A DNA stretch of 64,000 nucleotides, from NCBI GenBank assembly GCA_024399065.1, contig JAKSIB010000005.1, forward strand, positions 1 to 64,000, written 5' to 3'. Below, one piece after another: positions 1-64,000 of the stretch. This DNA comes from Fibrobacter sp. (lineage in GTDB: Bacteria > Fibrobacterota > Fibrobacteria > Fibrobacterales > Fibrobacteraceae). Numbering within the stretch: the first letter of the stretch is position 1; the number at the start of each line of letters is the position of its first letter. The translations under genes and the position numbers were made by a program. Under the pieces are notes generated by a model. It was not told where the DNA came from. It saw only the letters and a list, made by a program, of their open reading frames with translations, and ran no database searches.

Positions 1-482
1 ATTTCGATGGTAATCTTATCGTCTTCGGAATCATCGATGCTAAGACCAGTACCTACATCTAGATCGGGAGACTCCTGAATTTCAGTCCATCCTTCGGTTG
101 GCTGGTATCCGTAAGTCTTGCCATCTTCCATATCGGTTTCATCGATTTCGATAATGATCTTATCATCTTCAGAATCATCAATGCTAAGGCCTGTACCGAC
201 ATCTAGGTCGGTCGATTCGGCCTCCGGGATAGCGGTCCATTTTCCGGTATTGTCAATAGCATAAAGTTCATCCGGTTCCATTTCACTCAAATCAATACCA
301 ATTGATACTTGGTTAGATTCTATATTTTCGGTGATATCAATACCCGGACCAGCAACGACGTCGGTCTGGTTCACGCCCAAACGATCATCAGCGGTACCGT
401 CTCCGGTAAGCGTTGTGTCGTGCTGGACTTTACCAATAGCAACACGTTTAAGATCTTCGCCATGTTTTTCGTAAATAGCCAT
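1..482 (-). CDS. Tail fibre / virion surface protein, 3' part outside window
   Basis: Reading leftwards from an ATG at 482 with a GGAG ribosome site, 160 codons are open to the window edge, so the C-terminus is missing. The N-terminus has a TLTGDGTADDRLGV-type stretch, a pattern often seen at the start of phage fibre or appendage proteins. Residues about 100-160 contain two copies of a module with the core LDVGTGLSIDDSEDDKI, about 50 residues apart and also near-identical at DNA level. This suggests a repetitive beta-rich shaft. It is the last visible gene of a minus-strand group with the two genes to its right. The role as fibre is inferred from composition and neighbours. Confidence 0.6.
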   Translation of the reverse strand, partial: MAIYEKHGEDLKRVAIGKVQHDTTLTGDGTADDRLGVNQTDVVAGPGIDITENIESNQVSIGIDLSEMEPDELYAIDNTGKWTAIPEAESTDLDVGTGLSIDDSEDDKIIIEIDETDMEDGKTYGYQPTEGWTEIQESPDLDVGTGLSIDDSEDDKITIE

Positions 483-493
483 AGTATTCTCCG

Positions 494-1225
494 TTAAAAT
501 TTATTTAGCGAACCGTCGTCGTTAACATAAGGTTTATCATGAAAAAGGTGATCTGCACAATCCAAAACAACAAAATCATGCAAATAAATACCAGTTGTCA
601 AATTTTCGAACTGGACGCCAACCAAGCTTGGCTGCTCTGTACCTATATTAGCAGCAATAATAGCGTTTCCGTTTTTATCATACAGATAACAGCTCAATAT
701 ACCATCGACAGACACTAGTTTCAAATTATGCCATCCGGCGCCAATATCATACAGATCACTGCGGTCCGCCGTTGTTAGGGTGACCTTATCAGAGGTAATA
801 GCGACGGTCACACCGACATCATCATCATCAGTGACAAACGTCAGGGTACCATCTTGTACATTCACCCACGCACTCATGGTCACTTCAGTAATGCTATTGG
901 ACAATCCAAATTGTACACGATTAGTGTATGGTGATCCGGTGAACTGTACAACATTCGATGATATAGTCTCATCAAATAATTCATAGTCTATACGCTGTAA
1001 GCATGAATCCATTGTATTGCCAGTACAAAAATCACATGGCATACCTGTAGTCTTTTCGTGGCCTGTAAATACCTGTGTTAGTAGTCTATCTGAACCGGTA
1101 ATAACAGCATGATTAGGAGACTCATCGCCATCCTGTTCAAACAGCGTCCCTGATACGGCCTTCATTGCTAAGGCCTTACCATTGAATGCGAGGGGATTCC
1201 CATTATGTGAAAAAATTACTGACAT
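494..1225 (-). CDS. LamG/concanavalin A-like tail appendage protein
   Basis: A 243-residue protein whose middle (about residues 85-225) has the pattern of a concanavalin A/LamG jelly roll: an N-terminal VVQFTGSPYTNRVQF strand, MSAWVNVQDGTLTF, GWHNLKLVSVDG and a late strand around TGIYLHDFVVLD. Such domains bind carbohydrate on phage fibres and adhesins. Its ATG overlaps the stop of the upstream gene in a TAATG arrangement, so the two are translationally coupled. It lies between two fibre-like genes, which supports a receptor-binding role. Fold assignment is by eye. Confidence 0.5.
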   Translation of the reverse strand: MSVIFSHNGNPLAFNGKALAMKAVSGTLFEQDGDESPNHAVITGSDRLLTQVFTGHEKTTGMPCDFCTGNTMDSCLQRIDYELFDETISSNVVQFTGSPYTNRVQFGLSNSITEVTMSAWVNVQDGTLTFVTDDDDVGVTVAITSDKVTLTTADRSDLYDIGAGWHNLKLVSVDGILSCYLYDKNGNAIIAANIGTEQPSLVGVQFENLTTGIYLHDFVVLDCADHLFHDKPYVNDDGSLNKF

Positions 1226-2448
1226 TATTCATCCGTTGTGCAATACATCTTATATTTGACAATTTCTTCAGCACTTAACGCATCCAACTCCGCTTTAGTA
1301 CCAATCCACGGTTTCAATACAGAGTCATCAAGCTCGTTATCGGTGGTAAACGACAATACACTGTCTTCAGTGAGTGCAATATTAATACTATTATCGGTTC
1401 CAATTGAAACACCCTCACCTTCCGTGTAAATTCTGCCTAATTCAATTTCAGCCCATCCGTCGTCACCATATCGGTAAAAATGGCCAAGCGTATAGTCATC
1501 AGTGGTCTCGCCAATATACTCAACTATGGTTCCAGCCGACGCTGTTTCAGGCATTGTAGAATACTGCTGCATGAAATTGGTTAACACCGCAGCGATCGCA
1601 GCACAACTTGGTGGATTGTTACTAGACGGGGTAAATGTTCCCTGAATATCCTCCGTTTTGAAGAAACCCGTGGTATCTATAGTAGTATCACCGATTTGAA
1701 TCCATTCAAATTCCGGTTCTTCTTCAGATGATTCTTCTGTCTTTACATACACCCATTCAGTGTACACATCACCAGTAGTGACATCAGGATCCCTTACCAA
1801 GTATATTGCGTTTTTTACACCAACATCAGGCAATGTCTCAACACGAATGAACGATGTAACAGAGTTCAACGTCTTGATCAAGGTACGTAATGACACCGGT
1901 GATTCATCTTCGTTATAAGCAAAGTACAAGTCGCCAGCAATGGTCTGATTACCGTCCCAATCCAAAGTACGAATATTACTACGGTTTTCATCATCAGTAC
2001 CGTTACCTACGATTTCAACATAGGTCCCTCGCTGGGCGCCACTATCAGAATCCTTGATATTGAACTCACCAAATACCAGCTGAGATTTTGCACTAGCATA
2101 GGTCGATTCACCCATTGCAACGGCATTTTTACCGGTTGTCTTAGTCAACGTGCCGGTCACAAAACTATTCACACCCGGATTTGTTCCTGTAGTGTCAACC
2201 GCCACATGTCCATCAGCGTCAATTTTTAAGTCCACACCGACACCAGTCCCCCCACCACTACCAGTGGCAACAATAAGCTGTCCAAGATAATTGCCATCAT
2301 CATCATATTTATCAGTCAACGATACGTTGCTGTTATTTTCGGTAATCAGCTTTCCTTGCGCCTTAATGTTATCACGGGCGTTCTTGGCCTGACCATTAGT
2401 CAGGTTCTGTTTATTCGTAGTAGTCAATACTTTGGTTTTTATAATCAT
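1225..2448 (-). CDS. Tail fibre protein with YadA-head-like repeats
   Basis: A 407-residue protein. Residues about 95-165 contain TGKNAVAMGESTYASAKSQ followed by a segment with LVFGEFN, YVEIVGNGT and RTLDWDGNQTIAGDL. This combination is common in tail fibre and baseplate-appendage proteins of phages of anaerobic gut bacteria. The AVAMGESTYASAKSQ part resembles the left-handed repeats of trimeric YadA-type heads. The rest is low-similarity beta-rich sequence. It is the first gene of the fibre group and has a late-promoter octamer 29 nt upstream. The fibre call is fairly safe; the receptor cannot be told. Confidence 0.6.
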   Translation of the reverse strand: MIIKTKVLTTTNKQNLTNGQAKNARDNIKAQGKLITENNSNVSLTDKYDDDGNYLGQLIVATGSGGGTGVGVDLKIDADGHVAVDTTGTNPGVNSFVTGTLTKTTGKNAVAMGESTYASAKSQLVFGEFNIKDSDSGAQRGTYVEIVGNGTDDENRSNIRTLDWDGNQTIAGDLYFAYNEDESPVSLRTLIKTLNSVTSFIRVETLPDVGVKNAIYLVRDPDVTTGDVYTEWVYVKTEESSEEEPEFEWIQIGDTTIDTTGFFKTEDIQGTFTPSSNNPPSCAAIAAVLTNFMQQYSTMPETASAGTIVEYIGETTDDYTLGHFYRYGDDGWAEIELGRIYTEGEGVSIGTDNSINIALTEDSVLSFTTDNELDDSVLKPWIGTKAELDALSAEEIVKYKMYCTTDE

Positions 2449-2477
2449 CTGGATACCACGGTGTCATATTCTACCGT

Positions 2478-2485
2478 AGTTTATA
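2478..2485 (-). promoter_or_regulatory. Late-promoter octamer for the fibre group
   Basis: TATAAACT on the minus strand, 29 nt before the start of the fibre gene at 2448. It forms a divergent pair with the copy at 2519. Confidence 0.6.
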
Positions 2486-2518
2486 TTATTTGAGGATTAA
2501 CTAACATGTCACAGCTAT

Positions 2519-2526
2519 TATAAACT
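2519..2526 (+). promoter_or_regulatory. Late-promoter octamer for the gene at 2569
   Basis: TATAAACT on the plus strand, 42 nt upstream of the ATG at 2569. An AGAGGA ribosome site follows it. Confidence 0.6.
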
Positions 2527-2568
2527 TACGAATGAACGCACAGAGTATGCATCACTAGAGGACAATTT

Positions 2569-3231
2569 ATGCATCTAGACTTATTTCCAGAATTCACCAA
2601 TGTGAAAAATGACCCATTGCTAGAAGCCGTTATGGCCGGAAATGCGGTGTTATTTGAAGGCGACGACGGCGAACAAAACGCCGAATCTACTGAAATTCCG
2701 GCACCACCCGATCCACAAGATGCTGATACGGAAGAACAAGATGGCGCTTCGGCCGAACCTCCGGCAGAGGCAGATGGCCAGCCAGATGAATCTGTCAAAG
2801 AACCGCAACAGGACCAGACCCAAGAACCGGCTGAACCACAAGAAACCCCCGATGACATCCAAAGTCAAACAACGGAGGACCGAACCCCTGCCGAACCAAA
2901 ATCTATGAGTGCCGACGACGCATTTAAGAAATTAGTGAATTCACCTGACGCAAATAAGATCATGCAAACAATGCGATCATATTTTCAGAAACAGCAAACC
3001 CAGCCATCAAAACAGCAAATCCTCACATTTGCCGTAAAATTGGTCGCAAAATGGAGATCCGACAAGAAACTTCCGATCAATTCGGAAAACATCATAAAGG
3101 TCGCCACAGATTTGCTTAGTAACGCACAGAAGAACGTGGTTGCAAAGAACAAGCAAGCACAGATGTTTGCAAACCAATCACAGGTAGCACAACAGCAAAA
3201 AGCGCAAGAACCTGCCGACGAACATAAATAA
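2569..3231 (+). CDS. Acidic protein with candidate prohead-protease propeptide
   Basis: A 220-residue protein not recognised as a known family. The first 30 residues (PLLEAV near 16-21, then VLFE ending at residue 30, followed by GDD) match the N-terminal module of the proteins encoded at 22489 and 50508. LFE followed by G fits the T4 gp21 cleavage rule. Residues about 32-115 are a disordered Glu/Pro/Gln/Asp-rich region. The C-terminal 100 residues are predicted helical and Lys/Gln-rich. It is a single-gene unit with its own late promoter and terminator, lying between oppositely oriented genes. Capsid-internal cargo is an inference. Confidence 0.6.
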   Translation: MHLDLFPEFTNVKNDPLLEAVMAGNAVLFEGDDGEQNAESTEIPAPPDPQDADTEEQDGASAEPPAEADGQPDESVKEPQQDQTQEPAEPQETPDDIQSQTTEDRTPAEPKSMSADDAFKKLVNSPDANKIMQTMRSYFQKQQTQPSKQQILTFAVKLVAKWRSDKKLPINSENIIKVATDLLSNAQKNVVAKNKQAQMFANQSQVAQQQKAQEPADEHK

Positions 3232-3237
3232 AAAAGA

Positions 3238-3260
3238 CCCGCTGAAAAGCGGGCCTTTTT
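3238..3260. terminator. Bidirectional intrinsic terminator
   Basis: CCCGCT at 3238-3243 pairs with AGCGGG at 3248-3253 around a GAAA loop, with T-runs on one side and A-runs on the other. It serves the convergent genes ending at 3231 and 3274. Confidence 0.8.
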
Positions 3261-3273
3261 AATTTACAATCGA

Positions 3274-3828
3274 TCACATATACAAGTCTGCATATGTATT
3301 TGAATCCATTTCATCCTTGGTCAATTTTTCTTCAAACTTGTACAGGCATTCATTTAAATATCTGTATTCGTCGATATATCGGCTTTGTCGTTCATAATCC
3401 TTTTCAGTGACATATGGAAGACGGTTTAAATTCATATTGTCATCCAAGTCAATCAGCTTTACCTTAATGGCAAGTAAATTTTTACCGATATCATTGATAT
3501 ATACCGAACGGTCTTCAGCTTTTTTACGTGTAAGCAATTCTACGGTTGCCCATACGACTTTTGGGAAAAATGCACTCAGGTCGGTGATAGTAAAATTGCC
3601 ATCTTCTACCACATCATGCATATATGCGGCAGCGGTCAAATTTTCATCACAATAGCGCTTAGCCGTATTTTCCCCGACTCGGCATGGGTGCTGTATATAG
3701 GCCTGTCCGGCCTTGTCTAACTGTCCGGCATGTGCGAATTCTGCGAAAGCAATGGCACGGTCGATCATATTCATGTCCATATTTCGCATGACCTTCAAAA
3801 ATTCTTTAATTTCATCCCTAGAACGCAT
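3274..3828 (-). CDS. HD-domain (p)ppGpp hydrolase-like protein (SpoT/MESH1 type)
   Basis: A 184-residue protein covering a stand-alone hydrolase domain of the RelA/SpoT HD superfamily. Residues about 21-45 read AIAFAEFAHAGQLDKAGQAYIQHPCRV-like, with the first metal His in FAHAGQ and the second in QHP. The HD doublet lies in AAYMHDVVED (about residue 70). LIDLDDNMNL near residue 130 corresponds to the KL.DR.HN element of SpoT, here diverged. No synthetase, TGS or ACT domain is present. The family removes the 3' pyrophosphate of (p)ppGpp, so a role in blunting the host stringent response is plausible. Start chosen for the AAGGA site 8 nt upstream. Confidence 0.7.
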   Translation of the reverse strand: MRSRDEIKEFLKVMRNMDMNMIDRAIAFAEFAHAGQLDKAGQAYIQHPCRVGENTAKRYCDENLTAAAYMHDVVEDGNFTITDLSAFFPKVVWATVELLTRKKAEDRSVYINDIGKNLLAIKVKLIDLDDNMNLNRLPYVTEKDYERQSRYIDEYRYLNECLYKFEEKLTKDEMDSNTYADLYM

Positions 3829-3961
3829 AGTAAAAATCCTTGTGCATTATACGTGATTTATTGTATTCATTTCATGGACAAACCTGATGTATCCACTAGA
3901 AAAACTATTACATTATGGGTAAAAAATACTAATTTACTGAAAGTAATTCAAATTTACGACT

Positions 3962-4441
3962 ATGATATACGAAACAAATACATTTGAGCAGGATCTGGTT
4001 AATGAATTGACAGCTGCATTATCTTTTACTTTTGAAAGCGATACCGAGGTTGGGATATCAGACAATTCCACGCTATTAGCTGTGTTAAGTACAAAACAGT
4101 GCAGGGTCAACGGCGAATTCATTGCCGCATGCGGACTTTTCGGGACTTTTGATGCAAAATATACCGTTAAGGACGGCCAGTGTACGATACCTAGTGTTGA
4201 TATCGCCATAAACGGTAACAATCCGTATAAATGCGATTTATCGTCACAAGCACGGTTCATTAAAACCGTCAAAGAAATGCACCAGCTATACTTGACCCGT
4301 CAAGCCGGCCTAAAGCGTCAGCAGGAAACCTTGCAGCAATTATGCGATAAAATTGACTCGCTTGCCGAATTGGTAAATGACGCAAATATCAAAGACAATA
4401 TCATCAAAATAACACAAGAAATCAGAACATACGTAGGTTAA
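3962..4441 (+). CDS. Unknown protein, first of a two-gene unit
   Basis: A 159-residue protein without a recognised family. The N-terminal 100 residues look like a mixed alpha/beta domain. The last 55 residues are strongly helical (KRQQETLQQLCDKIDSLAELV), likely a coiled coil. No good ribosome site precedes the ATG, and no alternative start lies nearby. The next gene follows after 2 nt and is likely co-transcribed. The 133 bp upstream is AT-rich and probably holds the promoter, but no TATAAACT copy is there. Confidence 0.6.
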   Translation: MIYETNTFEQDLVNELTAALSFTFESDTEVGISDNSTLLAVLSTKQCRVNGEFIAACGLFGTFDAKYTVKDGQCTIPSVDIAINGNNPYKCDLSSQARFIKTVKEMHQLYLTRQAGLKRQQETLQQLCDKIDSLAELVNDANIKDNIIKITQEIRTYVG

Positions 4442-4443
4442 TC

Positions 4444-5022
4444 ATGACAAAGCAAACATTGGACCAGTACATCAATGACATCAAGGCCGGCCTAGAACAG
4501 GCGTTAGGTACAACTGTAGACTGTTCCGGGCGTACGCTTGAACTTCATTTCACCAACAAGAACATCAAGTTGGAAGGCAAGGTATACGTAACCTTCTCCT
4601 TGCCGGGCGGGAAGATCAATGTCCGTATCACCTACTATAATTTCATTGGGGACAAGAAGGAATCCATAACGCTAAAGGATGCCAGTACAGCCATTGTATG
4701 TGCACAGACATTGAGCTTTATGAAAGCAAAGGAATCAGCAATCACGGAAACCAACCAGACAATCGAACAGTTCAGGCATGATTTGAACACGACGTTCACC
4801 CAGCAAGGCTACACCCGTGAATGTGACTCAAAGTACATGATTGTATTTACCAAGTCGCCAATAAATGTGTCCATTCGTCTAAATGATACTTCACTCAACA
4901 TACTGATCACAAAGACAGTGAAAAAATCCTTGTCCAAGACATACAGTCTTAACTGCGATATTACGACAGGAAACACAGTCGGCAATTTATTGCAAGCGAT
5001 TAAATATGCTCTAGAACATTAA
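4444..5022 (+). CDS. Unknown protein, second of a two-gene unit
   Basis: A 192-residue protein, not recognised. It appears to contain two similar alpha/beta halves. Each has a helix (TLDQYINDIKAGLEQALG; TIEQFRHDLNTTFTQQGY) followed by several short strands, so an internal duplication is possible. An AGGTTAATC ribosome site inside the end of the upstream gene supports the start. A strong terminator follows directly. Confidence 0.6.
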   Translation: MTKQTLDQYINDIKAGLEQALGTTVDCSGRTLELHFTNKNIKLEGKVYVTFSLPGGKINVRITYYNFIGDKKESITLKDASTAIVCAQTLSFMKAKESAITETNQTIEQFRHDLNTTFTQQGYTRECDSKYMIVFTKSPINVSIRLNDTSLNILITKTVKKSLSKTYSLNCDITTGNTVGNLLQAIKYALEH

Positions 5023-5028
5023 AAAAAG

Positions 5029-5050
5029 CCCGGGATTTCCCGGGTATTTT
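5029..5050. terminator. Bidirectional intrinsic terminator
   Basis: CCCGGG 5029-5034 and CCCGGG 5039-5044 form a self-complementary stem with a four-base loop. It is flanked by an A-run before and a T-run after, between convergent genes. Confidence 0.8.
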
Positions 5051-5074
5051 TTATTGACTCGGTCACAATTTTGA

Positions 5075-5605
5075 TTAACGTTTCCGAGCGGCTTTGTGGA
5101 ACGAGTCGACATAATCGTACCACAGCTTTTTCCTTAATGCGAACTGACGGGTCCAATACCGCATAGCCATAAGACGTTGCAGATTATACAACATATCATC
5201 GGTAATCTTCGTGGCGCCTTTATGTATAGGCGCCTGTTTAATGATACGCACATATCCTACAGGCTTCATCGGTGTGACTTCGATCAGGCCGGCATTTTCC
5301 GGAAGCCGTTCAAGAACATAATCAGTCATATAGGACGGGACTGCATAATAGAACTGTTTAATGTATTTAGATTCGTGACCAACCTTCTTTTTAAAATCGG
5401 CCAAAAAATCGGACGTTGAAATCTTGATTTCGATCTCAGTGCAATACTTTGCTGCTGACACAGAAATCAAGTCGGCCTCATGCCCAAACATCCAAGCGCA
5501 TTTGTTTACAACAACCGGATGCGTACGGAAAAATGCTGGACTTTGCTTTCGCTGCGTAAGAGCATTTTCCATGTCTATGGTAGTGAGTTTAAGCTTCTGT
5601 GACAT
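5075..5605 (-). CDS. MmcB/PD-(D/E)XK nuclease-like protein
   Basis: A 176-residue protein. The core resembles the MmcB-type restriction-endonuclease fold: EADLISVSAAKYCTEIEIKISTSDF has a D, then an E.E.K element (EIEIKIS near residue 57), followed by HESKYIKQFYYAVP and later VLERLPENAGLIEV. In this family the E.K pair contributes the nuclease site. Substrate is unknown; DNA repair or host DNA breakdown are possibilities. The start overlaps the end of nrdG by 17 bp, so it is translated with the reductase genes. Confidence 0.5.
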   Translation of the reverse strand: MSQKLKLTTIDMENALTQRKQSPAFFRTHPVVVNKCAWMFGHEADLISVSAAKYCTEIEIKISTSDFLADFKKKVGHESKYIKQFYYAVPSYMTDYVLERLPENAGLIEVTPMKPVGYVRIIKQAPIHKGATKITDDMLYNLQRLMAMRYWTRQFALRKKLWYDYVDSFHKAARKR

Positions 5606-6116
5606 GGAATGTACCGTCTTTCTTCACCATTATGTTTTGATTAGAACTACCCCTGAATTTCAGTGACAGATCTTTCAATGATTCAACGAACGGGCCCACG
5701 ACCATTACGTCGGCAGCGAATAGTATGGAATCCGTATACATTGTATGTTGTGACCCGCCATCGGTCAAGTCACCAAATTTATAGCCTGTATATATCCAAA
5801 TCGTCTTTCTGCATTTACATGCAAAATCATCGGAAAAATATTTGGTAAACTGATAAATGAATTCAGATATCGCTTCCTGATTTTCCACTTCAAATGGTTC
5901 GCCGCCAAGAATCGTCACCCCATCAATATACGGCTTATCGCACCCTTTAATAATTTCATCGATAGTCTCATGGGTAAACGGCTGACCGTAGTCAAAATTC
6001 CATGTTTCGGGGTTGAAACAACCCTTACAGTGATTGCGGCAGCCACTAACCCAGAAAGCTACCCTGATACCATCGCCATTTGCTGTATCGTCAAATTTAA
6101 TTGCACTATAGTTCAT
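5589..6116 (-). CDS. nrdG: Anaerobic ribonucleoside-triphosphate reductase activating protein
   Basis: A 175-residue radical-SAM activase. The cluster-binding Cys triad is visible as C26-x3-C30-x2-C33 in GCRNHCKGCFNPETW. TILGGEPF near residue 72 is the GGE motif that binds S-adenosylmethionine. It installs the glycyl radical on NrdD, the gene immediately upstream. A GAGG ribosome site precedes the ATG. The gene lies behind an intrinsic terminator after nrdD, so its level may be set by read-through. Size fits the family. Confidence 0.92.
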   Translation of the reverse strand: MNYSAIKFDDTANGDGIRVAFWVSGCRNHCKGCFNPETWNFDYGQPFTHETIDEIIKGCDKPYIDGVTILGGEPFEVENQEAISEFIYQFTKYFSDDFACKCRKTIWIYTGYKFGDLTDGGSQHTMYTDSILFAADVMVVGPFVESLKDLSLKFRGSSNQNIMVKKDGTFHVTEA

Positions 6117-6128
6117 ACCGCCTCACAC

Positions 6129-6154
6129 AAAAAGACCCGGGAAACCCCGGGTCT
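6129..6154 (-). terminator. Intrinsic terminator or attenuator between nrdD and nrdG
   Basis: AGACCCGGG 6133-6141 pairs with CCCGGGTCT 6146-6154 (9 bp, 4 nt loop). Read on the minus strand it is followed by a U-run. It sits inside the gap between nrdD and nrdG. Confidence 0.75.
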
Positions 6155-6180
6155 AAAATATAGCAACATCGATCGGATTT

Positions 6181-8718
6181 TTAAATATTCTTGCGACGTT
6201 TCAGTTCATTTTGCTTACCGACACCCCAGCTCTTCTTGATCGACTGACCCGGGCGGCCAACCAGATAGCCAGTAATGCGACGGATGCGGAGAATGTTTTC
6301 GCCATCATCCTTCACGCCACAGTGCGGGCAGGTAGCACCAATGATTCCACGGAAACCGCATTCACGACAGGTATCCTGATCGAAAGTGATGGTAAAGTAA
6401 CCCAGATTGGCTTCATACATAGCACGGATTGCTGCCTCAACAGCGGCTACGTTAGATTCTGGATTACCTTCGATCTTGTAATAGAAGATGTGGCCAGCGT
6501 TGGTCAATGCATGGAATGGAGCTTCATTAGCCAGCTTGTTATCCAGAGTCGTTTCGATATCAAACGGCAGCATATGGCTGTTGGTATAATAACCCTTATC
6601 GGTAATGTTCTTGATGTTACCGTATCTCTTCTTATCCAATTCAGCAAAACGGCCGCATACGTTCTCAGCAGGCGTTGCGAATGTAGACCAGTTCAATCCG
6701 GTTTCCTTTTCCTTGCGGTCAGTGTATTCACGGATATGCTTAACGATGGACAAGCCAAAGTCAAACGCTTCCTTATCAATTCCATAGGTCTTGTCCAGCA
6801 GGATCTGGCAAACTTCATAAATGCCAATATAGCCAATTGAATTAGAACCCTGCTTCAATACTTCACGAATGGTATCCTGCGTATCATGCTTAACGTCATC
6901 AGATGTAAGATAGACGCCATTCTGCATCAGGAACGGGAAATTCTCGTACTTACGATTTGCAATCAATTCGTAACGATCCATCATTACGCCAGCGCACATA
7001 TCCAACTTCTCATCAAGTTCCTTCCAGAACGATTCAATCGGCGTATCGGTCTTCGATGCACGCAGAGCAATGGCAGGAAGGTTAATCGTAGTGAACCACA
7101 GGTTGCCACGGCCATCGGTCTGAGAAGGACCATTAATATTGCCGATTACACGGGTACGGCAACCCATTGAGGCGATGGCTGTTTCAGGACGCAACCACTT
7201 AAACACCACATCAGAACCTTCTACACGGTCAAAGGTATAATACTTGCCGTCAATAGCATACTCAAACTTATTATGGTAAATTCCAATATTGGATGCAAGA
7301 TCATCAATAGTCACGTCAACGACATCATTGCTTGCAATCTTCTGCAATGAAATTGTTTCGCCAACCCCCAAAGACACACGAGTTTCGTCAAACTTAACGT
7401 ACGGACGATTAAATGTTGAATCCACACTAACAAAATTTGGGTAGAAACGCTTTGCACAGATACGGCATGCCATCTTCCACAGATCATAGTTAGGATCACC
7501 CGGAATTGCACTGATACCGGCCATCATCTTAAATATGGATATCGGGAAGATACAGGTGGAACCATCGCCAAGTCCAGCATCGGTTGCTCGCATTAAATTA
7601 CGGGAAACCATTCGGCCACACTTAGTAGTATTCAATCCAAAGTTGATGGACGAGAACGGAAGCTGGTTTCCACTACGGCTAAACAAACTGTTCAGGTTAT
7701 GAACCAATGCTTCCATAGCCTGATAAGTATCCTTGTCCGTCTTAACAATGGCTCGTTTCACAACCTTCTTAGGAATATTCCAGTCACCAAGATACATGTG
7801 ATTAGCGGACCTGTTCATGGTAACATATTCAGGCATAGTCACCTTGGTATTATCGTATTCCATGCCATCGATCGTAACGGTAGCCCCGATAATCGAAATG
7901 AGCTTAAATGCCTCAATAGCCTTATTGTCACCAGTATAGTCAATATAGGCTTCAATTTCATATGCCAAGTTCTTTCGGAAACTGCGATCTACATAAACAG
8001 CCAGATCGTCATCCAAATGCGCATAAGCCTGACCACCATACATTTGATTCTGGTTGGATTGAATGATAATGCTGCCAAGTGCCGCAGCGGAGCCAATTGA
8101 GTTAGGGGAACGAATATAGCCATTACCGGTATCAAAACCACGTTCAAGAAGCTTTGCAAGTGGGATGAACAGGCAGTTCATGGTCAGCGCATAATAGTCA
8201 AGGTCGTGAATATGAATATCGCCGGACTTGTGCGCATCAGCATGTTCACGCTTGATAAGGTTAATCAAATTGTAGCGTTTCCACGCTTCGCCACCAGCCT
8301 TTGCATAAGACGTGGCAACGGTAGCGCCATTGACATTACCGTTGTCACGCAAGAGGTTAGACGAGTTCAGGTCAGCGGCGGCAATCTCCTTGATTACCTT
8401 ATTCAATTCATTCTTGGTTTCACGAACACGGGTACGTTCCTGACGGTAGAGGATAAATTCCTTTGCAGTCTTCCCAAACGTGTGCGCCATCAACATCTGT
8501 TCAACGACATTCTGCACATCTTCAACAGGAATCGATTTTCTCTTACGTTCCAACAAGATAGCTTCGCATTCTTCTTCAACACGTTCAACAAGATGATCAA
8601 TCTGTTCTTCCGTATAGGATTCTCCCGACGCAGCAAACGCATTTTTTATGGCACCAATAATCTTCGTCGGATTCCAAGCACGTCGCCTGTCATCACGCTT
8701 TATAACTGATTTAATCAT
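6181..8718 (-). CDS. nrdD: Anaerobic (class III) ribonucleoside-triphosphate reductase
   Basis: An 845-residue reductase that makes dNTPs without oxygen. Residues 5-95 are an ATP-cone allosteric domain (IKRDDRRRAWNPTKI). The catalytic MGCRTR cysteine is residue 520. The C-terminus has two CxxC zinc pairs (CRECG, CPHCG) and the glycyl-radical loop RRITGYLVG. It is longer than the roughly 600-710 residues usual for T4 and E. coli NrdD. Two stretches look inserted: about residues 259-325, and about 442-510 directly before the catalytic Cys. An AGAGG ribosome site supports the start. Two NrdR-like boxes lie 125-165 bp upstream. Confidence 0.95.
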   Translation of the reverse strand: MIKSVIKRDDRRRAWNPTKIIGAIKNAFAASGESYTEEQIDHLVERVEEECEAILLERKRKSIPVEDVQNVVEQMLMAHTFGKTAKEFILYRQERTRVRETKNELNKVIKEIAAADLNSSNLLRDNGNVNGATVATSYAKAGGEAWKRYNLINLIKREHADAHKSGDIHIHDLDYYALTMNCLFIPLAKLLERGFDTGNGYIRSPNSIGSAAALGSIIIQSNQNQMYGGQAYAHLDDDLAVYVDRSFRKNLAYEIEAYIDYTGDNKAIEAFKLISIIGATVTIDGMEYDNTKVTMPEYVTMNRSANHMYLGDWNIPKKVVKRAIVKTDKDTYQAMEALVHNLNSLFSRSGNQLPFSSINFGLNTTKCGRMVSRNLMRATDAGLGDGSTCIFPISIFKMMAGISAIPGDPNYDLWKMACRICAKRFYPNFVSVDSTFNRPYVKFDETRVSLGVGETISLQKIASNDVVDVTIDDLASNIGIYHNKFEYAIDGKYYTFDRVEGSDVVFKWLRPETAIASMGCRTRVIGNINGPSQTDGRGNLWFTTINLPAIALRASKTDTPIESFWKELDEKLDMCAGVMMDRYELIANRKYENFPFLMQNGVYLTSDDVKHDTQDTIREVLKQGSNSIGYIGIYEVCQILLDKTYGIDKEAFDFGLSIVKHIREYTDRKEKETGLNWSTFATPAENVCGRFAELDKKRYGNIKNITDKGYYTNSHMLPFDIETTLDNKLANEAPFHALTNAGHIFYYKIEGNPESNVAAVEAAIRAMYEANLGYFTITFDQDTCRECGFRGIIGATCPHCGVKDDGENILRIRRITGYLVGRPGQSIKKSWGVGKQNELKRRKNI

Positions 8719-8840
8719 ATATAACCTCTTTTTAACTTTGACTCATGTAGTCGATATTAAATTAGTCGAAAAGTCTGATTCACGTTTATGAAAAACGATG
8801 TGCAAAATAATACAAAAAATCCAAGGTTTTTACAAATTTT

Positions 8841-8889
8841 TCACAATATATGGCGGTCATTGTTCGCAAATATGCCCAATATATTGTGA
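8841..8889. promoter_or_regulatory. Pair of NrdR-box-like operators upstream of nrdD
   Basis: The 320 bp gap 8719-9038 is AT-rich and contains no gene. It holds CAATATATGG (8844-8853, preceded by TCA) and CAATATATTG (8877-8886, followed by TG). Both match the core CWATATATWG of the bacterial NrdR box recalled from the literature, nine and ten of ten positions. Their starts are 33 bp apart, close to the three helical turns usual for paired NrdR boxes. The outer arms also form a perfect 14 bp inverted repeat (8838-8851 / 8879-8892). Confidence 0.65.
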
Positions 8890-9038
8890 AAACGGCAATT
8901 TTACCCAGTCACCGACATTTTAAAGTTTTTTGTTATTTTTTTATTACACATCTATCTAACAAAACAACAAAAAATCCTGGCCTAGATATACTAGATCAGG
9001 ACATGTTTGCCTTTTGACGAAAGATCTTAAATCAGTGG

Positions 9039-10640
9039 CTAAACCTTATACAACACACGGGCACGATTCGTTTTTTCGGCAGGCGCTGTAGTAATATGAC
9101 CATCCGAATCAGCCACCATCTTTGCGTTATTGATACTACTGATACGCTTGTCAATCAGACGAGCAAAATCGGCGCATTCATACCCGTCAGAATACAAATC
9201 GGCAAGATCGCTAATCAACGATGCGACATGTGCATGAGTAAAGTTTGCCGAAATGATTTTTTCGGCAGCCGCCTTGAACTCATCATTATCCACATCTACC
9301 CAATCGGGGGCCGTCTTGCCAAGATGAATGTAGCGCTGGTGTACAATATCAGCAATCTGATCAACACTGTTCGGATTCAATACATGAATAACTTCGTCAA
9401 TACGTTCAGCACGAGTCCTGATTGTCGAATGGAGTCGTTGTGGTTCATTGATAGTCAATATCAAGATCCCAGAGAATTTGGCTGAATTGGTTGCATCAAT
9501 ACATGTGATGAACGTACTAGTAAGATTACTTTTTTCGCCAAGATTATTGCCGTCTATGTCATCAAACACAAAGATACTGCCCGGGAACATATTAAGAAGC
9601 CTGAACACATTACGCATCTTAATGGTGTCTGAAATGGCATCCGGTGAAATCCAGAAAACCGGTACGTCAGTGAACTGCATGATCAGCTTATGAATAGACA
9701 CGGTCTTACCTGTGCCCGGATCACCCTGCAAAATATAGCCACGACGCTTCTTAGCATTCAAAATCGTACGGCATGTCTTCGCCATGTCTTCAAGATCAAT
9801 ATTCTTGATCTCAAAATTCACATCTACACGAGGTTCAGTGTGAATAGAACTACCGTCGATACGGATGATGTTTTTGGATACATCGACGGAATCGATGTAA
9901 TTGGAATACACAATGCTTTCCACCATCGTCAGTATGTCGCTCCCGAGTGTATCCTCAGGAACATCGGCATTATGATAATCACCCATGCTAGTGGCTACAT
10001 TGATATACGCAAATTCACCGGCATTCTGATTATTAGTATTGGCAGCCGGATTTTTAGATTGGACATATGTCAATTCCAACCCAATTACGGCGCCATTCAA
10101 CTTCGCTAACATGTACGTCACATTAGGATGGGCATCCTTCGATTTGGCATCCGCCGGGGCTTCCACTTTCGTAATTGTAAAATGATATTTCGCCTGAGCC
10201 GCCTTGGTCATACTTACCACACTCTTGCAAATCTCCGGTGTAGCGTCGAGCTGACGCACACAGATATGATTGCCGTCACGGTATCCCATAAATTTTGCCA
10301 GATCGTCAAAATCAGTATGAGTCTCATAACGCTGTGCGATAAATGTATTATTCACCACAACACTAGCCTTGGCAAGATTCAGCGCAGTATCAACAACATT
10401 AACATATCCACGAACAACACTACTATTTGTGTTTGCCCTGACAATACCCAGAATACTTTCCAGCAGTCGAGACCCAACATTCAAATATTTTGCACTGTTT
10501 TCGCCACATACCTTACGTTTAAGATAGTTCAGCTTTTCTTTAGCAGTTCTACCCACCCACATATCGCTGTCAATTTCGATTTTCAACAGCATATCACCCA
10601 AATCACGCAGAAGCTGGGCCGGTTCAAATTCATTCATCAT
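9039..10640 (-). CDS. AAA+ ATPase
   Basis: A 533-residue protein with a classical AAA+ module in its second half. Walker A is GYILQGDPGTGKT (about residues 300-312) and Walker B is SIFVFDDIDG (about 355-364). A sensor-like LTINEP follows, then an arginine-rich STIRTRAERIDEV. The first 290 residues are a separate unrecognised domain that could bind substrate or DNA. It is not the clamp loader, which is at 49409. Known phage AAA+ proteins of this layout include unfoldase-like and packaging-accessory enzymes, and no choice can be made here. Start chosen for an AGGG site. Confidence 0.7.
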   Translation of the reverse strand: MMNEFEPAQLLRDLGDMLLKIEIDSDMWVGRTAKEKLNYLKRKVCGENSAKYLNVGSRLLESILGIVRANTNSSVVRGYVNVVDTALNLAKASVVVNNTFIAQRYETHTDFDDLAKFMGYRDGNHICVRQLDATPEICKSVVSMTKAAQAKYHFTITKVEAPADAKSKDAHPNVTYMLAKLNGAVIGLELTYVQSKNPAANTNNQNAGEFAYINVATSMGDYHNADVPEDTLGSDILTMVESIVYSNYIDSVDVSKNIIRIDGSSIHTEPRVDVNFEIKNIDLEDMAKTCRTILNAKKRRGYILQGDPGTGKTVSIHKLIMQFTDVPVFWISPDAISDTIKMRNVFRLLNMFPGSIFVFDDIDGNNLGEKSNLTSTFITCIDATNSAKFSGILILTINEPQRLHSTIRTRAERIDEVIHVLNPNSVDQIADIVHQRYIHLGKTAPDWVDVDNDEFKAAAEKIISANFTHAHVASLISDLADLYSDGYECADFARLIDKRISSINNAKMVADSDGHITTAPAEKTNRARVLYKV

Positions 10641-10652
10641 ACAGCTACCCTA

Positions 10653-10832
10653 TTACAACTCACCTTCTTCAGTTGGCATATCATCGTCACCTTCGAACGA
10701 AACCTCAACTCTGGATGTGGATCCACCATACTTCCACGTTTTGATACATACACGTATCACATTCAGAAAAAACGCAGCAAACATCAGCGTCTTCAAAACA
10801 ACAATAATTTTTTCGTGTGTATTACGATTCAT
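10653..10832 (-). CDS. Small single-pass membrane protein
   Basis: A 59-residue protein starting at MNRNTHEK, supported by a GAGG site 6 nt upstream. An earlier in-frame start at 10847 lacks such a site. One hydrophobic segment (IIVVLKTLMFAAFFLNVI, about residues 8-27) is followed by a basic turn and a short acidic tail ending DDDMPTEEGEL. It lies 12 bp before the AAA+ gene and is likely co-transcribed. Function unknown. Confidence 0.5.
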   Translation of the reverse strand: MNRNTHEKIIVVLKTLMFAAFFLNVIRVCIKTWKYGGSTSRVEVSFEGDDDMPTEEGEL

Positions 10833-10876
10833 ACAAACCTCGAACAAAATATAACACTTTTAACACTTTTCGTCAA

Positions 10877-11575
10877 CTACCGTATATCAATAGCATTCAA
10901 AAAATCATTAATCAATGCAGGCTCATACCCAATATCACCCGTTTGAACGGTAATAGGGACACCTAAATAGATGGCAAGCGACGGAATCATGCCACGACGC
11001 CCATGGCCAAGATGGATTAAATTTCGGGCGGACCTGATTTCAGTAGTCAACGACAATAGGCTGCGATTGACCGGAACATCTATACTGAAGCCCATATCCT
11101 TTAAGAAATCGGCAAACATATGTAAATCCAGTGGATCGGCGACAGCTACACGAATTGATTTGGCCTTATCGATTGAATCCCAATCAACCCATTGATCCGT
11201 ACCCACAACGTCACCGACAACAGTAATATCCGCATCACATAAAGGAAGCCGTGTCACACTCGGATCAATGGGATAACTGTTTAATGTCACAGTCTGACGA
11301 CGTATAACCGGGTGATCGAAATTACCAAGGTATATTATACGGACGGCAGATTCCAAATACGGAAGATACGCATCATTCCAATCATGCACGACGTAAATCT
11401 GTCTCTTAGCATCCTTCGTATTCATTATGCGGCCATCACCGGCATGACATACAACAATATCATCAGTTGGTCCATCGGAAAACCGGCACTCATGCATATA
11501 CTTCATGCAGGTGAAACTTAATGCATTGAACTTTGAGTATCCGTCGGCTTCAAAGACATCTTTGCTAAAGAGCAT
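10877..11575 (-). CDS. Possible GT-B-type glycosyltransferase
   Basis: A 232-residue protein, weakly recognised. The second half (about residues 135-225) alternates strands and helices, with ARNLIHLGHGRRGMIPSLAIYLGVPI resembling the nucleotide-sugar-binding half of GT-B enzymes. A GGGAGAAAGC ribosome site fixes the start. This gives a 58 bp overlap with the end of the upstream glycosyltransferase gene, which supports a shared pathway. It could instead be a sugar-nucleotide or lipid-linked enzyme. Confidence 0.4.
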   Translation of the reverse strand: MLFSKDVFEADGYSKFNALSFTCMKYMHECRFSDGPTDDIVVCHAGDGRIMNTKDAKRQIYVVHDWNDAYLPYLESAVRIIYLGNFDHPVIRRQTVTLNSYPIDPSVTRLPLCDADITVVGDVVGTDQWVDWDSIDKAKSIRVAVADPLDLHMFADFLKDMGFSIDVPVNRSLLSLTTEIRSARNLIHLGHGRRGMIPSLAIYLGVPITVQTGDIGYEPALINDFLNAIDIR

Positions 11576-12603
11576 GCTTTCTCCCGGTAGGCATTTATTT
11601 CTTCCAATTGGGCGATAGACAAATCAGAAATCGGCTTAAAAATTCCGTCAATAAACTCGACCACATATTCGGGGCCATCTTCTTTCAGGACTTCATCCAA
11701 TATCTTGGTAAACGTCATTTCACCACTGCGGTCAATGTCATAAATGGTAGTATCAATCGTCAGGTAATGCTCATTGGTACAATGCCATTCCAATTGGACA
11801 CTTAGACGACCGAGACGGTCGTACTTTGTAATTAGAGATTTCAACGATACATTTCCAGCAACGTAATCATGCAGATCATCGTCGGTCATTCGTCGAATAC
11901 ATGCACAACGGCGTCTATTCTCGACATAAACGCTAGACTTAATATACTGCATTGTATTTACCACCGGGTGAAACAAATGGTATACAGTTCCACGATCTGT
12001 ATTTCGTAATATCGGACCAACAAGCCGCTGGCATTTTACCAAGAATGCATCGTCCTCGGCGCCCCAATTATTAAAGTCTTCATCAAACCCACCAATGGCG
12101 TCAAACGTGGCCTTTGTAAATACATTGCAAAGCCCAGTCTGTCTGGTAACATGCACACCATGGTCCTTAGGACCCGGTGTCAATGGCTGTCCGATGACCA
12201 CACGGCGGGTATCAACCTCTTTCAAGTAGATGGCCTCCGAATACGGAAACACCAAGGAGCCCTTGTTCCAGTTGTTACGAATATACTCGATACAAGCGTC
12301 ATCAAGGTATGAATCTGCGTCGCCCATCACATAAGCCTTATAGTCCGGATTAGATCGCACGGCTGCATTCAATAGCTTCGGTTTGCAAAAATCACCAGTG
12401 ATCGCCACTGGGATATGAATAAAGCGTTCGCCATATTTCGATCTAATCTCGCCGAATATGTCGTCAGTTGGATTCTGTTCTGCGACGCACAAATCGGCGT
12501 CAGGAAACCGAACCATAAAATTGTCAATCACAGCCATAATATTGCGTGACCTAAACATATTTCCTTTATTTAAAAAGGCAGTGATAATCAAAAAATCGCC
12601 CAT
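11518..12603 (-). CDS. Family 2-type (GT-A) glycosyltransferase
   Basis: A 361-residue protein. The GT-A fold is visible: an N-terminal strand FLIITAFLNKGNMF, the nucleotide-metal motif in AYVMGDADSYLDD (about residues 91-103), and GLCNVFTKATFDAIGGFDEDFNNWGAEDD (about 158-187). The last is the acceptor/base region typical of galactosyltransferase-like enzymes. The C-terminal third is unrecognised. It starts the minus group 12603 to 9039. Phage enzymes of this kind glycosylate virion proteins, modified DNA or host surface sugars; which applies here is unknown. Confidence 0.7.
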   Translation of the reverse strand: MGDFLIITAFLNKGNMFRSRNIMAVIDNFMVRFPDADLCVAEQNPTDDIFGEIRSKYGERFIHIPVAITGDFCKPKLLNAAVRSNPDYKAYVMGDADSYLDDACIEYIRNNWNKGSLVFPYSEAIYLKEVDTRRVVIGQPLTPGPKDHGVHVTRQTGLCNVFTKATFDAIGGFDEDFNNWGAEDDAFLVKCQRLVGPILRNTDRGTVYHLFHPVVNTMQYIKSSVYVENRRRCACIRRMTDDDLHDYVAGNVSLKSLITKYDRLGRLSVQLEWHCTNEHYLTIDTTIYDIDRSGEMTFTKILDEVLKEDGPEYVVEFIDGIFKPISDLSIAQLEEINAYREKACSLAKMSLKPTDTQSSMH

Positions 12604-12669
12604 AGCCGCACCTGTTTATATGGTTCAATGCATAAAAATATAGCAAAAATGGCCTAATTTTCAACAAAG

Positions 12670-12677
12670 GATAAACT
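12670..12677 (+). promoter_or_regulatory. Variant late-promoter octamer for terL
   Basis: GATAAACT, one mismatch from TATAAACT, 27 nt before the terL ATG, with an AAGGA ribosome site between. Confidence 0.4.
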
Positions 12678-12704
12678 TTACCACAAAGAAAACAAGGATT
12701 TACG

Positions 12705-15545
12705 ATGTCATTTAACGGAATTCACAATCTCCGTGACGCTAAAGAGAGCGTCAAGTACCAGCCATGGCAACTGGCTGAGATCAAGAGATGTTCTGAAGAC
12801 CCTATCTACTTCATCAATACATATGTGTATATCAACACGAAGGATAACGGAATGCAGCTATTCAAGACATGGCCATTCCAGAATGAAGCTATCAAGCGTT
12901 TCCTAAAATACCGTTTTAACATCAACCGATGGAGTCGTCAGGTCGGTAAGTCGACAATCGTTCGTGGGTTCATACTTTGGCATGCCATGTACCATAGTGA
13001 CCAGCTGGTAGCAATGCTCGCAAACAAACTTTCTCTAGCTAAGGAACAGCTACAGCTACTGCGTGACTCGTATGTTGCACTCCCGTACTGGCTGCAGCCC
13101 GGTGTCAAGCTATGGAACAAAATGTCCATCCAGTTTTCAAACAATACCCGTATAATCGTGGCGGCGTCGTCACCTGACGGTATCCGTGGTTTCTCCCCCA
13201 ACCTGCTATATCTGGACGAATTCGCATTCCTACGTTCAGGCATGGCCGATGAATTCATGGCATCAGTATTCCCGGCCATTTCATCAGGTAAGAAAACCCG
13301 TGTGATCATCACAAGCTGTGTCACTAAAGATACAATGGTATTCACACCAGACGGCATCAAAACCGTTGACGACTTCATTATTGACGATGGCCGCCGCCTT
13401 GGTTACGAGGTACCGGATTATCAGGTTCTGGGCCGTTATGGAATGAATCGTGGCCACATCATGCATAATGACGGCCATAAGGCGACGAAGGTTGTGGAAA
13501 CCCAATATTCAAGCATTGAATGCTCGCTAATGCACAAGTTCTGGGTTTGCCGTGATGGTGAATACAAATACATGCGTGCGCATGAACTGAAGCTAGGCGA
13601 CTACTTGATGGTACGGTATGGAATGAATTGCTGGGGTAATGATGAAATCAACTATACCCAACATCATGACGGATTAAGCATAAACGCAATAACACCTGAC
13701 TTGGCATATCTGTTTGGATTATATATTTCAGCAGGAGATATTAAGGATCAAACGTTATGCTTAACGATCGATGATGACATATCTACTTTGTTACGCAAAA
13801 TGAACCTGACAAATTATAAGCGTGACCAATTCCAATATCAGATTGCAAGCGCCGATATAGTAGACCTATTTAAGTTCGTTGGGTTCAATACCAAATTGCC
13901 AGCAACCCAAAAGGAAATACCCCCACGCTTAATGCGTATGAGCAAAGAATGCACGGCAGCCATGATTCAAGGCATGATGGATGGCAATGGTTGCACAACG
14001 GCGACACGTAAGCGTATTTCCTACACATCCACATCGCACAAGCTGATTAAGCAGCTCCGCATGCTTCTATTGAACTTCGGTATACTGTCGGCTATGGATG
14101 ATAAATATTCTCACGATATTGGCGGTAAACCAGCCCGAGAGTATGTACTACAGGCAACACGAGATAACCCGGCCCATTACGATATTATACCGTTCTCGGC
14201 ACAGGAAATCAGACGTCTTAAAAAAACGAACGTGCTAACTAAGGACATGATCAAATTAACCGACGGATGGCGTGGAAAAGGTCAACAGCATTTAAGCAGG
14301 AAACTTATTCTTGACATAAAGGCTCAATTACCACAAGACATTATCGATGCGGAGCCAGTGTTCCAGAACGCAGAACCCGATTTTGTGTGGGCCCCAATTA
14401 CCAAACTTACAGATAGCGAAAACGATGTATTCGATTTCTCGCTAAATGACGACAATTACGGCGGCGAGCAGTGGGCTCACTCGGTCATTTACAATGGTAT
14501 AACTGGTAGGCAAACTCCCGCCGGCCTTAACCACTTCTACCGAATGTGGGAAGATGCCGTCGAAGAAAGTACCGCTTCCTACCACGACCTCATGTCCAAG
14601 TATGTCAAGTCCACAGTTCTGTGGAGCGAGGTTCCGGGTCGTGACCAGCAATGGGGTGTAGACGAAATGGCCCGTATCGGCGAACAGAAATTCCGACAGG
14701 AATATGAATGCGAATTTGTGGGTTCTGCAGTCACACTTATCGACTATAAAATCCTCCAGAAACTCAAGGCATCCAAGCCTATCGCAATCCCGAACATTCC
14801 CAAAGACTATATGGTCAGAATGTTTAAGCGTCCAGAAAACAAGCAGAAGATGGAGGTTAACAAGTGGGTTTACGTTGCATCAATCGACAGTGGCTACGGT
14901 ATCCGAAAAGACTATCATGTTCTTCAGATTCTATTAGCCAAGCACAGTCTTGACGCTGAGCAAGTATTCGTAATGTCATCTAATACAGTGACCATCGAAG
15001 ACTTCTGTTCACTTGCATACAAAATACTGAAACTATACGGAAACCCACCGTTAACAATCGAATTCAACGGTCCGGGTTCACGAACATACGGAATCATGTT
15101 CAACCAGTTAGATTACGAGAATATTGTAAACTACGATAACAAGTTACACGGTCTATGGGCGACAAATGCGATCAAGCAGACAGCCGTTATGCTATTAAAG
15201 CTATATGTGCAGCGTTTCTATCTAAAGCTGCATGATGAGGCTACCATTACCGAACTAATGTCATTTACCCAATTGACGGTAAATAAATGGGGTGGTAGCG
15301 GCGGCAACCATGACGACAATGTGACGGCACTATACTGGGCCATCTACTACATGGCATCAGAATTCTTTGAAGGTGAACAGAAGGAAATGCGGTTCATGGA
15401 TGGTCTAGAGCTGGCATTTGCGTCTGCCGACAATGGCGATGCAGAGAATGCGGCAATCGAATTCATGAACGACGACTATGCAAAGGCAGAACAAGCTGCA
15501 ATGGGAGCATTAGAGAAAACATCTGGATTCGAAAACCAACGCTAA
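12705..15545 (+). CDS. terL: Terminase large subunit with in-frame intein
   Basis: A 946-codon reading frame made of a T4 gp17-like packaging motor split by a 399-residue intein. N-extein (residues 1-204): Walker A WSRQVGKST (76-84), Walker B LLYLDEFAF (168-175) and the start of ATPase motif III, RVIITS. C-extein (604-946): TPAGLNHFYRMW completes motif III. The RNase H-like nuclease follows with SIDSGYG..KDYH (about residue 728), IEFNGPGS and a final HDDNVTALYWA acidic site. The spliced protein would be about 547 residues. It powers DNA packaging at the portal and cuts concatemers. A TerS-like gene is far away at 42088. Confidence 0.95.
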   Translation: MSFNGIHNLRDAKESVKYQPWQLAEIKRCSEDPIYFINTYVYINTKDNGMQLFKTWPFQNEAIKRFLKYRFNINRWSRQVGKSTIVRGFILWHAMYHSDQLVAMLANKLSLAKEQLQLLRDSYVALPYWLQPGVKLWNKMSIQFSNNTRIIVAASSPDGIRGFSPNLLYLDEFAFLRSGMADEFMASVFPAISSGKKTRVIITSCVTKDTMVFTPDGIKTVDDFIIDDGRRLGYEVPDYQVLGRYGMNRGHIMHNDGHKATKVVETQYSSIECSLMHKFWVCRDGEYKYMRAHELKLGDYLMVRYGMNCWGNDEINYTQHHDGLSINAITPDLAYLFGLYISAGDIKDQTLCLTIDDDISTLLRKMNLTNYKRDQFQYQIASADIVDLFKFVGFNTKLPATQKEIPPRLMRMSKECTAAMIQGMMDGNGCTTATRKRISYTSTSHKLIKQLRMLLLNFGILSAMDDKYSHDIGGKPAREYVLQATRDNPAHYDIIPFSAQEIRRLKKTNVLTKDMIKLTDGWRGKGQQHLSRKLILDIKAQLPQDIIDAEPVFQNAEPDFVWAPITKLTDSENDVFDFSLNDDNYGGEQWAHSVIYNGITGRQTPAGLNHFYRMWEDAVEESTASYHDLMSKYVKSTVLWSEVPGRDQQWGVDEMARIGEQKFRQEYECEFVGSAVTLIDYKILQKLKASKPIAIPNIPKDYMVRMFKRPENKQKMEVNKWVYVASIDSGYGIRKDYHVLQILLAKHSLDAEQVFVMSSNTVTIEDFCSLAYKILKLYGNPPLTIEFNGPGSRTYGIMFNQLDYENIVNYDNKLHGLWATNAIKQTAVMLLKLYVQRFYLKLHDEATITELMSFTQLTVNKWGGSGGNHDDNVTALYWAIYYMASEFFEGEQKEMRFMDGLELAFASADNGDAENAAIEFMNDDYAKAEQAAMGALEKTSGFENQR
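13317..14513 (+). other. Intein inside TerL (residues 205-603) with degenerate LAGLIDADG domain
   Basis: The insert begins with Cys205 (CVTKDTMVFTPDG, intein block A) and has a block B-like CSLMHKFWV with His277. It ends with a block F/G-like stretch: VFDFSLNDD, HSVIYNGITGRQ, then Thr604. Removing it restores the expected terminase motif IITS-TPAGLNHF. The last intein residue is therefore Gln603, not the usual Asn, and the penultimate residue is Arg rather than His. Two LAGLIDADG-type helices are seen at 333-344 and 417-429. The acidic residue before the final Gly is Ala343 in one and Asn428 in the other. Confidence 0.85.
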
Positions 15546-15547
15546 CA

Positions 15548-15555
15548 TATAAACT
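15548..15555 (+). promoter_or_regulatory. Late-promoter octamer downstream of terL
   Basis: TATAAACT 27 nt before the ATG at 15583. Confidence 0.6.
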
Positions 15556-15582
15556 ACAGGTAAATTTATAGTGAGAGCGCAC

Positions 15583-16572
15583 ATGTTTAACGAACTCGAA
15601 CAATTGAAACAGTTGACCCGTTCCATCGAAATGGAATCCATTGAAATGGAAGCATCTGACCCGGATCTTGGCGCCGTCATTATCGATGGCGTCATGGACA
15701 ATTCACCATACGTCAAGGGAGACCCGTGCTTTGTGGCCGTCATTGAAGGTCAAGGCAAGAAGGAATCCAAGGCAGACGCTGACGACGAGAAGACCGATGA
15801 CGAGAAACAGCCCAAGCACGTAGGTAGCTCCGGCACCCCGGGTAAAAATACCACCGAAATTAAGATGGGTGATACTAAATCCACCGCACCTGCAATTTTC
15901 GAAAAGAATGATACGGCCGAATCCGTGGAAGAATGTTTCCTGAGCGGTGTTGGATCAGCAATGAAACAGGGTATGCACCGATTTGAATCATGTGTCGACG
16001 GCCCTGAAGCACTTCTGCAACCGGGAACATTCGCCGCTCCAAAGCATTGTGCCAACGGCAAACCGGTAATCATGTACATCACAAGCAATGATGGCGGCTA
16101 CATCAAGGCAAGCATGCCGACCAAGATCGAAAGCAATTACGCCCATAGCGGAAATGGATGCTGGCCAAAATTCATTTTTGAATCTGATGAGCTGACACCG
16201 ATGTCCGACATTTCCAAAGATCAGATTCATGATGTCATCGCATTCAATGATAATGCGTGTGAAAACGACCTCTGCGCATGTAAGTCTGGCTTTGACGGTG
16301 AAACTCCAATGAAGCAGGCACAGGAAATGGCACAGTATGGACAGCAGGATAAGCCTCAGGAACATGTTGATATCCGTAAACTTTCCGATCTACTTGATAT
16401 AATTTCAGGTATCGAGACCCCATTTGCCGACCAAGACACAACAGTATCTACGCCAGTCATGGTATCATACAATGACGACGGGTCAATCAGCGCACAGCAG
16501 CAGAGTGTTACTGTAAAGAATAATGGCGGCAAGCATGTTGCACCATGGGGAAGCTCTATGCTGGAGTTCTAA
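15583..16572 (+). CDS. Unknown cysteine-containing late protein
   Basis: A 329-residue protein from ATG 15583; an in-frame GTG at 15571 is an alternative start. No family was recognised. The N-terminus is helical and acidic with a repeated EMESIEMEA stretch. Residues about 60-110 are a charged, disordered linker. The middle holds many cysteines (CFLSG, SCVDG, KHCANG, GNGCW, NACENDLCACKSG), which is unusual for this window. It is followed after 1 nt by a thiol-disulfide oxidoreductase gene, so disulfide exchange may matter for it. Driven by its own late octamer, hence probably a structural or packaged protein. Confidence 0.6.
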   Translation: MFNELEQLKQLTRSIEMESIEMEASDPDLGAVIIDGVMDNSPYVKGDPCFVAVIEGQGKKESKADADDEKTDDEKQPKHVGSSGTPGKNTTEIKMGDTKSTAPAIFEKNDTAESVEECFLSGVGSAMKQGMHRFESCVDGPEALLQPGTFAAPKHCANGKPVIMYITSNDGGYIKASMPTKIESNYAHSGNGCWPKFIFESDELTPMSDISKDQIHDVIAFNDNACENDLCACKSGFDGETPMKQAQEMAQYGQQDKPQEHVDIRKLSDLLDIISGIETPFADQDTTVSTPVMVSYNDDGSISAQQQSVTVKNNGGKHVAPWGSSMLEF

Positions 16573-16573
16573 T

Positions 16574-16933
16574 ATGGCATTACCTAAAATTATATATGAT
16601 AGTAGTTGTCCGGTCTGTTCGGAATACATGCGTCTTGTAAAAAACAAGATTTCCAAGACAGAGACCAATGGTCCAAAGGTCGAGTACCAGTCCAGCGATG
16701 GTCAGGCATCCGACTTTGAATACATCACCGCAAGCGGCAAGTCCTTCCAAGGCGTCGCTGCGATAGATGCGATGGCAAAGGATTTCCCGGTCATCAAGGA
16801 CTATATGTGGATGCTTCCGTCAGAATATAAAACGGCCGGCCTGAAAATCGCATACAAGGTCGGTAGCGTCGTCCGTAAAGTTCTAGGCACCGTAAAGAAA
16901 GGTTGCAACTGCGGCGGCGGAAAACGTAAATAG
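16574..16933 (+). CDS. DCC-family (DUF393) thiol-disulfide oxidoreductase-like protein
   Basis: A 119-residue protein starting MALPKIIYDSSCPVC. The YDSSCPVC motif near residue 8 is the redox D-x2-C-x2-C signature of the DCC/DUF393 thioredoxin-like family. The rest (FQGVAAIDAMAKDFP, then DYMWMLP) matches the helical second half. The tail CNCGGGKRK is Cys/Gly-rich and basic, which is not typical for the family. An upstream in-frame extension from 16523 is rejected because it runs back into the previous gene. Separation from that gene is 1 nt. Confidence 0.7.
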   Translation: MALPKIIYDSSCPVCSEYMRLVKNKISKTETNGPKVEYQSSDGQASDFEYITASGKSFQGVAAIDAMAKDFPVIKDYMWMLPSEYKTAGLKIAYKVGSVVRKVLGTVKKGCNCGGGKRK

Positions 16934-16950
16934 GTCAATGAATATCAAAA

Positions 16951-16979
16951 GGCCACCCATTGCTGGGTGGCCTCTTTTT
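16951..16979 (+). terminator. Intrinsic terminator
   Basis: GGCCACCCA 16951-16959 pairs with TGGGTGGCC 16964-16972, followed by a T-run. It ends the terL-side unit. Confidence 0.85.
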
Positions 16980-17007
16980 ATGCCTCTTTTATGCCTCTTT
17001 GAGGTAT

Positions 17008-17862
17008 TTAAGCAATACTGATGGTGACTCCCTCAACCGCCACCCTCAGTCCAAGCACTACATGAACCTGTCCGTATTCGAACGAGCATGTAATCTTAGA
17101 TTCATCCACAGCACGGGGAATGTGATACGACACTTCGTGCTTTCCGAGAAGATAGTCTGGGATGTTGATCTGTGATTCAATTTTAGGGCGTTTACCCTTC
17201 GAACCCTTGACCATCCCCTTGATACTATCGCTATATGTATTTCGTGTATACACGATCTTCACGTCGTTTTCCGGCGTAAGACTGATACTAACATCGTTCT
17301 TTTTTACGCCCGGCAAGTCTACAATGACATGGCATTCATTATTAGTCAGCACCAATTCAGAAAACGGTTCGTCCAGATAAAACTCAGATTGCGAATCACC
17401 TGAAATCGGAATATTCTGCGCCGGAGCAATAGGAGGTTGCTGAGGCTGCGGGTAATATTGTTGCTGCGGCGGGTAATACTGCTGTGGCGCCTGTTGCGCC
17501 GGCGGTGGCGGCATCTGCGGATTAAACGGCTGTTGTTGCGGTCTAGGCGGTTGCGGCGGCATCTGCTGAGGCATATTGCCGACACCACGGCCACGCTTCA
17601 CGTTAATCTGTCCGTCAATAGGGTTGGCCGCCGAAATACGTGCGGTCTCCTGCTGCATAGCCGCAATAGCCGCTGGGGAAATTTTAGACCCGTTTTCAGT
17701 TCCATCCATAATAGTCGATGTGTAATCAGGCTGGCCAGTAAAGATCAAAGTATCTGAATTATCCATTTTTCGTCTTCCTTCTAGTTTGACAACTTCCGGT
17801 GTTTCATCATCATTATGTGACGTGCCGAAAAGTTTCCCAAGCAAATTCCCGAAAATTCCCAC
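17008..17862 (-). CDS. Hsp20/alpha-crystallin-like protein with Pro/Gln-rich linker
   Basis: A 284-residue protein. The C-terminal 125 residues look like an alpha-crystallin domain: FSELVLTNNECHVIVDLPGVKKNDVSISL (strands 2-4), then VKIVYTRN, and a late SYHIPRAVDESKITCSFEYGQVHVVL. The N-terminal half starts with an amphipathic MGIFGNLLGKLFG. It contains a roughly 60-residue Pro/Gln/Tyr-rich low-complexity segment (about residues 100-155). Small heat-shock proteins occur in several T4-like phages and may help virion protein folding. The gene begins 3 bp after the sigma factor stop, so the two are one operon. Confidence 0.65.
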   Translation of the reverse strand: MGIFGNLLGKLFGTSHNDDETPEVVKLEGRRKMDNSDTLIFTGQPDYTSTIMDGTENGSKISPAAIAAMQQETARISAANPIDGQINVKRGRGVGNMPQQMPPQPPRPQQQPFNPQMPPPPAQQAPQQYYPPQQQYYPQPQQPPIAPAQNIPISGDSQSEFYLDEPFSELVLTNNECHVIVDLPGVKKNDVSISLTPENDVKIVYTRNTYSDSIKGMVKGSKGKRPKIESQINIPDYLLGKHEVSYHIPRAVDESKITCSFEYGQVHVVLGLRVAVEGVTISIA

Positions 17863-17865
17863 ATA

Positions 17866-18672
17866 TCACTCCAATGAATTTCGTAGTTCGGCGAATTCCG
17901 GTCGCTTGCGCAGTTTAGCCAATGCGGCATTTTTTGCACGCCTGATTAACTCGGTACTAATACCACGTTCGTCGGCAATCTCGGCAGCGGATTCTTCGTA
18001 TCCGTCAAACCCATATATTCTGCGTAATAAATTATTCTCTTCTGGGCTTAATGTAGACTGCATCAGTGAAAAAATGCTGTTTTGAAGCAATTCCTGTTCA
18101 TGATTCGCATCAGTACGTTCTGACGACGGTACTACATCACTAAGAGTTGACGACTTGTCGGATGTATCAGATGAATTCACTGGCTGGTCAAGCGACATTG
18201 GCATCGACACGGCATTTTCAGCAAGATCGGCATACGACACCCCATCAAGGCTTTCGCCATGCTTCTTAGCCTTCAGCACACGTTTTCGCATGCGAACCGG
18301 AACATGCACCATATCGCTATTCTGGACAATCAGGTCCATGTGGCGACGGATCTCCCACACAGCAAATGACCCAAACTTCACACCAATAGTATGATCATAC
18401 TTATGAAATGCTTCAATCAACCCAAGCTTACCCTCGGCAAAGAAATCGTTTATCGGCATCCCGGTATTCTTCTTATAGTCCTTGGCCAACTTCAGAACAA
18501 ATCTGAGGTTTGATTTAAGGATGCTGGTCATCAGCTCTTCCTTGCGGGCCGGATTCTTAGTCAAGTGGTATTCCTTAAAACAAGCTTCTTCGGCAGCACG
18601 TCCAAGAATCTTGTACTTAACTGTTTCTTCAATTAATTGCTTAGTGCTGATATCCTCTTCGAAAGTTTTCAT
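17866..18672 (-). CDS. Sigma-70 family RNA polymerase sigma factor
   Basis: A 268-residue sigma factor. Region 2 spans about residues 45-120: NLRFVLKLAKDYKKNTGMPINDFFAEGKLGLIEAFHKYD, then FGSFAVWEIRRHM. Region 3 is the short VHVPVRMRKRV segment. Region 4 is at the C-terminus: LSPEENNLLRRIYGFDG, with a helix-turn-helix SAAEIADERGISTELIRRAKNAALAKLRK. It is more complete than T4 gp55, which lacks a normal region 4. It is the obvious candidate to recognise the TATAAACT octamers across the window. A GGTAGG ribosome site precedes it. Confidence 0.9.
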   Translation of the reverse strand: MKTFEEDISTKQLIEETVKYKILGRAAEEACFKEYHLTKNPARKEELMTSILKSNLRFVLKLAKDYKKNTGMPINDFFAEGKLGLIEAFHKYDHTIGVKFGSFAVWEIRRHMDLIVQNSDMVHVPVRMRKRVLKAKKHGESLDGVSYADLAENAVSMPMSLDQPVNSSDTSDKSSTLSDVVPSSERTDANHEQELLQNSIFSLMQSTLSPEENNLLRRIYGFDGYEESAAEIADERGISTELIRRAKNAALAKLRKRPEFAELRNSLE

Positions 18673-18780
18673 TTAGCGCCTACCATGGCATGTTATGCGC
18701 TAATATAGAATTTTTAAAAACAAAATTCAAGCTGCACATACACATTTTACAAACATTTTTTAAACTTTTTCGCAACAGTT

Positions 18781-18788
18781 TATAAACT
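18781..18788 (+). promoter_or_regulatory. Late-promoter octamer 7 nt before an ATG
   Basis: TATAAACT ends 7 nt before the ATG at 18796. If it acts as a -10 element, transcription would begin at or next to the start codon. Confidence 0.6.
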
Positions 18789-18795
18789 CTTTATC

Positions 18796-19128
18796 ATGAA
18801 TACGAAACGCCTAGACATTCATGGGTCGTTGATCCTCAATTCTGACCAAGAAGCCTTCAGATTATTACTGAGCAAGGCTGTCCCAAAGCTTGTCAAATAC
18901 ACAAAGTCAATAGACGTCGGCAAGCAAACAAACAAGCCGGGATATGAATATCAGGATTACGTCATCACGATCAAAATGAGCCATGACAGGAATTCCTATG
19001 AAATATTCCGCAACAGGAACGGCGCCCTCGTATTCGCAGTTATTGACGGTAAAACAGTGAGCATCAACCATGAATACGTATTTATCGAAGATCACATCGC
19101 ATCTTTAATGAAGGATCAGAATGGCTAA
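18796..19128 (+). CDS. Unknown protein upstream of infA, predicted leaderless
   Basis: A 110-residue protein, not recognised. It has a helix (DQEAFRLLLSKAVPKLVKY) followed by four or five beta strands, a small alpha/beta fold. No ribosome site exists between the late octamer and the ATG. Its last 8 nt overlap the IF-1 gene, so the two are translationally coupled. A translation-linked role is possible only by association. Confidence 0.6.
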   Translation: MNTKRLDIHGSLILNSDQEAFRLLLSKAVPKLVKYTKSIDVGKQTNKPGYEYQDYVITIKMSHDRNSYEIFRNRNGALVFAVIDGKTVSINHEYVFIEDHIASLMKDQNG

Positions 19129-19339
19129 AGAGCAAGGCATAAGTGTCAGGGGCGTTATTATCGAGGAAATGGGTAATGCCTTTTTTAAAATCCAGATCGA
19201 ATCTGGACATCATGTGCAGGCCCGTGTATGCGGCCAGATGGTAAAGCACAATATACAGGTACATCGTGACGACTCAGTTCTAGTTGAGATCAGCCCATAC
19301 GACCTAGAACGTGGCAGAATTACATGGGTCTATAAATAA
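19121..19339 (+). CDS. infA: Translation initiation factor IF-1
   Basis: A 72-residue protein, the same length as bacterial IF-1 and alignable to E. coli IF-1 from memory without gaps. Conserved pieces are the N-terminal MAKE, GNAFFKI, ESGHHVQARVCGQM, and the C-terminal VEISPYDLERGRITW. This is the S1-type OB fold that occupies the ribosomal A site during initiation. AAGGA lies 6 nt upstream, inside the end of the preceding gene. It is flanked by phage genes and sits in a phage-promoter unit, so it is not host contamination. Confidence 0.93.
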   Translation: MAKEQGISVRGVIIEEMGNAFFKIQIESGHHVQARVCGQMVKHNIQVHRDDSVLVEISPYDLERGRITWVYK

Positions 19340-19359
19340 AAAATGCCGTTATATCATTT

Positions 19360-19520
19360 TCAACCATTTTGCACAATAGGGTCATCTATTATCAATGATT
19401 GGGTGATTTCCTGCTTCAACGACCTGCACTGTTCTTGTGTTTCAAAGAACTGTAACCTCAAGTCTTTGGGGTGTGGTTCGGAACCACTACCTTCCCTACA
19501 GCATTCACTGCAAGGGCAAG
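19360..19520 (-). ncRNA. Candidate omega-RNA scaffold overlapping tnpB 3' end
   Basis: TnpB guide RNAs derive from the 3' end of tnpB and extend into the flank. Here the minus strand shows GTGGTTC/GAACCAC (19473-19487), a GTTCTT/AAGAAC stem nearby, and the typical GTTGAAGCAGGAAAT stretch close to the end. The overlapping protein tail (EGSGSEPHPKDLRL) is of the sort produced when a coding frame runs through such a scaffold. Boundaries are approximate. Confidence 0.4.
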
Positions 19521-20730
19521 CTTCAACGGCATATCTTGCCGCAGTTTGCTGTGTAGCAAAGCCATACAGCCACAGGCCGTAGAAACGTAAGTTTCTGGCC
19601 GCATTTACATCTCTATCGTGATGGAAGCCACAGTGAGGGCAAGTCCATTCACGAGTAGTAAGTTTCAAATCTTCTTTCTTGTAGCAACCACAGTTTGAAC
19701 AATACTTACTGCTTGCATAGAACTGGGGCGCCTTGATTAGATGGATGTTGTGCCATCTGCACTTGTATTCCAACTGAGTATGAATTCTGCCAAAGTTTGC
19801 ATCCAGAATAGATGAAGCCAGCTTGCGGTTACGGCTCATATTCTTAGGCTTCAATGTCTCGATGACAAGCACCTTTGGTGCAAGTTTCCGAGTCAGTTCC
19901 GTAGTACACTGGTGGGCTGAATTAACACGGATATTAGTTATCTTACGATGAATCCTAGCAAGTAGCTTAACTGCCTTCTTGCGGTTCTTGCCACCTTTTC
20001 TTTTTCTAGTTACCGAGCGTTGTTGCCTTTTCAAACGGGTTAAGTGTTTTCTATAAGCAATAGGATTATGTATGGCCTCACCATAGGATGTGATGGCTAA
20101 ATCCTTGATGCCGAGGTCTACGCCAACTATATCGTACTCATCATCCGTGATTTCTATTGTTTCGTTAACTGGGACTATATCGGTAACATAGGCAAACGAT
20201 ACATACCATCTATCTGCTGTCCTAGATATGGTAGCCATAGACAAAGGCACTTTATCCACTCCGTCTGGAATAGCGATATAATCTTTTTCTTTCAGCTTGA
20301 CCTTGCCTAGAGTAGGAATCTGCACAAAGTCCCTTCCGATATAGACTGAACCAGTCACACGGAAGCTGTCATTGATGCCAAACTTATGGAATCGTGGGTG
20401 CTTACCCTTGTTACTGAAGAACTTCTTCCACGCAGTGCCAAGGTCTCGCAAGGCTTCCTGACCGCAACACTTAGAAAGCTCAAGCAGCCATTCGTTACCT
20501 TCCAGCCTCTTGTAAAGTACCCATTCCTTATGCCAGTCTATCGGAGTACCTAGCTTGCACTTGGGTTTGGTTCCTTCTGGGACTAACTTCTTGGCTTCCT
20601 CGTAGGCAGCGTTCTGCTGGGCAAGTTTCCAGTTGTATGCCCTGCGTGCGGCAGCACAAGAGCGGATGCATACCCGTTCCTGTTCCTTGGTGAGCCGTAG
20701 CTCTATCTTTCTGCCACACTGCTGTTCCAT
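19360..20730 (-). CDS. tnpB: RNA-guided nuclease TnpB (IS605 OrfB family)
   Basis: A 456-residue TnpB. The RuvC triad is visible: D205 in VGVDLGIKD, E291 in VLVIETLKPKNM, and D374 in HHDRDVNAARN. The zinc ribbon is C344-x2-C347 and C364-x2-C367. All catalytic residues are present, so it may be active. About 75 residues follow the last motif and probably reflect read-through of the omega-RNA region. Its AGGA ribosome site lies in the 3' arm of the hairpin 20740-20772, which could limit translation. It nicks or cleaves DNA next to a short target motif, guided by its omega-RNA. Confidence 0.92.
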   Translation of the reverse strand: MEQQCGRKIELRLTKEQERVCIRSCAAARRAYNWKLAQQNAAYEEAKKLVPEGTKPKCKLGTPIDWHKEWVLYKRLEGNEWLLELSKCCGQEALRDLGTAWKKFFSNKGKHPRFHKFGINDSFRVTGSVYIGRDFVQIPTLGKVKLKEKDYIAIPDGVDKVPLSMATISRTADRWYVSFAYVTDIVPVNETIEITDDEYDIVGVDLGIKDLAITSYGEAIHNPIAYRKHLTRLKRQQRSVTRKRKGGKNRKKAVKLLARIHRKITNIRVNSAHQCTTELTRKLAPKVLVIETLKPKNMSRNRKLASSILDANFGRIHTQLEYKCRWHNIHLIKAPQFYASSKYCSNCGCYKKEDLKLTTREWTCPHCGFHHDRDVNAARNLRFYGLWLYGFATQQTAARYAVEACPCSECCREGSGSEPHPKDLRLQFFETQEQCRSLKQEITQSLIIDDPIVQNG

Positions 20731-20739
20731 ATTAAAAAA

Positions 20740-20825
20740 TCCTATTCAGAATCTGGTACATTCTAAATAGGATAGGTGGTCATAAGACCATCAAAACTCA
20801 ATCATCAGAATAGTACCAGTATTCT
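20740..20825. repeat. Two related hairpins at the left side of the tnpB element
   Basis: Hairpin A: 20740-20752 pairs with 20760-20772 around loop CTGGTAC. Hairpin B: AGAATA 20807-20812 pairs with TATTCT 20820-20825 around GTACCAG, the reverse complement of loop A. These resemble the subterminal hairpins recognised in IS200/IS605 elements. Confidence 0.6.
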
Positions 20826-20837
20826 AATTATACATAT

Positions 20838-20845
20838 AGTTTATA
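20838..20845 (-). promoter_or_regulatory. Late-promoter octamer upstream of tnpB
   Basis: Minus-strand TATAAACT, extended to TATAAACTATAT, 107 nt before the tnpB start. The region 20846-20961 beyond it holds only a short C5/G5 hairpin (20924-20938), a possible weak terminator for the gene at 20962. Confidence 0.5.
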
Positions 20846-20961
20846 TATTATTTCTCGTAGATGTATCATCAAAATAAGGTAAAATGGTACATTATTGTGT
20901 AAAATATTGTTTACGGCTGATTACCCCCTTCCGGGGGCACATTCATCTAAACAGGTTTAAC

Positions 20962-21483
20962 CTACTTCTTAGATTTCGATCCACGCTTAGTAGTGGTTTC
21001 TGCTTTTTTAGCGGCCGACTTTTTCGTGTCCTTAGCCTTCTTTTCAGCAACAACCTTGCTAGTCTTTGCCTGCTTAGTAGTCTTAGTCTTAGTATTAGCA
21101 ACCTTGGTCGACTTATCCTTTACCTTGACGGCGACCTTACGGGTCTTTCTTGGCTTCGGGGTAGCCGGCTGATCAAGGTCAACCGTTTCCAAGTCAGCAC
21201 CAGTGGATACTTCAGCAGCAGGAGCGACATTTTCGACAACAGGTTCAACAGCAGCAGGTTCAACAGCAACAGGTTCAACGGCAACGGCAGTATTTTCCGG
21301 GGCAACCACGGGTGCCGGATCGCCCATGACAATAGTATGCGCACCAGCATCGGGTTCGCATGCCGTCTGTTCAGGACATACGTCGATTTCAAATGCATCA
21401 GACTTCTTTACAACCTTAGCGACAGCATACACTGCAGCGACAATAGCGGCGAGAACCGCAACAACAATAATACATGTAATCAT
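20962..21483 (-). CDS. Membrane-anchored Ala/Val/Glu/Pro-rich protein with lysine-rich tail
   Basis: A 173-residue protein, not recognised. Residues 1-25 are a single hydrophobic segment (MITCIIVVAVLAAIVAAVYAVAK). Residues about 55-90 are low-complexity VEPVAVEPAAVEP repeats encoded by 18 bp DNA repeats (about 21239-21290). The C-terminal 65 residues are extremely Lys/Thr/Ala-rich, similar to histone-like or DNA-binding tails. The layout suggests an inner-membrane anchor that displays a nucleic-acid-binding tail. AGGAG site present. Confidence 0.55.
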   Translation of the reverse strand: MITCIIVVAVLAAIVAAVYAVAKVVKKSDAFEIDVCPEQTACEPDAGAHTIVMGDPAPVVAPENTAVAVEPVAVEPAAVEPVVENVAPAAEVSTGADLETVDLDQPATPKPRKTRKVAVKVKDKSTKVANTKTKTTKQAKTSKVVAEKKAKDTKKSAAKKAETTTKRGSKSKK

Positions 21484-21552
21484 GATATATGATCTCCTAG
21501 TTAATTAACTAGCATAGAAATTATACCATTTTGCAAAAAACAAACAAGAATA

Positions 21553-21560
21553 TATAAACT
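21553..21560 (+). promoter_or_regulatory. Late-promoter octamer 6 nt before an ATG
   Basis: TATAAACT ends 6 nt before the ATG at 21567. A leaderless transcript is predicted. Confidence 0.6.
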
Positions 21561-21566
21561 ATTTGC

Positions 21567-21821
21567 ATGAGCAAGAATAAAACTACACAGGAGATGGTAG
21601 ACACCATGCTGGATGAACCCGTTGTCATCGCATCAAAATCTGCCAAGGAAGAAACGCCAGTTGAAAACGTCAGTACCACTACTGTCGTAGTCGCTGCCGA
21701 AGAATCAGCACAAACACATCGTCCGACACCCAAGAAACGTGTCCGTGTACGCAAAAAGGCAACGAAGAAGCTCTCCGCTGCCATCATCTGTGCCGATCCG
21801 TATATTCGCAGATTTATTTAA
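21567..21821 (+). CDS. Small basic protein, predicted leaderless
   Basis: An 84-residue protein with no recognised family. The first half is acidic and polar; the second half has a basic cluster (TPKKRVRVRKKATKK, about residues 52-66), a possible DNA or RNA contact. No ribosome site lies between promoter octamer and ATG. The stop overlaps the convergent gene at 21818 by 4 bp. Confidence 0.55.
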   Translation: MSKNKTTQEMVDTMLDEPVVIASKSAKEETPVENVSTTTVVVAAEESAQTHRPTPKKRVRVRKKATKKLSAAIICADPYIRRFI

Positions 21822-22396
21822 TCAATCGACGATTCCGGTTCAGAACCGATAGTGAATCTATCACGCAGTTCCATTGAAACGTTAAACGGTTTAACGATCT
21901 TCTTACCAGTACGGGGATCGTTTTCAGTGTATCCCAAGAAGCTGGTTTCCAACGTAATGTCGGAATCTTCCATAGCCTTGTCATAGTTCAGCACACACTG
22001 CAGCACGACCTGCTTAGACGATCCAAACATTTCATCCTTGACCTTGATGGTTTTCTTGCTGATCTTCAAAGAGGTCAGGCGCATGTCGAACTTCATGCCA
22101 GTCTGGTTATAGTTTTCGTCAGACCCGAAATCAACAGTGAAATACAGGTCATAATCCAGCAAAGACACCGGAAGACTTGTCCACGGATTATCATCGGCTA
22201 CATTACTAACGCAATCTGCAAGGCGGCCAAGCGCAGCGGTATCACCGGCCCACTTAGACAATTCCTGTACCATCTGGCAAATTTCGTAGGTATCCATCAT
22301 CTTGATGGCACCCTTCTTAATGACATTGCCCTTAACATTTGTAGTGGCATTCTTTGTCAAGGAACCAGTAAATTCCAATTTCAGTTTTTCGCTCAT
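21818..22396 (-). CDS. Unknown protein
   Basis: A 192-residue protein starting MSEKLKLEF; an AGGT site supports this start over one 36 nt upstream. The sequence is a helical N-terminal part (DTYEICQMVQELSKWAGDTAALGRLADCV) followed by a beta-rich half with alternating strands. It could be a virion component, but nothing specific is recognised. It lies back to back with the late unit at 22489. Confidence 0.55.
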   Translation of the reverse strand: MSEKLKLEFTGSLTKNATTNVKGNVIKKGAIKMMDTYEICQMVQELSKWAGDTAALGRLADCVSNVADDNPWTSLPVSLLDYDLYFTVDFGSDENYNQTGMKFDMRLTSLKISKKTIKVKDEMFGSSKQVVLQCVLNYDKAMEDSDITLETSFLGYTENDPRTGKKIVKPFNVSMELRDRFTIGSEPESSID

Positions 22397-22454
22397 AATT
22401 GATACCTGTTCGTTCTGGCCAACACCGGCCACAGCAATATGTTAGCAAATTTTT

Positions 22455-22462
22455 TATAAACT
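22455..22462 (+). promoter_or_regulatory. Late-promoter octamer for the gene at 22489
   Basis: TATAAACT 26 nt before the ATG, with GGAAG between. Confidence 0.6.
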
Positions 22463-22488
22463 GTCAATGGGCATATACAGGAAGCTTT

Positions 22489-23022
22489 ATGAATATCGAA
22501 TTGTCAGAACTATTAGAAGAGATCGCAAAAAGAAACCCAACCATAGTAGAAGCTGTATCCAGCATGTACACAACCATTTTCGAAGGTGCTGACACCGTGA
22601 TGCCCGGCCCAGAACTAGGTACGGCTGAACAAATGATCCCCGGCGCCGAACACCCGCAGATGTCATCCAAAGACACGACAGACATCCTTAAAAGGGTAAC
22701 AAACAACCAGCAAGACGCTGTCCCGGGAGACAAAATAATTGGCCTCAGTGACAAGATGGGTATTGAGCAAGATACAAATGGTCTGTCCAAGAGGGATACA
22801 CAAAATCTTGACTCTGCAATCGCAAGCGTAGCTGCCGATGCACTAGACTTTTCGCTTCCCAAAGAAGATCCTAGTCTAAGTAAAGCAATCCATACCGACG
22901 TATCGGATGACGATTCGTTACTACCTCCTGACGATTCGTTACTACCTCCGTCTGACGACATGTTACAGTCCGACGGAGTCCCGCTAGACGAACTTGAAAA
23001 TGATCTAATCGATCAACTATAA
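22489..23022 (+). CDS. Acidic protein with candidate prohead-protease propeptide
   Basis: A 177-residue protein starting MNIELSELLEE (GGAAG site); the longer frame from 22399 has no support. TIVEAVSSMYTTIFE ends at residue 32 and is followed by GAD. This matches the module of the proteins at 2569 and 50508 and the (I/L)xE cleavage rule. The remainder is acidic and probably disordered, ending in DDSLLPP repeats from a 21 bp tandem duplication (22908-22949). It is a single-gene late unit with its own terminator. Function unknown; packaged cargo is inferred. Confidence 0.6.
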   Translation: MNIELSELLEEIAKRNPTIVEAVSSMYTTIFEGADTVMPGPELGTAEQMIPGAEHPQMSSKDTTDILKRVTNNQQDAVPGDKIIGLSDKMGIEQDTNGLSKRDTQNLDSAIASVAADALDFSLPKEDPSLSKAIHTDVSDDDSLLPPDDSLLPPSDDMLQSDGVPLDELENDLIDQL

Positions 23023-23028
23023 CAAAAA

Positions 23029-23050
23029 GCCCCGGAATACCGGGGCGTTT
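23029..23050. terminator. Bidirectional intrinsic terminator
   Basis: GCCCCGG 23029-23035 pairs with CCGGGGC 23040-23046, with an A-run before and a T-run after, between convergent genes. Confidence 0.85.
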
Positions 23051-23053
23051 TCA

Positions 23054-24151
23054 TTATCCATTGAACATTCGGAACTTTGCGTGTTTGGCATTTTCCTTGC
23101 GCTTTTCTGCCTTAACAATATCACGCACTTCCTTACGGGTTTCCTTATCACGAGTCTTAATCTTCTTCATGATAGCCTTACGCACGGTCTCGTTGTATTC
23201 ACGGCGCTGCTCGGACACATTACCGTCCTTGATGAACTTATCGATATCGCCAATAACCTTGGACACCTTTATTTCTTCATCATTCATGGTATTCAACGCA
23301 GTAATACGTGCGTTGGTTTCTTCACGAACATTCTTGACAGCGGCGTCAATGCGGTCCCATATACCAAACAGACTGTCAAAGTTCTCGTTGATATACTTAT
23401 GCAATGCACTGGGCGCCATGGCCTGCTGCGCTACATTACCTTCAGGAATCCAACGGTCCGCCTTCCATGACTTACCTTCTACATGAATCGGTACAATTTT
23501 CAAGCGTCCATCCGCATTAATTCGGACCAATGTCATATGTTCAGTATTGGCGGCCCAGTTAATACACTTACGTTTTGCCACACCATTATCAGAGAATCCA
23601 AGGCTTACCGTTTCCGGGCATTGAAAAACGACACCCCAGTAATACCCCTTTGTATCCGCCGGGTTGATCTCGGACAGCTTATTGGTATAGATGTACCCAT
23701 TACGTCGGCCACCCACTTCTTCAGTTTTCGAGTTGGTATCAACCTTCCAGAATGCATTGATATTAGGCAATCCATGATACACTTGAGTTTCGCAAATAGA
23801 TCGGGCCTCCAATTCAGACTGCATCATGTCGATGTACCATTCGTTGTCCGCCTCTTCCTGCGGATCATTTGTGTGGTAGAACAGATTCAACGTACCATCA
23901 ACAAATTCAATCCAGTCCTTATCTTCGTTCTGGAAATCATACTTACCAAACCAGTCGGTATATGCCTGCTGCGCCTGTGTAGGCAATTCCACCACACGAG
24001 ACATGCCATTGAACTGTATAGGATTGAAACCATAATCATGACACTTGTTCATGATCCAAAAATCAAGGATGAGGTCCTTGTGCGTCTGCCAAGTAACGCC
24101 ATCGTTTATGTAGTTAATCAGACGGATGCCTGCAAGTTTCTTAGCCTTCAT
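23054..24151 (-). CDS. Unknown 365-residue protein
   Basis: Start chosen at MKAKKLAG because GAGG lies 7 nt upstream; the ATG at 24166 would sit inside the promoter region. No family recognised. The first 270 residues look globular (aromatic-rich, WIEFVDGTLNLFYHTND, GYYWGVVFQCPETVSLGF). The last 100 are a long charged helix ending in a Lys/Arg-rich tail, a possible coiled coil. It has its own late octamer and is a single-gene unit, suggesting a virion or late-stage protein. Confidence 0.6.
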   Translation of the reverse strand: MKAKKLAGIRLINYINDGVTWQTHKDLILDFWIMNKCHDYGFNPIQFNGMSRVVELPTQAQQAYTDWFGKYDFQNEDKDWIEFVDGTLNLFYHTNDPQEEADNEWYIDMMQSELEARSICETQVYHGLPNINAFWKVDTNSKTEEVGGRRNGYIYTNKLSEINPADTKGYYWGVVFQCPETVSLGFSDNGVAKRKCINWAANTEHMTLVRINADGRLKIVPIHVEGKSWKADRWIPEGNVAQQAMAPSALHKYINENFDSLFGIWDRIDAAVKNVREETNARITALNTMNDEEIKVSKVIGDIDKFIKDGNVSEQRREYNETVRKAIMKKIKTRDKETRKEVRDIVKAEKRKENAKHAKFRMFNG

Positions 24152-24166
24152 ATCAACCTCTACCAT

Positions 24167-24174
24167 AGTTTATA
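24167..24174 (-). promoter_or_regulatory. Late-promoter octamer for the gene ending at 23054
   Basis: Minus-strand TATAAACT, 15 nt before the chosen start. It forms a divergent pair with 24199. Confidence 0.6.
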
Positions 24175-24198
24175 CATCGAAAACATTACCAGCATCGT

Positions 24199-24206
24199 AT
24201 AAACTA
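24199..24206 (+). promoter_or_regulatory. Late-promoter octamer for the 24235 operon
   Basis: Plus-strand TATAAACT, 28 nt before the ATG; GAAGG lies between. Confidence 0.6.
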
Positions 24207-24234
24207 TAAGAAAACGTAATTACGAAGGTATAAG

Positions 24235-24945
24235 ATGATCGATATGTACGACCTCCCAACAGAAGCAGAAATGGCAAAGGATTTGTTCGAATCTGCTAAG
24301 AAACAGAAATCTGAAATCAAGGTTAATGAAATCGAAACCAAGACCATCTTCCCGTTCTGGGAACCGCACTCTGGCAAGGGTATGGTCGACGTACTGTCCG
24401 ATAAGACTGGCGTTGTGAAGGCCAAGGATGATTTCAAGAGTACCGACGTTGGCACGGCTTGGACTGACTTCCTGAAGAAGGTAAAGACCGCTGGCAACAA
24501 GCCTGTCACTGAAACCGATACATTCGGTTCAGTTGTAGTGAATTCGTATGCGGCAAAGCCGAATCCGGACAAGCTCGTTGGTTCCATCAAGGCACTCAAG
24601 AAGACCAATGTAAAGGATATGAGCGGCAAGACCACGTCCAAGACCGAAGAACTCGGAGTATACAAGGTACTCGCAAAGTCCAATGCAGCCGAACCGAACC
24701 CGGATAAGCTGGTAGGCATTGTCAAGCCGATTTCAAAGAAGGCACTTGAAAACTTTACCAAGAAGCCCAAGGTTGTTGATGTCAGTGGCTGCAAGGTCGC
24801 TATCGGAAAGGACTTCTTCAAGGAAACCAAGCTGTGGGAAGATGCATACGAAACCCCATGCAAGGTTGCCGGCAAGAAGGAACCAAAGGGTCCTGCCGTC
24901 GTTTGCGACAAGACCGGTATCGTAAAACCACCCAAGAGCAAGTAA
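24235..24945 (+). CDS. Lysine-rich repeat-containing late protein
   Basis: A 236-residue protein, not recognised. It contains two copies of an APNPDKLVG-type unit (AAKPNPDKLVGSIK about residue 105, AAEPNPDKLVGIVK about 150). A DKTGVVK/DKTGIVK pair lies near residues 56 and 225. It is Lys-rich and probably extended. It heads a three-gene plus operon with two tail-tube-like genes, so it may be a structural or decoration protein. Confidence 0.55.
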   Translation: MIDMYDLPTEAEMAKDLFESAKKQKSEIKVNEIETKTIFPFWEPHSGKGMVDVLSDKTGVVKAKDDFKSTDVGTAWTDFLKKVKTAGNKPVTETDTFGSVVVNSYAAKPNPDKLVGSIKALKKTNVKDMSGKTTSKTEELGVYKVLAKSNAAEPNPDKLVGIVKPISKKALENFTKKPKVVDVSGCKVAIGKDFFKETKLWEDAYETPCKVAGKKEPKGPAVVCDKTGIVKPPKSK

Positions 24946-24948
24946 TAC

Positions 24949-25635
24949 ATGGAAAGCACAGATTACTTAGTAAATGAACGCAGATTAACCAGAAATCCGG
25001 TGCCAGTGCATCAGGGTTTCTGGCGTCTACGTATCGGGCCTCTCCCGGCAAATTACAAGGAAGAACGTAAATCTGTAACCGATCCATATACTACCGATGC
25101 CCCGGAAACAATCAACGCACATATCAAAGACTTTGTATGCCCGGGGTTAACATGCTCATTCGCCAAAGAAGGCCATTATAAGTTCGTGACGAACATTCCT
25201 ACGCAGGAAGACAACCAGTATGATGAAACGTTCACCGTATCCATGCTGGCCGACAACCACTACGAAAACTGGTGGGCAATCAACCGTTACATGGAGGTTG
25301 TCCAGAGTGGCCGCACCGATGCAAATCCGATCAAAAACAGGGCTCACCGTGTCTACGGTCGTGATGGGATATACAGAAATCGTTTAACATACATTCCATG
25401 GATTGATTTCCATGCGGCCGACGATGTTGCCCAAGAATACATGATTGTTCGCTTTGAACGTTGCCGTTTCCAGACACTTTCACCGCTGCAGCTCAAGCCC
25501 GGCGCTATCGACCCGATTACATTCAACTTGACAGTCAAGTACGAGATCCGACGTGTCATCCGTATGCCAGACCCAAACGACTTAATGGAGGCAATCTGCG
25601 TTTCGCAGGGATCTGACTCGTACATGAAATACTAA
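24949..25635 (+). CDS. Tail-tube-like virion protein
   Basis: A 228-residue protein with the look of a tail tube domain. It has an N-terminal FWRLRIGPLP strand, then CPGLTCSFAKEGHYKFVTNIPTQ. TFTVSMLADNHYENWWAINRYM follows, a strand-plus-helix typical of gp19-like tubes, and the C-terminus is a pair of strands (ITFNLTVKYEIRRV). The main tube is at 43339, so this may be a tube terminator, initiator or neck protein. It is 3 nt after the preceding gene. Confidence 0.5.
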   Translation: MESTDYLVNERRLTRNPVPVHQGFWRLRIGPLPANYKEERKSVTDPYTTDAPETINAHIKDFVCPGLTCSFAKEGHYKFVTNIPTQEDNQYDETFTVSMLADNHYENWWAINRYMEVVQSGRTDANPIKNRAHRVYGRDGIYRNRLTYIPWIDFHAADDVAQEYMIVRFERCRFQTLSPLQLKPGAIDPITFNLTVKYEIRRVIRMPDPNDLMEAICVSQGSDSYMKY

Positions 25636-25646
25636 TTGGAGGTAAA

Positions 25647-26669
25647 ATGCCTAACTACCAAAAGGGTACATTATCTGGTATCAACCAATCGTATGACACT
25701 GCCATGAAGGATGCTGAGCAGCGTAAAACATTCAATGATAGCCAGATTGGCTACTACATGAATAAATTTTACGACAACGCCCGTGGTCATTTGATCAACA
25801 AGTATCATGTCGGCCTGTGGGGTGACTACGTATATGAGGCATTGCGTGTAATGGACCGAAACAGTTACGCTGACAAGTATACGTTGACAAATACAAAACA
25901 GTTCAAGCAAACAGGCGATTTGCATATCAATACAGCATTCAAGAACTGGGCCGACTTATTCTACTCGAAAGAGGCCCGTGTACTCAATATGTATTGGAAT
26001 GCCAACAAGGTCACAATGGGTTCGTCTACAGCAAAACCGACTAACCTAAATATCGATAATACGAAGACGATGATGTACCCATTGATCCTAAGTGATCAGG
26101 GTCCCAAAGAACTGAAAATCCATGTCGTCGATGATCCGTACATGATGTGGTATCAATTCTTCAACGCATTGTACAACGTACAATTCAGCCCGCTCGTTTT
26201 GAAGGCCCGTAGTACATGGCAAAAGATTGTTATTGCCGTTGACTTATACAACGACGCAACGACAACAACCCGAAGCGACAACTTCAAGGAAGCGTCCAAG
26301 GGAAACCAGTTTACCACGGACATTTCGTTGGCCCAGATGTTTGAATTCAATTCTTGTGTATTGACCGGCGCACCGCAGGTAAACCCGTCATACGATGAAT
26401 CGAATCCATTCTCATTCGATGTATCGTTTATGTTCCCGAATGCATTCCAAGGAACCTGCAAGCAGCAATTGCGCTACCTAAGAGACAATACCAACGATGG
26501 TTGCGACGGCAATGCAATAACGACCAAAAACGGTGGCACCTATCAAGTCAGCTTTTATGAGGAATCATACAGTTCGATTAAAAAGCGTGGCCCGTTATAC
26601 GAAGCGTTCAACGAAAGCGATTACTATAAAAATTACAGCAATAGATATTTTAGTTCCAAGAAGGTCTAG
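25647..26669 (+). CDS. Virion structural protein, possibly tube-related
   Basis: A 340-residue protein with a strong TTGGAGG ribosome site. The first 120 residues are helical and polar. The second half has MWYQFFNALYNVQF and FEFNSCVLTGAPQVNPSYDESNPFSFDVSFMF. The latter resembles the closing strands of tail-tube domains. It probably works with the tube-like protein encoded just upstream. Its TAG overlaps the stop of the convergent glycosyltransferase by 3 bp. Confidence 0.5.
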   Translation: MPNYQKGTLSGINQSYDTAMKDAEQRKTFNDSQIGYYMNKFYDNARGHLINKYHVGLWGDYVYEALRVMDRNSYADKYTLTNTKQFKQTGDLHINTAFKNWADLFYSKEARVLNMYWNANKVTMGSSTAKPTNLNIDNTKTMMYPLILSDQGPKELKIHVVDDPYMMWYQFFNALYNVQFSPLVLKARSTWQKIVIAVDLYNDATTTTRSDNFKEASKGNQFTTDISLAQMFEFNSCVLTGAPQVNPSYDESNPFSFDVSFMFPNAFQGTCKQQLRYLRDNTNDGCDGNAITTKNGGTYQVSFYEESYSSIKKRGPLYEAFNESDYYKNYSNRYFSSKKV

Positions 26670-27442
26670 ACCACAAAAAACTTAGGAGTCAACTTTTCAG
26701 TCACCAGTTTCTTAGATAGACTGGTGACTTCCTTATTTAGTATATCTACATGATCCAAATTATACTTGTCTTTGGGGCGTGCGTGGTCCTGATGCAATAC
26801 CGCATTAGATCCATATGGAAGATAGAACATGTTAATGCGGCAGCTCCACGCAATATATGACAGGAAACTATCCTCGCCACCCCATTTGCCATCAAATGCA
26901 GGCGAAAAAATTCGACCGGCCGTATTGAAATACATTTCCATCATACGTCTGACCAATATAACCGCCTTCCTGTTAATCCCAAAATTGCATGACCATATCC
27001 CCATGCATTTTTTAAGTAGCGATGCATTATTAAACATTGTCCCATGCGAATCGAATAATCCAAGACTGGACATTTCATTTGAATATTCCCTTAGGTCACG
27101 CCAGTTATATTGTTTTTCTAATCGGCGGCCAATCGTAATCATAGGAATATCCAAGTCAAGCCATTCTTTATGAGCCTGAACAATAAATTCTTGCGGCGCA
27201 CAGTCGTCATCCAAGAAAATAAACGAATCGCAAGTCTTCTCCGCTTCAACCAACCCCATATCACGACATTTGCCGGCAAGAAACCCGTCGCCTTCAGTAT
27301 TTTTCACGACATGCACATAGTCAGGCAAATCGGTCGTAATTCGGTCTAATACAACAAATATTTCACATGGCTGCCGATGTAAACGAGCAACCGTATCATG
27401 AATCAACTTATCATTATGACATGGAATAATGACGCCGATCAT
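26666..27442 (-). CDS. Family 2 glycosyltransferase
   Basis: A 258-residue GT-A enzyme. MIGVIIPCHND opens the nucleotide-binding fold, FIFLDDDCAP (about residues 93-102) is the DxD metal site, and GKWGGEDSFLSYIAW (about 186-200) is the acceptor-side ED motif. It overlaps the Glf-like gene by 4 bp (ATGA), and is the last gene of the long tail/baseplate operon. It may modify tail fibres or baseplate proteins, or act on host surface glycans. Confidence 0.8.
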   Translation of the reverse strand: MIGVIIPCHNDKLIHDTVARLHRQPCEIFVVLDRITTDLPDYVHVVKNTEGDGFLAGKCRDMGLVEAEKTCDSFIFLDDDCAPQEFIVQAHKEWLDLDIPMITIGRRLEKQYNWRDLREYSNEMSSLGLFDSHGTMFNNASLLKKCMGIWSCNFGINRKAVILVRRMMEMYFNTAGRIFSPAFDGKWGGEDSFLSYIAWSCRINMFYLPYGSNAVLHQDHARPKDKYNLDHVDILNKEVTSLSKKLVTEKLTPKFFVV

Positions 27443-28473
27443 TTAATCATCGTCTCCACACGCTGTCTGATATCCAATGTTTTATTGGCGCCATAATACT
27501 TGATCAATGATTCATACTGGCTATACATTTTGACATTAGTTCTTGTGAGCGGTATCTCTGAAATAAAGTTGTCAAACAAGGTATACACTAGCTTTGCCGA
27601 CATCTTATATGCATCATTACCGACGATCACGATACCCCAGAAATCACTATACGGCGTATAATAAATACCCTCTCTAGCCATGGCAAGCTGAACAGGCATC
27701 TTCACCTGTTCCGATGTCATCTGGACACGATCAAACCGGCCACCCATATATTTCATATATGCGTCAATTCGGTTATCCATAACAACTAAGTTATCAGTGA
27801 AATCCTTATTCATTATCAAGCTAGTAATTTCATCAGGTTCAATCGGTGAATTCGGTATATCGTACGTATCCAAGAACAAGTTGCACAGTGCATTATAAGT
27901 CATGTTAGGACGGCAATACGTTTCACTATAATCTTCACCAAGATGATCAAATGGGCACTCATACGTAAATCCATGCATGGTAATATGAGACAGCTGAATT
28001 CCACGCCACCGTGTAATACCAATTGGTTTGATAAAGGTATCAACAAATTCCGATGGCATGGCATTCTTCATCACGGACAACAGCTTGGATGGCGAATTAA
28101 CCTTATTTTCAAAGCATTCTGAGACTTCTTTACCATTGAACGCATTGCATACAGCTTCCCACTCAGATTCCTTCTCAAAGGTATTTTTATTCATCGGAAA
28201 CTGGATTACACCATTTGACGAATTAGATATTTTGACCTTTTCGTACGGAATGTACATGTGGCGAGGATTATGATATTCAGTAAATTCAACTACAGGAAGC
28301 AGCGTTTCAATCATATCAGCCGTACGGCCGGATACCATATCATGGAACACATCCAATGGTTCACCCAGAACACCAGATGAACGGAACGTCACGTCATTTC
28401 CATTTATCTTCTGGCGGACCGCCTCAACAACAGCGTCAACGGAATACCCGATTATAGTTATATTCTCGCTCAT
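27439..28473 (-). CDS. UDP-galactopyranose mutase-like protein lacking a clear FAD motif
   Basis: A 344-residue protein. By eye it follows Glf from the substrate domain onward: VVEFTEYHNPRHMYI, VIQFPMNKNTF, FVDTFIKPIGITRWRG (compare KGYTEKQWG), and VMDNRIDAYMKYMGGRFDRV (compare TGPIDQYFDYRFG). A C-terminal helix follows. The N-terminus starts like a Rossmann fold (ITIIGYSVDAV) but lacks GxGxxG. The GGN/His loop that follows in Glf appears shortened. It could be an inactive or altered sugar-binding relative. It overlaps its neighbours by 4 bp on both sides. Confidence 0.5.
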   Translation of the reverse strand: MSENITIIGYSVDAVVEAVRQKINGNDVTFRSSGVLGEPLDVFHDMVSGRTADMIETLLPVVEFTEYHNPRHMYIPYEKVKISNSSNGVIQFPMNKNTFEKESEWEAVCNAFNGKEVSECFENKVNSPSKLLSVMKNAMPSEFVDTFIKPIGITRWRGIQLSHITMHGFTYECPFDHLGEDYSETYCRPNMTYNALCNLFLDTYDIPNSPIEPDEITSLIMNKDFTDNLVVMDNRIDAYMKYMGGRFDRVQMTSEQVKMPVQLAMAREGIYYTPYSDFWGIVIVGNDAYKMSAKLVYTLFDNFISEIPLTRTNVKMYSQYESLIKYYGANKTLDIRQRVETMIK

Positions 28474-28901
28474 ATCACACCCCCGTCAGCCTGAATATAC
28501 GGCAAAATATAGTTTTCAAGCCATTTTGCCTCTGGGAATTCAAACAGAATGTCAATGATTCGGCCATTATCGTCAGCAAAAACAATAGCAGGTAATTTCT
28601 GCATTCCTAAGTCAGTATAAATCAGGTTCTTTTCCGGATCATCCTCAATAACAGTTCGCACGCATCGAACAGGATTATCAAATAGGCCATATTTTCTGAA
28701 CCAAGAGAACATCTCGTCAAACGCCGCCTTACACATCTTACACATGGTAGAGTCATCGTAGAAAATGAATACCCACATGATTACACGCTGTCTGGACGTC
28801 ACATCGGCATACGCCTCTTTACCATAATCAAGCAAACGATGGGACAGAGTCCTATAACCGCTTTGAATAAATACATTATTACCACAGCAAGCTGACATCA
28901 T
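28470..28901 (-). CDS. Thioredoxin-like protein
   Basis: A 143-residue protein. MWVFIFYDDSTMCKMCKAAFDEM places a CxxC redox pair at C54 and C57 after a beta strand. GMQKLPAIVFADDNGRI supplies the cis-Pro strand of the thioredoxin fold. The N-terminal 40 residues are an extra segment. It may serve disulfide exchange in assembly or supply electrons, but class III reductases normally use formate or NrdH-type donors, so no link to nrdD is claimed. Confidence 0.65.
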   Translation of the reverse strand: MMSACCGNNVFIQSGYRTLSHRLLDYGKEAYADVTSRQRVIMWVFIFYDDSTMCKMCKAAFDEMFSWFRKYGLFDNPVRCVRTVIEDDPEKNLIYTDLGMQKLPAIVFADDNGRIIDILFEFPEAKWLENYILPYIQADGGVI

Positions 28902-28927
28902 AGATCCTATTAAAGATTACCTTTAAA

Positions 28928-29455
28928 TTAGATCACAATACTAGGATCAAACAAACCCTTCATATTTTTTTCATTAGCTATCAGCCAGTTAACGCCTCTG
29001 GCCTTGCACCAAGCCGCAGCAGCTTCCCACTTGGCATAATTGACCATCACGTCCATGTTCTTTCTGTCATAATTCAGTTTACGTTTTGCATACCTATCAA
29101 GCTTCGCCTGATCAGTACACCCAGCCGGTGGTGGCTTAGGCGCCTTCGGCAATACGGAATAAGCAGTCGGCTTGATTTCAATCAAGTACTTGGCTTCTCT
29201 TCCATCAGGATACCGGCACTCAAGGTATATATCCGGCCGATAAATAGCCTGTTTCATATACACAGGCGAATTATATGCGATTGCAAATGGTTCATACCCC
29301 CATTTAGTGATAAACGGGTTGATGTCGCAAACAGCAAACATGGTATATTCCCAACGTGACTTTGAAATCGGCGGATCAATATTTTCCATGTACTTTTCAG
29401 GATGTATCAGCTTATACTCATCCTTATGGCAATCAGTATAATAATTATTAGCCAT
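28928..29455 (-). CDS. Head completion nuclease, T4 gp4-like
   Basis: A 175-residue protein matching the T4 gp4/gp50 pattern: IHPEKYMENIDPPISKSRWEYTMFAVCDINPFITKWGYEPFAIAY, then YRPDIYLECRYPDGREAKYLIEIKP. The PD...EIK residues form a PD-(D/E)XK (TnsA-like) nuclease site. In T4, gp4 acts on filled heads before tail joining. Its position beside the baseplate genes resembles T4, where gene 4 lies next to 53 and 5. Confidence 0.8.
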   Translation of the reverse strand: MANNYYTDCHKDEYKLIHPEKYMENIDPPISKSRWEYTMFAVCDINPFITKWGYEPFAIAYNSPVYMKQAIYRPDIYLECRYPDGREAKYLIEIKPTAYSVLPKAPKPPPAGCTDQAKLDRYAKRKLNYDRKNMDVMVNYAKWEAAAAWCKARGVNWLIANEKNMKGLFDPSIVI

Positions 29456-29461
29456 ACGCCC

Positions 29462-31441
29462 CTACTTCAACGCATTGTTAAACATACGAGCATAATATGC
29501 CGCTCTAGGTTCCCCAGTATACTTACCAGTAAACTTCATATTGGATATCTTTTCATAGCGATCCCGATCAAAGTCATACGGGACTTCATAATCAACGACA
29601 ACCGGGTTAGATGCACCAGTACCGTCGGCATTCATGTGTCCCATCGGATCATTCTCAAAAATAGACGGTCGACCGCCATCAAACGGAATGCTAGTAGTCG
29701 AATTGCGCAGGAAATTGGCAGCCAACTCTTCAGCACGGTTAAGTTTGTCCTGAACAAACAGGACATATTCCTTGCTGGTCGCATAGCAATTTGTGAAACG
29801 GACAAACTGGTATAAATGTTCGGTATAATACGGATCACCCTTCTCGCTAGACATTGTCGATACAATCTTCTTGCAAAGGCTTTCTTCACGCTTTGTAATC
29901 GGTCTGGTACCTGACGATGCAGCATTTTCCGTTTCGAGCGTATAGGCAAAATTAACCGCATCTGAAATCGAACTAATCTGGTTACTAGGCGCATCCATAT
30001 TAGTATCGCCATTCTTCTTAGCAATATCACCAAATGCTAGACCATGGTTCAAATCATACTGATCAGCCAGTTCATCATCTTCAGATGTATCATCATCGTT
30101 ATTCTTGCTCTTTGTCAGCCAGTTAAGCAGCAAATCAAGCGGGGATTCATTATACAATTCACGAAGAACGGTTTCTCGGGCTGTAGGCGCAGCCAATTCA
30201 GTTGCAAGGCACATGGTGTAAATATCAGCTTCCTGAGCACGGCGCCAATACTTATCGTCCAACCGCAAATCCTTATACACTTCCTTCATTCGGTTCTTGA
30301 TCTTCTCGCCGATACCCGGACAAGGGAGTTCAAAACATCCTACCCATCCCTTCATGGTATTGATCATATCGATAATGGACATACCGTAATACTTATTGCC
30401 AGACTTAGAAACTTCGTTACTGTACACGAACAAACATTCAAACGGACCAAGCATCTTGATGAAGGCAGACATATCCATCTTATAAGTAAGCATACCAACA
30501 TATGACTTGATAAGCATACGCAGAGGCTTAATAAGCATAGTAAAAATATAGACCAACCACGATTCCAGATAGCCAAAAATCATCATGATGTATTTTTTCA
30601 CATATTTGCCAATCAGCTGTTCAAGACCCATCATCAATTCCGACGGATCCATGAACTTGAACTTTTCCTGAACACAAAGAATAACAGCACGAGCATCATG
30701 GCTGATGTCACCACCAGTCACAGGATCTTCAGTACACCCCATTAAATTAGCGATAATCACAGTAAAACATGGACAGGATTCCATCAAGCGTTGCAGTGCG
30801 CTCCAGTCAATTTTCAGCGAAAAATTCAATAAATCAAAAATCTTATCACGTAATGAGTTAATAACATCAAGAATGCAATACTTAATGGTTTCGGTAAAAT
30901 CAAGCATGGCGTTTTCAAGTCGAAGCCTAGCGGCGTCAATCTTATTGAACCAAACAATCGCCGCCTTAATGCCGACATCAATATACCCCATCAGCATACC
31001 ATACCATTTTTCTATAAAACCGCAGGCGGTCTTGACAAAATCTGGTGATGAAATCAACGTACTAATAGAAATGCCACTACTAACACCATGAAGAAAATCG
31101 GCAACCGAATCGATTGCACCGGACACCGTACTGAAAAGCGGAACATTGTCCTTGAGAAAATCATACAGTCTATCACTACAGTCTATTGCGGCCAATGCCC
31201 GTGTACCGTCTTCTATGGCCTTCGAGGCAACATCCATACCGCCAGCCACCGTATCGATAGCGTCATCAAACTTGGTCAGCAAGCCATCATCATTTCGCTG
31301 CGGTTCCGCTTTCTTACCGTCTAGCGATGACGACGTTGACGCAGTCTGTTCAGCGCCAACTGCGGACGTACTAGCGGAGGTTTTGCCCTTAGCCGCTATG
31401 TTATCCGACGATTCACTATAACATTCCTGTTTCGTAGCCAT
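29462..31441 (-). CDS. Large virion/baseplate-associated protein
   Basis: A 659-residue protein, not recognised. The first 50 residues are Ser/Ala/Thr-rich and disordered. Residues about 75-370 contain several long hydrophobic or amphipathic helices (FADFLHGVSSGISISTLI-like, AAIVWFNK, KYIMMIFGYLESWLVYIFTMLI). The C-terminal part is polar. It lies between the gp4-like and spike genes in the tail operon. Membrane-interacting helices could mean an ejected or tail-tip component. Confidence 0.5.
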   Translation of the reverse strand: MATKQECYSESSDNIAAKGKTSASTSAVGAEQTASTSSSLDGKKAEPQRNDDGLLTKFDDAIDTVAGGMDVASKAIEDGTRALAAIDCSDRLYDFLKDNVPLFSTVSGAIDSVADFLHGVSSGISISTLISSPDFVKTACGFIEKWYGMLMGYIDVGIKAAIVWFNKIDAARLRLENAMLDFTETIKYCILDVINSLRDKIFDLLNFSLKIDWSALQRLMESCPCFTVIIANLMGCTEDPVTGGDISHDARAVILCVQEKFKFMDPSELMMGLEQLIGKYVKKYIMMIFGYLESWLVYIFTMLIKPLRMLIKSYVGMLTYKMDMSAFIKMLGPFECLFVYSNEVSKSGNKYYGMSIIDMINTMKGWVGCFELPCPGIGEKIKNRMKEVYKDLRLDDKYWRRAQEADIYTMCLATELAAPTARETVLRELYNESPLDLLLNWLTKSKNNDDDTSEDDELADQYDLNHGLAFGDIAKKNGDTNMDAPSNQISSISDAVNFAYTLETENAASSGTRPITKREESLCKKIVSTMSSEKGDPYYTEHLYQFVRFTNCYATSKEYVLFVQDKLNRAEELAANFLRNSTTSIPFDGGRPSIFENDPMGHMNADGTGASNPVVVDYEVPYDFDRDRYEKISNMKFTGKYTGEPRAAYYARMFNNALK

Positions 31442-32673
31442 TAGTATTCACCCGTTTCAAAATTTATCAAAGCAGTAGGCATCGGAAAGTCAAAATCACC
31501 CGGAGTCATAACTGGCAAGTCACTAATGCCGGTCTTTGACCTGATATGCCATATAAGTTTAGATACGATTTCATGTTGATAAGACGACAAATCTTCGGTA
31601 ACAGAGCCAACAACCATAATAATGACAGCATCGACATTAGCCTTTCGGCCACTAATATTACTACCACTATATGCATATCCGTCATCAGACAAGTCGATGA
31701 ACTGATAAAAACCATAGTTGCGTAAATGAGACTTGTCTGCATTGTCGCCAAGAACTTCCGGTTCGCCATCAGCCTTACCCACCAAGAAATGGGCCGAACA
31801 GTTAGAATTCGGGTCCATGATCTTATTCGCCATAACCGGGAAGCATTCGCCTTCAGTATGGCAAACCAGAATATGGGAAGCCTGCTTTCCGACACGCTTG
31901 ATCACTTGATCAGTTCTATCCATACGAACAAATGTAGTACCCGATGTAACATATTCGCCATTCTTGTCAACCAATTCGATTTTTTCAAGGTCCTGTTCGA
32001 CCTGTGGAACCGCAGTCGATGGTGATGCGGGTGTCACTTCAGCCTGTCCATGGAATGCATCAATCGTAGCCTGCGAAATATGCGAAACACTGAGATATTC
32101 TGAACCTTGTCCTATACCGGTATTTTCTCGATTATGACCGACAGGCATACAAGTGAATATATCAACCGTACCTTCAGTCAAAACATGTAGCACATTCTTA
32201 CCAGAGCCATCCTTAGCCCCCATACCAGCATTTGTATGCGCAATACTAGATTCGTATGTTACATACCCATTATTATCCCAGATCATCTTGGAATAATTAC
32301 CCGGGTTTGTAATAGTCGTGATGTGCGTCTTACGATTATGTTCATAAAAAAATCCGTCTTCGCCACAGTTTCCTACGGCAACATCCGGATATTCCGCATA
32401 AAATGCTGCCGGGATTACACTAGGCGTAGCTGACATTCCAAAATACCGGCCACAATGCGGATCGCCATTCTCAAAGCGAACACGCAGATAATACCCGATT
32501 TGAGGAACCTGCTGGATACCATTCATCAGAGCAGGATACACATGTACCTGTTCCTTATCGGTCAATGAATTAGTCAATCCAAGAATCTTGACACGAACTG
32601 CGCCACGATGCTCGGTATCGTTACTATCACCAACTACAACACACGTATATTCTCTATCAGGTAAACGTTCCAT
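31441..32673 (-). CDS. Baseplate spike protein: gp5-like OB domain plus amidase-like domain
   Basis: A 410-residue protein. Residues 1-105 resemble the gp5/VgrG OB fold (CVVVGDSNDTEHRGAVRVKILG, then VPQIGYYLRVRFENGD). Residues about 255-400 resemble an Amidase_2 (T7 lysozyme) domain: SHILVCHTEGECF, NCSAHFLVGKADGE, VDAVIIMVVG, YQHEIVSKLIWHI, and TPGDFDF near the end. The first metal His is present, but the later His and the Cys/Asp ligand of the usual H...K.(C/D)PG element are not evident. The domain may be inactive. The gp27-like hub gene is directly upstream. Confidence 0.6.
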   Translation of the reverse strand: MERLPDREYTCVVVGDSNDTEHRGAVRVKILGLTNSLTDKEQVHVYPALMNGIQQVPQIGYYLRVRFENGDPHCGRYFGMSATPSVIPAAFYAEYPDVAVGNCGEDGFFYEHNRKTHITTITNPGNYSKMIWDNNGYVTYESSIAHTNAGMGAKDGSGKNVLHVLTEGTVDIFTCMPVGHNRENTGIGQGSEYLSVSHISQATIDAFHGQAEVTPASPSTAVPQVEQDLEKIELVDKNGEYVTSGTTFVRMDRTDQVIKRVGKQASHILVCHTEGECFPVMANKIMDPNSNCSAHFLVGKADGEPEVLGDNADKSHLRNYGFYQFIDLSDDGYAYSGSNISGRKANVDAVIIMVVGSVTEDLSSYQHEIVSKLIWHIRSKTGISDLPVMTPGDFDFPMPTALINFETGEY

Positions 32674-32675
32674 AA

Positions 32676-34004
32676 CTACTTCTTCGCATTTTCGTTGCAG
32701 GCCTGAGCAATCTTGCCGAGTTCCTCAACAGTATTGTTAAATTCACTGTTACCGGGATGATTTGAAATCAACACCAGCGTGGTAATATAATCAGCATTCT
32801 GGTCGCCAACCATACCGCCAAGAACGCCACCGCTCAATGTTTCACGTTTAGAATATTTCTTTGATGCGACAATATATGAATCAGTGTAATACTGGTCCAA
32901 TACTGCGTCGGCAGCATTCCCTGCGGTAGGCTTCAAGATACGGACAAATACACGAGATCCAATCGGAGGCCCCATAGAATTAAGCAACCCGACACAAAGC
33001 TTTTTACCATACTCCGCCAGAATTCGTGAACGAATGACATCAGCAATGGAATAGGTCTTATGCACATTGACCGCATAGCTAGTCACAAGGTCTGTCTCAC
33101 CAATCACAATATTAGGCGATACGCCAAATTGTTCAGCAGCCTTTTCAGCCGGCATAGCGCCGTACTTATAGACAACCTTACTAAAACATTCACCATTACA
33201 GTTACTAATGTCGGCCTTTCCCTTGGATACAGTAGAAAACACTATGTTAGGAAACATCGCTTCAAGGTTATTTCCTGCATCATTCAAGCGTTCACTAATA
33301 TTAAACAACCAAAATGTAGATCCGGTATTGGAATCCTTATACACGATCGACTCGGTCGGGCCGAGTGCATTCTGGCTATAAATCAACGCCTGAGGTACAC
33401 CAACATCCTTTGCATTACCAAGGGACGATATCAAGAACGACGATGTGGTTTCATCAAATGCCCAGAACAGCCAGTCACCGTTCATAGACGAATGATTAAC
33501 AATGCCATTTAACTTTTCTGGCAAATTATTGTTGATATTCTGCCACTGCATGTTGTCGGTAAAACTATTCGCCAGATCTCCGGTAATAAGATTCGTATAC
33601 TTCAATTCATCGCCATAAGACTTCAAAATATCTACCATGGCATCAAGACTCGACCCGGTAACCGGGCCTGTCGTACATTTCAAGGTGGTTTCAGATGCGG
33701 CTTCAAAACGCACTTTAACCTGTAATGTGGATTCAGATACTTCCTTGTATGAGGCTTCCCTGACCACAATACTAAAACCGGTTCCATCCAATGCCGGGTT
33801 GCCTGTATTCAAGAAGATGATCGTACCGAACTTACCGCTTTCAACTTTAAAATCAGGGGCATCGTGAACCTTAAATTCGATCTTCCCATACGGTAATTTG
33901 CACATAGGAATGACAAGGTCAAGTGACGCAACGTCATTCACGTCGAACAATCTTGATCCAATGACAGCCGTAATACCGAAACTACTACCAGTTCTAGTCG
34001 CCAT
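32676..34004 (-). CDS. Baseplate hub protein, gp27-like
   Basis: A 442-residue protein, called mainly on position and fold pattern. It has an N-terminal beta domain (LVIPMCKLPYGKIEFKVHDA), a long middle, and a C-terminal OB-like part (VGLLNSMGPPIGSRVFVRI, then TDSYIVASKKYSK). It directly precedes the gp5-like spike and follows gp48-like and tape-measure genes, as in T4-type tails. The hub would cap the tube and hold the spike trimer. Confidence 0.55.
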   Translation of the reverse strand: MATRTGSSFGITAVIGSRLFDVNDVASLDLVIPMCKLPYGKIEFKVHDAPDFKVESGKFGTIIFLNTGNPALDGTGFSIVVREASYKEVSESTLQVKVRFEAASETTLKCTTGPVTGSSLDAMVDILKSYGDELKYTNLITGDLANSFTDNMQWQNINNNLPEKLNGIVNHSSMNGDWLFWAFDETTSSFLISSLGNAKDVGVPQALIYSQNALGPTESIVYKDSNTGSTFWLFNISERLNDAGNNLEAMFPNIVFSTVSKGKADISNCNGECFSKVVYKYGAMPAEKAAEQFGVSPNIVIGETDLVTSYAVNVHKTYSIADVIRSRILAEYGKKLCVGLLNSMGPPIGSRVFVRILKPTAGNAADAVLDQYYTDSYIVASKKYSKRETLSGGVLGGMVGDQNADYITTLVLISNHPGNSEFNNTVEELGKIAQACNENAKK

Positions 34005-34441
34005 TATTCTTCTTCCTCATGGACTTCATTATACTTATTATGCCATGCTACAACACTGTCGACAGTCGGGACAACATAAGAACGATCGCCTTCGGCATCA
34101 CTTAAAATGCCATTAAAGTTATCATTATAACCAAGCCAATCCTTGCTGCCCAATACAACTGAGTCAATAGCCGCACGATATTCACGTTCAAGTTCAGCTC
34201 CCTTGAATCCCTTCAAAATTAGTTCATTTCGAATGGACTCCTCATATGGCCGAATCAATCCACGCAACGCCATAGGATTCTTGATTTCATTGGCGGCAGC
34301 AAACGCCTTATACATTGTAGGTGTCCCATATTCCTCGCCTATAGCCAAGTCGAATCGGCCATTATGTACCATAGACACCTTAAAAATGCCTGAATACGAA
34401 AACTTCTTGTCACGAATACGTGGAAATGAACTGTTTTCCAT
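34004..34441 (-). CDS. Small baseplate-region protein
   Basis: A 145-residue protein with no recognised family. It has an alpha-helical middle (MALRGLIRPYEESIRNELILKGFKGAELEREYRAAIDSVVL) and an acidic HEEEE tail. Its stop and the hub start overlap by 1 nt. Its place between the hub and the tube-cap gene suggests a hub-assembly or wedge component. Confidence 0.55.
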   Translation of the reverse strand: MENSSFPRIRDKKFSYSGIFKVSMVHNGRFDLAIGEEYGTPTMYKAFAAANEIKNPMALRGLIRPYEESIRNELILKGFKGAELEREYRAAIDSVVLGSKDWLGYNDNFNGILSDAEGDRSYVVPTVDSVVAWHNKYNEVHEEEE

Positions 34442-34456
34442 TATGAACCCTCGCTA

Positions 34457-35713
34457 CTACTTCTTCTTCTTCTTGGATGACGATTCTTTCTTTGTCTTCG
34501 TACGGTCAACATATTCCTCGAAGACCTCATTACCCAAAATAGATACAAAGTCTTTATTCGGGCCCGGCTGCATCCAGTAGTCAACCGTGACAGAAGCTGT
34601 TATCGTAATAGGAAGATGCGTACCATCTTTAGAAATAAATTGTTCTTTACTAGTTTTAAATTTCACATCTGTTATGACCATTGGCTCCAAGTCTAAATAA
34701 TGGCCAATAGTGACTCGCACAGGTAACGGATTTGCAGTTATTTCACCGCCAAAGAACGTATTTATGTCATTATAAACATCAACGGCACCAGATGCGACCG
34801 TTTTTAACGCATTTTTACAAAATGCTAACGCATCTTGAGCAGTTGGTTTTACTGTTTCAACGACGCCATCAACCAAATCACTCACAGACGTTGCCGTGTC
34901 ATTCACAACTTTTGTAACTTCTGATTTTGGGTCAATAAACGTATCTGCCGCCAAGTCTTTAGCCTCTTTAGCTTTCTCTAAAGCAGCCTGCGCAATATTA
35001 CTCACAGCATTAGCTGTATTGCCATTCAATATACCCTGTGTAAACGCATCGATAAAGGCATTAACAACCTGCGCACCGTCCATATCAACTGGTCGCACAT
35101 AGGCCATTCCAATAAGCCGCTTAATTGAAATTCGGCACATATTTTCCTGTTCGGGTAAATACCACGTAAATGTCAACGGCAATTGCAGGTTCATGTTTGA
35201 CCCGGTGAATTTCTTAATGGTAACACTACCAGTCGAACTATTATTCACACCGGACAGGCTCATTGTGGTACTTGCAAGTGATTCGACGGAATCAAATACT
35301 TTTTTAGTTGCATTATGAACCATCTGGCCGGGCACCAAACCCGTAACACCCATTGTACCGGAATTTCCACCAGTCATTAGTTCACTGAATGCACTGAACC
35401 CGCTCTTACGGTTTTCCCGCACCCAATTTGTACTCAATCCTAGAACCGCTGCACACCCATCAGACAGGATTCCATAAAACGGCTCATAAATATTATATCC
35501 CTTATTAAGAGCTATGGAATCCATCATCATTGAACGTAATCTATCCAAATCCTTCTGGAAGCCGCCCATATATTCTTCACGGGCCATAGAATCCATTACT
35601 TCAATTCGCACCACATTCGGCTTGACAAGGCGGTTTCCTTCAGCCATCTGTGAGTCCTGATACAAATGGCCATTACGTGTTCTATACTTACTCCATTTAG
35701 TACTCAATGACAT
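34457..35713 (-). CDS. Baseplate tube-cap/initiator protein, gp48/gp54-like
   Basis: A 418-residue protein. Its ends look like a tube-type domain: MNLQLPLTFTWYLPEQENM in the middle, and PVRVTIGHYLDLEPMVITDVKFKTSKEQF followed by ITASVTVDYWMQP at the C-terminus. These are separated by an Ala-rich helical stretch (about residues 215-320). The tail KKESSSKKKKK is strongly basic. Next to the tape-measure gene, this fits the T4 gp48/gp54 position. Confidence 0.6.
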   Translation of the reverse strand: MSLSTKWSKYRTRNGHLYQDSQMAEGNRLVKPNVVRIEVMDSMAREEYMGGFQKDLDRLRSMMMDSIALNKGYNIYEPFYGILSDGCAAVLGLSTNWVRENRKSGFSAFSELMTGGNSGTMGVTGLVPGQMVHNATKKVFDSVESLASTTMSLSGVNNSSTGSVTIKKFTGSNMNLQLPLTFTWYLPEQENMCRISIKRLIGMAYVRPVDMDGAQVVNAFIDAFTQGILNGNTANAVSNIAQAALEKAKEAKDLAADTFIDPKSEVTKVVNDTATSVSDLVDGVVETVKPTAQDALAFCKNALKTVASGAVDVYNDINTFFGGEITANPLPVRVTIGHYLDLEPMVITDVKFKTSKEQFISKDGTHLPITITASVTVDYWMQPGPNKDFVSILGNEVFEEYVDRTKTKKESSSKKKKK

Positions 35714-35716
35714 CGT

Positions 35717-37672
35717 TTACCCCCCTACGCCATACAAGTTATCCACAGTGTGCTTCTGAATATCAATAAGCATTTGACGATAATCATCACTGGTTAATGC
35801 GTTCTTCATTCCCTCGGCCATCGTTTCAGCAAACTCCTTCGGTAGTTTAAATGCTGATGATCCACTAAGGTTATTATTTTGATCAATATTCGGTATCGTC
35901 AACGTCGCCAGATCACCATGTTCAGCTGATCGTCCTTGATTGTATGTTTTCAGGCCAATTTGCGATTCCGAGAGGCGAATATTTACGGATCCAGCGCCCA
36001 ATTTAACATTCGGTTTAACCTCAGCCACACCTGTATTAGATGAAGACTCCGCCGACGGTGACGTTTCTGCCGTACGTACCGTGGATTCATTTTTCACAGT
36101 TTCGATCACTTTCTGTGCATCGGTAGCAGCCAAATCATATGTTGCGCCAAGAACACCTAATCCATTGCCCGATGTTTGTTTGAGCCCAACATCCGATGCT
36201 TTCATGTCGTACTTCGACGCTTTCGCCATACGCCTCGTAAATTCAGTCCCATTTCCAACCATATTCTGTATATTAGCAACAGCACCCATACCGTATGAAA
36301 TTTTTTTACCACCTTCGGTTGGGTCCAACACCTTCTTCAACAGTTGCTTTCCGCCCTTGCCTTCTTGTAATCCCTCAATAAGGCCACCCACTTGATTAAC
36401 TAGCACCATATCAAGTAAAGCATCGGCCGTGGTACCGGCGGCCATAGTCAATCCATCAGTAACATTTCCGGTCTTAATGGCATGATTAATGCCATCATAA
36501 ATACCAATCCCAGCTTTTACAAACGGGAGTGCCTTCATAACACCGGCACCAAGCTTAAATCCTGCACGAGCAAATGATGCCAACTTAGATGCCCCGGTCG
36601 TAAATGATTCGAACAATTTACCGATCGCACTGGTAAAACTCTTCACCCCACGGGAAATCATATCAGTTACCGGCTTAATTGCGTTTTTAGCGGATTCGAA
36701 ACCACGCATCAATCTACTGCCAATTGAGTTAGCAAACGCCTTTATTTTTCCAAAAATACCACCACCGCCACTGGGCTTTGCGGCCGGCTTAGGTTTAGGT
36801 TTAGGCGGTGCTTTTGGTGCGGCGTCAAAAGATTTGAAATTCGATTTAATTAAGTTCGTTAATTTAGTAAAATTGGATTTGATTGATGAAGCAATACCTT
36901 TAACTACCGATGCAACATCTTTAATAAATTCAGCAGCTTGCGATACCCTAACCGTCAATGCGCCTATACCAAATGCAGCGCCACCAACGGCTAATTTAAG
37001 CAAAGACGACAGTAAAGACCCAATACCGGATTGTTGCGACATTATCCCGCCAAGTCCCCTGATCTTAATGCCATCCCCTGTAGTGCCGGCTATACCTAGT
37101 GCTTTCATTTGATTATATGCGGGATCAACAACCTCATATCGATGAACTAAATCGTCAATGCGGTTCTGTTCCCTCTTAGTCTGAGCTAATGCTTTTTGCG
37201 GATCATTCGATCCGGTGTTAGCAGCAGAACTTTTTTTAGCAATATCACGTAATTCAGAAACAACACCGCTATCCTTTCCTGTAGCGGAACTTTTTACAGC
37301 ATTAGATGTAGCACCTGCGCTTTGTTGTAATTTTTCGGTAGCATGTGTATTTCCGGCATCACTAGATACAGTACGTAAACCACGCAATGATGTTTCAAAC
37401 ACGGTACCCAACGATGGAATAAACCGTGCAATCGTGTCGGTAATGACGCTAGAATTATTAGGGTTCAGAGAATCAGACAATTCTAATGGTTCATCAGCAG
37501 AATTATCACGCATGGCCTGCATCTGCTGTTCTAACACTGCCTTTGAACGATCATACTCCGCAATTTTCGCACGGTGATCATCCATAGCAATTTTCACACC
37601 ATTGCTAATTATCTTTGACAATTCTTCCGCATGTGTTTCAAGATAATTAAGTGTCTGTTTTTCCTGATCCAT
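35717..37672 (-). CDS. Tail tape measure protein
   Basis: A 651-residue protein. It has a helical charged N-terminus and long Gly/Ala/Val/Ile-rich hydrophobic segments (LLSSLLKLAVGGAAFGIGALTV, about residues 220-245; ARAGFKLGAGVMKALPFVKAGIGIYDGI, about 365-395). A Pro/Lys linker (about 285-305) and a helical C-terminus complete it. This is the usual make-up of tape-measure proteins. It heads the baseplate operon with its own late octamer and a GGGGA ribosome site, at the T4 gene 29 position. Confidence 0.75.
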   Translation of the reverse strand: MDQEKQTLNYLETHAEELSKIISNGVKIAMDDHRAKIAEYDRSKAVLEQQMQAMRDNSADEPLELSDSLNPNNSSVITDTIARFIPSLGTVFETSLRGLRTVSSDAGNTHATEKLQQSAGATSNAVKSSATGKDSGVVSELRDIAKKSSAANTGSNDPQKALAQTKREQNRIDDLVHRYEVVDPAYNQMKALGIAGTTGDGIKIRGLGGIMSQQSGIGSLLSSLLKLAVGGAAFGIGALTVRVSQAAEFIKDVASVVKGIASSIKSNFTKLTNLIKSNFKSFDAAPKAPPKPKPKPAAKPSGGGGIFGKIKAFANSIGSRLMRGFESAKNAIKPVTDMISRGVKSFTSAIGKLFESFTTGASKLASFARAGFKLGAGVMKALPFVKAGIGIYDGINHAIKTGNVTDGLTMAAGTTADALLDMVLVNQVGGLIEGLQEGKGGKQLLKKVLDPTEGGKKISYGMGAVANIQNMVGNGTEFTRRMAKASKYDMKASDVGLKQTSGNGLGVLGATYDLAATDAQKVIETVKNESTVRTAETSPSAESSSNTGVAEVKPNVKLGAGSVNIRLSESQIGLKTYNQGRSAEHGDLATLTIPNIDQNNNLSGSSAFKLPKEFAETMAEGMKNALTSDDYRQMLIDIQKHTVDNLYGVGG

Positions 37673-37694
37673 AATAAATCCCCATATTATCCAT

Positions 37695-37702
37695 AGTTTA
37701 TA
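37695..37702 (-). promoter_or_regulatory. Late-promoter octamer for the tail/baseplate operon
   Basis: Minus-strand TATAAACT, 22 nt before the tape-measure start. No other copy was seen down to 26666, so it may drive ten genes. Confidence 0.65.
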
Positions 37703-37725
37703 ATATTCTTTAGACGTAAAAATGA

Positions 37726-37752
37726 AAAGACCATGCTTAGTAGCATGGCCTT
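37726..37752 (-). terminator. Intrinsic terminator
   Basis: CCATGCT 37731-37737 pairs with AGCATGG 37742-37748, and a U-rich run follows on the minus strand. It ends the operon 43235 to 37756. Confidence 0.75.
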
Positions 37753-37755
37753 TAT

Positions 37756-37989
37756 TTACACTCGTGAATATTCAGATAAGTCAGAATAATCATCTTCAGA
37801 ATAATCAGAATCTGATTCAGCCGGCATATATTTCGCCTTGAATCTAGTCGAACAGTATTTTGCTGTTTCGATAAATTCAGGGAAAAACATATTATCACAT
37901 TCAGAACTTGTATTCGACGTGATTTCGGCAATCAAACATTTAGTCTGAATCAGATTCAACCGATCATAGACTGGAAATATAGTCATCAA
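37756..37989 (-). CDS. Small acidic-tailed protein after gp26-like gene
   Basis: A 77-residue protein overlapping the end of the gp26-like gene by 26 bp. It is a short mixed domain followed by a Ser/Asp/Tyr-rich tail (SDSDYSEDDYSDLSEYSRV). T4 gene 51 occupies the same relative position, but no sequence match is claimed. Confidence 0.45.
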   Translation of the reverse strand: MMTIFPVYDRLNLIQTKCLIAEITSNTSSECDNMFFPEFIETAKYCSTRFKAKYMPAESDSDYSEDDYSDLSEYSRV

Positions 37990-39352
37990 GGCGAAAGGGA
38001 TAGTCTACAGTGACCTCCTTACCGCAATGCGGACATACAAATGTAGCCTTGATAGTAGTTGTCAGCGACACGTCTGCCATTGTATCGAAAATCAGCTTAG
38101 CATCGCTAACGTCAAGTTCGCTAAGATACGAAATCTTATCATGGATATTTTCACACCCCTCGATTTCGATTACCACAGCATTGCGAACAATCAATTCCAG
38201 TGCAACAGAAGCATCCTTATGATACTTTTCACGATAATAACGCAAATATTTTGCGACTTCAACTTCATGCGAGCGACGGCGCAGGTAAATGTCGCATTCA
38301 CGGCCATCAGGCAATGTAAACGCATAATAACCCTGCATATGCTTTTCCATGATATCATCAGGATGCTTGTTGGTTTCAAACGACAGGTCATTGAACGTGA
38401 TCTTGATTTTTTCCAAAACCTGTGGATCCGTAATCATTTCACCGGATGTCGGGCATTTATACTGATATACCGGCAATGGCTGGTCGGTAAACGACGATGC
38501 TCGAAGCCAATGCAGCAAATATACTTCATCATCAGCCAAAATTTCAGCCGGATCAACCCCCTGTACACGACGGCCAAAGATTTCGTCAAATATATCGTTG
38601 ACGTTATCCGCATCAATGTCCCCCAGAGTCATTACATCAATAAGTTTAAATGACTGGCCATACATAGCCCCTTCATAAAATACACCATGGGACGGCAACC
38701 CTCTGATCTCGGTAAATTGATCGTACATGCGGTGTTCCTTAGGTGTTTTTGCTGGAGCAACCACCTGCGGCTTGACCGGTTTCGGCGGTTCAACTACAGG
38801 CGCCGTCTGGCGTTTAGTTTCTGTGCGGCGACGTTCGGTGTTTACTTCCGATTCAATGGCTGGTTTTACAGGTTTTACCTGTTTTACCGGTGCTACCGGT
38901 TCCTGTTCAGGTTCTTGATCCAAATACTGGCCTTCAAGTTCATTTTCATTGTCTTCACCAAAGTCCGGTTGAATCATACCAGAACGCATCAATTTTGCCA
39001 TCACTGCGTCATAATCTTCGGCGGCCATATCCTGAACACCATTATATTCCGGGACATTCTGCACACGTTGTACTGTGTTTGACTGAATTTCCATAGGAAT
39101 TTCATCAGCTTCAATGGAATTACTGCGTTCAACAACAGGAGCAGCCTTTTTCTTGATCGGGCGAATATTCTGCTTAACCATTCCCTTGGAACGTTTTACA
39201 TTCATTGCGGCCTCCCTAATTTCCTTATTTCTACGATTCATGACTTCAACCGGATCTTCGGTCATTTCAAGGCCATGATTAACGGCAATTCGATTCTTTG
39301 CCTGCTGAATAAATTTCAGTGTTTCTTCATCATACTGTTGCATAGATGGCAT
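37964..39352 (-). CDS. Baseplate hub assembly protein, T4 gp26-like
   Basis: A 462-residue protein. The C-terminal 240 residues follow the T4 baseplate protein pattern: IRGLPSHGVFYEG, VMTLGDIDADNVNDIFDEIF, EVYLLHWLRASSF, then YQYKCPTSGEM. The final FVCPHCGKEVTVDYPF is zinc-ribbon-like. The N-terminal 220 residues are disordered (Glu, Pro, Lys), an extension not in T4 gp26. The gene sits just upstream of the tape-measure operon. Confidence 0.6.
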   Translation of the reverse strand: MPSMQQYDEETLKFIQQAKNRIAVNHGLEMTEDPVEVMNRRNKEIREAAMNVKRSKGMVKQNIRPIKKKAAPVVERSNSIEADEIPMEIQSNTVQRVQNVPEYNGVQDMAAEDYDAVMAKLMRSGMIQPDFGEDNENELEGQYLDQEPEQEPVAPVKQVKPVKPAIESEVNTERRRTETKRQTAPVVEPPKPVKPQVVAPAKTPKEHRMYDQFTEIRGLPSHGVFYEGAMYGQSFKLIDVMTLGDIDADNVNDIFDEIFGRRVQGVDPAEILADDEVYLLHWLRASSFTDQPLPVYQYKCPTSGEMITDPQVLEKIKITFNDLSFETNKHPDDIMEKHMQGYYAFTLPDGRECDIYLRRRSHEVEVAKYLRYYREKYHKDASVALELIVRNAVVIEIEGCENIHDKISYLSELDVSDAKLIFDTMADVSLTTTIKATFVCPHCGKEVTVDYPFRLDDYISSL

Positions 39353-39586
39353 TTATGTACCCTCACACACTCGATAGATATATTGTGGCCCTTGGTATTG
39401 TTTCCCATTCACCAGTTGGACATCAATTGTATCGCAAGCTTCATTAGACAATTCATCCATCTTAGCATTTGCTTCCTCAATGGTATCAAACGGGCCAATA
39501 AATTCAGGGGCAACCGTAGAATCATCTTCGTACGGTTTATCCCCCTGAAAACTATTCACGTCATATTTCACAACGTAATACACCAT
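39353..39586 (-). CDS. Small unknown protein
   Basis: A 77-residue protein with a beta-beta-alpha-beta pattern (MVYYVVKYDVNSF, PFDTIEEANAKMDEL, YQGPQYIYRV). It overlaps the upstream stop by 1 nt and ends 1 nt before the gp26-like gene. No family recognised. Confidence 0.5.
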   Translation of the reverse strand: MVYYVVKYDVNSFQGDKPYEDDSTVAPEFIGPFDTIEEANAKMDELSNEACDTIDVQLVNGKQYQGPQYIYRVCEGT

Positions 39587-40911
39587 TACTTTGATTCCTT
39601 AATGTCAGCATTGGCGGCAGCTTCAGCCTTCTTGAAATATTCCTTACGGGCATCAGCAATTCGACGGCCAAGCATTGCATTAAAGTACGACGCCATGATA
39701 ACGGGCGACGACAGCAACTTTGTAGACAGCAACTGACGCTGCTTTTCATAGATATTGTCCCAGTTGACACATACCTTCCACTTTGAAAGCATAGCGTCAA
39801 GATCCTTTACGGATGTCTTTACGCCAAATGTCATTCCAGTCGCCTTACAGATATGCATGCCGTCATCATATCCAGCATCATCAATACCAGCAATAGCGAC
39901 GGCACCGGACGCAATTGACATCAATGCATCGGTATCCACCGCAGTAATGTTATAATAATCGATCTTCACGTCATCGGGTTCAGAGCCACCCATAGTATGA
40001 ATCACAAAATCAAAACCAGCGTCACGTTCAATTGCAGCAGTCTTAACCGCATTAGTCTTGCTTACAAACGGATTTGCCCAGTGCTGGATATTATGCACGG
40101 TCCTATCCTGAATCAGCTTAACCAGACGTTCATCCAATTCACCAACAGAGCACACGGTAAAATCATACTTATCGGTTCCATGGATGATCAAATTCTGCAC
40201 GTTCTGCGGAATGACGGTACCCTTGACAAGAACCTTCGGAGTACGGATGGATGTAGAATATCCGGTAGATTTCAGGAAGATCTTTCCGACCGGGTAGAAA
40301 TTTTCTGTCATGAACGTAGGGATGACAAGCACTTCCTTCTTTTCATGAACAAATCCAATTTCCTTGACAGCCCCGGCAAGTTCTGCGTTCGGGACGATCA
40401 CCTCATCAGCAATAGACATGGCGTCTTCAACTGTAGTGACAGTAATCATGTTGACCTGACGGCCACCCGGAGCATCCCAAACAAATTCATCCAGACCATA
40501 GATGATACGGAGCGACATGGAACGGAATTCATTAGCCTGTTCAATGTATGCTTCCTTTTCTTCAGCAGACAGATTAGCGGCGTCGGCCTTCCAGTTAGGT
40601 GCCAGCTTTTCCATGAGTTCATCAACCAAAGACAGTACGGTATTGTTGAACGTGCCGTTTGCTACGTTATCAACCCACAGTACATTGTATTTAGAAAGAT
40701 CAGGGCGAGACTCGACAAAGGTTGCACTATCCATAGTAGTAACCTTAATCGGCGCAATATGACCATAAAAGTGCTTAAACTCAGTCATTGCGCCAGCGCC
40801 ACGAATAAATGACAATCTGGAGGATTCATCAGACACAAACAGGATGTCAAAATGAACCTTATCCTTTACAGCGTCATTAACATATTCTTCAATCTTCTTC
40901 TGGAAATCCAT
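39586..40911 (-). CDS. GT-B (family 4-like) glycosyltransferase
   Basis: A 441-residue protein with two Rossmann-like halves. DEVIVPNAELAGAVKEIG and VLVIPTFMTENFYP (about residues 190-225) match the hinge seen in GT4 enzymes, where an acceptor-domain strand precedes the expected NG.D...F element. The second half has ALMSIASGAVAIAG, like the donor-binding E..A.G.P region but without the conserved Glu. In myophages, proteins of this sort are common and often diverged. Substrate unknown. Confidence 0.55.
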   Translation of the reverse strand: MDFQKKIEEYVNDAVKDKVHFDILFVSDESSRLSFIRGAGAMTEFKHFYGHIAPIKVTTMDSATFVESRPDLSKYNVLWVDNVANGTFNNTVLSLVDELMEKLAPNWKADAANLSAEEKEAYIEQANEFRSMSLRIIYGLDEFVWDAPGGRQVNMITVTTVEDAMSIADEVIVPNAELAGAVKEIGFVHEKKEVLVIPTFMTENFYPVGKIFLKSTGYSTSIRTPKVLVKGTVIPQNVQNLIIHGTDKYDFTVCSVGELDERLVKLIQDRTVHNIQHWANPFVSKTNAVKTAAIERDAGFDFVIHTMGGSEPDDVKIDYYNITAVDTDALMSIASGAVAIAGIDDAGYDDGMHICKATGMTFGVKTSVKDLDAMLSKWKVCVNWDNIYEKQRQLLSTKLLSSPVIMASYFNAMLGRRIADARKEYFKKAEAAANADIKESK

Positions 40912-40966
40912 ATAGCGTACCCTTAGTTGTACATTTTTTAATTAACAACTAAATTAGTACACTTTT

Positions 40967-42091
40967 TTATGGATTAGAATCAAACTCTCGCAAGAATGAC
41001 AATATTTTTTCTGCAGGATTCTCGCCACTATGTAACGTAGGTAGGATTTCAGGGTGCTTTTCCATATAGATTGAAGCCATACTGATGGAATCGCTAGACA
41101 TAATTCGTCTTGCTTCTTCGTTATCCTGCTCACGAGCTTCCTCGACCGTTGCAGTATCTTCACCGCCATAAGGGATACTCTTGATGACGATGGGGTTACA
41201 GTCAAGCACCTTGCCTTTAAGTTCAGACGCTTCATCAAACGAACGGTCATTACGAACGTAATACCTGACGAATGAATTAGTCATATCAGGCAAGTTGTCC
41301 AATTCTGTATCGACACATTCAATAAATCTCGGTGATACAGTATTTTCGACAAACGTGATATTGTCCTTGTCATCCAGCAAATAATACCCGCAGTCGGTGC
41401 CAACGTGAGCAAATGACAAGTGATACGGGGACCCAGTATACACTATTTTATGATCATTACCCGATTTTCCGGTAATTTCAGACCGGCAATGATAATGTCC
41501 ACTAAACGTAAACTTAGCCGCATCCAAGAACTTCTTAGGTTCAAACCCTCCAGATGATATCTGGCCGGCCTCCATCAACGCACCGACCATTTCAAAATGG
41601 CCAGCAATCACGGTCTTTTCGATATCCGACTGCATGCGGCAGCCAAGCTTCACTAGCCATGAACTAACCTTCTCTGCAGAATCAGGGATAACCCATGGAA
41701 CAAAATACCATGTCTTACCAAGAATTTCATGCTTTCCGACCGTACCGGCAAACAGATGGACATTAGGTAGCAAAGACAGCATCCTAATTGATGTCACCGA
41801 ACTACTGTTTTCGTACATCAGGTCATGATTCCCCGATATCACAAAAACTTCAAAGTCAGCAAGCTTATCCTTGAAAAAACTGATCGCATAATCTAGTGCG
41901 CCAACCGCAATGAACTGACGATTCGAAAACACATCACCCAAGAACACGATCTGCTTTACATTTCTTGCCTTCAGGTCATCAACCATCCAATCCAAGAACG
42001 CATGCTGTCCCTTGACCACATTATCCTTGATAGTAGCATTTTCACACTTAGGTGCAAAATGCAAGTCACCAACTATAGCTACTTGACTCAT
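40967..42091 (-). CDS. Recombination nuclease subunit, T4 gp47/SbcD-like
   Basis: A 374-residue calcineurin-type phosphoesterase. Metal motifs are in order: VGDLHFA (D-x-H, residues 8-10), VFLGDVF (GD), ISGNHD (GNHD), IAGHFE and FSGHYHCR (GH-x-H). This is the Mre11/SbcD arrangement. T4 gp47 pairs with the gp46 ATPase for end resection; no gp46 gene lies in this window. It overlaps the next gene upstream by 4 bp. Confidence 0.85.
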   Translation of the reverse strand: MSQVAIVGDLHFAPKCENATIKDNVVKGQHAFLDWMVDDLKARNVKQIVFLGDVFSNRQFIAVGALDYAISFFKDKLADFEVFVISGNHDLMYENSSSVTSIRMLSLLPNVHLFAGTVGKHEILGKTWYFVPWVIPDSAEKVSSWLVKLGCRMQSDIEKTVIAGHFEMVGALMEAGQISSGGFEPKKFLDAAKFTFSGHYHCRSEITGKSGNDHKIVYTGSPYHLSFAHVGTDCGYYLLDDKDNITFVENTVSPRFIECVDTELDNLPDMTNSFVRYYVRNDRSFDEASELKGKVLDCNPIVIKSIPYGGEDTATVEEAREQDNEEARRIMSSDSISMASIYMEKHPEILPTLHSGENPAEKILSFLREFDSNP

Positions 42092-42753
42092 TGTTTATTT
42101 TCCAAAAGTTTACGTTCGTTTGCCTCGGCAGTAGCACGAACCTGTTCGTTAATGTTCTTTTCGTTTGCAGCCGTCCATCCAGCAATCAGCTTATTGATCT
42201 TGTCCGGAGTCATGTCCATTTCTTGTGCGTCATTATTGCCGATTTCACCGGATTGAATCTTCTTTTCAATGTCACGGTCATTCTCTTCACGAAAATCCTT
42301 AGTCATCTTATTCAGATTTGCCAATGAATTAGTGACCGACGTAATCATATTCGCCACGGCTGCCCACATCTTGTCGCCCGGCGTAATCGTAGTTTTCAAC
42401 TGGTCATACATGAACTGCAGCATGTTCTTACCCATATCATACAGTTCATGGGCCTCATGTCGAATTCGGGCCCTATCCTGACGCAATACATCATCATTGA
42501 TTTCATCGGCCTCGATTTCGTCAAATGACGTATCCTTGAACTGCAATGCATCGGCCTGTGCAGACAATGTTTTTGTAGCGGCCACAAGCTGTTTAGCACT
42601 ATTCAACGCATCCTTAGTAGAACCTAGTGGCAACTGGAGCTGTGATTCTATACCTTCGAACACATTTGGTTCAGACTGGGTGGCCGGCGCAGGTGCGGAA
42701 CCTTCAGTAAAGTCAATGTTAAAAAACTGTGACGGGTCAATTTCTGTAGACAT
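42088..42753 (-). CDS. Terminase small subunit-like, T4 gp16 type
   Basis: A 221-residue protein from MSTEIDPSQFF (AGGGG site; a GTG six nt earlier is less likely). The central helices resemble T4 gp16: DDVLRQDRARIRHEAHELYDMGKNML followed by MWAAVANMITSVTNSLANLNKMTKDF. These correspond to gp16's D-D-x-R region and its [25 protein letters not shown] helix. The C-terminus is helical and charged. The split from terL by about 27 kb is unusual for T4-like order, so the call is tentative. Confidence 0.5.
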   Translation of the reverse strand: MSTEIDPSQFFNIDFTEGSAPAPATQSEPNVFEGIESQLQLPLGSTKDALNSAKQLVAATKTLSAQADALQFKDTSFDEIEADEINDDVLRQDRARIRHEAHELYDMGKNMLQFMYDQLKTTITPGDKMWAAVANMITSVTNSLANLNKMTKDFREENDRDIEKKIQSGEIGNNDAQEMDMTPDKINKLIAGWTAANEKNINEQVRATAEANERKLLENKQ

Positions 42754-42761
42754 ACGCACCC

Positions 42762-43235
42762 CTAAATAATCATGCCATGTTCACGGCCATAATTTGCAAC
42801 GGTTACGAGCGAATTAGCATTTCTAGGATAATATCGAATCGCTTCCTGACAATTACCCAAGAATTCAATATATGCCTTTTGCTTGTTGACCTTCATCGTC
42901 AACGAAGATATGGTTTCATTTCCATCAACCATAGTCTTAACACCTTCTGCGTTCGGGTTGAACGGTAAACGTGTATGCATCGTTTCTTCATATATTTGCT
43001 TTCTGGTCTTTCGCAGCGTATCTTCAAGTTCTTCAAGCTTGATCTTTTCTTGCAAGATAAGTCCACCGATTTCCATGGCGCCCTCACCCATGTTGTATGT
43101 AGCATTATACATGATTTTCTGCAAATCCGGGCGACCGTTTTCATCATTACTGTCAAGCGTCTCCATCATGAACTCACGGAGCCTCTTGATCTGTTCATTA
43201 TTCAACATATTACGGACTTTACTATCTTGCTTCAT
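42762..43235 (-). CDS. Recombination mediator-like protein, possible UvsY
   Basis: A 157-residue mostly helical protein. The order (aromatic and Asn-rich first helix YNATYNMGEGAMEI, a charged coiled-coil helix KIKLEELEDTLRKTRKQIYEE, a Pro/Asn loop, and a final helix pair FLGNCQEAIRYYPRNANSLVTVANYGREHG) parallels T4 UvsY. UvsY loads the UvsX recombinase on single strands. No uvsX is in the window. It is the first gene of its operon, 25 nt after a near-consensus late octamer. Confidence 0.45.
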   Translation of the reverse strand: MKQDSKVRNMLNNEQIKRLREFMMETLDSNDENGRPDLQKIMYNATYNMGEGAMEIGGLILQEKIKLEELEDTLRKTRKQIYEETMHTRLPFNPNAEGVKTMVDGNETISSLTMKVNKQKAYIEFLGNCQEAIRYYPRNANSLVTVANYGREHGMII

Positions 43236-43260
43236 AAAATACCTCTAACGATTAAAATCT

Positions 43261-43268
43261 AGTTTATT
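43261..43268 (-). promoter_or_regulatory. Variant late-promoter octamer
   Basis: Minus-strand AATAAACT, one mismatch from consensus, 25 nt before the gene at 43235. Confidence 0.4.
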
Positions 43269-43292
43269 CCATCATTTTTTTCAAATCAGAAA

Positions 43293-43314
43293 GGGTCCCC
43301 CCGAAGGGAGACCC
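43293..43314 (-). terminator. Terminator after tail tube gene
   Basis: GGGTCCCCC and GGGAGACCC form a stem with one mismatch around a TTCG-type tetraloop when read on the minus strand. The U-run is weak. Confidence 0.6.
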
Positions 43315-43338
43315 ATATTCTGTATCCAATTACGACAA

Positions 43339-44055
43339 TTAGATCACGCCGTAACCCTTCGGAATATGCAGATTGAATCGGTCGTAACGGAATTCAACCT
43401 TAAATGTTCCGAGCTTTGCCTGATCGTAGTCAAGGCCGAAGCTAGATGCATCCACCGCTTTCGGCCATGCGTTTTCGAACACGACGGTCAGAATCACGTT
43501 ACCATAATTCCAGTCGTACAGTTCCAAACGAACGCAAGCGTTACGCAGCAACTTGGCATACAGGTTGTTGTGGTTTTCCTGCTGGCCAAGGCCAAGGTAG
43601 ATGTTGTTGTTGCCTTCGACCGACGTACGATCGTTATCAGGCACCATAGCACCGGGTGATCTTGCCAAAATACCCTGATTGAAGCAAGTCTGGTTCCAAG
43701 CAAGCATAGCTTCGTACGCACGCATGTCTTCCAAGAGCAAGCATTCCATCGAAATGGTATTTGCCAGACCGTCCTGCTGGGTCGGATAATACTTTTCAAA
43801 ACCCATATACTTGATCGAAGCATCCTTGGTCTTAACCGCAGGAATCTTCAGACCCTTGTTGATATGGAGAGTAAAGTCATCGTCACCACCATCGATACCG
43901 AACGAATCGCCGTTAGTAGTTTCCACACCGATCAACTTAAAGATATCGGTGGGGATGATCATACGCCAACGGGTGCTTCGCACTGGATCCGGTAAGTTGT
44001 CAATCTGACCAGCCCAGAAGGTCTTTCTACTAAATTGGTCGTTATTATAACCCAT
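43339..44055 (-). CDS. Tail tube protein, T4 gp19-like
   Basis: A 238-residue protein. It has the tube pattern: an early RWRMIIPTDIF strand, DDFTLHINKGLKIPAVKTKDASIKYMGFEKYYP, TISMECLLLEDMRAYEAMLAW (strand and helix), and a final GTFKVEFRYDRFNLHIP. The last is the typical C-terminal strand pair of contractile-tail tubes. It directly follows the sheath gene, as gene 19 follows 18 in T4. It forms the inner channel for DNA. Confidence 0.85.
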   Translation of the reverse strand: MGYNNDQFSRKTFWAGQIDNLPDPVRSTRWRMIIPTDIFKLIGVETTNGDSFGIDGGDDDFTLHINKGLKIPAVKTKDASIKYMGFEKYYPTQQDGLANTISMECLLLEDMRAYEAMLAWNQTCFNQGILARSPGAMVPDNDRTSVEGNNNIYLGLGQQENHNNLYAKLLRNACVRLELYDWNYGNVILTVVFENAWPKAVDASSFGLDYDQAKLGTFKVEFRYDRFNLHIPKGYGVI

Positions 44056-44067
44056 GATTCAGCCTCC

Positions 44068-47000
44068 TTAGGAAAGTGTTGTCGTGATCTGATTACCATC
44101 GCTAGTAGCGAGGACTTCAGAACGAAGATAGATGTAACGGGTACTCTTTGTCGGACGAACCTTCAGATCGACATACAACTTATTCTGATCAATGACTTCC
44201 GGCGGGTTGTTGCTGTCGTCGCAGATAACAACGGCAGAATAGAAACCGGCAGGATTTGCGGTCATGATGGAGTTGAGACGAGCCTGAAGATCAGATGTGA
44301 TCTGCAGACGAAGAGCAGCTGTATTCAGGCGGAATACCTTGTCATCAAGATACTTGTAGAAGCTCTTGTGGACACCGGCCATGAGCATGGATACGTGGAT
44401 CTGGTTAAATGCGGTATCTTCCATCTGCATTGTAAAGTCGCCCCAGATATACATGCCATCGGATGTAGAACGGGTCGGGTTACAGTGGATGTCGCTCAGC
44501 TTAGCGATATCAGACGTACGGTCTTCCGGATAGCTGAAGCGGCGAGGATACTTTTCACGAGTTCCCCATGCGGACGGCACAACACCGGTAGTCTTACCTG
44601 CAGGAGGCAACCACCAGATACTTCCTGCACGGTTTGACGTGATCAAGGATGCAAGCTGGATAGACTTCACGCCTTCGACATTACCATTCGTATAAATGGA
44701 ATCGTAGAAGATAGAACGGCCATCATAGATAGCACCCCAACGTCCAAGGGTCGAACCGAAACCGGTAGCAAGGATATTCTTCTTCAATGCAGTGTCAAGC
44801 TTAGCTTCACCGACGCCATCCATAATTGCGAAACAGTCCTTACGGAGTTCGCAAACATTAAGCATAGCCTGCATTACCTGAGTATTCAAGGTTTCAAGAT
44901 TCTTCATGAACAGGTTGTTGATACCGACACCGGCAGCAACAAGCATGGACACATCAGAACCATCCTTGTCAAGGTAGAGGTTCCAAGCAGTAGACAGAGT
45001 ACTGCCGCTACGGTTATTGTTCGGATTATAGGACCATACAGCGTCATTCTGGATAGCCGGGTCATCGTCATTGTAAGCGATACATGTAACGCTTCCATTC
45101 AGGACACCTTCAACCATAGACTGCGACAAGTCATATGAATCGTTTTCAAGGAAATAGTCCAGAATACCACTTTCGTTCAGTACGAATGTAGCACCACTAT
45201 TTGTCAATTCAGAGTCAGCGGCATCACCGATGAACAACTGAGTATTGTTGTAGGTGTACGGGACGATGGTACCTTCGAATTCGTAAAGCTGGCCATTGAA
45301 CTTATAGCTAACGGCGAGGAACATACGAGCGATATTTTCACCATCACTATTCAAAACATAGACCTGACGAGGATTACCGTTGAAATCGATATCAAGGTAC
45401 TGAGTCGTAGCCAATCCAAGACCCAAGAAAGTAGCACCGATATCAGAATCAGCCAAAACCTTTGGAGATTCTTCAACTTTCACGTCATTTCCATCGCAAG
45501 CTTTAATGATAACATCAATGTCGTCATCAACATCGTCACACATGACCTTCTTCTGGTCTTCCTTACCAACATACAAACTGTAGTTCGAAATAATGTACGT
45601 GTCAACAACGTCACGGTAATGAACTGTATCTACACTACATTCGTATGCGTTGGCAAAATAGGGACGATCCGGATTAGGTTTGGGGAGGTTCTTCACCGTC
45701 AAACCAGTCATCCAGCCAGACGCAGTATCAATGGTAGAAATCGTGAAACCAACATCTCTCATCGGAACACGAGTCGAACCATCGGGCGACAAGCCCTCAT
45801 AGGTGAACGTAATCACGTCACCAACAGACGCCTGAGAAGCAATGACGTTAGACTGCAAAGCGGTAAATTGGCCATCTTCATCTTCATACCTATATCCATC
45901 CTTTTTAATGTTGACGTCGGTTCCTTCCACCACTTGTACATAAGACTGCGACGTAACAGCGTTGTACACAACGTATGCAGACAATGACAAATCAACAAGC
46001 TGATAAGTCAACGGATGATTAACGTCATTGTAGGTGACTTCAGTCTGACAGTTTTCTGGCACATCATTCAACAGTGTAATCTTACCGCTCAATGCATTAA
46101 TGTCGGTAATCGTAGTTACCATTACCACGTTAGTTGTATCAATTGCAACCATCTTATCGTCACCAGTTCTTTCTGTCTTTTCACCATACGAAAGGACATT
46201 CTTACCACGAACGATTGCAACCTTATCGCCAATAGAGTAATCGTAAGCGGCACTTGGTTTTACCCAAACCACATTTCCCGTATGACCAAAGGATGACTCG
46301 TCGATATCATTGGCGATAATGCCATTGCCATATCCAATATTTGCGTTGCGCAAAACTTCAACGACAGCGTTAGCAACATCTTCCCAAGTTTCTGCAGAGC
46401 TGATATCCACTTTATATACGTCGTAATTTTCGCTGAATTCATCAACAACAATTTTAGCAGCATTAGTCAACAAGGTAGTCGATTCAATTTTACCAGCAGT
46501 TGTAGTAACCTCTGAACCTTTAACATCAAGGATTTCAACAACACAATACAACTCTTTGGTAGTTTCTTCATCCACTTCGACCGTGTAGTAGATACGCAAG
46601 GTATCACCGATCAAGAGCGATGATGTTTCCATCAACGACTTGAAAATCCAGTTTCCGGTGATTTCATCAACCTTCACAATAGAACCAGACTTCATGTGAG
46701 TATAGCACGTATTGGACTTATTGACAAAGCGGAGATAATACGGTTCCTTATACGAATCCAAGAATTCGATCATCTGACCATTCTTAATCGAGGTAGCTGG
46801 GTTATATGCCCCATTAGAACCCCAATGCATTGAAGCGAACGTCTTAACGCTATTTCCAGCCACAGCGGTGCGGACATTCATATAATCATAGCCGTCGGCG
46901 ACAGCATTTTCATGATCACAGTAGATGATTGCATTCGGCTTATTCACGCCATTAGCCATGAACTTGGCGTCAAGTACTTCAAGATTAACGGTCTTATCAA

Positions 47001-47814
47001 CAATTCCAGTAACCAAAGCTTCTGCACTACGAGACGATGTTCCACCATCCGTAATAGGGAGACGCACACGGTCACCGACAATAAAGCCCGGGTAAGTAGA
47101 CAAAGTACATGTGATTTTAGGATTTGCACCTGATACGGCGGTTTTCTTATCATATTCGCAACTAACAATATCATAGCGAGTATATGCACGATAAGAATTG
47201 CTCGGGTCACTATTCATCATAGCGAACAAGACGGTATCGGTAGGCTGCAGCTTACGGTTATCGTCATACCAACGGCACTTATCACTATCAGAGAACGTTT
47301 CACTTGCGTTAACGTTAAAGTTGACGTTAGTACCTTCCGCAATAGTTTCGGAAATATTGTTAATCTTACGAGTAACGCCATATTCAGCGGCACCATCAGT
47401 CTTATAACGGGTCGATGCAAAATGCTTGATATTAAACGAATTCTTCGGATAGCTGGTGTAACGGTACGCATTCTTGTCGAATGTGACAACGTATGCATCA
47501 GTCTTCAGATCCCTCTTATAGGGATCACTCTTGTCAATAGTTTCGCCATAGGGACGAATAAATTCAACATAGCCACCAGCATTAAGCACTGCACGAGCTG
47601 CATACAGACCCTGATTGTACTTATAGCTCTGGAAGCCATACCCAATTTTGGTGTCCTGTTCAGCCGTATTTGCCAACGTAATGATCTTATTGAGTTCACC
47701 CTTGGAAGCGAAACCTACAATGCCTGCCACAGTTTTCGGGTCTTCGACCATACTGTATGCAGAGCTGTCTTTAAGTTCAATGCGAACTCCAGCAGCACCC
47801 ATTTTTGTTCCCAT
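44068..47814 (-). CDS. Tail sheath protein, unusually large
   Basis: A 1248-residue sheath; start chosen at MGTKMGAAGVRIELKD for its TGAGG site, 12 nt inside the longer frame. T4 gp18 is about 660 residues. The N-terminal 110 residues (AYSMVEDPKTVAGIVGFASKGELNKIITL) and the C-terminal 280 are the conserved sheath core. The C-terminal core includes WWLPPAGKTTGVVPSAWG, MYIWGDFTMQ, VFRLNTAALRLQITSDLQARLNSIM and AVVICDDSNNPPEVIDQNKLYVDLKVRP. Between them is about 850 residues of beta-rich sequence, probably several surface domains. Neighbouring tube gene supports the call. Confidence 0.88.
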   Translation of the reverse strand: MGTKMGAAGVRIELKDSSAYSMVEDPKTVAGIVGFASKGELNKIITLANTAEQDTKIGYGFQSYKYNQGLYAARAVLNAGGYVEFIRPYGETIDKSDPYKRDLKTDAYVVTFDKNAYRYTSYPKNSFNIKHFASTRYKTDGAAEYGVTRKINNISETIAEGTNVNFNVNASETFSDSDKCRWYDDNRKLQPTDTVLFAMMNSDPSNSYRAYTRYDIVSCEYDKKTAVSGANPKITCTLSTYPGFIVGDRVRLPITDGGTSSRSAEALVTGIVDKTVNLEVLDAKFMANGVNKPNAIIYCDHENAVADGYDYMNVRTAVAGNSVKTFASMHWGSNGAYNPATSIKNGQMIEFLDSYKEPYYLRFVNKSNTCYTHMKSGSIVKVDEITGNWIFKSLMETSSLLIGDTLRIYYTVEVDEETTKELYCVVEILDVKGSEVTTTAGKIESTTLLTNAAKIVVDEFSENYDVYKVDISSAETWEDVANAVVEVLRNANIGYGNGIIANDIDESSFGHTGNVVWVKPSAAYDYSIGDKVAIVRGKNVLSYGEKTERTGDDKMVAIDTTNVVMVTTITDINALSGKITLLNDVPENCQTEVTYNDVNHPLTYQLVDLSLSAYVVYNAVTSQSYVQVVEGTDVNIKKDGYRYEDEDGQFTALQSNVIASQASVGDVITFTYEGLSPDGSTRVPMRDVGFTISTIDTASGWMTGLTVKNLPKPNPDRPYFANAYECSVDTVHYRDVVDTYIISNYSLYVGKEDQKKVMCDDVDDDIDVIIKACDGNDVKVEESPKVLADSDIGATFLGLGLATTQYLDIDFNGNPRQVYVLNSDGENIARMFLAVSYKFNGQLYEFEGTIVPYTYNNTQLFIGDAADSELTNSGATFVLNESGILDYFLENDSYDLSQSMVEGVLNGSVTCIAYNDDDPAIQNDAVWSYNPNNNRSGSTLSTAWNLYLDKDGSDVSMLVAAGVGINNLFMKNLETLNTQVMQAMLNVCELRKDCFAIMDGVGEAKLDTALKKNILATGFGSTLGRWGAIYDGRSIFYDSIYTNGNVEGVKSIQLASLITSNRAGSIWWLPPAGKTTGVVPSAWGTREKYPRRFSYPEDRTSDIAKLSDIHCNPTRSTSDGMYIWGDFTMQMEDTAFNQIHVSMLMAGVHKSFYKYLDDKVFRLNTAALRLQITSDLQARLNSIMTANPAGFYSAVVICDDSNNPPEVIDQNKLYVDLKVRPTKSTRYIYLRSEVLATSDGNQITTTLS

Positions 47815-47853
47815 AGTATACCTCATGTTTTCACATTAAGTTCATTTGTGAAA

Positions 47854-47861
47854 AGTTTATG
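47854..47861 (-). promoter_or_regulatory. Variant late-promoter octamer for sheath/tube
   Basis: Minus-strand CATAAACT, one mismatch, 39 nt before the sheath start. Divergent to the copy at 47900. Confidence 0.45.
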
Positions 47862-47899
47862 GGGTGGTCACGTTTTTTAGCCGATTTTAGGGAAAAAAC

Positions 47900-47907
47900 T
47901 ATAAACT
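47900..47907 (+). promoter_or_regulatory. Late-promoter octamer for the gene at 47937
   Basis: TATAAACT, 29 nt before the ATG. Confidence 0.6.
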
Positions 47908-47936
47908 ATGTGTAAATAATCGTTCAAAGGCTTTAT

Positions 47937-48815
47937 ATGATCAACAAAAAGGCATTCAACTGCAGATTAAATCGAATGAAGGACGCATATCCAGATGAAC
48001 GTCCCCTAATTGAGGCGATTCAGAACGAATTCAATAAGAAAGTTGAATTGATTTCACCTAATACCAAAAAAGCCTTGCTGACATTCCCGGAGCAGTTTAC
48101 CCAAGAAATCCGTACGTCCAGTGAGAACTGGACAACCATGCTACATGTATGGGCGGACAACCAGCTTACTGATTTGTTGCGAATCGACCCGAGAAATCTG
48201 ACTGCAAAGAATTCGAACGGTGACTGCGTACTAAAAGTCCTTATCATGGCGGCACTTGGTGCGTTTACCGAACAGATTAACTACGAACTGATCGAAACAA
48301 TCTTAAAAACACCGATGCAGTTTACCGAATTAACTAAACCCGGAGACCCAGAATCATCTATTCCGGGTAACGTCTGGTACGAACGAGACATCAACGGCAA
48401 GAGCGTAATTGAATTCCTATATAATTTTGCCAACGCCGATGATGAGTTCAGCGGACGTGAGCCCGATGAACGTCTAATCGGCATGATTAATCATTATGCG
48501 GAAAAAGCTCTGGATACCGAAATCCTGCCAGACATTGCAATTACAAAAGTTGATGAGCAGGCCGCCCAAGATGAAATTGAAGAAACCGACGAGGCATTGG
48601 ACAACACCCTAGAAACCGACCCGGAAAACATCGAAACTGCCGATGAAGAATCAGGTGAACCTATTGACGATGATACCGGCGACGTAGTAAATACAGAAGA
48701 ACCTGCCAAATCGCAGGTTCCTGAATCTTCCGTAGGTGAAGAAGGCAATGACGATAGCAAGAATATGCTAAATATTCTCAGCACCCTTATCAAACTTGGC
48801 CGTTGCTTTAGCTAA
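47937..48815 (+). CDS. Acidic late protein of unknown function
   Basis: A 292-residue protein. Residues 1-185 look like a helical globular domain (PLIEAIQNEFNKKVELI, CVLKVLIMAALGAFTEQINYELI). Residues about 190-275 are a highly acidic tail rich in Glu/Asp. It is a single-gene late unit, like the cargo-like genes, but its N-terminus does not carry the shared module beyond a weak PLIEA match. Its 3' end overlaps the convergent gene at 48768 by 48 bp. Confidence 0.55.
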   Translation: MINKKAFNCRLNRMKDAYPDERPLIEAIQNEFNKKVELISPNTKKALLTFPEQFTQEIRTSSENWTTMLHVWADNQLTDLLRIDPRNLTAKNSNGDCVLKVLIMAALGAFTEQINYELIETILKTPMQFTELTKPGDPESSIPGNVWYERDINGKSVIEFLYNFANADDEFSGREPDERLIGMINHYAEKALDTEILPDIAITKVDEQAAQDEIEETDEALDNTLETDPENIETADEESGEPIDDDTGDVVNTEEPAKSQVPESSVGEEGNDDSKNMLNILSTLIKLGRCFS

Positions 48816-48995
48816 CGCATCTTTCAAGGTTTCCGCTTTGCTGTCAAGGTGAACTTCATCATTCAATGTCTTTTCTACGCCAGAGTGCATAAAATCAACA
48901 TTAAACCCACAGGCTATCATTTTGGTAGCCTTTTCTTCATCGCATCCAAATATTTCCATTATTGACTGAACGTCACTTTTTTCTGGCCCCGGCAT
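48768..48995 (-). CDS. Small protein after the clamp-loader genes
   Basis: A 75-residue protein from MPGPEKSDVQ (AGAGG site), overlapping the upstream gene by 23 bp. VQSIMEIFGCDEEKATKMIACGFNVDFMHSG has the look of a small UBA-like or helix-turn-helix domain, followed by a helical tail. It is unrecognised. It is transcribed with the clamp-loader genes. Confidence 0.5.
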   Translation of the reverse strand: MPGPEKSDVQSIMEIFGCDEEKATKMIACGFNVDFMHSGVEKTLNDEVHLDSKAETLKDALAKATAKFDKGAENI

Positions 48996-49416
48996 TCTTA
49001 CCTCTGCTAGTCTTTGATTTAGGCGCAATACCATCGAATTTGTACGCATACAATTCATCGACAACCTTTCGGTCAAGATCATTCTGCTGAATCATAAATT
49101 CAGCAGTATGCCCATCGGTATCATACAATTTCATGACACGTTGTTTATATGCCTCCCTATCAGCGATTGCGGCGGCCGGCGCCTTTAACCATCCATTGTT
49201 CAGATGTTTACCATTAAACCCCTGCATCACCTTCGCCTGAACCTTCTTTGTCAGTTTGGTAAAGTCAGTTGTATTAAGCGACACCCCCTCTCTATATAAA
49301 TTGGGGGTCATCGAAATCGTAAGGATTGCCATATAGGTATCGAAATTATCGATATCCTCCTCGGTCACCGGCTGTCCCAGATTTCGGTCCATGATAAATT
49401 TTTCACGATCAAACAT
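48973..49416 (-). CDS. Possible clamp loader small subunit, gp62-like
   Basis: A 147-residue protein that overlaps the end of the gp44-like gene by 8 bp. This is where T4 encodes gp62. TYMAILTISMTPNLY and VMQGFNGKHLNNGWLKAP resemble the gp62 pair of a helix with YAMNLI and the later AAVPRGKRYGKWAK. The C-terminus is Lys/Arg-rich. Sequence support is thin, so the call relies on synteny. Confidence 0.4.
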   Translation of the reverse strand: MFDREKFIMDRNLGQPVTEEDIDNFDTYMAILTISMTPNLYREGVSLNTTDFTKLTKKVQAKVMQGFNGKHLNNGWLKAPAAAIADREAYKQRVMKLYDTDGHTAEFMIQQNDLDRKVVDELYAYKFDGIAPKSKTSRGKNAGARKK

Positions 49417-50470
49417 TAGGCTTTACCCACTTCCAGTCCTTTGATGTTGCATGGATAATCTGCATTACCTCAAGCAAGAATCCCCATAGTGCATACATCT
49501 GGTCAACCTGCTTTGTAGAACGTTCAAGCGCCTTGGCCAATGAAATACCAAATGGGATCATTGCGGTATCAGGCAACTGGTCAACTGCATAGTCGCCAAA
49601 TGGAACATACACCGACTGGCAGAAAGAAATGTTTTCGGACAGATAACGGTACAATCCCTTTGCGTCAAACTTTGTCACCAATTCAAAAATTTCCGCAACG
49701 GAGTCATGTGCAAGCGCAACAGGCTCCCCGACAATACTACCATCATTCTCATTGAACGTATTATACATGACCTGAATCATAGAACGAATATCAGGTGCAT
49801 AGTTATACATGATTTTCGCAACGGTGTTTTTGTCTACCGTACCGCCGACTGCAGATGTCTCGGTACGTGCTATATACATCAAACGTTTAAAAACACGTTT
49901 TTTATATTCTTCATTTTCGACATCAGGTGCCGTAAATTCGATACATGAGCAGCGTGACTTCACCGCATTAGGGATACGGAAAAAGTCATTGCATGTAAGA
50001 ACAAAGCGCAAAGTTGATGCAGATCCCTCAATCAACGACTGGAGCGCTCTGTAAAATTGTACAGGTAAACGGGCGCCGTCAGCTTCGTCAATCACGACAA
50101 AACGAGGCATACCATTGCCAGAACTATACTGAGCATATTCTTCGATATCGGCAAGGATCTCGGAATCACGCTTTCCATACAAAAACAGGTACGGTGTACC
50201 AAGCATCTCAGGTATTGCTCGTGCCAAAGACGTCTTTCCTGTACCAGATGGCCCAGAATACAGGATATAATTATTGAACTGATTGAACTTAAATGCTGAC
50301 CTGAACTGCTTCTCGACATGCTCCGGCAATATAATCGAGTCAAGATCATGACCACGATAACGTTCAACCCACGGAAGATTCTTATCTAATTCAGCGTTCA
50401 CGACAGAATCGACAGACACTTGTTCGCCGTCTTCAGAAATACCATCACAAGTAAAAACATCTACAGCCAT
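49409..50470 (-). CDS. Sliding clamp loader AAA+ subunit, T4 gp44-like
   Basis: A 353-residue AAA+ protein starting MAVDVFTCDG (AGAGG site; the 27-residue upstream extension is not supported). LPWVERYRGHDLDSIILPEHV is the typical clamp-loader start. Walker A is YSGPSGTGKTSLARA, Walker B is RFVVIDEADG, and the SRC arginine finger is in KSRCSCIEF. A helical collar domain follows. It loads the sliding clamp for the DNA polymerase encoded just to the right. Confidence 0.9.
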   Translation of the reverse strand: MAVDVFTCDGISEDGEQVSVDSVVNAELDKNLPWVERYRGHDLDSIILPEHVEKQFRSAFKFNQFNNYILYSGPSGTGKTSLARAIPEMLGTPYLFLYGKRDSEILADIEEYAQYSSGNGMPRFVVIDEADGARLPVQFYRALQSLIEGSASTLRFVLTCNDFFRIPNAVKSRCSCIEFTAPDVENEEYKKRVFKRLMYIARTETSAVGGTVDKNTVAKIMYNYAPDIRSMIQVMYNTFNENDGSIVGEPVALAHDSVAEIFELVTKFDAKGLYRYLSENISFCQSVYVPFGDYAVDQLPDTAMIPFGISLAKALERSTKQVDQMYALWGFLLEVMQIIHATSKDWKWVKPNV

Positions 50471-50493
50471 ATTAAACCTCTTTTGATAAAAGA

Positions 50494-50501
50494 TATAAAC
50501 T
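50494..50501 (+). promoter_or_regulatory. Late-promoter octamer 6 nt before an ATG
   Basis: TATAAACT ends 6 nt before the ATG at 50508. It implies a leaderless transcript. Confidence 0.6.
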
Positions 50502-50507
50502 TCTATC

Positions 50508-50936
50508 ATGAAATCCAAATTTTTGACATATATCGAATCAACCGCCGACATATCGCCTATAATGCGGGAAGCTGTAGAATCAATCTACAAGGCGATCTAT
50601 GAGGCAAACCTATCGCCAGACAATATGCCTATCACGACCATTCCAGAACCGGCGGCATGTGACCATGGCATAAACAATAACGAATATTTCGATGATGTCA
50701 AGGATTCCGTATTTAAAGAAGCCGAACTCGCAAAAGAACAGTCTGCCGAGACCATCGATAATCAGCAGCATATTGTTAGCGGAAAATTGCAAAATTCTGA
50801 AAACGCTAAAGTCAAGAAACCAACAGTAGTCGTTCCGGGACGAACAAGCTTAGGAATGACCAAAGAAGCAAATGGCACTCTTGGTGGCCAAAGCTTCTCG
50901 GCATCCGATAGCGGTTCTACATCCACTCAAGCATAA
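50508..50936 (+). CDS. Acidic protein with candidate prohead-protease propeptide, predicted leaderless
   Basis: A 142-residue protein. PIMREAVESIYKAIYE ends at residue 32 and is followed by ANL, matching the module of the genes at 2569 and 22489 and the (I/L)xE-before-A/G rule. The rest is polar and probably disordered, with a Ser/Gly/Thr tail. There is no ribosome site after the late octamer. The 3' end overlaps the DNA polymerase gene by 20 bp, tail to tail. Confidence 0.6.
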   Translation: MKSKFLTYIESTADISPIMREAVESIYKAIYEANLSPDNMPITTIPEPAACDHGINNNEYFDDVKDSVFKEAELAKEQSAETIDNQQHIVSGKLQNSENAKVKKPTVVVPGRTSLGMTKEANGTLGGQSFSASDSGSTSTQA

Positions 50937-53841
50937 ATTCGCTCTCATCATACTCAAGCTGCTCATCCCATCCTACGGCACTAAACAATCTGCCGAGAAT
51001 CTGGGCTACCGATACGGTCCAATGTTTTTCCCAGTCAGGGTGGAATATTTCCAGCAGTCGCTTCGGGCATTCTTCGCCTGTAAAGCATATAATACTCACA
51101 CCAAACAAATTATCAGCTTTTTTGATGAACTTCATCTTACTGCCTGCATATATAGGCTCATAAGGCGTCTGGGAAAGCACCGGGTCAGATTCAATCAAAT
51201 AATTCCACACAGAACCAGCCTGAACACGCCAGTCAATGTTACTACGCAGGTCGGGGTGCATCGTTTCCAGTTCAGCGTACGTAGGGGGTTCACCCTTAAC
51301 ACCTGACGGACATGCGATGTATGTAAAATTCTCTTCACGCACTGCATTGAAGAATTCAGTTTTCATTTCCAGCAGTTTTTTACGCACCACAGACCTATCC
51401 ATGGTATCCATCATCAGATTAACCATGTCCATCATACGGTCCTTACCGAACAATGCAGTAGAACTACGGACAAGTTCAAGACCTGTAATTGCATATTCCG
51501 GCTTGACATCAAGCGTACCCTTAACCCAACCGTCATCGCCTTTATGACCCTGATCAAGATATACGATATCTTCCATACTTTCGACAAGGCAAATGTATTT
51601 CTTCTTGGCCGTCACGATAGCTTTAAATATGCATTTTTCACGCTTCAGGAACAATTCGTTCGTATAATAGTTCCATTGTTCAGCATATCGAAGCATGTAT
51701 TCATCTAGTTTTTCTTCCAGAATAACAGCATCCAATATACGACAGAAATCGGTGAGTCGATAACGATTATAGATTATACGATAGTCCCCGTCCATGAACA
51801 TGCCATCGGCAAATGAAATCTGACACTTAGTAAAGCCAGTCTTTTCATCGGGTACACGCATATCATCATGGTTCCAAGCATCATGAGCATACTTATTGCA
51901 CATACGATTGAACGCAATCTTTGAATCTGACTCATGGTCATTGTCGAATGTATAATGTTCAATGCAGTCATGGCCCTTAAATACGATCACTTCAGTACCG
52001 GTACCCTGCTTTTCCTCAAATTCCTTATAGATATCTTCAAACTTGACAAAGAATGAGTCTGTATCGCCATGGCTCATTCGCTTGTAATTCGTTTCACCAT
52101 CAGCATCGATAAAGGTACCAACCAGTTCGGGGTCGATAGTCGGCGTATACCCAAATACTTCCTTAAAACGATTATCGTTAGCAATGTCGTTATTGATGTA
52201 TTCAGCCAAACATGCGATCGTAAACTTAATCAACCGCTGGCCATAAGCAGTAATAGACGCAGCATTGTCAACATCATAGAATGCGAAGAAATTAGATCCA
52301 AGCAAACCATACAGAGAATTACCAAGGACCTTATAAACCTTCTGCATCATATCATAGATTGCAGCCAATTCTTTATTACCAGCCTTTTTGGCCTTCTTCA
52401 TCTGCTTCTTTAGATTTGAACGACCATCAAACAGCAATCTGGTAACTTCAGGAACAACCCCAACCTTGTCCTTACGGAAATAGACCTGATACTTACCATT
52501 ATGATCCCACGGCGACTTAATCAACACCTTGCGCTCTGCTTCAGAAAGCACATAATCGATCGGGAATGTCACCTTCAGTTCCGGCGACGTATTGAACGTC
52601 ATCATAATAGAGGGGTAAAGAGAACGATAGTCGTACGACACTAAAATACGTTTAAATCCCGGAACAGAATACACGAATGCGCCCGGGAACGTTTCCTTAT
52701 TCTGCGCACGATACGGGGGGAACACACGATTTGTATGATGCAGATGGTTCAGTACGAATCCAGTAAGCATTTTCTTGGATTCAAAAACCGATGTGAAAGG
52801 CACACGAGCTTCCGCTGCAGCGGATACGGCAAGATTGAACATCTTGACCTTGGCTTCAATTTTCTTCAACAGGCGAACGTCCTGAAAGTTATACAGGATA
52901 AACATATCCCAGTGATTTCGCCATGATAAATAGCCTTCCGGAAGCGGCGCCTTATGCTCATCACAAATAATACCGCCGATATAGTCCAACTTGTATGACG
53001 GCTGTTCAGAGAAGGTATACTTTCTATATAATTCCAAAAAGTCAATGACGGCAGTTCCGTTGATAATCAGTTCGCCGTCCTTAGAAAAGTACGCATGCTG
53101 ATGACGTCCACGTAAACGTGACATCGGATCTAGACTGATCCCAAGCATCTTTGCACGATTTGCAATATAAGTAGTATCGTATTTAAAGTTCCAACCTGAT
53201 AAAATATCTACATCATGGCTTCCTATGTCATGGCATAATTTCTGGATCAATTCAGTTTCATTGGCACAAAGGCAATATACCGCATTATTTTTTGCCAATT
53301 CTTCCTTAACCTTCGGGGAAACATCCTTCTCGACGCCATATACGATATACGAATCTGTCTTAGAAAAATATATGGTACAACAGTTAATAGGGTATTCAGC
53401 ACGGGCAGCCGTAGGGAAACGACCGACCGTTTCAACTTCAATATCCAAAAACGACAGGTTAAAGTCCGCCATATTCGGGTGAAGCATCCCAGCATTTTCA
53501 TAATGTTTTTGAAGGAAACGACCAATGGGATCAATATCGATTTCGGCATAATGATTATTTGGGCCGGCAGAAGCCTTCCTAATTTCACGTTCTAAATTCG
53601 CACTTGACATGCCGTCCTTCGGTTCCATAACAACCTTATAGACGTCCTCGTCCCAGATATTCTTCATGCCACATGGTTTTGCACCATATTCACCCTGAAT
53701 GGTGGTATAAAACTCATGCTTCACCTTGACTGTATCCATGGTACCATCGACATACCAGATGAACATACGGTCATCATCAGTATCGTGGTAAACTGCACGA
53801 TACATAGGAATTTCATTTTCTGTAGATACATTTTCGCTCAT
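50917..53841 (-). CDS. Family B DNA polymerase, T4 gp43-like
   Basis: A 974-residue replicative polymerase. The 3'-5' exonuclease has FLDIEVETVG (Exo I) and ILSGWNFKYDT (Exo II). Polymerase motifs are SYDYRSLYPSIMM (motif A), KVLGNSLYGLLGSNFF (motif B) and HGDTDSFFVKFED (motif C, two Asp). The C-terminus YDESEFMLEWM resembles a clamp-binding tail. The ATG at 53841 has no good ribosome site; a TTG at 53877 begins the longest frame but is less likely. It clusters with the clamp loader genes. Confidence 0.95.
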   Translation of the reverse strand: MSENVSTENEIPMYRAVYHDTDDDRMFIWYVDGTMDTVKVKHEFYTTIQGEYGAKPCGMKNIWDEDVYKVVMEPKDGMSSANLEREIRKASAGPNNHYAEIDIDPIGRFLQKHYENAGMLHPNMADFNLSFLDIEVETVGRFPTAARAEYPINCCTIYFSKTDSYIVYGVEKDVSPKVKEELAKNNAVYCLCANETELIQKLCHDIGSHDVDILSGWNFKYDTTYIANRAKMLGISLDPMSRLRGRHQHAYFSKDGELIINGTAVIDFLELYRKYTFSEQPSYKLDYIGGIICDEHKAPLPEGYLSWRNHWDMFILYNFQDVRLLKKIEAKVKMFNLAVSAAAEARVPFTSVFESKKMLTGFVLNHLHHTNRVFPPYRAQNKETFPGAFVYSVPGFKRILVSYDYRSLYPSIMMTFNTSPELKVTFPIDYVLSEAERKVLIKSPWDHNGKYQVYFRKDKVGVVPEVTRLLFDGRSNLKKQMKKAKKAGNKELAAIYDMMQKVYKVLGNSLYGLLGSNFFAFYDVDNAASITAYGQRLIKFTIACLAEYINNDIANDNRFKEVFGYTPTIDPELVGTFIDADGETNYKRMSHGDTDSFFVKFEDIYKEFEEKQGTGTEVIVFKGHDCIEHYTFDNDHESDSKIAFNRMCNKYAHDAWNHDDMRVPDEKTGFTKCQISFADGMFMDGDYRIIYNRYRLTDFCRILDAVILEEKLDEYMLRYAEQWNYYTNELFLKREKCIFKAIVTAKKKYICLVESMEDIVYLDQGHKGDDGWVKGTLDVKPEYAITGLELVRSSTALFGKDRMMDMVNLMMDTMDRSVVRKKLLEMKTEFFNAVREENFTYIACPSGVKGEPPTYAELETMHPDLRSNIDWRVQAGSVWNYLIESDPVLSQTPYEPIYAGSKMKFIKKADNLFGVSIICFTGEECPKRLLEIFHPDWEKHWTVSVAQILGRLFSAVGWDEQLEYDESEFMLEWM

Positions 53842-53882
53842 GCGAAAAAATGTAGCAACATTCGAAACAAATTCCAAATTTT

Positions 53883-53912
53883 AAAAGGCCCCCACAAATG
53901 GAGGCCTTTTTG
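53883..53912. terminator. Bidirectional intrinsic terminator
   Basis: AAAAGGCC near 53883-53890 pairs with GGCCTTTT near 53903-53910. It follows the gene ending at 53930. Confidence 0.7.
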
Positions 53913-53929
53913 AATGAATAATTCAGCTA

Positions 53930-54496
53930 TTACTTCTTGTTGGCGAAGAACTTGGTGATTTCGTCAAACTTAGCAAGAATCTTTTCGGCGTCACGAGCAG
54001 ACTGTTCATCAACAGCCAGCGACTTTACATAACCACGGAACAATTCAGCCTTGTTCTGGGTTGCGCAACTGGCGTCAAACTTCTGCTTCGGGGTGACCTT
54101 AGCCTTCTGCGCTGCCTGTGCTGCCTTAGCAATAGCGTCGAAGCCGCCATTACCTGAGCCAGCCTTAGGTGCGTCAGACACTTCAGCCTTCACATTAGTA
54201 GTGAGCGTAGTGACCTTTCCGTCATCTTTTTTGTCGGTGACTGTATCCTGCTTGATAACCTGTGTAGCGGAACCCTTGGAAGGAACCTTGACAGCGCCTA
54301 CACTCTTAGCGGATGCATCAACACCCTTGCCAGACGACCAAGAACCAGTGTCAACCTTGATGCCGTTAAAATCAACGACGGATTCGACAACAGGCTTTGG
54401 ATTGGCAACGATGTTGTACGGGGTATCATCGATCGGTTCAGCTGCAATCTGATCAATGATGTCTAAAATACTTTCGAATTCATTAGCCTTGTACAT
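53930..54496 (-). CDS. Unknown late protein
   Basis: A 188-residue protein from MYKANEFESIL (GAGG site; an ATG 6 nt earlier is too close to it). A short helical N-terminus is followed by a Lys/Ser/Thr/Val-rich disordered middle. A helical C-terminal domain closes it (FDAIAKAAQAAQKAKVTPKQKFDASCATQNKAELFRGYVKSL). It is a single-gene unit with a late octamer and terminator, like the cargo-like genes. Not recognised. Confidence 0.55.
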   Translation of the reverse strand: MYKANEFESILDIIDQIAAEPIDDTPYNIVANPKPVVESVVDFNGIKVDTGSWSSGKGVDASAKSVGAVKVPSKGSATQVIKQDTVTDKKDDGKVTTLTTNVKAEVSDAPKAGSGNGGFDAIAKAAQAAQKAKVTPKQKFDASCATQNKAELFRGYVKSLAVDEQSARDAEKILAKFDEITKFFANKK

Positions 54497-54527
54497 GACC
54501 ATACCTCATTAATGGTATTTTACCGAA

Positions 54528-54535
54528 AGTTTATA
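54528..54535 (-). promoter_or_regulatory. Late-promoter octamer for the gene ending at 53930
   Basis: Minus-strand TATAAACT, 31 nt before the chosen start. Confidence 0.6.
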
Positions 54536-54631
54536 ATAGTTGTAACAAAAAACTCACGGGTCTTTAACCCGTGAGATGAATTGCTGATGAAAATAATATA
54601 GTTTAATGATATATTTAATGGAGTATGCCGT

Positions 54632-54790
54632 ATGAATAAACAATTACAATTGGATACTGATAAGGTCATTGAAGAAATGATTTCCAAGAATGACATGACT
54701 GGCAATGATGCTGATATGATGAGAAAATCCAAGATGGGTGTATGTAAAGTAGATGCCAATGGTAACATAACTAAAACGCAAACTAAGTAA
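54632..54790 (+). CDS. Small 52-residue protein
   Basis: A short frame MNKQLQLDTDKVIEEM... ending NGNITKTQTK, preceded by GGAG 8 nt upstream. It is hydrophilic, with a helical first half containing many Met and Asp. It lies between the left hairpin and the octamer before tnpB, so it is either a passenger of the element or a phage gene the element landed beside. No family recognised. Confidence 0.4.
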   Translation: MNKQLQLDTDKVIEEMISKNDMTGNDADMMRKSKMGVCKVDANGNITKTQTK

Positions 54791-54798
54791 TATAAACT
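54791..54798 (+). promoter_or_regulatory. Late-promoter octamer upstream of tnpB remnant
   Basis: TATAAACT, extended to TATAAACTATAT, 109 nt before the tnpB-remnant ATG. The leader between holds strong inverted repeats, including TTGGCGTTC/GAACGCCAA and a 14 nt pair around TGGCTGGTAGTGGA. Confidence 0.5.
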
Positions 54799-54907
54799 AT
54801 ATGGTGGATAGGATAATTGGCGTTCTCCAATCCACGTAATCAGAGAGTTTTTGATGGCTGGTAGTGGAATGAACGCCAAATTAGTCCGCTACTAGCCATT
54901 TCTGTAT

Positions 54908-55827
54908 ATGATAAACAAGGCATTCAAGATACGGTTGTACCCGACAGTAAGACAGGAGAAGTTCTTCAACAAGACCTTCGGCACTTGCCGTTTCATCTAT
55001 AACCAGTTCATAGACTTGAAGAAGTCAATCTTTGAAGAGTCTCGTATATCATTTACGCCTAAGTTGGCCTCGTTCAAGGAGGAATGGCCTTGGATGAGGG
55101 AAGCCGACAGTCAGGGAATGGCTAATGCCTATATGGATGCCAAGGGTGCATACCAGAAGTTCTTTGATGGCAAATCACGCTATCCGAAGTTCAAGAAGAA
55201 AGGGGATAAGCAGTCCTACCGCAATGCAATGATGTCTAAGACAATGGAAACATTGATTCGGGGTGCTAGGAATGACCGCATATTCATTCCGAAGGCTGGT
55301 GAGGTCAAGTTCCGACAGGACTATGATTTCAAGTCATTGCCTATAACCAAAGTATGCAGTCTGACGATATCCAAGTCAAATACAGGCAAGTATTTCTGTT
55401 CCATCCTAGTGGAAATGGATGATGAACGGATGAAGTTGCCACCTAATCAAAATGATGTTGGTTTCGACCTCGGCATCAAGGATTTCCTGATAGACAGCGA
55501 TGGCTGTGTCATTGAAAATCCAAAATATTTCCGAAAGAGTGAGCAAAAGTTGGCAAAGGAACAGCGAAAGCTGTCACATTGCACCAAAGGCTCCAATAAT
55601 TATCGGAAGCAGAAGCATCGTGTCGCTCTGGTACACGAAAAAATACGAAACCAGAGAATTGATTTCCAGCACAAGGTCAGCAAGAGACTGATAGTAGAGA
55701 ACCAATGACTGAGGGAATGGATAAATCCATTAAGCCTGTTGATACTGGTGTGGTTGCACACCGTGATCAGGAAGCCTGTAATGCCACGGATGGGCACGGG
55801 GAAACCCACCCATCTTTAGTGGGTGGG
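54908..55827 (+). pseudogene. tnpB: Truncated tnpB, C-terminal catalytic half deleted
   Basis: The open frame 54908-55708 encodes 266 residues: the N-terminal RNA-binding part (MINKAFKIRLYPTVRQEKFFNKTFGTCRFIYN) and RuvC-I (VGFDLGIKD, D187). It stops at RLIVENQ, exactly where the RuvC-II glutamate segment should begin. In another frame the sequence resumes as TEGMDKSIKPVD..., then QEACNATDGHGETHPSLVGG, the usual TnpB C-terminal tail over the omega-RNA. About 110-130 codons with RuvC-II, the zinc ribbon and RuvC-III are missing. It cannot be a nuclease as it stands, but could still bind its RNA. Confidence 0.8.
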
Positions 55828-55834
55828 TAGTTCA
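55709..55834 (+). ncRNA. Candidate omega-RNA scaffold retained after tnpB deletion
   Basis: Follows the truncated tnpB. GGTGTG/CACACC stem near 55747-55762 and the terminal CCCACCC/GGGTGGG hairpin (55805-55827) ending in TAGTTCA are typical of IS605-type right ends and their guide scaffolds. Confidence 0.45.
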
Positions 55835-55864
55835 TATAAGATCTAATTTATTGTTGAAACCACT

Positions 55865-55872
55865 TATAAACT
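55865..55872 (+). promoter_or_regulatory. Late-promoter octamer for the gene at 55898
   Basis: TATAAACT, 25 nt before the ATG; GAGG lies between. Confidence 0.6.
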
Positions 55873-55897
55873 GTTTTATGGAAAATCGAGGTACACT

Positions 55898-56497
55898 ATG
55901 AGCGGTAAAGTTGATCATAACGTAATCATCATGCCATCCAGCAATATCGTCAAGAACAAATCTACATCACATCAGGTGCAGAATGCAGCATACATGTCTG
56001 GCAAGGACCCCAAGGTAATCAAGACAGAAATTGATCAGGCAATTGAAGATACAAATATGGACGCATTGATGAATCCTCCACATGGTCTTGGCGATAAGCC
56101 GATACAGAATTATATCAACGTCAAGGGCGCCACTCAAGTATACGATAAATACAAGTATGGCAAAACATCCGAAGACGCTGAAAATGGCGAGGATGTTGGT
56201 CAAGACCCAATGGCTATCGATTTCAGAGCGCCAACATTGTTTGATGATAATGAAATTGACGAATTCAACTCGCTAGTAGCAGACATCAATTTCGCCGACG
56301 ACATGAATGGTGCCGGTGGATCCGATGAATTCAATATGGAATTTAGTGAACCAACCGATGACAGCGAACCAGCATTACCAAATGATTCCAGCGAAACATT
56401 CAATTTCGACGAAACCACGCCAGAAAGTATTGCGGCGATCGGTAATTCAGACGTGCAAGACGGAAGCGATATATCTGGGGCATTCTCACAAATTTAA
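55898..56497 (+). CDS. Acidic late protein of unknown function
   Basis: A 199-residue protein, not recognised. The N-terminal 100 residues are polar with short helices. The C-terminal 100 are strongly acidic and Asn/Asp/Ser-rich (DDNEIDEFNSLVADINFADD), likely disordered. It is a single-gene late unit with its own terminator. It lacks the shared propeptide-like N-terminus. Confidence 0.6.
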   Translation: MSGKVDHNVIIMPSSNIVKNKSTSHQVQNAAYMSGKDPKVIKTEIDQAIEDTNMDALMNPPHGLGDKPIQNYINVKGATQVYDKYKYGKTSEDAENGEDVGQDPMAIDFRAPTLFDDNEIDEFNSLVADINFADDMNGAGGSDEFNMEFSEPTDDSEPALPNDSSETFNFDETTPESIAAIGNSDVQDGSDISGAFSQI

Positions 56498-56501
56498 CAC
56501 A

Positions 56502-56525
56502 AAAACCACGGTAAGCCGTGGTTTT
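56502..56525 (+). terminator. Intrinsic terminator
   Basis: AAAACCACGG 56502-56511 pairs with CCGTGGTTTT 56516-56525 around TAAG. Confidence 0.85.
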
Positions 56526-56560
56526 GACATAATTTAAGTAAAAAATAACAGGAGTTTCTA

Positions 56561-57682
56561 ATGGAATCCCCTAAAATGCTTTTACTAAGTAATACAGGTA
56601 AATTTAACCAAGCTATGGCCCTGATATCAGAATCGATCACAGATTTGAATACCAAGGCGATGTTGTCCACCCATGAAAACGAAGATGGACTCATCATGCT
56701 AGATATTGATACAGAAAACGGCATCCATACTTCAGTGAGTACGATGTTGTCTTCGGCCCCGTTTGAACAACCAGTATTTATCTTTGCAAATGACCTTTGC
56801 GTCGCATCCAAGAAAATTCGTACAGAAAAAGCAACGGTAATGTGGATTGCCGATGGTAAATTGTACATGGGTGCCTACTATAATGACCGTCTGGAAGGTT
56901 TTGAGCTGGAATGTGGATTTAAGCCGGCGGGTGAATTTTTCCCAATGACCGACATTAACCCAACATCTACGGTAGACATTGACCAGATGACATTCAACAC
57001 CGTTATTGATGCACTTTATGAATTCGATTCATTGGAAATCTACCGAAAGAACGGAATCGTATCATTCAGGACTGGCGACGACAGAATTACCATTGCCACA
57101 GTAATGCAGGCTGCAACAACACAGACATCGGATGCGCCAGATTTCTCCATCCGCATTGCAGCAAACACATTCAAGGTATTGCCGTTGATCAAATCGATTT
57201 CAGATGAACTTGATGCAGTTGTAAAGCTGGAAATCGACGATCGTCTCAAATATCTGCGACTTTCCGCAAAAAATTCCCAGATTGTCGCCGGGTATGAAAA
57301 TACTAAACTAGAAACATTCACGTCTACAGGGCTCAAAAAGTTCATCACGATCGACAGCGGTGCAATTGCGGCATCCATTGACATAATATTCGGGATCAAT
57401 TACATCAACCCAACAGGCATGCTGACCATCAGCGCAATTGACGAAGGTACCATTTCCGTCGAAAACTCTGACGAAGAACGTATTCACGTCAATCTAAGTG
57501 TAGGCGAGGTGACAGTTCACGATCAGTCCATGAAGGTTAAAATTCCGGCAGACATTTTGACAATGATGATCAGAAATTCAAACTGTCCAAAACTAACGCT
57601 TGAAATCGACCAAGATTCCCGAAAAATGATGATGCGATATGGCAACGGATTATTCCTGAGAAAATGCACGGCATCATACTAA
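56561..57682 (+). CDS. Sliding clamp-like protein (DnaN-type length)
   Basis: A 373-residue protein. Its size and repeated strand-helix-strand layout fit a three-domain beta clamp. The middle FSIRIAANTFKVLPLIKSISDELDAVVKLEIDDRLKYLRLSAKNSQIVAGYE and the final KIPADILTMMIRNSNCPKLTLEIDQDSRKMMMRY look like DnaN domains 2 and 3. T4 gp45 is only about 228 residues, so this would be a dimeric, bacterial-type ring. Residue-level support is modest; it may be another alpha/beta replication protein. An AGGAG site precedes it. Confidence 0.45.
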   Translation: MESPKMLLLSNTGKFNQAMALISESITDLNTKAMLSTHENEDGLIMLDIDTENGIHTSVSTMLSSAPFEQPVFIFANDLCVASKKIRTEKATVMWIADGKLYMGAYYNDRLEGFELECGFKPAGEFFPMTDINPTSTVDIDQMTFNTVIDALYEFDSLEIYRKNGIVSFRTGDDRITIATVMQAATTQTSDAPDFSIRIAANTFKVLPLIKSISDELDAVVKLEIDDRLKYLRLSAKNSQIVAGYENTKLETFTSTGLKKFITIDSGAIAASIDIIFGINYINPTGMLTISAIDEGTISVENSDEERIHVNLSVGEVTVHDQSMKVKIPADILTMMIRNSNCPKLTLEIDQDSRKMMMRYGNGLFLRKCTASY

Positions 57683-57687
57683 AAAAA

Positions 57688-57712
57688 GACCCGGTTTCCA
57701 CCGGGCCTTTTC
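57688..57712 (+). terminator. Intrinsic terminator
   Basis: CCCGGT 57690-57695 pairs with ACCGGG 57700-57705, with T-run downstream. Confidence 0.8.
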
Positions 57713-57734
57713 ATTTAATAGCTATTCATTTAGG

Positions 57735-57998
57735 AAGTTGACAAACTCCCACGACTAAAGTACGTGGGATTCTCCATCCCCGCCAATGGACGCCACCTTG
57801 CCCGATGGCTTCGCCACTTCTACCGCTTTGCGGTATCTTCGGCATTATACGGGGCCAGCGGCGAACCCTAGCATGAAAATTTTTCGCTTAATCACCACGA
57901 TATTACCCGTTGTATGACCAACACTCAAACTTTCAATTCAAATATAGTTTATAACTTTTATTTTGTCAAGAGGTTTCATCCCACGGCTAAAGCCGTGG
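57735..57998 (-). mobile_element. tnpB-less IS605-type relic with guide-RNA-like right end
   Basis: A roughly 265 bp stretch without a gene. Read on the minus strand it opens with a hairpin (arms near 57976-57984 and 57989-57998, loop with CTTTA) and closes with a hairpin CCCACG...CGTGGGA near 57748-57772, also with a CTTTA loop. Both have the form of IS605 ends. Between about 57775 and 57880 the minus strand is rich in stems (for example ACCGC/GCGGT and TGGCGAAGCCA). It precedes GGATGGAGAATCCCAC, like the end of an omega-RNA. No tnpB or tnpA is present. Confidence 0.55.
57946..57953 (-). promoter_or_regulatory. Late-promoter octamer inside the tnpB-less relic
   Basis: Minus-strand TATAAACT, extended to TATAAACTATAT, lying between the left hairpin and the structured right half. 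It points towards the guide-RNA-like segment. No coding sequence lies downstream within the relic. Confidence 0.5.
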
Positions 57999-58007
57999 GC
58001 TTTCAGT

Positions 58008-59624
58008 TCAGCGTAATTCAGGCAGATCCTCTACGTCCGTTCCCTGTTCTTCATTGCCACCTTCATCAGGCGCCAACGGATTTTCATAGTTATCACCAAG
58101 TGCCGCATTAGTAGCATCAACAATATTATCAGACGATGCGTCAAAATTGGAATCAAAACTAAATCCAGCGTCGGCACTACCGGAACCGCCGTCAGAATAA
58201 GCATTCCAATCAAGATTACCAGCATCAAAGTCCATCGTAATACCATTGTCATAATCATTGGCACTATCGTTACCATCACCCCAAGTATTCATCTTGATAG
58301 AATCAACACTCATATTCTGGTTATTCTGATCCTTATACACGGTATCACCGAAGATCTGTTTCATCTTATCGGCAAACATGCTCAAATTCACGTCTTCGCC
58401 CGGATTATTGATGAACTTGACAAATTCATCCATCTGCTGCAAAGTAACATCGGTATCCAATTCAGAATAGTAATTAAGGAATGCGTTAGCCTTCTCGATG
58501 GCTGACGAACCCTTAATAATACCGACGCCGCCATGCAAGATTCCGTCAACCGACACAGGGTTTAAATTAGTATCCTGACCAGATGTGATCAGCAAGTGTG
58601 CATTCTGGGCAATCAGCTTTTCCAGAGTTCCAAGACCAAACGATGCATCGCTGTTGGATGTAGTATCAGTATCAATATTTGAAATTGAATCGACACCCGG
58701 AACTGAATTGCCTGACATCAACTTAATAAGCGCATCACGGAAATTGACCATATCATCCGCTTCAGGATTTTCGTTTTCTGCATTTACGCTACCCGGAGTC
58801 TGAGCAACCATTTCATCAGGTCCCGACATTCCGTTAATATTCGAAGGATCCTCACCAGCTGGTGCTTCAAAATTACCTGCACCGGCAGCCTGTTCATCCC
58901 CATCAGCGTCACCTTCAGCTTCAAACATTGCAGCGTCATTGCAAATTTTCAACAACTTGCTCAGGCCAGCGTCAACAGATTCACGAATCATAGCACTCGG
59001 CTGAATAATCGTATCATTAACATCACGCATTGCAGTGCCCATTCCATCCAGAATGTCAGAATTTTCAATGTCATCTGTTACTGAATAGCCATTAGCCTCA
59101 TTCAACGCATCAATCGACTTCAAAATTGTATATCCAAAATTCATGCGGAACTGATCACTGTCCAACGATACTTCATAAAGCTTAGAATTACCAGATTCAG
59201 TCAACAACTTAATACTAATGTTTTTGTTGACATTAGGGTAGTACATTTCAACAAGCACTCGGGTATCATGTCGATTGACGATGAACTTACAGTGAGTTTC
59301 TTCCATGTCAATGCTGCTAAGATTTAGGCGCATGGAATGATCGGCAGTCTTAGACGTTGCTTCAGTCAACGAATGGATGACCTTACCATAGATATCCTTA
59401 ATCGTCATGAACGGTCTTGACGACGTAAGGGCCGGGTTCTTGTCATAAAGGCGCTTATCGTGCTTTTCATTATCCTGAGGCTTGGTAATTGGACCCAGAA
59501 TCTGTTTAGTCATGACTTCAATCTGTTTGGACTTAGCCGGCACAACGGGGCCGCTAGTAGTAGTTACGTAGCTAAGGCCCTGAATAGCCTCAAACAACTG
59601 TTTCTTATCAAATTTCTTTTCCAC
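58008..59624 (-). CDS. Large acidic late protein
   Basis: A 538-residue protein, not recognised. The first 210 residues form a mixed domain (LNLSSIDMEETHCKFIVNRHDTRVLVEMYYPNVNKNISIKLL). Residues about 235-300 and 440-538 are acidic, Asn/Gly/Asp-rich and probably disordered. Several LTEA/LNEA sites would fit the (I/L)xE prohead-protease rule, though not in the N-terminal module seen elsewhere. It has its own late octamer. A capsid-related role is possible. Confidence 0.6.
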   Translation of the reverse strand: MEKKFDKKQLFEAIQGLSYVTTTSGPVVPAKSKQIEVMTKQILGPITKPQDNEKHDKRLYDKNPALTSSRPFMTIKDIYGKVIHSLTEATSKTADHSMRLNLSSIDMEETHCKFIVNRHDTRVLVEMYYPNVNKNISIKLLTESGNSKLYEVSLDSDQFRMNFGYTILKSIDALNEANGYSVTDDIENSDILDGMGTAMRDVNDTIIQPSAMIRESVDAGLSKLLKICNDAAMFEAEGDADGDEQAAGAGNFEAPAGEDPSNINGMSGPDEMVAQTPGSVNAENENPEADDMVNFRDALIKLMSGNSVPGVDSISNIDTDTTSNSDASFGLGTLEKLIAQNAHLLITSGQDTNLNPVSVDGILHGGVGIIKGSSAIEKANAFLNYYSELDTDVTLQQMDEFVKFINNPGEDVNLSMFADKMKQIFGDTVYKDQNNQNMSVDSIKMNTWGDGNDSANDYDNGITMDFDAGNLDWNAYSDGGSGSADAGFSFDSNFDASSDNIVDATNAALGDNYENPLAPDEGGNEEQGTDVEDLPELR

Positions 59625-59654
59625 GATAGCATCCTCATTAATGCGTTTATCACA

Positions 59655-59662
59655 AGTTTATA
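59655..59662 (-). promoter_or_regulatory. Late-promoter octamer for the gene ending at 58008
   Basis: Minus-strand TATAAACT, 30 nt before the start codon. Confidence 0.6.
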
Positions 59663-59713
59663 ATATAATAATTAAAAAGGATCTATCCACCAAAGTGGTG
59701 TTTTGGACAAAAA

Positions 59714-59721
59714 TATAAACT
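59714..59721 (+). promoter_or_regulatory. Late-promoter octamer for the LRR gene
   Basis: TATAAACT, 42 nt before the ATG at 59764, running directly into a TA repeat. Confidence 0.6.
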
Positions 59722-59743
59722 ATATATATATATATATATATAT
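59721..59743. repeat. TA dinucleotide repeat (about 11.5 units)
   Basis: An uninterrupted 23 nt TA tract between the late octamer and the GAGG ribosome site of the LRR gene. Length could vary by slippage. Confidence 0.9.
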
Positions 59744-59763
59744 TACAAAAAATGAGGTAGCGT

Positions 59764-60534
59764 ATGAGCGGCATATTAATGCATATGGGGATGGTTAATT
59801 TAGTGGAGAGGCTAACACAAACACATAATGGAATACCAAGTACCCCAGTACACCCAAATGTTCCACCGAACCCGAATATATTACCCAAGACTACTAAGTT
59901 AAAACTTAGATTAAATAATGACGATTTTGACCCAACGGAAATTGAGTCAGATTATCATCTATTCATTAAATGGTCTAAAGATGAGGAAGATTCTAATATA
60001 TGGACAATGGAAATTAATCCGGAAATCTTTATTGATGCAGAAACATTGGCACTAAATATACGTGAGATGTCAGATGAATTTGAACCGCATGCCATTGATA
60101 AGAATCATATGAGGATGAAATTTCCACTGGAATATGCCGATGAGCTTACTGGCAATGAAGTTGCCGAACTATTGTATGATGAATTTTCCGAATTTGGGTG
60201 GATAGCCGAGAACGATACCGTTAAATATATTGAAACTGATGATGACAATGCTGCTTATGTGTTAGAAATTACTGCAACGAAACATGCGACTGCCGATAAG
60301 ATACGATTAAATGATTATCTGGATGCTTCTGTCAATGATAATGTATCTTTATTATCATGCGATATTGGTAGCGACATGTTAACATATACGCCCGGATTAT
60401 TCAGTGACTGCACTGGCATCACAAGTATTGGGAGCGATGCATTCAATAACGTCATTGATGGAACCGAGATGTTCCGTGGATGCACTGGGTGGGTTAACTA
60501 CTATACCAAGCAATTCGTTCAATTCAGTTACTAA
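59764..60534 (+). CDS. 5' part of a frameshifted leucine-rich-repeat (BspA/DUF285-like) protein
   Basis: This frame gives 256 residues: a Pro-rich N-terminus, a globular alpha/beta region (about residues 40-190), then the first repeats (GLFSDCTGITSIGSDAFNNVIDGTEMFRGCTG). It then runs into 14 unrelated residues and a stop. At 60487-60494 the sequence GGGT occurs twice in tandem. Deleting one copy joins it in frame to the next entry and gives one protein of 1209 residues. GAGG precedes the start. The gene is visibly more AT-rich than its neighbours. Confidence 0.75.
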   Translation: MSGILMHMGMVNLVERLTQTHNGIPSTPVHPNVPPNPNILPKTTKLKLRLNNDDFDPTEIESDYHLFIKWSKDEEDSNIWTMEINPEIFIDAETLALNIREMSDEFEPHAIDKNHMRMKFPLEYADELTGNEVAELLYDEFSEFGWIAENDTVKYIETDDDNAAYVLEITATKHATADKIRLNDYLDASVNDNVSLLSCDIGSDMLTYTPGLFSDCTGITSIGSDAFNNVIDGTEMFRGCTGWVNYYTKQFVQFSY

Positions 60535-63397
60535 TGCAACTAATATGTTTGCCGAATGTTCATCACTAACTGAAATCGAAAATGGAAATTTTATATCATT
60601 AATTAATGCTCAAGGAATGTTTGCTCTGTGTACATCATTGGAAACATTTGATAATACGTTTAATTCGGTAATCGATGGATCTAATATGTTTAGGGGTTGT
60701 ACCGCATTGACGTCAATTCCTGATGATTCATTTAAACATGTGCAATGCGGAAATTCAATGTTTAGCATGTGTTCATCTTTGAAACTGGCACAATTAAGCT
60801 CATTTGAGTCATTAACTGATGCACAATATATGTATAGTATGTCCGGGGTATGCGACATATCAGGTTCATGTCTCGACAAAATACAATATGGGGATGGGAT
60901 GTTTGCTCACTGTAATATAGATTGTATTCATGATATTAATATGGATAATCTCGATACAGGATCCAATATATTTAGTGGATGCGCAATTCGAACCATAACT
61001 AATGTTGTTACTAAATCGGCTAATTGGGTTGGTCGCCTACCAATGCTAGAAGAGGTTCATAATTTACAAATTACTGGAACTAGTGCATCGCATTGTTTTG
61101 CAGAATGTCCAAATCTGGTGCAGATTACTGATATTACTATGCCAAATGTTACTGATGCATCCTACATGTTTGCTGATTGCAATAAACTGGAACAAATTAG
61201 TATAGGCGGAAATCCGCAAATTGATAATGCATCATATATGTTTGCTGGATGCGGGGATTTGAAACAAGTTAGTATGGGTGAAAACCCGCATATTGATAAT
61301 GCATCATATATGTTTGCAGGCTGTTATAATTTAGCTGCATTACCGGAAATGGATTACTCATCCATACGAGATGCATCATATATGTGCGCTTACTGCGAAA
61401 CGCTTGAAATATTTACAAAATATATGCCTAATGTAACTAATGTTATTGGTATGTTTGAAGGTTGTTGGAATATTCTACTTGTTGATAATATTAATTTTGA
61501 TAATATTACTGATGCGTCATATTTATTTAAAGATTGCGCACATCTATCATATATAAAAACCCTTAAATTCAGAAATGTTAAAAATGCATCCCATATGTTT
61601 GATGGATGCCGTTTTGGCCTAGATATAATTGACAATGAGTTCAATAATTTAACGACAACTGACTTTATGCTTGCCGGTACCTCACTCAGCGGCTTGTCTC
61701 TAAATATGACAAATGTGACCTCAGCAAGATATATGTTCAGGAATTGTGGACATATACCTGATTTATTGAGCGGTGAGTTAGATGTTAGTAATGTAATTGA
61801 TGCGTGTGGAATGTTTAGCGGATGTACCATGGGTGGAGTCATTGAATGGTCTTCAGAACTACCGTTTAACAATGTTACTGATGTAACTCATATGTTCGAT
61901 TCATGTAAGAATATCACTATGGTTAATTTGAGTTGTTTTGGTGATCAGGTTACTGACACATCATATATGTTTAATAATTGCGAGAACTTGGTTGAGTGCC
62001 ATATAACTAACATTAAGCCATGCAACACAAATCATATGTTCTATTCTTGTGGTAAACTAGAAACCTTGACTATGGATATAAGTAATATAACGGATGCCCA
62101 GTTTATGTTTGCCCATTGTAATCTAAGAGTATCTGTAAATCAGGAATTCATGGGCTTCATGCAAAAATTATCTAATGCATCATATATGTTTTATGACTGT
62201 AATGGCATTGATGCAATTGATTTTGAACACAACACTATAGTTGATGCATCATATATGTTTAGTAATTGCCATAATTTACCTCAGGTAGATAAGGTCAATG
62301 TTCCGATGGCAACAAATGTATCGCACATGTTTGATAAATGTGATGCTTTGACGACCATCGAGGAAATGGTAGTTACTGAAGCGATTGACGCATCATACTT
62401 ATTCTCTGGTTGCAGCGCATTAACCGAAATACGGAAATTTGTATCATCGAATAAGCTTGACAATGTAGCTAGTATGTTCGTTGAATGCACTAATTTAACC
62501 AGTATCCCGGAATTTGACACATCTGGTGTGACAAATATGGGAAATATGTTCTCTTATTGCGAAAATCTGGCTGAAATTCCGGAATTGGACACATCTAATG
62601 TGATAACTATGGAAAGAATGTTCTTCAGGTGTTTCGCATTACAAGCTATCCCGGAATTGGACACATCTAATGTAACAACTATGAGACAGATGTTTGTTTA
62701 TTGTGATAACATCTTGACTATCCCGGAATTGGACACATCTAATGTAACAACTATGAGCCAGATGTTCCATGGTTGCAGTAAGTTAAGAGAGGTTCCTCAT
62801 TTAAATACATCGAATGTTATTAATATGTATGGAATGTTTGATAATGGTGATGGGTTTAAGCCAAACAATACTTCATTGGCAAGTCTACCTGAACTGGATA
62901 CGTCTAATGTAACAGATATGTCATATATGTTTAGGGGATGCAAGGGACTTACCGATGTTCCGCATTTTGACACTCGTAATGTAACGGAGATGTATAATAT
63001 GTTCTCTGGCTGCACTAAATTGCAACATGTGCCTGATTTTAATACATCTAAATGCAAGGCTATGCGATCTATGTTCTATAATTGTAGTAGCTTACTGACT
63101 GCACCGAATTTTGATACATCTAACTGCCAATTTATAAATAGGATGTTCTATGGCTGCACATCATTAACCGCTGTACCACTATATGATTTATCTGCTGCAA
63201 CCAGTATATATAGTATGTTCTATAATTGTAAGTCAGTGGCTAGTGGAGCCCTTGCGTTATATCAAAAGGGTTTCCCCTCCGTCGTATGGCCATCTGAGCG
63301 ATCTGATATGTTCTACAATTGTGGCATAAATACAGATACGGGATTGGAGGAATTAAAGCAGATACCGAAAACGTATGGTGGCTTACTGGTAGCATAA
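60404..63397 (+). CDS. 3' part of the frameshifted LRR (BspA/DUF285-like) protein
   Basis: The frame is open from before 60404; the meaningful part begins about 60495, and the first in-frame ATG is at 60545 with no good ribosome site. It encodes some 40 repeats of 22-25 residues with the core DASYMFxxCxxL or TSNVTxMxxMFxxCxxLxxIPELD. These are the pattern of BspA-type LRRs and mycoplasma DUF285 surface proteins. Such proteins bind host or matrix surfaces, so an adhesion fibre or decoration role is likely. It ends GLEELKQIPKTYGGLLVA. Exact 40 nt DNA repeats occur at 62646-62685 and 62718-62757. Confidence 0.75.
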   Translation: MTALASQVLGAMHSITSLMEPRCSVDALGGLTTIPSNSFNSVTNATNMFAECSSLTEIENGNFISLINAQGMFALCTSLETFDNTFNSVIDGSNMFRGCTALTSIPDDSFKHVQCGNSMFSMCSSLKLAQLSSFESLTDAQYMYSMSGVCDISGSCLDKIQYGDGMFAHCNIDCIHDINMDNLDTGSNIFSGCAIRTITNVVTKSANWVGRLPMLEEVHNLQITGTSASHCFAECPNLVQITDITMPNVTDASYMFADCNKLEQISIGGNPQIDNASYMFAGCGDLKQVSMGENPHIDNASYMFAGCYNLAALPEMDYSSIRDASYMCAYCETLEIFTKYMPNVTNVIGMFEGCWNILLVDNINFDNITDASYLFKDCAHLSYIKTLKFRNVKNASHMFDGCRFGLDIIDNEFNNLTTTDFMLAGTSLSGLSLNMTNVTSARYMFRNCGHIPDLLSGELDVSNVIDACGMFSGCTMGGVIEWSSELPFNNVTDVTHMFDSCKNITMVNLSCFGDQVTDTSYMFNNCENLVECHITNIKPCNTNHMFYSCGKLETLTMDISNITDAQFMFAHCNLRVSVNQEFMGFMQKLSNASYMFYDCNGIDAIDFEHNTIVDASYMFSNCHNLPQVDKVNVPMATNVSHMFDKCDALTTIEEMVVTEAIDASYLFSGCSALTEIRKFVSSNKLDNVASMFVECTNLTSIPEFDTSGVTNMGNMFSYCENLAEIPELDTSNVITMERMFFRCFALQAIPELDTSNVTTMRQMFVYCDNILTIPELDTSNVTTMSQMFHGCSKLREVPHLNTSNVINMYGMFDNGDGFKPNNTSLASLPELDTSNVTDMSYMFRGCKGLTDVPHFDTRNVTEMYNMFSGCTKLQHVPDFNTSKCKAMRSMFYNCSSLLTAPNFDTSNCQFINRMFYGCTSLTAVPLYDLSAATSIYSMFYNCKSVASGALALYQKGFPSVVWPSERSDMFYNCGINTDTGLEELKQIPKTYGGLLVA
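62646..62757 (+). repeat. Exact 40 nt direct repeats in the LRR gene
   Basis: 62646-62685 and 62718-62757 are identical and 72 bp apart, one LRR unit. A third, imperfect copy starts near 62576. They could recombine to add or remove one repeat in frame. Confidence 0.85.
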
Positions 63398-63411
63398 TAA
63401 AGCCATTATTT

Positions 63412-63447
63412 AAATAGACCAGCTATTATATAGCTGGTCTATTTTTT
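63412..63447. terminator. Bidirectional intrinsic terminator
   Basis: AAATAGACCAGCTA 63412-63425 pairs perfectly with TAGCTGGTCTATTT 63431-63444, followed by T's, between convergent genes. Confidence 0.85.
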
Positions 63448-63455
63448 CAGATAAC

Positions 63456-64000
63456 TTACACAACAAGATCGTAATTACTAATCGCCGCCGCAGATACTTC
63501 AGATGCACCGACAAACAATCGGATAGGATCATCAGGATTGGCGCCCGGAATAGCAGCATGAGCCTTTAATGCCGTCATAACCGTCTGGGCATTGGTAACA
63601 TTCCTGATATCGATGTCATATTGCGCCCCAATACCCTTCAATATGCTGAAATACATTGCAGGGAACATAATGACCTTACCCGGCAAGAATACACGCTTTA
63701 CCAATGCATCATCAATATATCGTGTACAATTGGAATCGATCAGATAGGTAATTTGCTGTGACAGCTTACCTTTCATATAAAACTTAACACGGTCATCCAC
63801 CATTAGCGTAATAAAGCGGCATCCCGGAACCAACTTGATCTTCTTGTCAAAATCCTTCAGCATCCCCTCATCCATGGCAATCTCGGCCACACGTTTCATC
63901 GGATCGGCGTCACGGCTACGAGGGGTATTTCTATCCATAGGCTTAAAACACGATGGGTCAGCAGTAATTGTACGGCAAGTAATGTCAGATGACGAAAACT
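63456..64000 (-). CDS. Unknown protein, 5' end outside window
   Basis: The frame is open through the window edge: upstream of an internal ATG at 63938 it reads ...SDITCRTITADPSCFKPMDRN, which looks coding, so the start lies beyond 64000. About 181 residues are visible. LVPGCRFITLMVDDRVKFYMKGKLSQQITYLIDSN and VFLPGKVIMFPAMYFSIL suggest a beta-rich domain with a helical C-terminus. Not recognised. The terminator at 63412 ends it. Confidence 0.6.
   Translation of the reverse strand, partial: FSSSDITCRTITADPSCFKPMDRNTPRSRDADPMKRVAEIAMDEGMLKDFDKKIKLVPGCRFITLMVDDRVKFYMKGKLSQQITYLIDSNCTRYIDDALVKRVFLPGKVIMFPAMYFSILKGIGAQYDIDIRNVTNAQTVMTALKAHAAIPGANPDDPIRLFVGASEVSAAAISNYDLVV

Follow-up and report, generated by a model that had tools for sequence, protein, structure and literature searches.

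Phage initiation factors have long been catalogued, and the wider question is whether they alter the ribosome's choice of start messages. That question is raised by a gene for translation initiation factor IF-1 in the stretch of DNA analysed here (64,000 nucleotides, hereafter the window), the start of a contig of 164,362 bp (C5) within a 3.8-Mb Fibrobacter MAG. An earlier note, made from the letters alone, read the gene as a phage-encoded IF-1 that could retune start selection towards phage messages. We asked whether the product is an IF-1, where it came from and what it might do to the ribosome.

The IF-1 gene, its phage and the host

The product is recognized by the Pfam eIF-1a/IF-1 family [PF01176, 60.8 bits, E 9.7e-17, cut-off 30.2] and by the NCBIfam infA equivalog (TIGR00008) with 72.6 bits against a curated cut-off of 61.15. 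IF-1 of M. tuberculosis (3i4o) matches it with an E of 5.3e-18 and that of S. pneumoniae (4ql5) aligns over residues 1-72 without gaps. All four agree with the gapless 72-residue match, SPYDLxRGRI block included, that had been noticed at the outset; the C-terminal end of the translated ORF reads SPYDLERGRITWVYK. The AlphaFold model (mean pLDDT 87, with phage IF-1s as the input alignment) is a single OB-fold of five strands with a short helix, residues 38-42, between strands 3 and 4. In the PDB it is closest to solved IF-1s, among them 30S-bound E. coli IF1 (9fco) with a TM-score of 0.94, so the fold check proposed in the earlier note came out as an OB/IF-1 fold. By descent and predicted fold, the window gene is a genuine full-length IF-1.

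The contig is that of a T4-like phage, judged by its T4-type TerL with an intein, a phage sigma factor and a clade of related viral contigs, and the operon around IF-1 was rightly called a phage operon. The intein lies in the same gene in several relatives and is absent from others (e.g. L026, L033). Genes for an anaerobic ribonucleotide reductase were recognized by eye at 5589-8718 (nrdG-like 5589-6116; nrdD-like 6181-8718, with an ATP-cone start), and no tRNA was found in the 164-kb contig.

A second, ordinary infA lies on another contig of the MAG (C26) in the order secY-infA-rpsM-rpsK, and its product is 57% identical to the window IF-1. The MAG has five Fibro_Slime domain matches above the cut-off (0 in 14 control genomes), which point to Fibrobacter as its genus. 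The terminase of the window phage was present in one of 80 genomes of the same genus and absent from the other 79, which identifies the phage as a binned virus and not a genus-wide resident. The host link consequently rests on the binning together with the IF-1 tree described below, and the phage probably infects the rumen bacterium Fibrobacter.

Table 1. Features of the IF-1 locus and of the phage-type IF-3 gene (window positions unless a contig is named)
Feature	Position	Strand	Remarks
T4-type large terminase (TerL) with intein	12705-15545	+	marker for finding related phages
Hsp20-like gene	17008-17862	-	Pfam hit weak, under the cut-off; kept as a neighbour in the clade
Phage RNA polymerase sigma factor	17866-18672	-	contains sigma-70 regions 2 and 4; points away from the IF-1 pair; also a neighbour in the clade
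110-aa partner gene, family without a name	18796-19128	+	shares 8 nt with the start of IF-1; secondary structure predicted as helix / six strands / helix
Shine-Dalgarno-like AAGGA	19111-19115	+	5 nt upstream of IF-1 ATG, read from sequence; putative function
IF-1 homologue (infA family)	19121-19339	+	72 aa, ATG start; K39Q, R41V, R46Q, R70V (E. coli numbering with Met)
TnpB (IS605 OrfB type)	19360-20730	-	stop codon about 20 bp from IF-1 stop; adjoins the IF-1 unit, not part of it
Phage-type IF-3, locus L265	G000:C31:12929-13669	-	two IF3_N stretches and one IF3_C (weak)

A fixed locus and its descent

Related viral contigs of up to 422 kb, two of them from named rumen Bacteroidota MAGs, were gathered with terminase searches. 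With the window IF-1 as the sole query, IMG/VR yielded no relative; relatives were reached through the terminase and an alignment of IF-1s. In one clade the gene order is fixed: TerL, a 333-aa gene, a DCC1/thioredoxin-like gene, the Hsp20-like gene (reverse), the sigma factor (reverse), the 110-aa gene and IF-1. The 8 nt overlap between the last two, reported in the earlier note, is present at 19121-19128 (ATGGCTAA); it is 8 nt in most clade members and 23 nt in three. We consider IF-1 and its partner to be probably translationally coupled.

The partner gave no match in a Pfam search, no clear match of its fold in the PDB (Foldseek best E 0.32, VIA best Z 4.0) and no convincing relative among named phages; it may have a fold that is not listed there. 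Homologues lie close to IF-1 in L112 and L151, two phages further removed, and one more, on the opposite strand (L038:17473-17820), belongs to a phage from the subclade without IF-1. Since it persists there without IF-1, the partner may serve a separate function.

The TnpB gene beyond IF-1 is an insertion, missing at the IF-1 locus in the relatives compared. The guide RNA end of such an element would be expected to border or overlap the 3' end of IF-1, so that the locus could be a homing target of TnpB; a search for the element ends through repeats gave partial copies only. By eye, the contig has further TnpB-like genes, such as those at 54908-55708, C5:82900-84204 and C5:92944-94191; a gene resembling IS200 is seen at C5:104149-104547.

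In the terminase tree all carriers of IF-1 fall in a single clade of 23 rows (100/99), within which one internal subclade is without IF-1. The sister clade, with genomes of up to 419-422 kb, is also without it, as judged by whole-record searches of several members; some related records are fragments, and for these a missing IF-1 counts only for the part that the record covers. The distribution is consistent with vertical inheritance of IF-1 at a fixed locus with one later loss. Some members of the subclade that lost IF-1 keep IF-3, which makes IF-1 dispensable there. In informative close pairs the clade IF-1s give dN/dS of 0.04-0.15, indicating purifying selection; these values come from copies other than that of the window, whose closest relative found is only 61% identical.

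The comparison with host IF-1 proteins that had been suggested places the phage proteins among bacterial IF-1s, beside those of Fibrobacteraceae. The phage clade is recovered as a single group (100/91) in a tree of 136 IF-1s, and a further supported split (98/94) joins it to nine IF-1s of Fibrobacteraceae; the tree is coarse, with 72 columns, a long branch for the window row and IF-1s as its only OB proteins. F21 and D50 are common to nearly all IF-1s of the phage clade and of Fibrobacteraceae and uncommon elsewhere. The likely history is a single capture of IF-1 by the ancestor of the clade from a Fibrobacteraceae host lineage, and the grouping speaks for Fibrobacter as host without recourse to the binning. 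That the IF-1 is phage-encoded is borne out by the family models, the fold, the phylogeny, the conserved gene order and the purifying selection within the clade. A group of cyanophage-like contigs (L129, L134, L142, L173, L180) was omitted from the 136-sequence tree; its pairing with the window copy in a first tree was rejected as long-branch attraction, because the gene neighbours are unrelated (psbA-like, by eye).

Ribosome contacts and companion factors

A published study (PMC10913371) assigns R41 and R46 of IF-1 to the flipped-out A1492/A1493, K39 and M42 to G530 and H35/Y60/R64/R66 to the face towards S12, and describes R70 as critical for the E. coli factor. These positions were compared in a residue table of 129 distinct IF-1s and that of E. 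coli, the latter used for numbering only. Every one of the 49 bacterial IF-1s has R41, and among the other phage IF-1s 56 of 61 retain it. Throughout the clade of the window phage the position is E, T, S or V, a clade-wide loss of Arg41. The window copy is changed further: with Q39, V41, Q46 and V70 it retains no residue of the canonical basic set (K39, R41 and R46 at the decoding centre, R70 at the C-terminus). V70 is found in this copy only, with R70 in the 128 others of the table. Position 46 is K or R in most of its relatives and R70 is present in all of them. Y60, R64 and R66 are retained and H35 is R. The copy has a net charge of -0.15; that of the host IF-1 is about +2. With four basic contacts lost and a charge near zero, useful binding to the 30S A site could be gone. 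The five exceptions among the other phage IF-1s are those of the cyanophage-like contigs named above, in which IF-1 lies near 6001-6210. They have I41 and Q46, and their loss of the decoding-centre arginines is apparently separate from that of the window's clade.

IF-3 was searched for as well and is encoded by G109 and G111, two large IF-1-bearing relatives, and, besides the host copy, by contig C31 of the MAG. These proteins score 116-118 bits with the infC model (against 60) and have two IF3_N stretches followed by a weak IF3_C. G102, G103 (with one stop inside) and G170 likewise have profile matches that span the first NTD copy; in the two sister-clade records with an IF-3 match, the match does not begin until about residue 30 or 72. 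Contig C31 (42 kb) follows the gene order of G109 and G111, and if its high end is joined to the start of C5 the distance from IF-3 to TerL is about 41 kb (G109 about 33 kb, G111 about 45 kb). From this synteny and spacing C31 probably represents a further part of the window's phage. For IF-2 and ribosomal protein S21, the only match in the MAG is the single host copy and none was found in three large IF-1-bearing phage records. Shine-Dalgarno motifs precede 37-45% of phage genes and 24% of host genes (3-9% in control windows; start codons were chosen mechanically), a weak hint that the two classes of message differ. The difference being modest, there is no obvious sequence cue for a phage factor to act upon.

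What the phage IF-1 might do

The reading that we favour, and hold with moderate confidence, is that the captured, vertically inherited and altered IF-1 acts at the 30S A site with a phage IF-3 in favour of phage mRNA; it is ribosome binding, altered kinetics and a benefit to phage mRNA that we infer. During infection, phage mRNA would yield IF-1 together with the 110-aa partner, and the factor would enter the A site by its conserved S12-facing surface. Because K39, R41, R46 and R70 are lost while S12-facing and core residues are kept, binding would differ from that of host IF-1, most likely in being weaker or in faster release, and the decoding centre would be held less tightly. With the phage IF-3, the acceptance or speed of initiation complexes would then shift towards phage messages. 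The replaced contact residues and the IF-3 of relatives make altered initiation more plausible, yet they leave room for a non-canonical role. A more elaborate form of this reading, in which an IF-1 without grip on the decoding centre, the two-NTD IF-3 and the 110-aa partner make up a phage-specific 30S initiation complex with message-admission rules of its own, is less probable.

The same residues bear on three other readings. E. coli IF1 also acts as an RNA chaperone and in antitermination, and the phage protein, with its OB fold kept, its decoding-centre contacts lost and a phage sigma factor beside its gene, may have left initiation to become a small RNA-binding protein (an RNA chaperone or a transcription antiterminator), perhaps in phage transcription. 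We think this unlikely: the most strongly conserved blocks (SPYDLxRGRI, Y60, R64, R66) include the S12-facing ribosome contacts, K/R46 persists in most relatives and R70 in all, and their IF-3 points to initiation. Distinctly unlikely, too, is an inhibitor or decoy that competes with host IF-1 or sequesters contacts of S12 or IF-2, giving poor complexes and shutting off host translation. A kept S12 face without the rRNA-gripping residues would suit such a protein, as would the acidic residue in place of R41 in much of the clade; however, phage messages depend on the same ribosomes, we see no sign of a second mechanism protecting them, and weaker binding makes a poor competitor. The unchanged fold, length and core motif and the purifying selection in the clade would also be expected of an ordinary, equivalent spare IF-1 that raises the supply of the factor in a large burst, its residue changes being near-neutral drift. 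This we regard as quite improbable, since R41, invariant in the bacterial IF-1s examined, is lost clade-wide and apparently a separate time in the cyanophage-like group, and since the window copy has given up four basic contacts, including the R70 reported to be critical in E. coli (PMC10913371).

The binning of the contig with a bacterial genome, finally, might suggest a bacterial infA misassembled or misbinned into it, or a decaying remnant, and we hold this to be extremely improbable. Misassembly or misbinning of a host gene is ruled out by the separate host infA, only 57% identical, and by the recurrence of the locus in many viral contigs; the intact reading frame and the purifying selection in the clade speak against decay.

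The clade amounts to a natural experiment, in which one captured host gene with a likely donor family has changed clade-wide at a residue that contacts the decoding bases. The same clade also offers an IF-3 in which one domain is duplicated, and a subclade without IF-1 that can retain IF-3, and so supplies specific proteins and residues for work with reconstituted 30S subunits.

Compared with the nearest bacterial IF-1, that of Fibrobacter, the window protein has the same length, OB fold, SPYDLxRGRI block and Y60/R64/R66, is 57% identical and shares the F21 and D50 common to Fibrobacteraceae. It differs in K39Q, R41V, R46Q, R70V and H35R and in a charge of about 0 instead of +2, and its gene lies in a phage operon and not in secY-infA-rpsM. 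Among phages, Al-Shayeb et al. (2020; PMC7162821) describe huge phages with IF1 and IF3, and a paper on Jug phages (PMC12363816) names translation initiation factor 1A among their core genes; the likeness to both lies in large genomes that carry initiation factors and in the conservation of IF-1. The statement in the earlier note that such factors are reported in very large phages accordingly stands, but their rarity was overstated, as a scan of IMG/VR gave at least 553 stretches encoding IF-1 relatives, some of which may be bacterial contamination. The jumbo phages Cronobacter GAP32, Pectobacterium CBB, Serratia BF and Sinorhizobium Phosso also encode infC, and Phosso and LR756511 have both IF-1 and IF-3; among the matches listed, jumbo-phage IF-3s start at query residue 53 or later and none covers the first NTD copy of the clade's IF-3. 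The available portions of PMC7162821 and PMC12363816 mention neither a loss of Arg41 nor a capture from Fibrobacteraceae, and neither a 110-aa gene overlapping IF-1 nor an IF-3 with tandem NTDs. A phage IF-1 is itself already known; what is new here is its fixed locus, its likely capture from the host, its residue losses, its overlapping partner and the tandem-NTD IF-3.

Follow-up and report, generated by a model that had tools for sequence, protein, structure and literature searches.

Gene-less IS605 relatives with an omega-RNA have been mentioned for Geobacillus. The IS608 element is cleaved at TTAC and TCAA, and its guides AAAG and GAAT adjoin the hairpins (PMC5934647). The PATEs (palindrome-associated transposable elements) of Haloquadratum are short IS605 derivatives that lack a transposase and have palindromes close to their ends (PMC3119063). 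For ISDra2, cryo-EM revealed an RNA in which the loop of stem 1 pseudoknots with the tail before the guide, together with stems 2 and 3 and a right-end stem capped by a UUUA loop; stem 3b is dispensable, and stem 3a is not reported to be so (PMC10097598). Cutting of the restored empty site has been proposed for ISDra2 (PMC8612924), and cutting of element-free copies has been shown as a gene drive on plasmids (PMC11870625).

The unit described here resembles IS608/IS605 of Helicobacter pylori in its cleavage sites, guides, subterminal hairpins and lack of target duplication (PMC5934647); it differs from IS608 in having neither tnpA nor tnpB, in lying in a phage and in carrying a phage-type promoter. 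With the PATEs it shares short length, the absence of a transposase, IS605 ancestry and near-terminal palindromes, and it differs from them in residing in a bacterial virus and in having a recognisable omega-RNA core and a promoter, the available part of the PATE description being without an omega-RNA (PMC3119063). The unit is best read as a putative phage counterpart of the archaeal PATEs.

The window (the whole stretch of 64,000 nt that was analysed) corresponds to positions 1-64000 of contig C5 (164 kb), part of an assembly of 3.8 Mb and 118 contigs. Judged by eye, its genes (tail, terminase-like, DNA polymerase and others) form the set of a large phage, and the closest relatives found were virus contigs from IMG/VR, up to 422 kb long. 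A 946-aa terminase-like ORF (12705-15545, +) has an apparent intein-like insert (CVTKDTMVFTPDG...), recognised by eye from the translation.

Borders, ends and insertion site of the element

Five sister elements of 1.3-1.75 kb are present in the same assembly (C5:102881-104631 and C15:3062-4405, 11801-13145, 59593-60938 and 72358-73741), and the borders of the unit, 57738-58012 on the minus strand, are where likeness to them ends and the flanks differ. The original prediction had rightly recognised a minimal IS605-type element without transposase or TnpB at this place; its limits, 57735-57998, were corrected by the sister elements. The left end (LE, 41 nt) is 88-98% and the right end (RE, 34-38 nt) 92-95% identical to those of the five full elements, and in all six elements, the 275-nt unit included, similarity is limited by TTAC and TCAA. 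The tetranucleotides recognised by TnpA, all four of them exact matches to those of IS608, and both hairpins are intact. The predicted left hairpin, CCCACGGCTTTAGCCGTGGG, is present at 57980-57999. The right end CTTTAGTCGTGGGAGTTTGTCAA occupies 57738-57760, and none of 100 shuffles contains one, even when 3 mismatches are allowed; its hairpin carries an inserted T. Folded as DNA, the whole unit has a z of -3.9. The coordinates of all features are collected in Table 1.

Table 1 Features of the 275-nt element and its flanks
Feature	Position	Strand	Remark
Whole non-autonomous IS605-type element, 275 nt	57738..58012	-	Ends common to five full elements
TTAC target and left cleavage tetranucleotide, expected TAM; in the flank, outside the element	58013..58016	-	Precedes 6/6 elements; equals IS608 CL (PMC5934647)
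Left end: guide AAAG and hairpin CCCACGGCTTTAGCCGTGGG	57980..58003	-	AAAG equals IS608 GL (PMC5934647)
Promoter-like TTGACA-N17-TATATT, overlapping phage motif TATAAACTATAT	57941..57969	-	Only such match in the window, 0.18 expected
Structured 5' part of presumed transcript, 123 nt	57812..57934	-	Can fold over stem 1
Omega-RNA-like stem 1, GCCATC/GGTGGC, loop GGGCAA	57792..57809	-	GGCA can pair with tail TGTC
Omega-RNA-like stem 2, TCCAT/ATGGA, 8-nt loop TGGCGGGG replacing stem 3	57773..57790	-	
Right end: guide GAAT, hairpin with TTTA loop (57748-57768), tail TGTCAA	57738..57772	-	GAAT equals IS608 GR, TCAA equals CR (PMC5934647)
Predicted 16-nt guide CTTCCTAAATGAATAG, flanking phage DNA	57722..57737	-	Placed by analogy with ISDra2 reRNA
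538-aa gene, 3' end interrupted by the element	58008..59624	-	Stop codon TGA, 58008-58010, is element sequence

A search for the same unit elsewhere in the genome, which the original prediction had proposed, was positive for both ends and negative for the interior: in BLAST of the 275-nt unit against its own assembly the ends alone matched, in five other places. The element is a single copy in the assembly, and it was not found in the genomes of 59 relatives. Its two ends are common to an autonomous element of the same genome, the copy at C5:102881-104631, ~45 kb from the unit, which encodes an intact IS200-type TnpA of 132 aa (PF01797, E 7e-40) and a TnpB of 367 aa (PF07282, PF01385). The four C15 elements carry tnpB, and one of them keeps a remnant of the tnpA start. 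The natural TnpA for the unit would be that of the C5 copy, and its natural TnpBs would be those of the C5 copy and of the four elements on C15.

Our main reading, to which we assign a probability of roughly 0.6, is that the unit is a non-autonomous, IS608-like element of the IS200/IS605 type that has lost tnpA and tnpB, has kept all requirements in cis and depends on TnpA and TnpB in trans. Mobilisation in trans, as originally suggested, suits an element whose ends are shared with a TnpA-encoding element on the same contig, and that the unit could undergo TnpA-driven excision and insertion in this way is highly probable. TnpA from the full copy would excise the DNA between TTAC and TCAA as a single-stranded circle, which would then be inserted after another TTAC.

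The element sits between two convergent genes, the 538-aa ORF and a 373-aa ORF (56561-57682, +). The latter has no match in Pfam and is called clamp-like with phage context as the sole basis; since it gave no match as a probe in IMG/VR, DNA polymerase was used as the probe for phage relatives. The element appears to have replaced the final codons of the 538-aa gene, which now ends ...PELR-stop and would originally have ended ...PELPS-stop. When the flanks are rejoined they read GAA TTA CCT TCC TAA, giving PS-stop instead of R-stop, and the empty site derived from them would be ...GAATTAC-CTTCCTAAATG.... In related phages the two genes are also paired, with no element separating them, at ~40% protein identity, which is too divergent for an exact empty site.

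A serious alternative, possible although well short of even odds, is that the unit is a dead relic, an IS605 copy with its core deleted in which ends and scaffold are leftovers without present activity. Solo hairpins of ~43 nt, in which LE is fused to RE (TTAC-GCTGAACNGAAAGCCCACGRCTTTAGYCGTGGGAGTATGTCAA), are common in related large phages (L075, L083, L088, L093, L095, L096 and L148), with L075, L088 and L096 sharing one site, and are likely the scars of recombination between two end hairpins. Repeat-mediated core deletion is known for the haloarchaeal PATEs (PMC3119063), and the inserted T in the RE hairpin and a short, divergent scaffold (see below) also favour a relic. Arguing against it, the four tetranucleotides, both hairpins and the pseudoknot strands are intact, the only perfect -35/-10 match of the window is kept within the unit, and the interior is no simple remnant of any tnpB in the genome.

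The omega-RNA-like segment and its promoter

The stem-rich segment of the original prediction (57735-57926), said to end like an omega-RNA right end, has an RNA-fold z of -2.6, and its omega-RNA-like right end proved to be real when compared with the family. For an omega-RNA model, 30 stretches of IMG/VR that share this right end were collected; the alignment held 15 sequences with upstream scaffold, including the phage's own, and the window unit was left out of the model. In this alignment 96.8% of cells are paired in three helices, 11 of 21 pairs show compensatory changes, and the covariation score of the core is reached by none of 500 shuffles. The unit matches the full length of the model, from 57811 to 57738, with 53.9 bits (E 2.8e-11). 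Intact members score 83-102 bits, placing the unit's scaffold ~30 bits under them, and most bare right-end hairpins score 31-40 bits (one 25); at least ~15 bits of the unit's score come from outside the hairpin, partly from the GAAT foot, which is absent in fused hairpins. The proposed covariance search was positive with the family-derived model and negative with the known families of Rfam, where neither the whole window nor a permissive run on the element gave a relevant family. The best matches were chance or simple hairpins, and none reached the gathering threshold for the element.

Stem 1, stem 2 and the right-end stem lie in order beside the right end, and the succession of stem 1, pseudoknot, stem 2 and UUUA right-end stem is that of the ISDra2 reRNA (PMC10097598, PMC8612924). 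By inspection, GGCA in the loop and UGUC in the tail would form the family pseudoknot, and a member carrying GACA remains able to pair; the corresponding strands of the unit, GGCA and TGTC, are complementary and would pair likewise. The unit differs from ISDra2 in a stem 3 cut to 8 nt, in a 5' part that does not come from tnpB and in having no tnpB in cis; its stem 1 loop ends in CAA, not CAU. Because stem 3 is missing, we regard the predicted RNA as omega-RNA-like and not as a complete omega-RNA. Folded alone, the 74-nt core adopts exactly the expected omega-RNA structure. When the entire predicted transcript is folded, the 5' part adopts a structure that outcompetes this core by ~5 kcal/mol, and joining the 16-nt guide to the core removes stem 2 from the predicted fold.

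The 5' part has no sequence relative in its own genome, in 80 genomes of the genus or in IMG/VR, and no exact 20-mer of the interior was found in IMG/VR. BLAST of the interior against the 80 genomes returned short chance matches only; among those inspected, two lie at orthologous places and consist of repeated coding-type sequence, and one was a coding repeat. An alternative reading is that the element is mobile through TnpA in trans and that its interior is an unrelated structured RNA or spacer with which TnpB is uninvolved. The 123 nt are unlike anything searched and compete with the core fold, and bare right-end hairpins by themselves already reach 31-40 bits. We nevertheless consider this reading unlikely, as the right end is in precise register with both stem 2 and a stem 1 that bears the family loop. 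In a test that excludes the right end itself, stem 1 with a GGGCA loop and stem 2 abutting GAAT were found in 2 of 20,000 dinucleotide shuffles, a figure that is somewhat optimistic since both the family and the unit were known when the test was designed, and that applies to strict stem rules failed by 2 of 6 family members tried.

Upstream of the segment lies the extended octamer of the original prediction, TATAAACTATAT, at 57942-57953 on the minus strand. The overlapping -35/-10 pair is weak evidence by itself, at least one match being present in 17 of 100 shuffles. For TATAAACTATAT there are 7 matches at <=1 mismatch in the window (0.5 expected), and its core TATAAACT is found 8-50 nt upstream of most ORFs after it and ~115 nt upstream of tnpB genes. 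We infer that TATAAACTATAT/TATAAACT is a phage promoter element; it precedes other phage genes and is positioned, as had been proposed, to transcribe the omega-RNA-like segment. The putative label 'late' for this motif rests on likeness to T4 TATAAATA.

Other gene-less copies and TnpB genes

Within ~320 nt of a 7-kb virus contig (L077) lie a left end, what looks like a promoter and an omega-RNA, and no tnpB of the same-end family was found on this contig; its omega-RNA score of 94.8 bits is not independent of the omega-RNA model, of which it is one row. In a related phage of 348 kb (G104), locus L140 (= L100) has a 92.9-bit omega-RNA scaffold at ~1500-1590, downstream of tRNA-Asn and tRNA-Met genes and with neither a left end nor tnpB beside it. 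The only TnpB found in this phage with the query used is 32% identical. The L077 and L140 copies both speak in favour of the main reading.

The 5' leaders of tnpB genes in this phage and a relative have two interleaved helices, A-B-A'-B', in the pattern of an H-type pseudoknot and with unrelated sequences. The leaders examined were 20731-20845 (-) and 54791-54907 (+) of the window, C5:102936 and L073; where cleanly detected, the pattern ends 7-8 nt before the ATG. Helices as good were seen in 0 of 500 shuffles for 20731-20845, 54791-54907 and L073, and likewise for C5:83065, which has other helices. In the E2 and E4 leaders the pattern is visible by eye with bulges only, and the automatic test gave 53-55 of 500. 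Such modelled pseudoknots may possibly exert translational control of TnpB. The 5' part of the unit was also considered as a tnpB leader pseudoknot and was rejected, 146 of 500 shuffles being equally good.

A further TnpB family, whose ends differ (RE AACCCACCCATCTTTAGTGGGTGGGTAGTTCA), is represented at 54908-55834 (+) by a tnpB cut off at 266 aa, with the TNB domain absent and a right end following closely. The TnpB at 19363-20730 (-) has the OrfB and TNB families, the phage promoter motif and a leader pseudoknot, with no recognisable LE or RE, and may be a domesticated TnpB that has no guide RNA in cis. That the phage recruited the guide RNA for this stand-alone TnpB at 19360, the partner named in the original prediction, for regulation or targeting, is very improbable despite the latter's missing element ends, its two families and the common promoter motif: its identity to the five TnpBs whose elements share this right end is only 29-34%, and the guide CTTCCTAAATGAATAG has no perfect TAM-flanked second target in the assembly and matches no more often than a reversed control pattern.

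Possible use of the RNA by TnpB in trans

Under the main reading of a non-autonomous element served in trans, the transcript from the phage promoter would read through the scaffold into 16 nt of flank, and a TnpB of the family would bind it and cut TTAC-CTTCCTAAATGAATAG, which is the restored empty site. Element-free sister genomes would then be repaired from element-bearing ones. We put the chance that TnpB uses the unit's RNA to cut the empty site somewhat below even. The outcome envisaged, in which element-free copies are cut at the recorded site, is that of the plasmid gene drive, with the difference that the nuclease would come from another element (PMC11870625). If TnpB cuts empty sites and TnpA moves the unit, the element would therefore be a parasite of the family's transposase and RNA-guided nuclease. 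Its fullest form, a guide-RNA-only homing parasite, can be advanced only tentatively: a protein-free element of 275 nt, moved by TnpA and spread or retained by TnpB, whose trans-acting omega-RNA from a phage promoter would destroy element-free genomes in mixed infection.

Transposase-free IS605 derivatives are known from the PATEs (PMC3119063); what would be new is that the element sits in a phage and carries a phage promoter, has naturally lost stem 3 and keeps its guide apart from the nuclease. Searches of the open literature, which leaves many journals uncovered, gave no account of a phage element with an omega-RNA only.

The unit may indicate how far an RNA-guided element can be stripped, namely to two hairpins, a promoter and a 74-nt scaffold, and would provide a natural minimal omega-RNA without stem 3. 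If its RNA works in trans, TnpB homing would be a public good open to gene-less elements, and the unit would mark a move away from guides encoded in cis and towards independent guide RNAs like those of CRISPR-Cas12.
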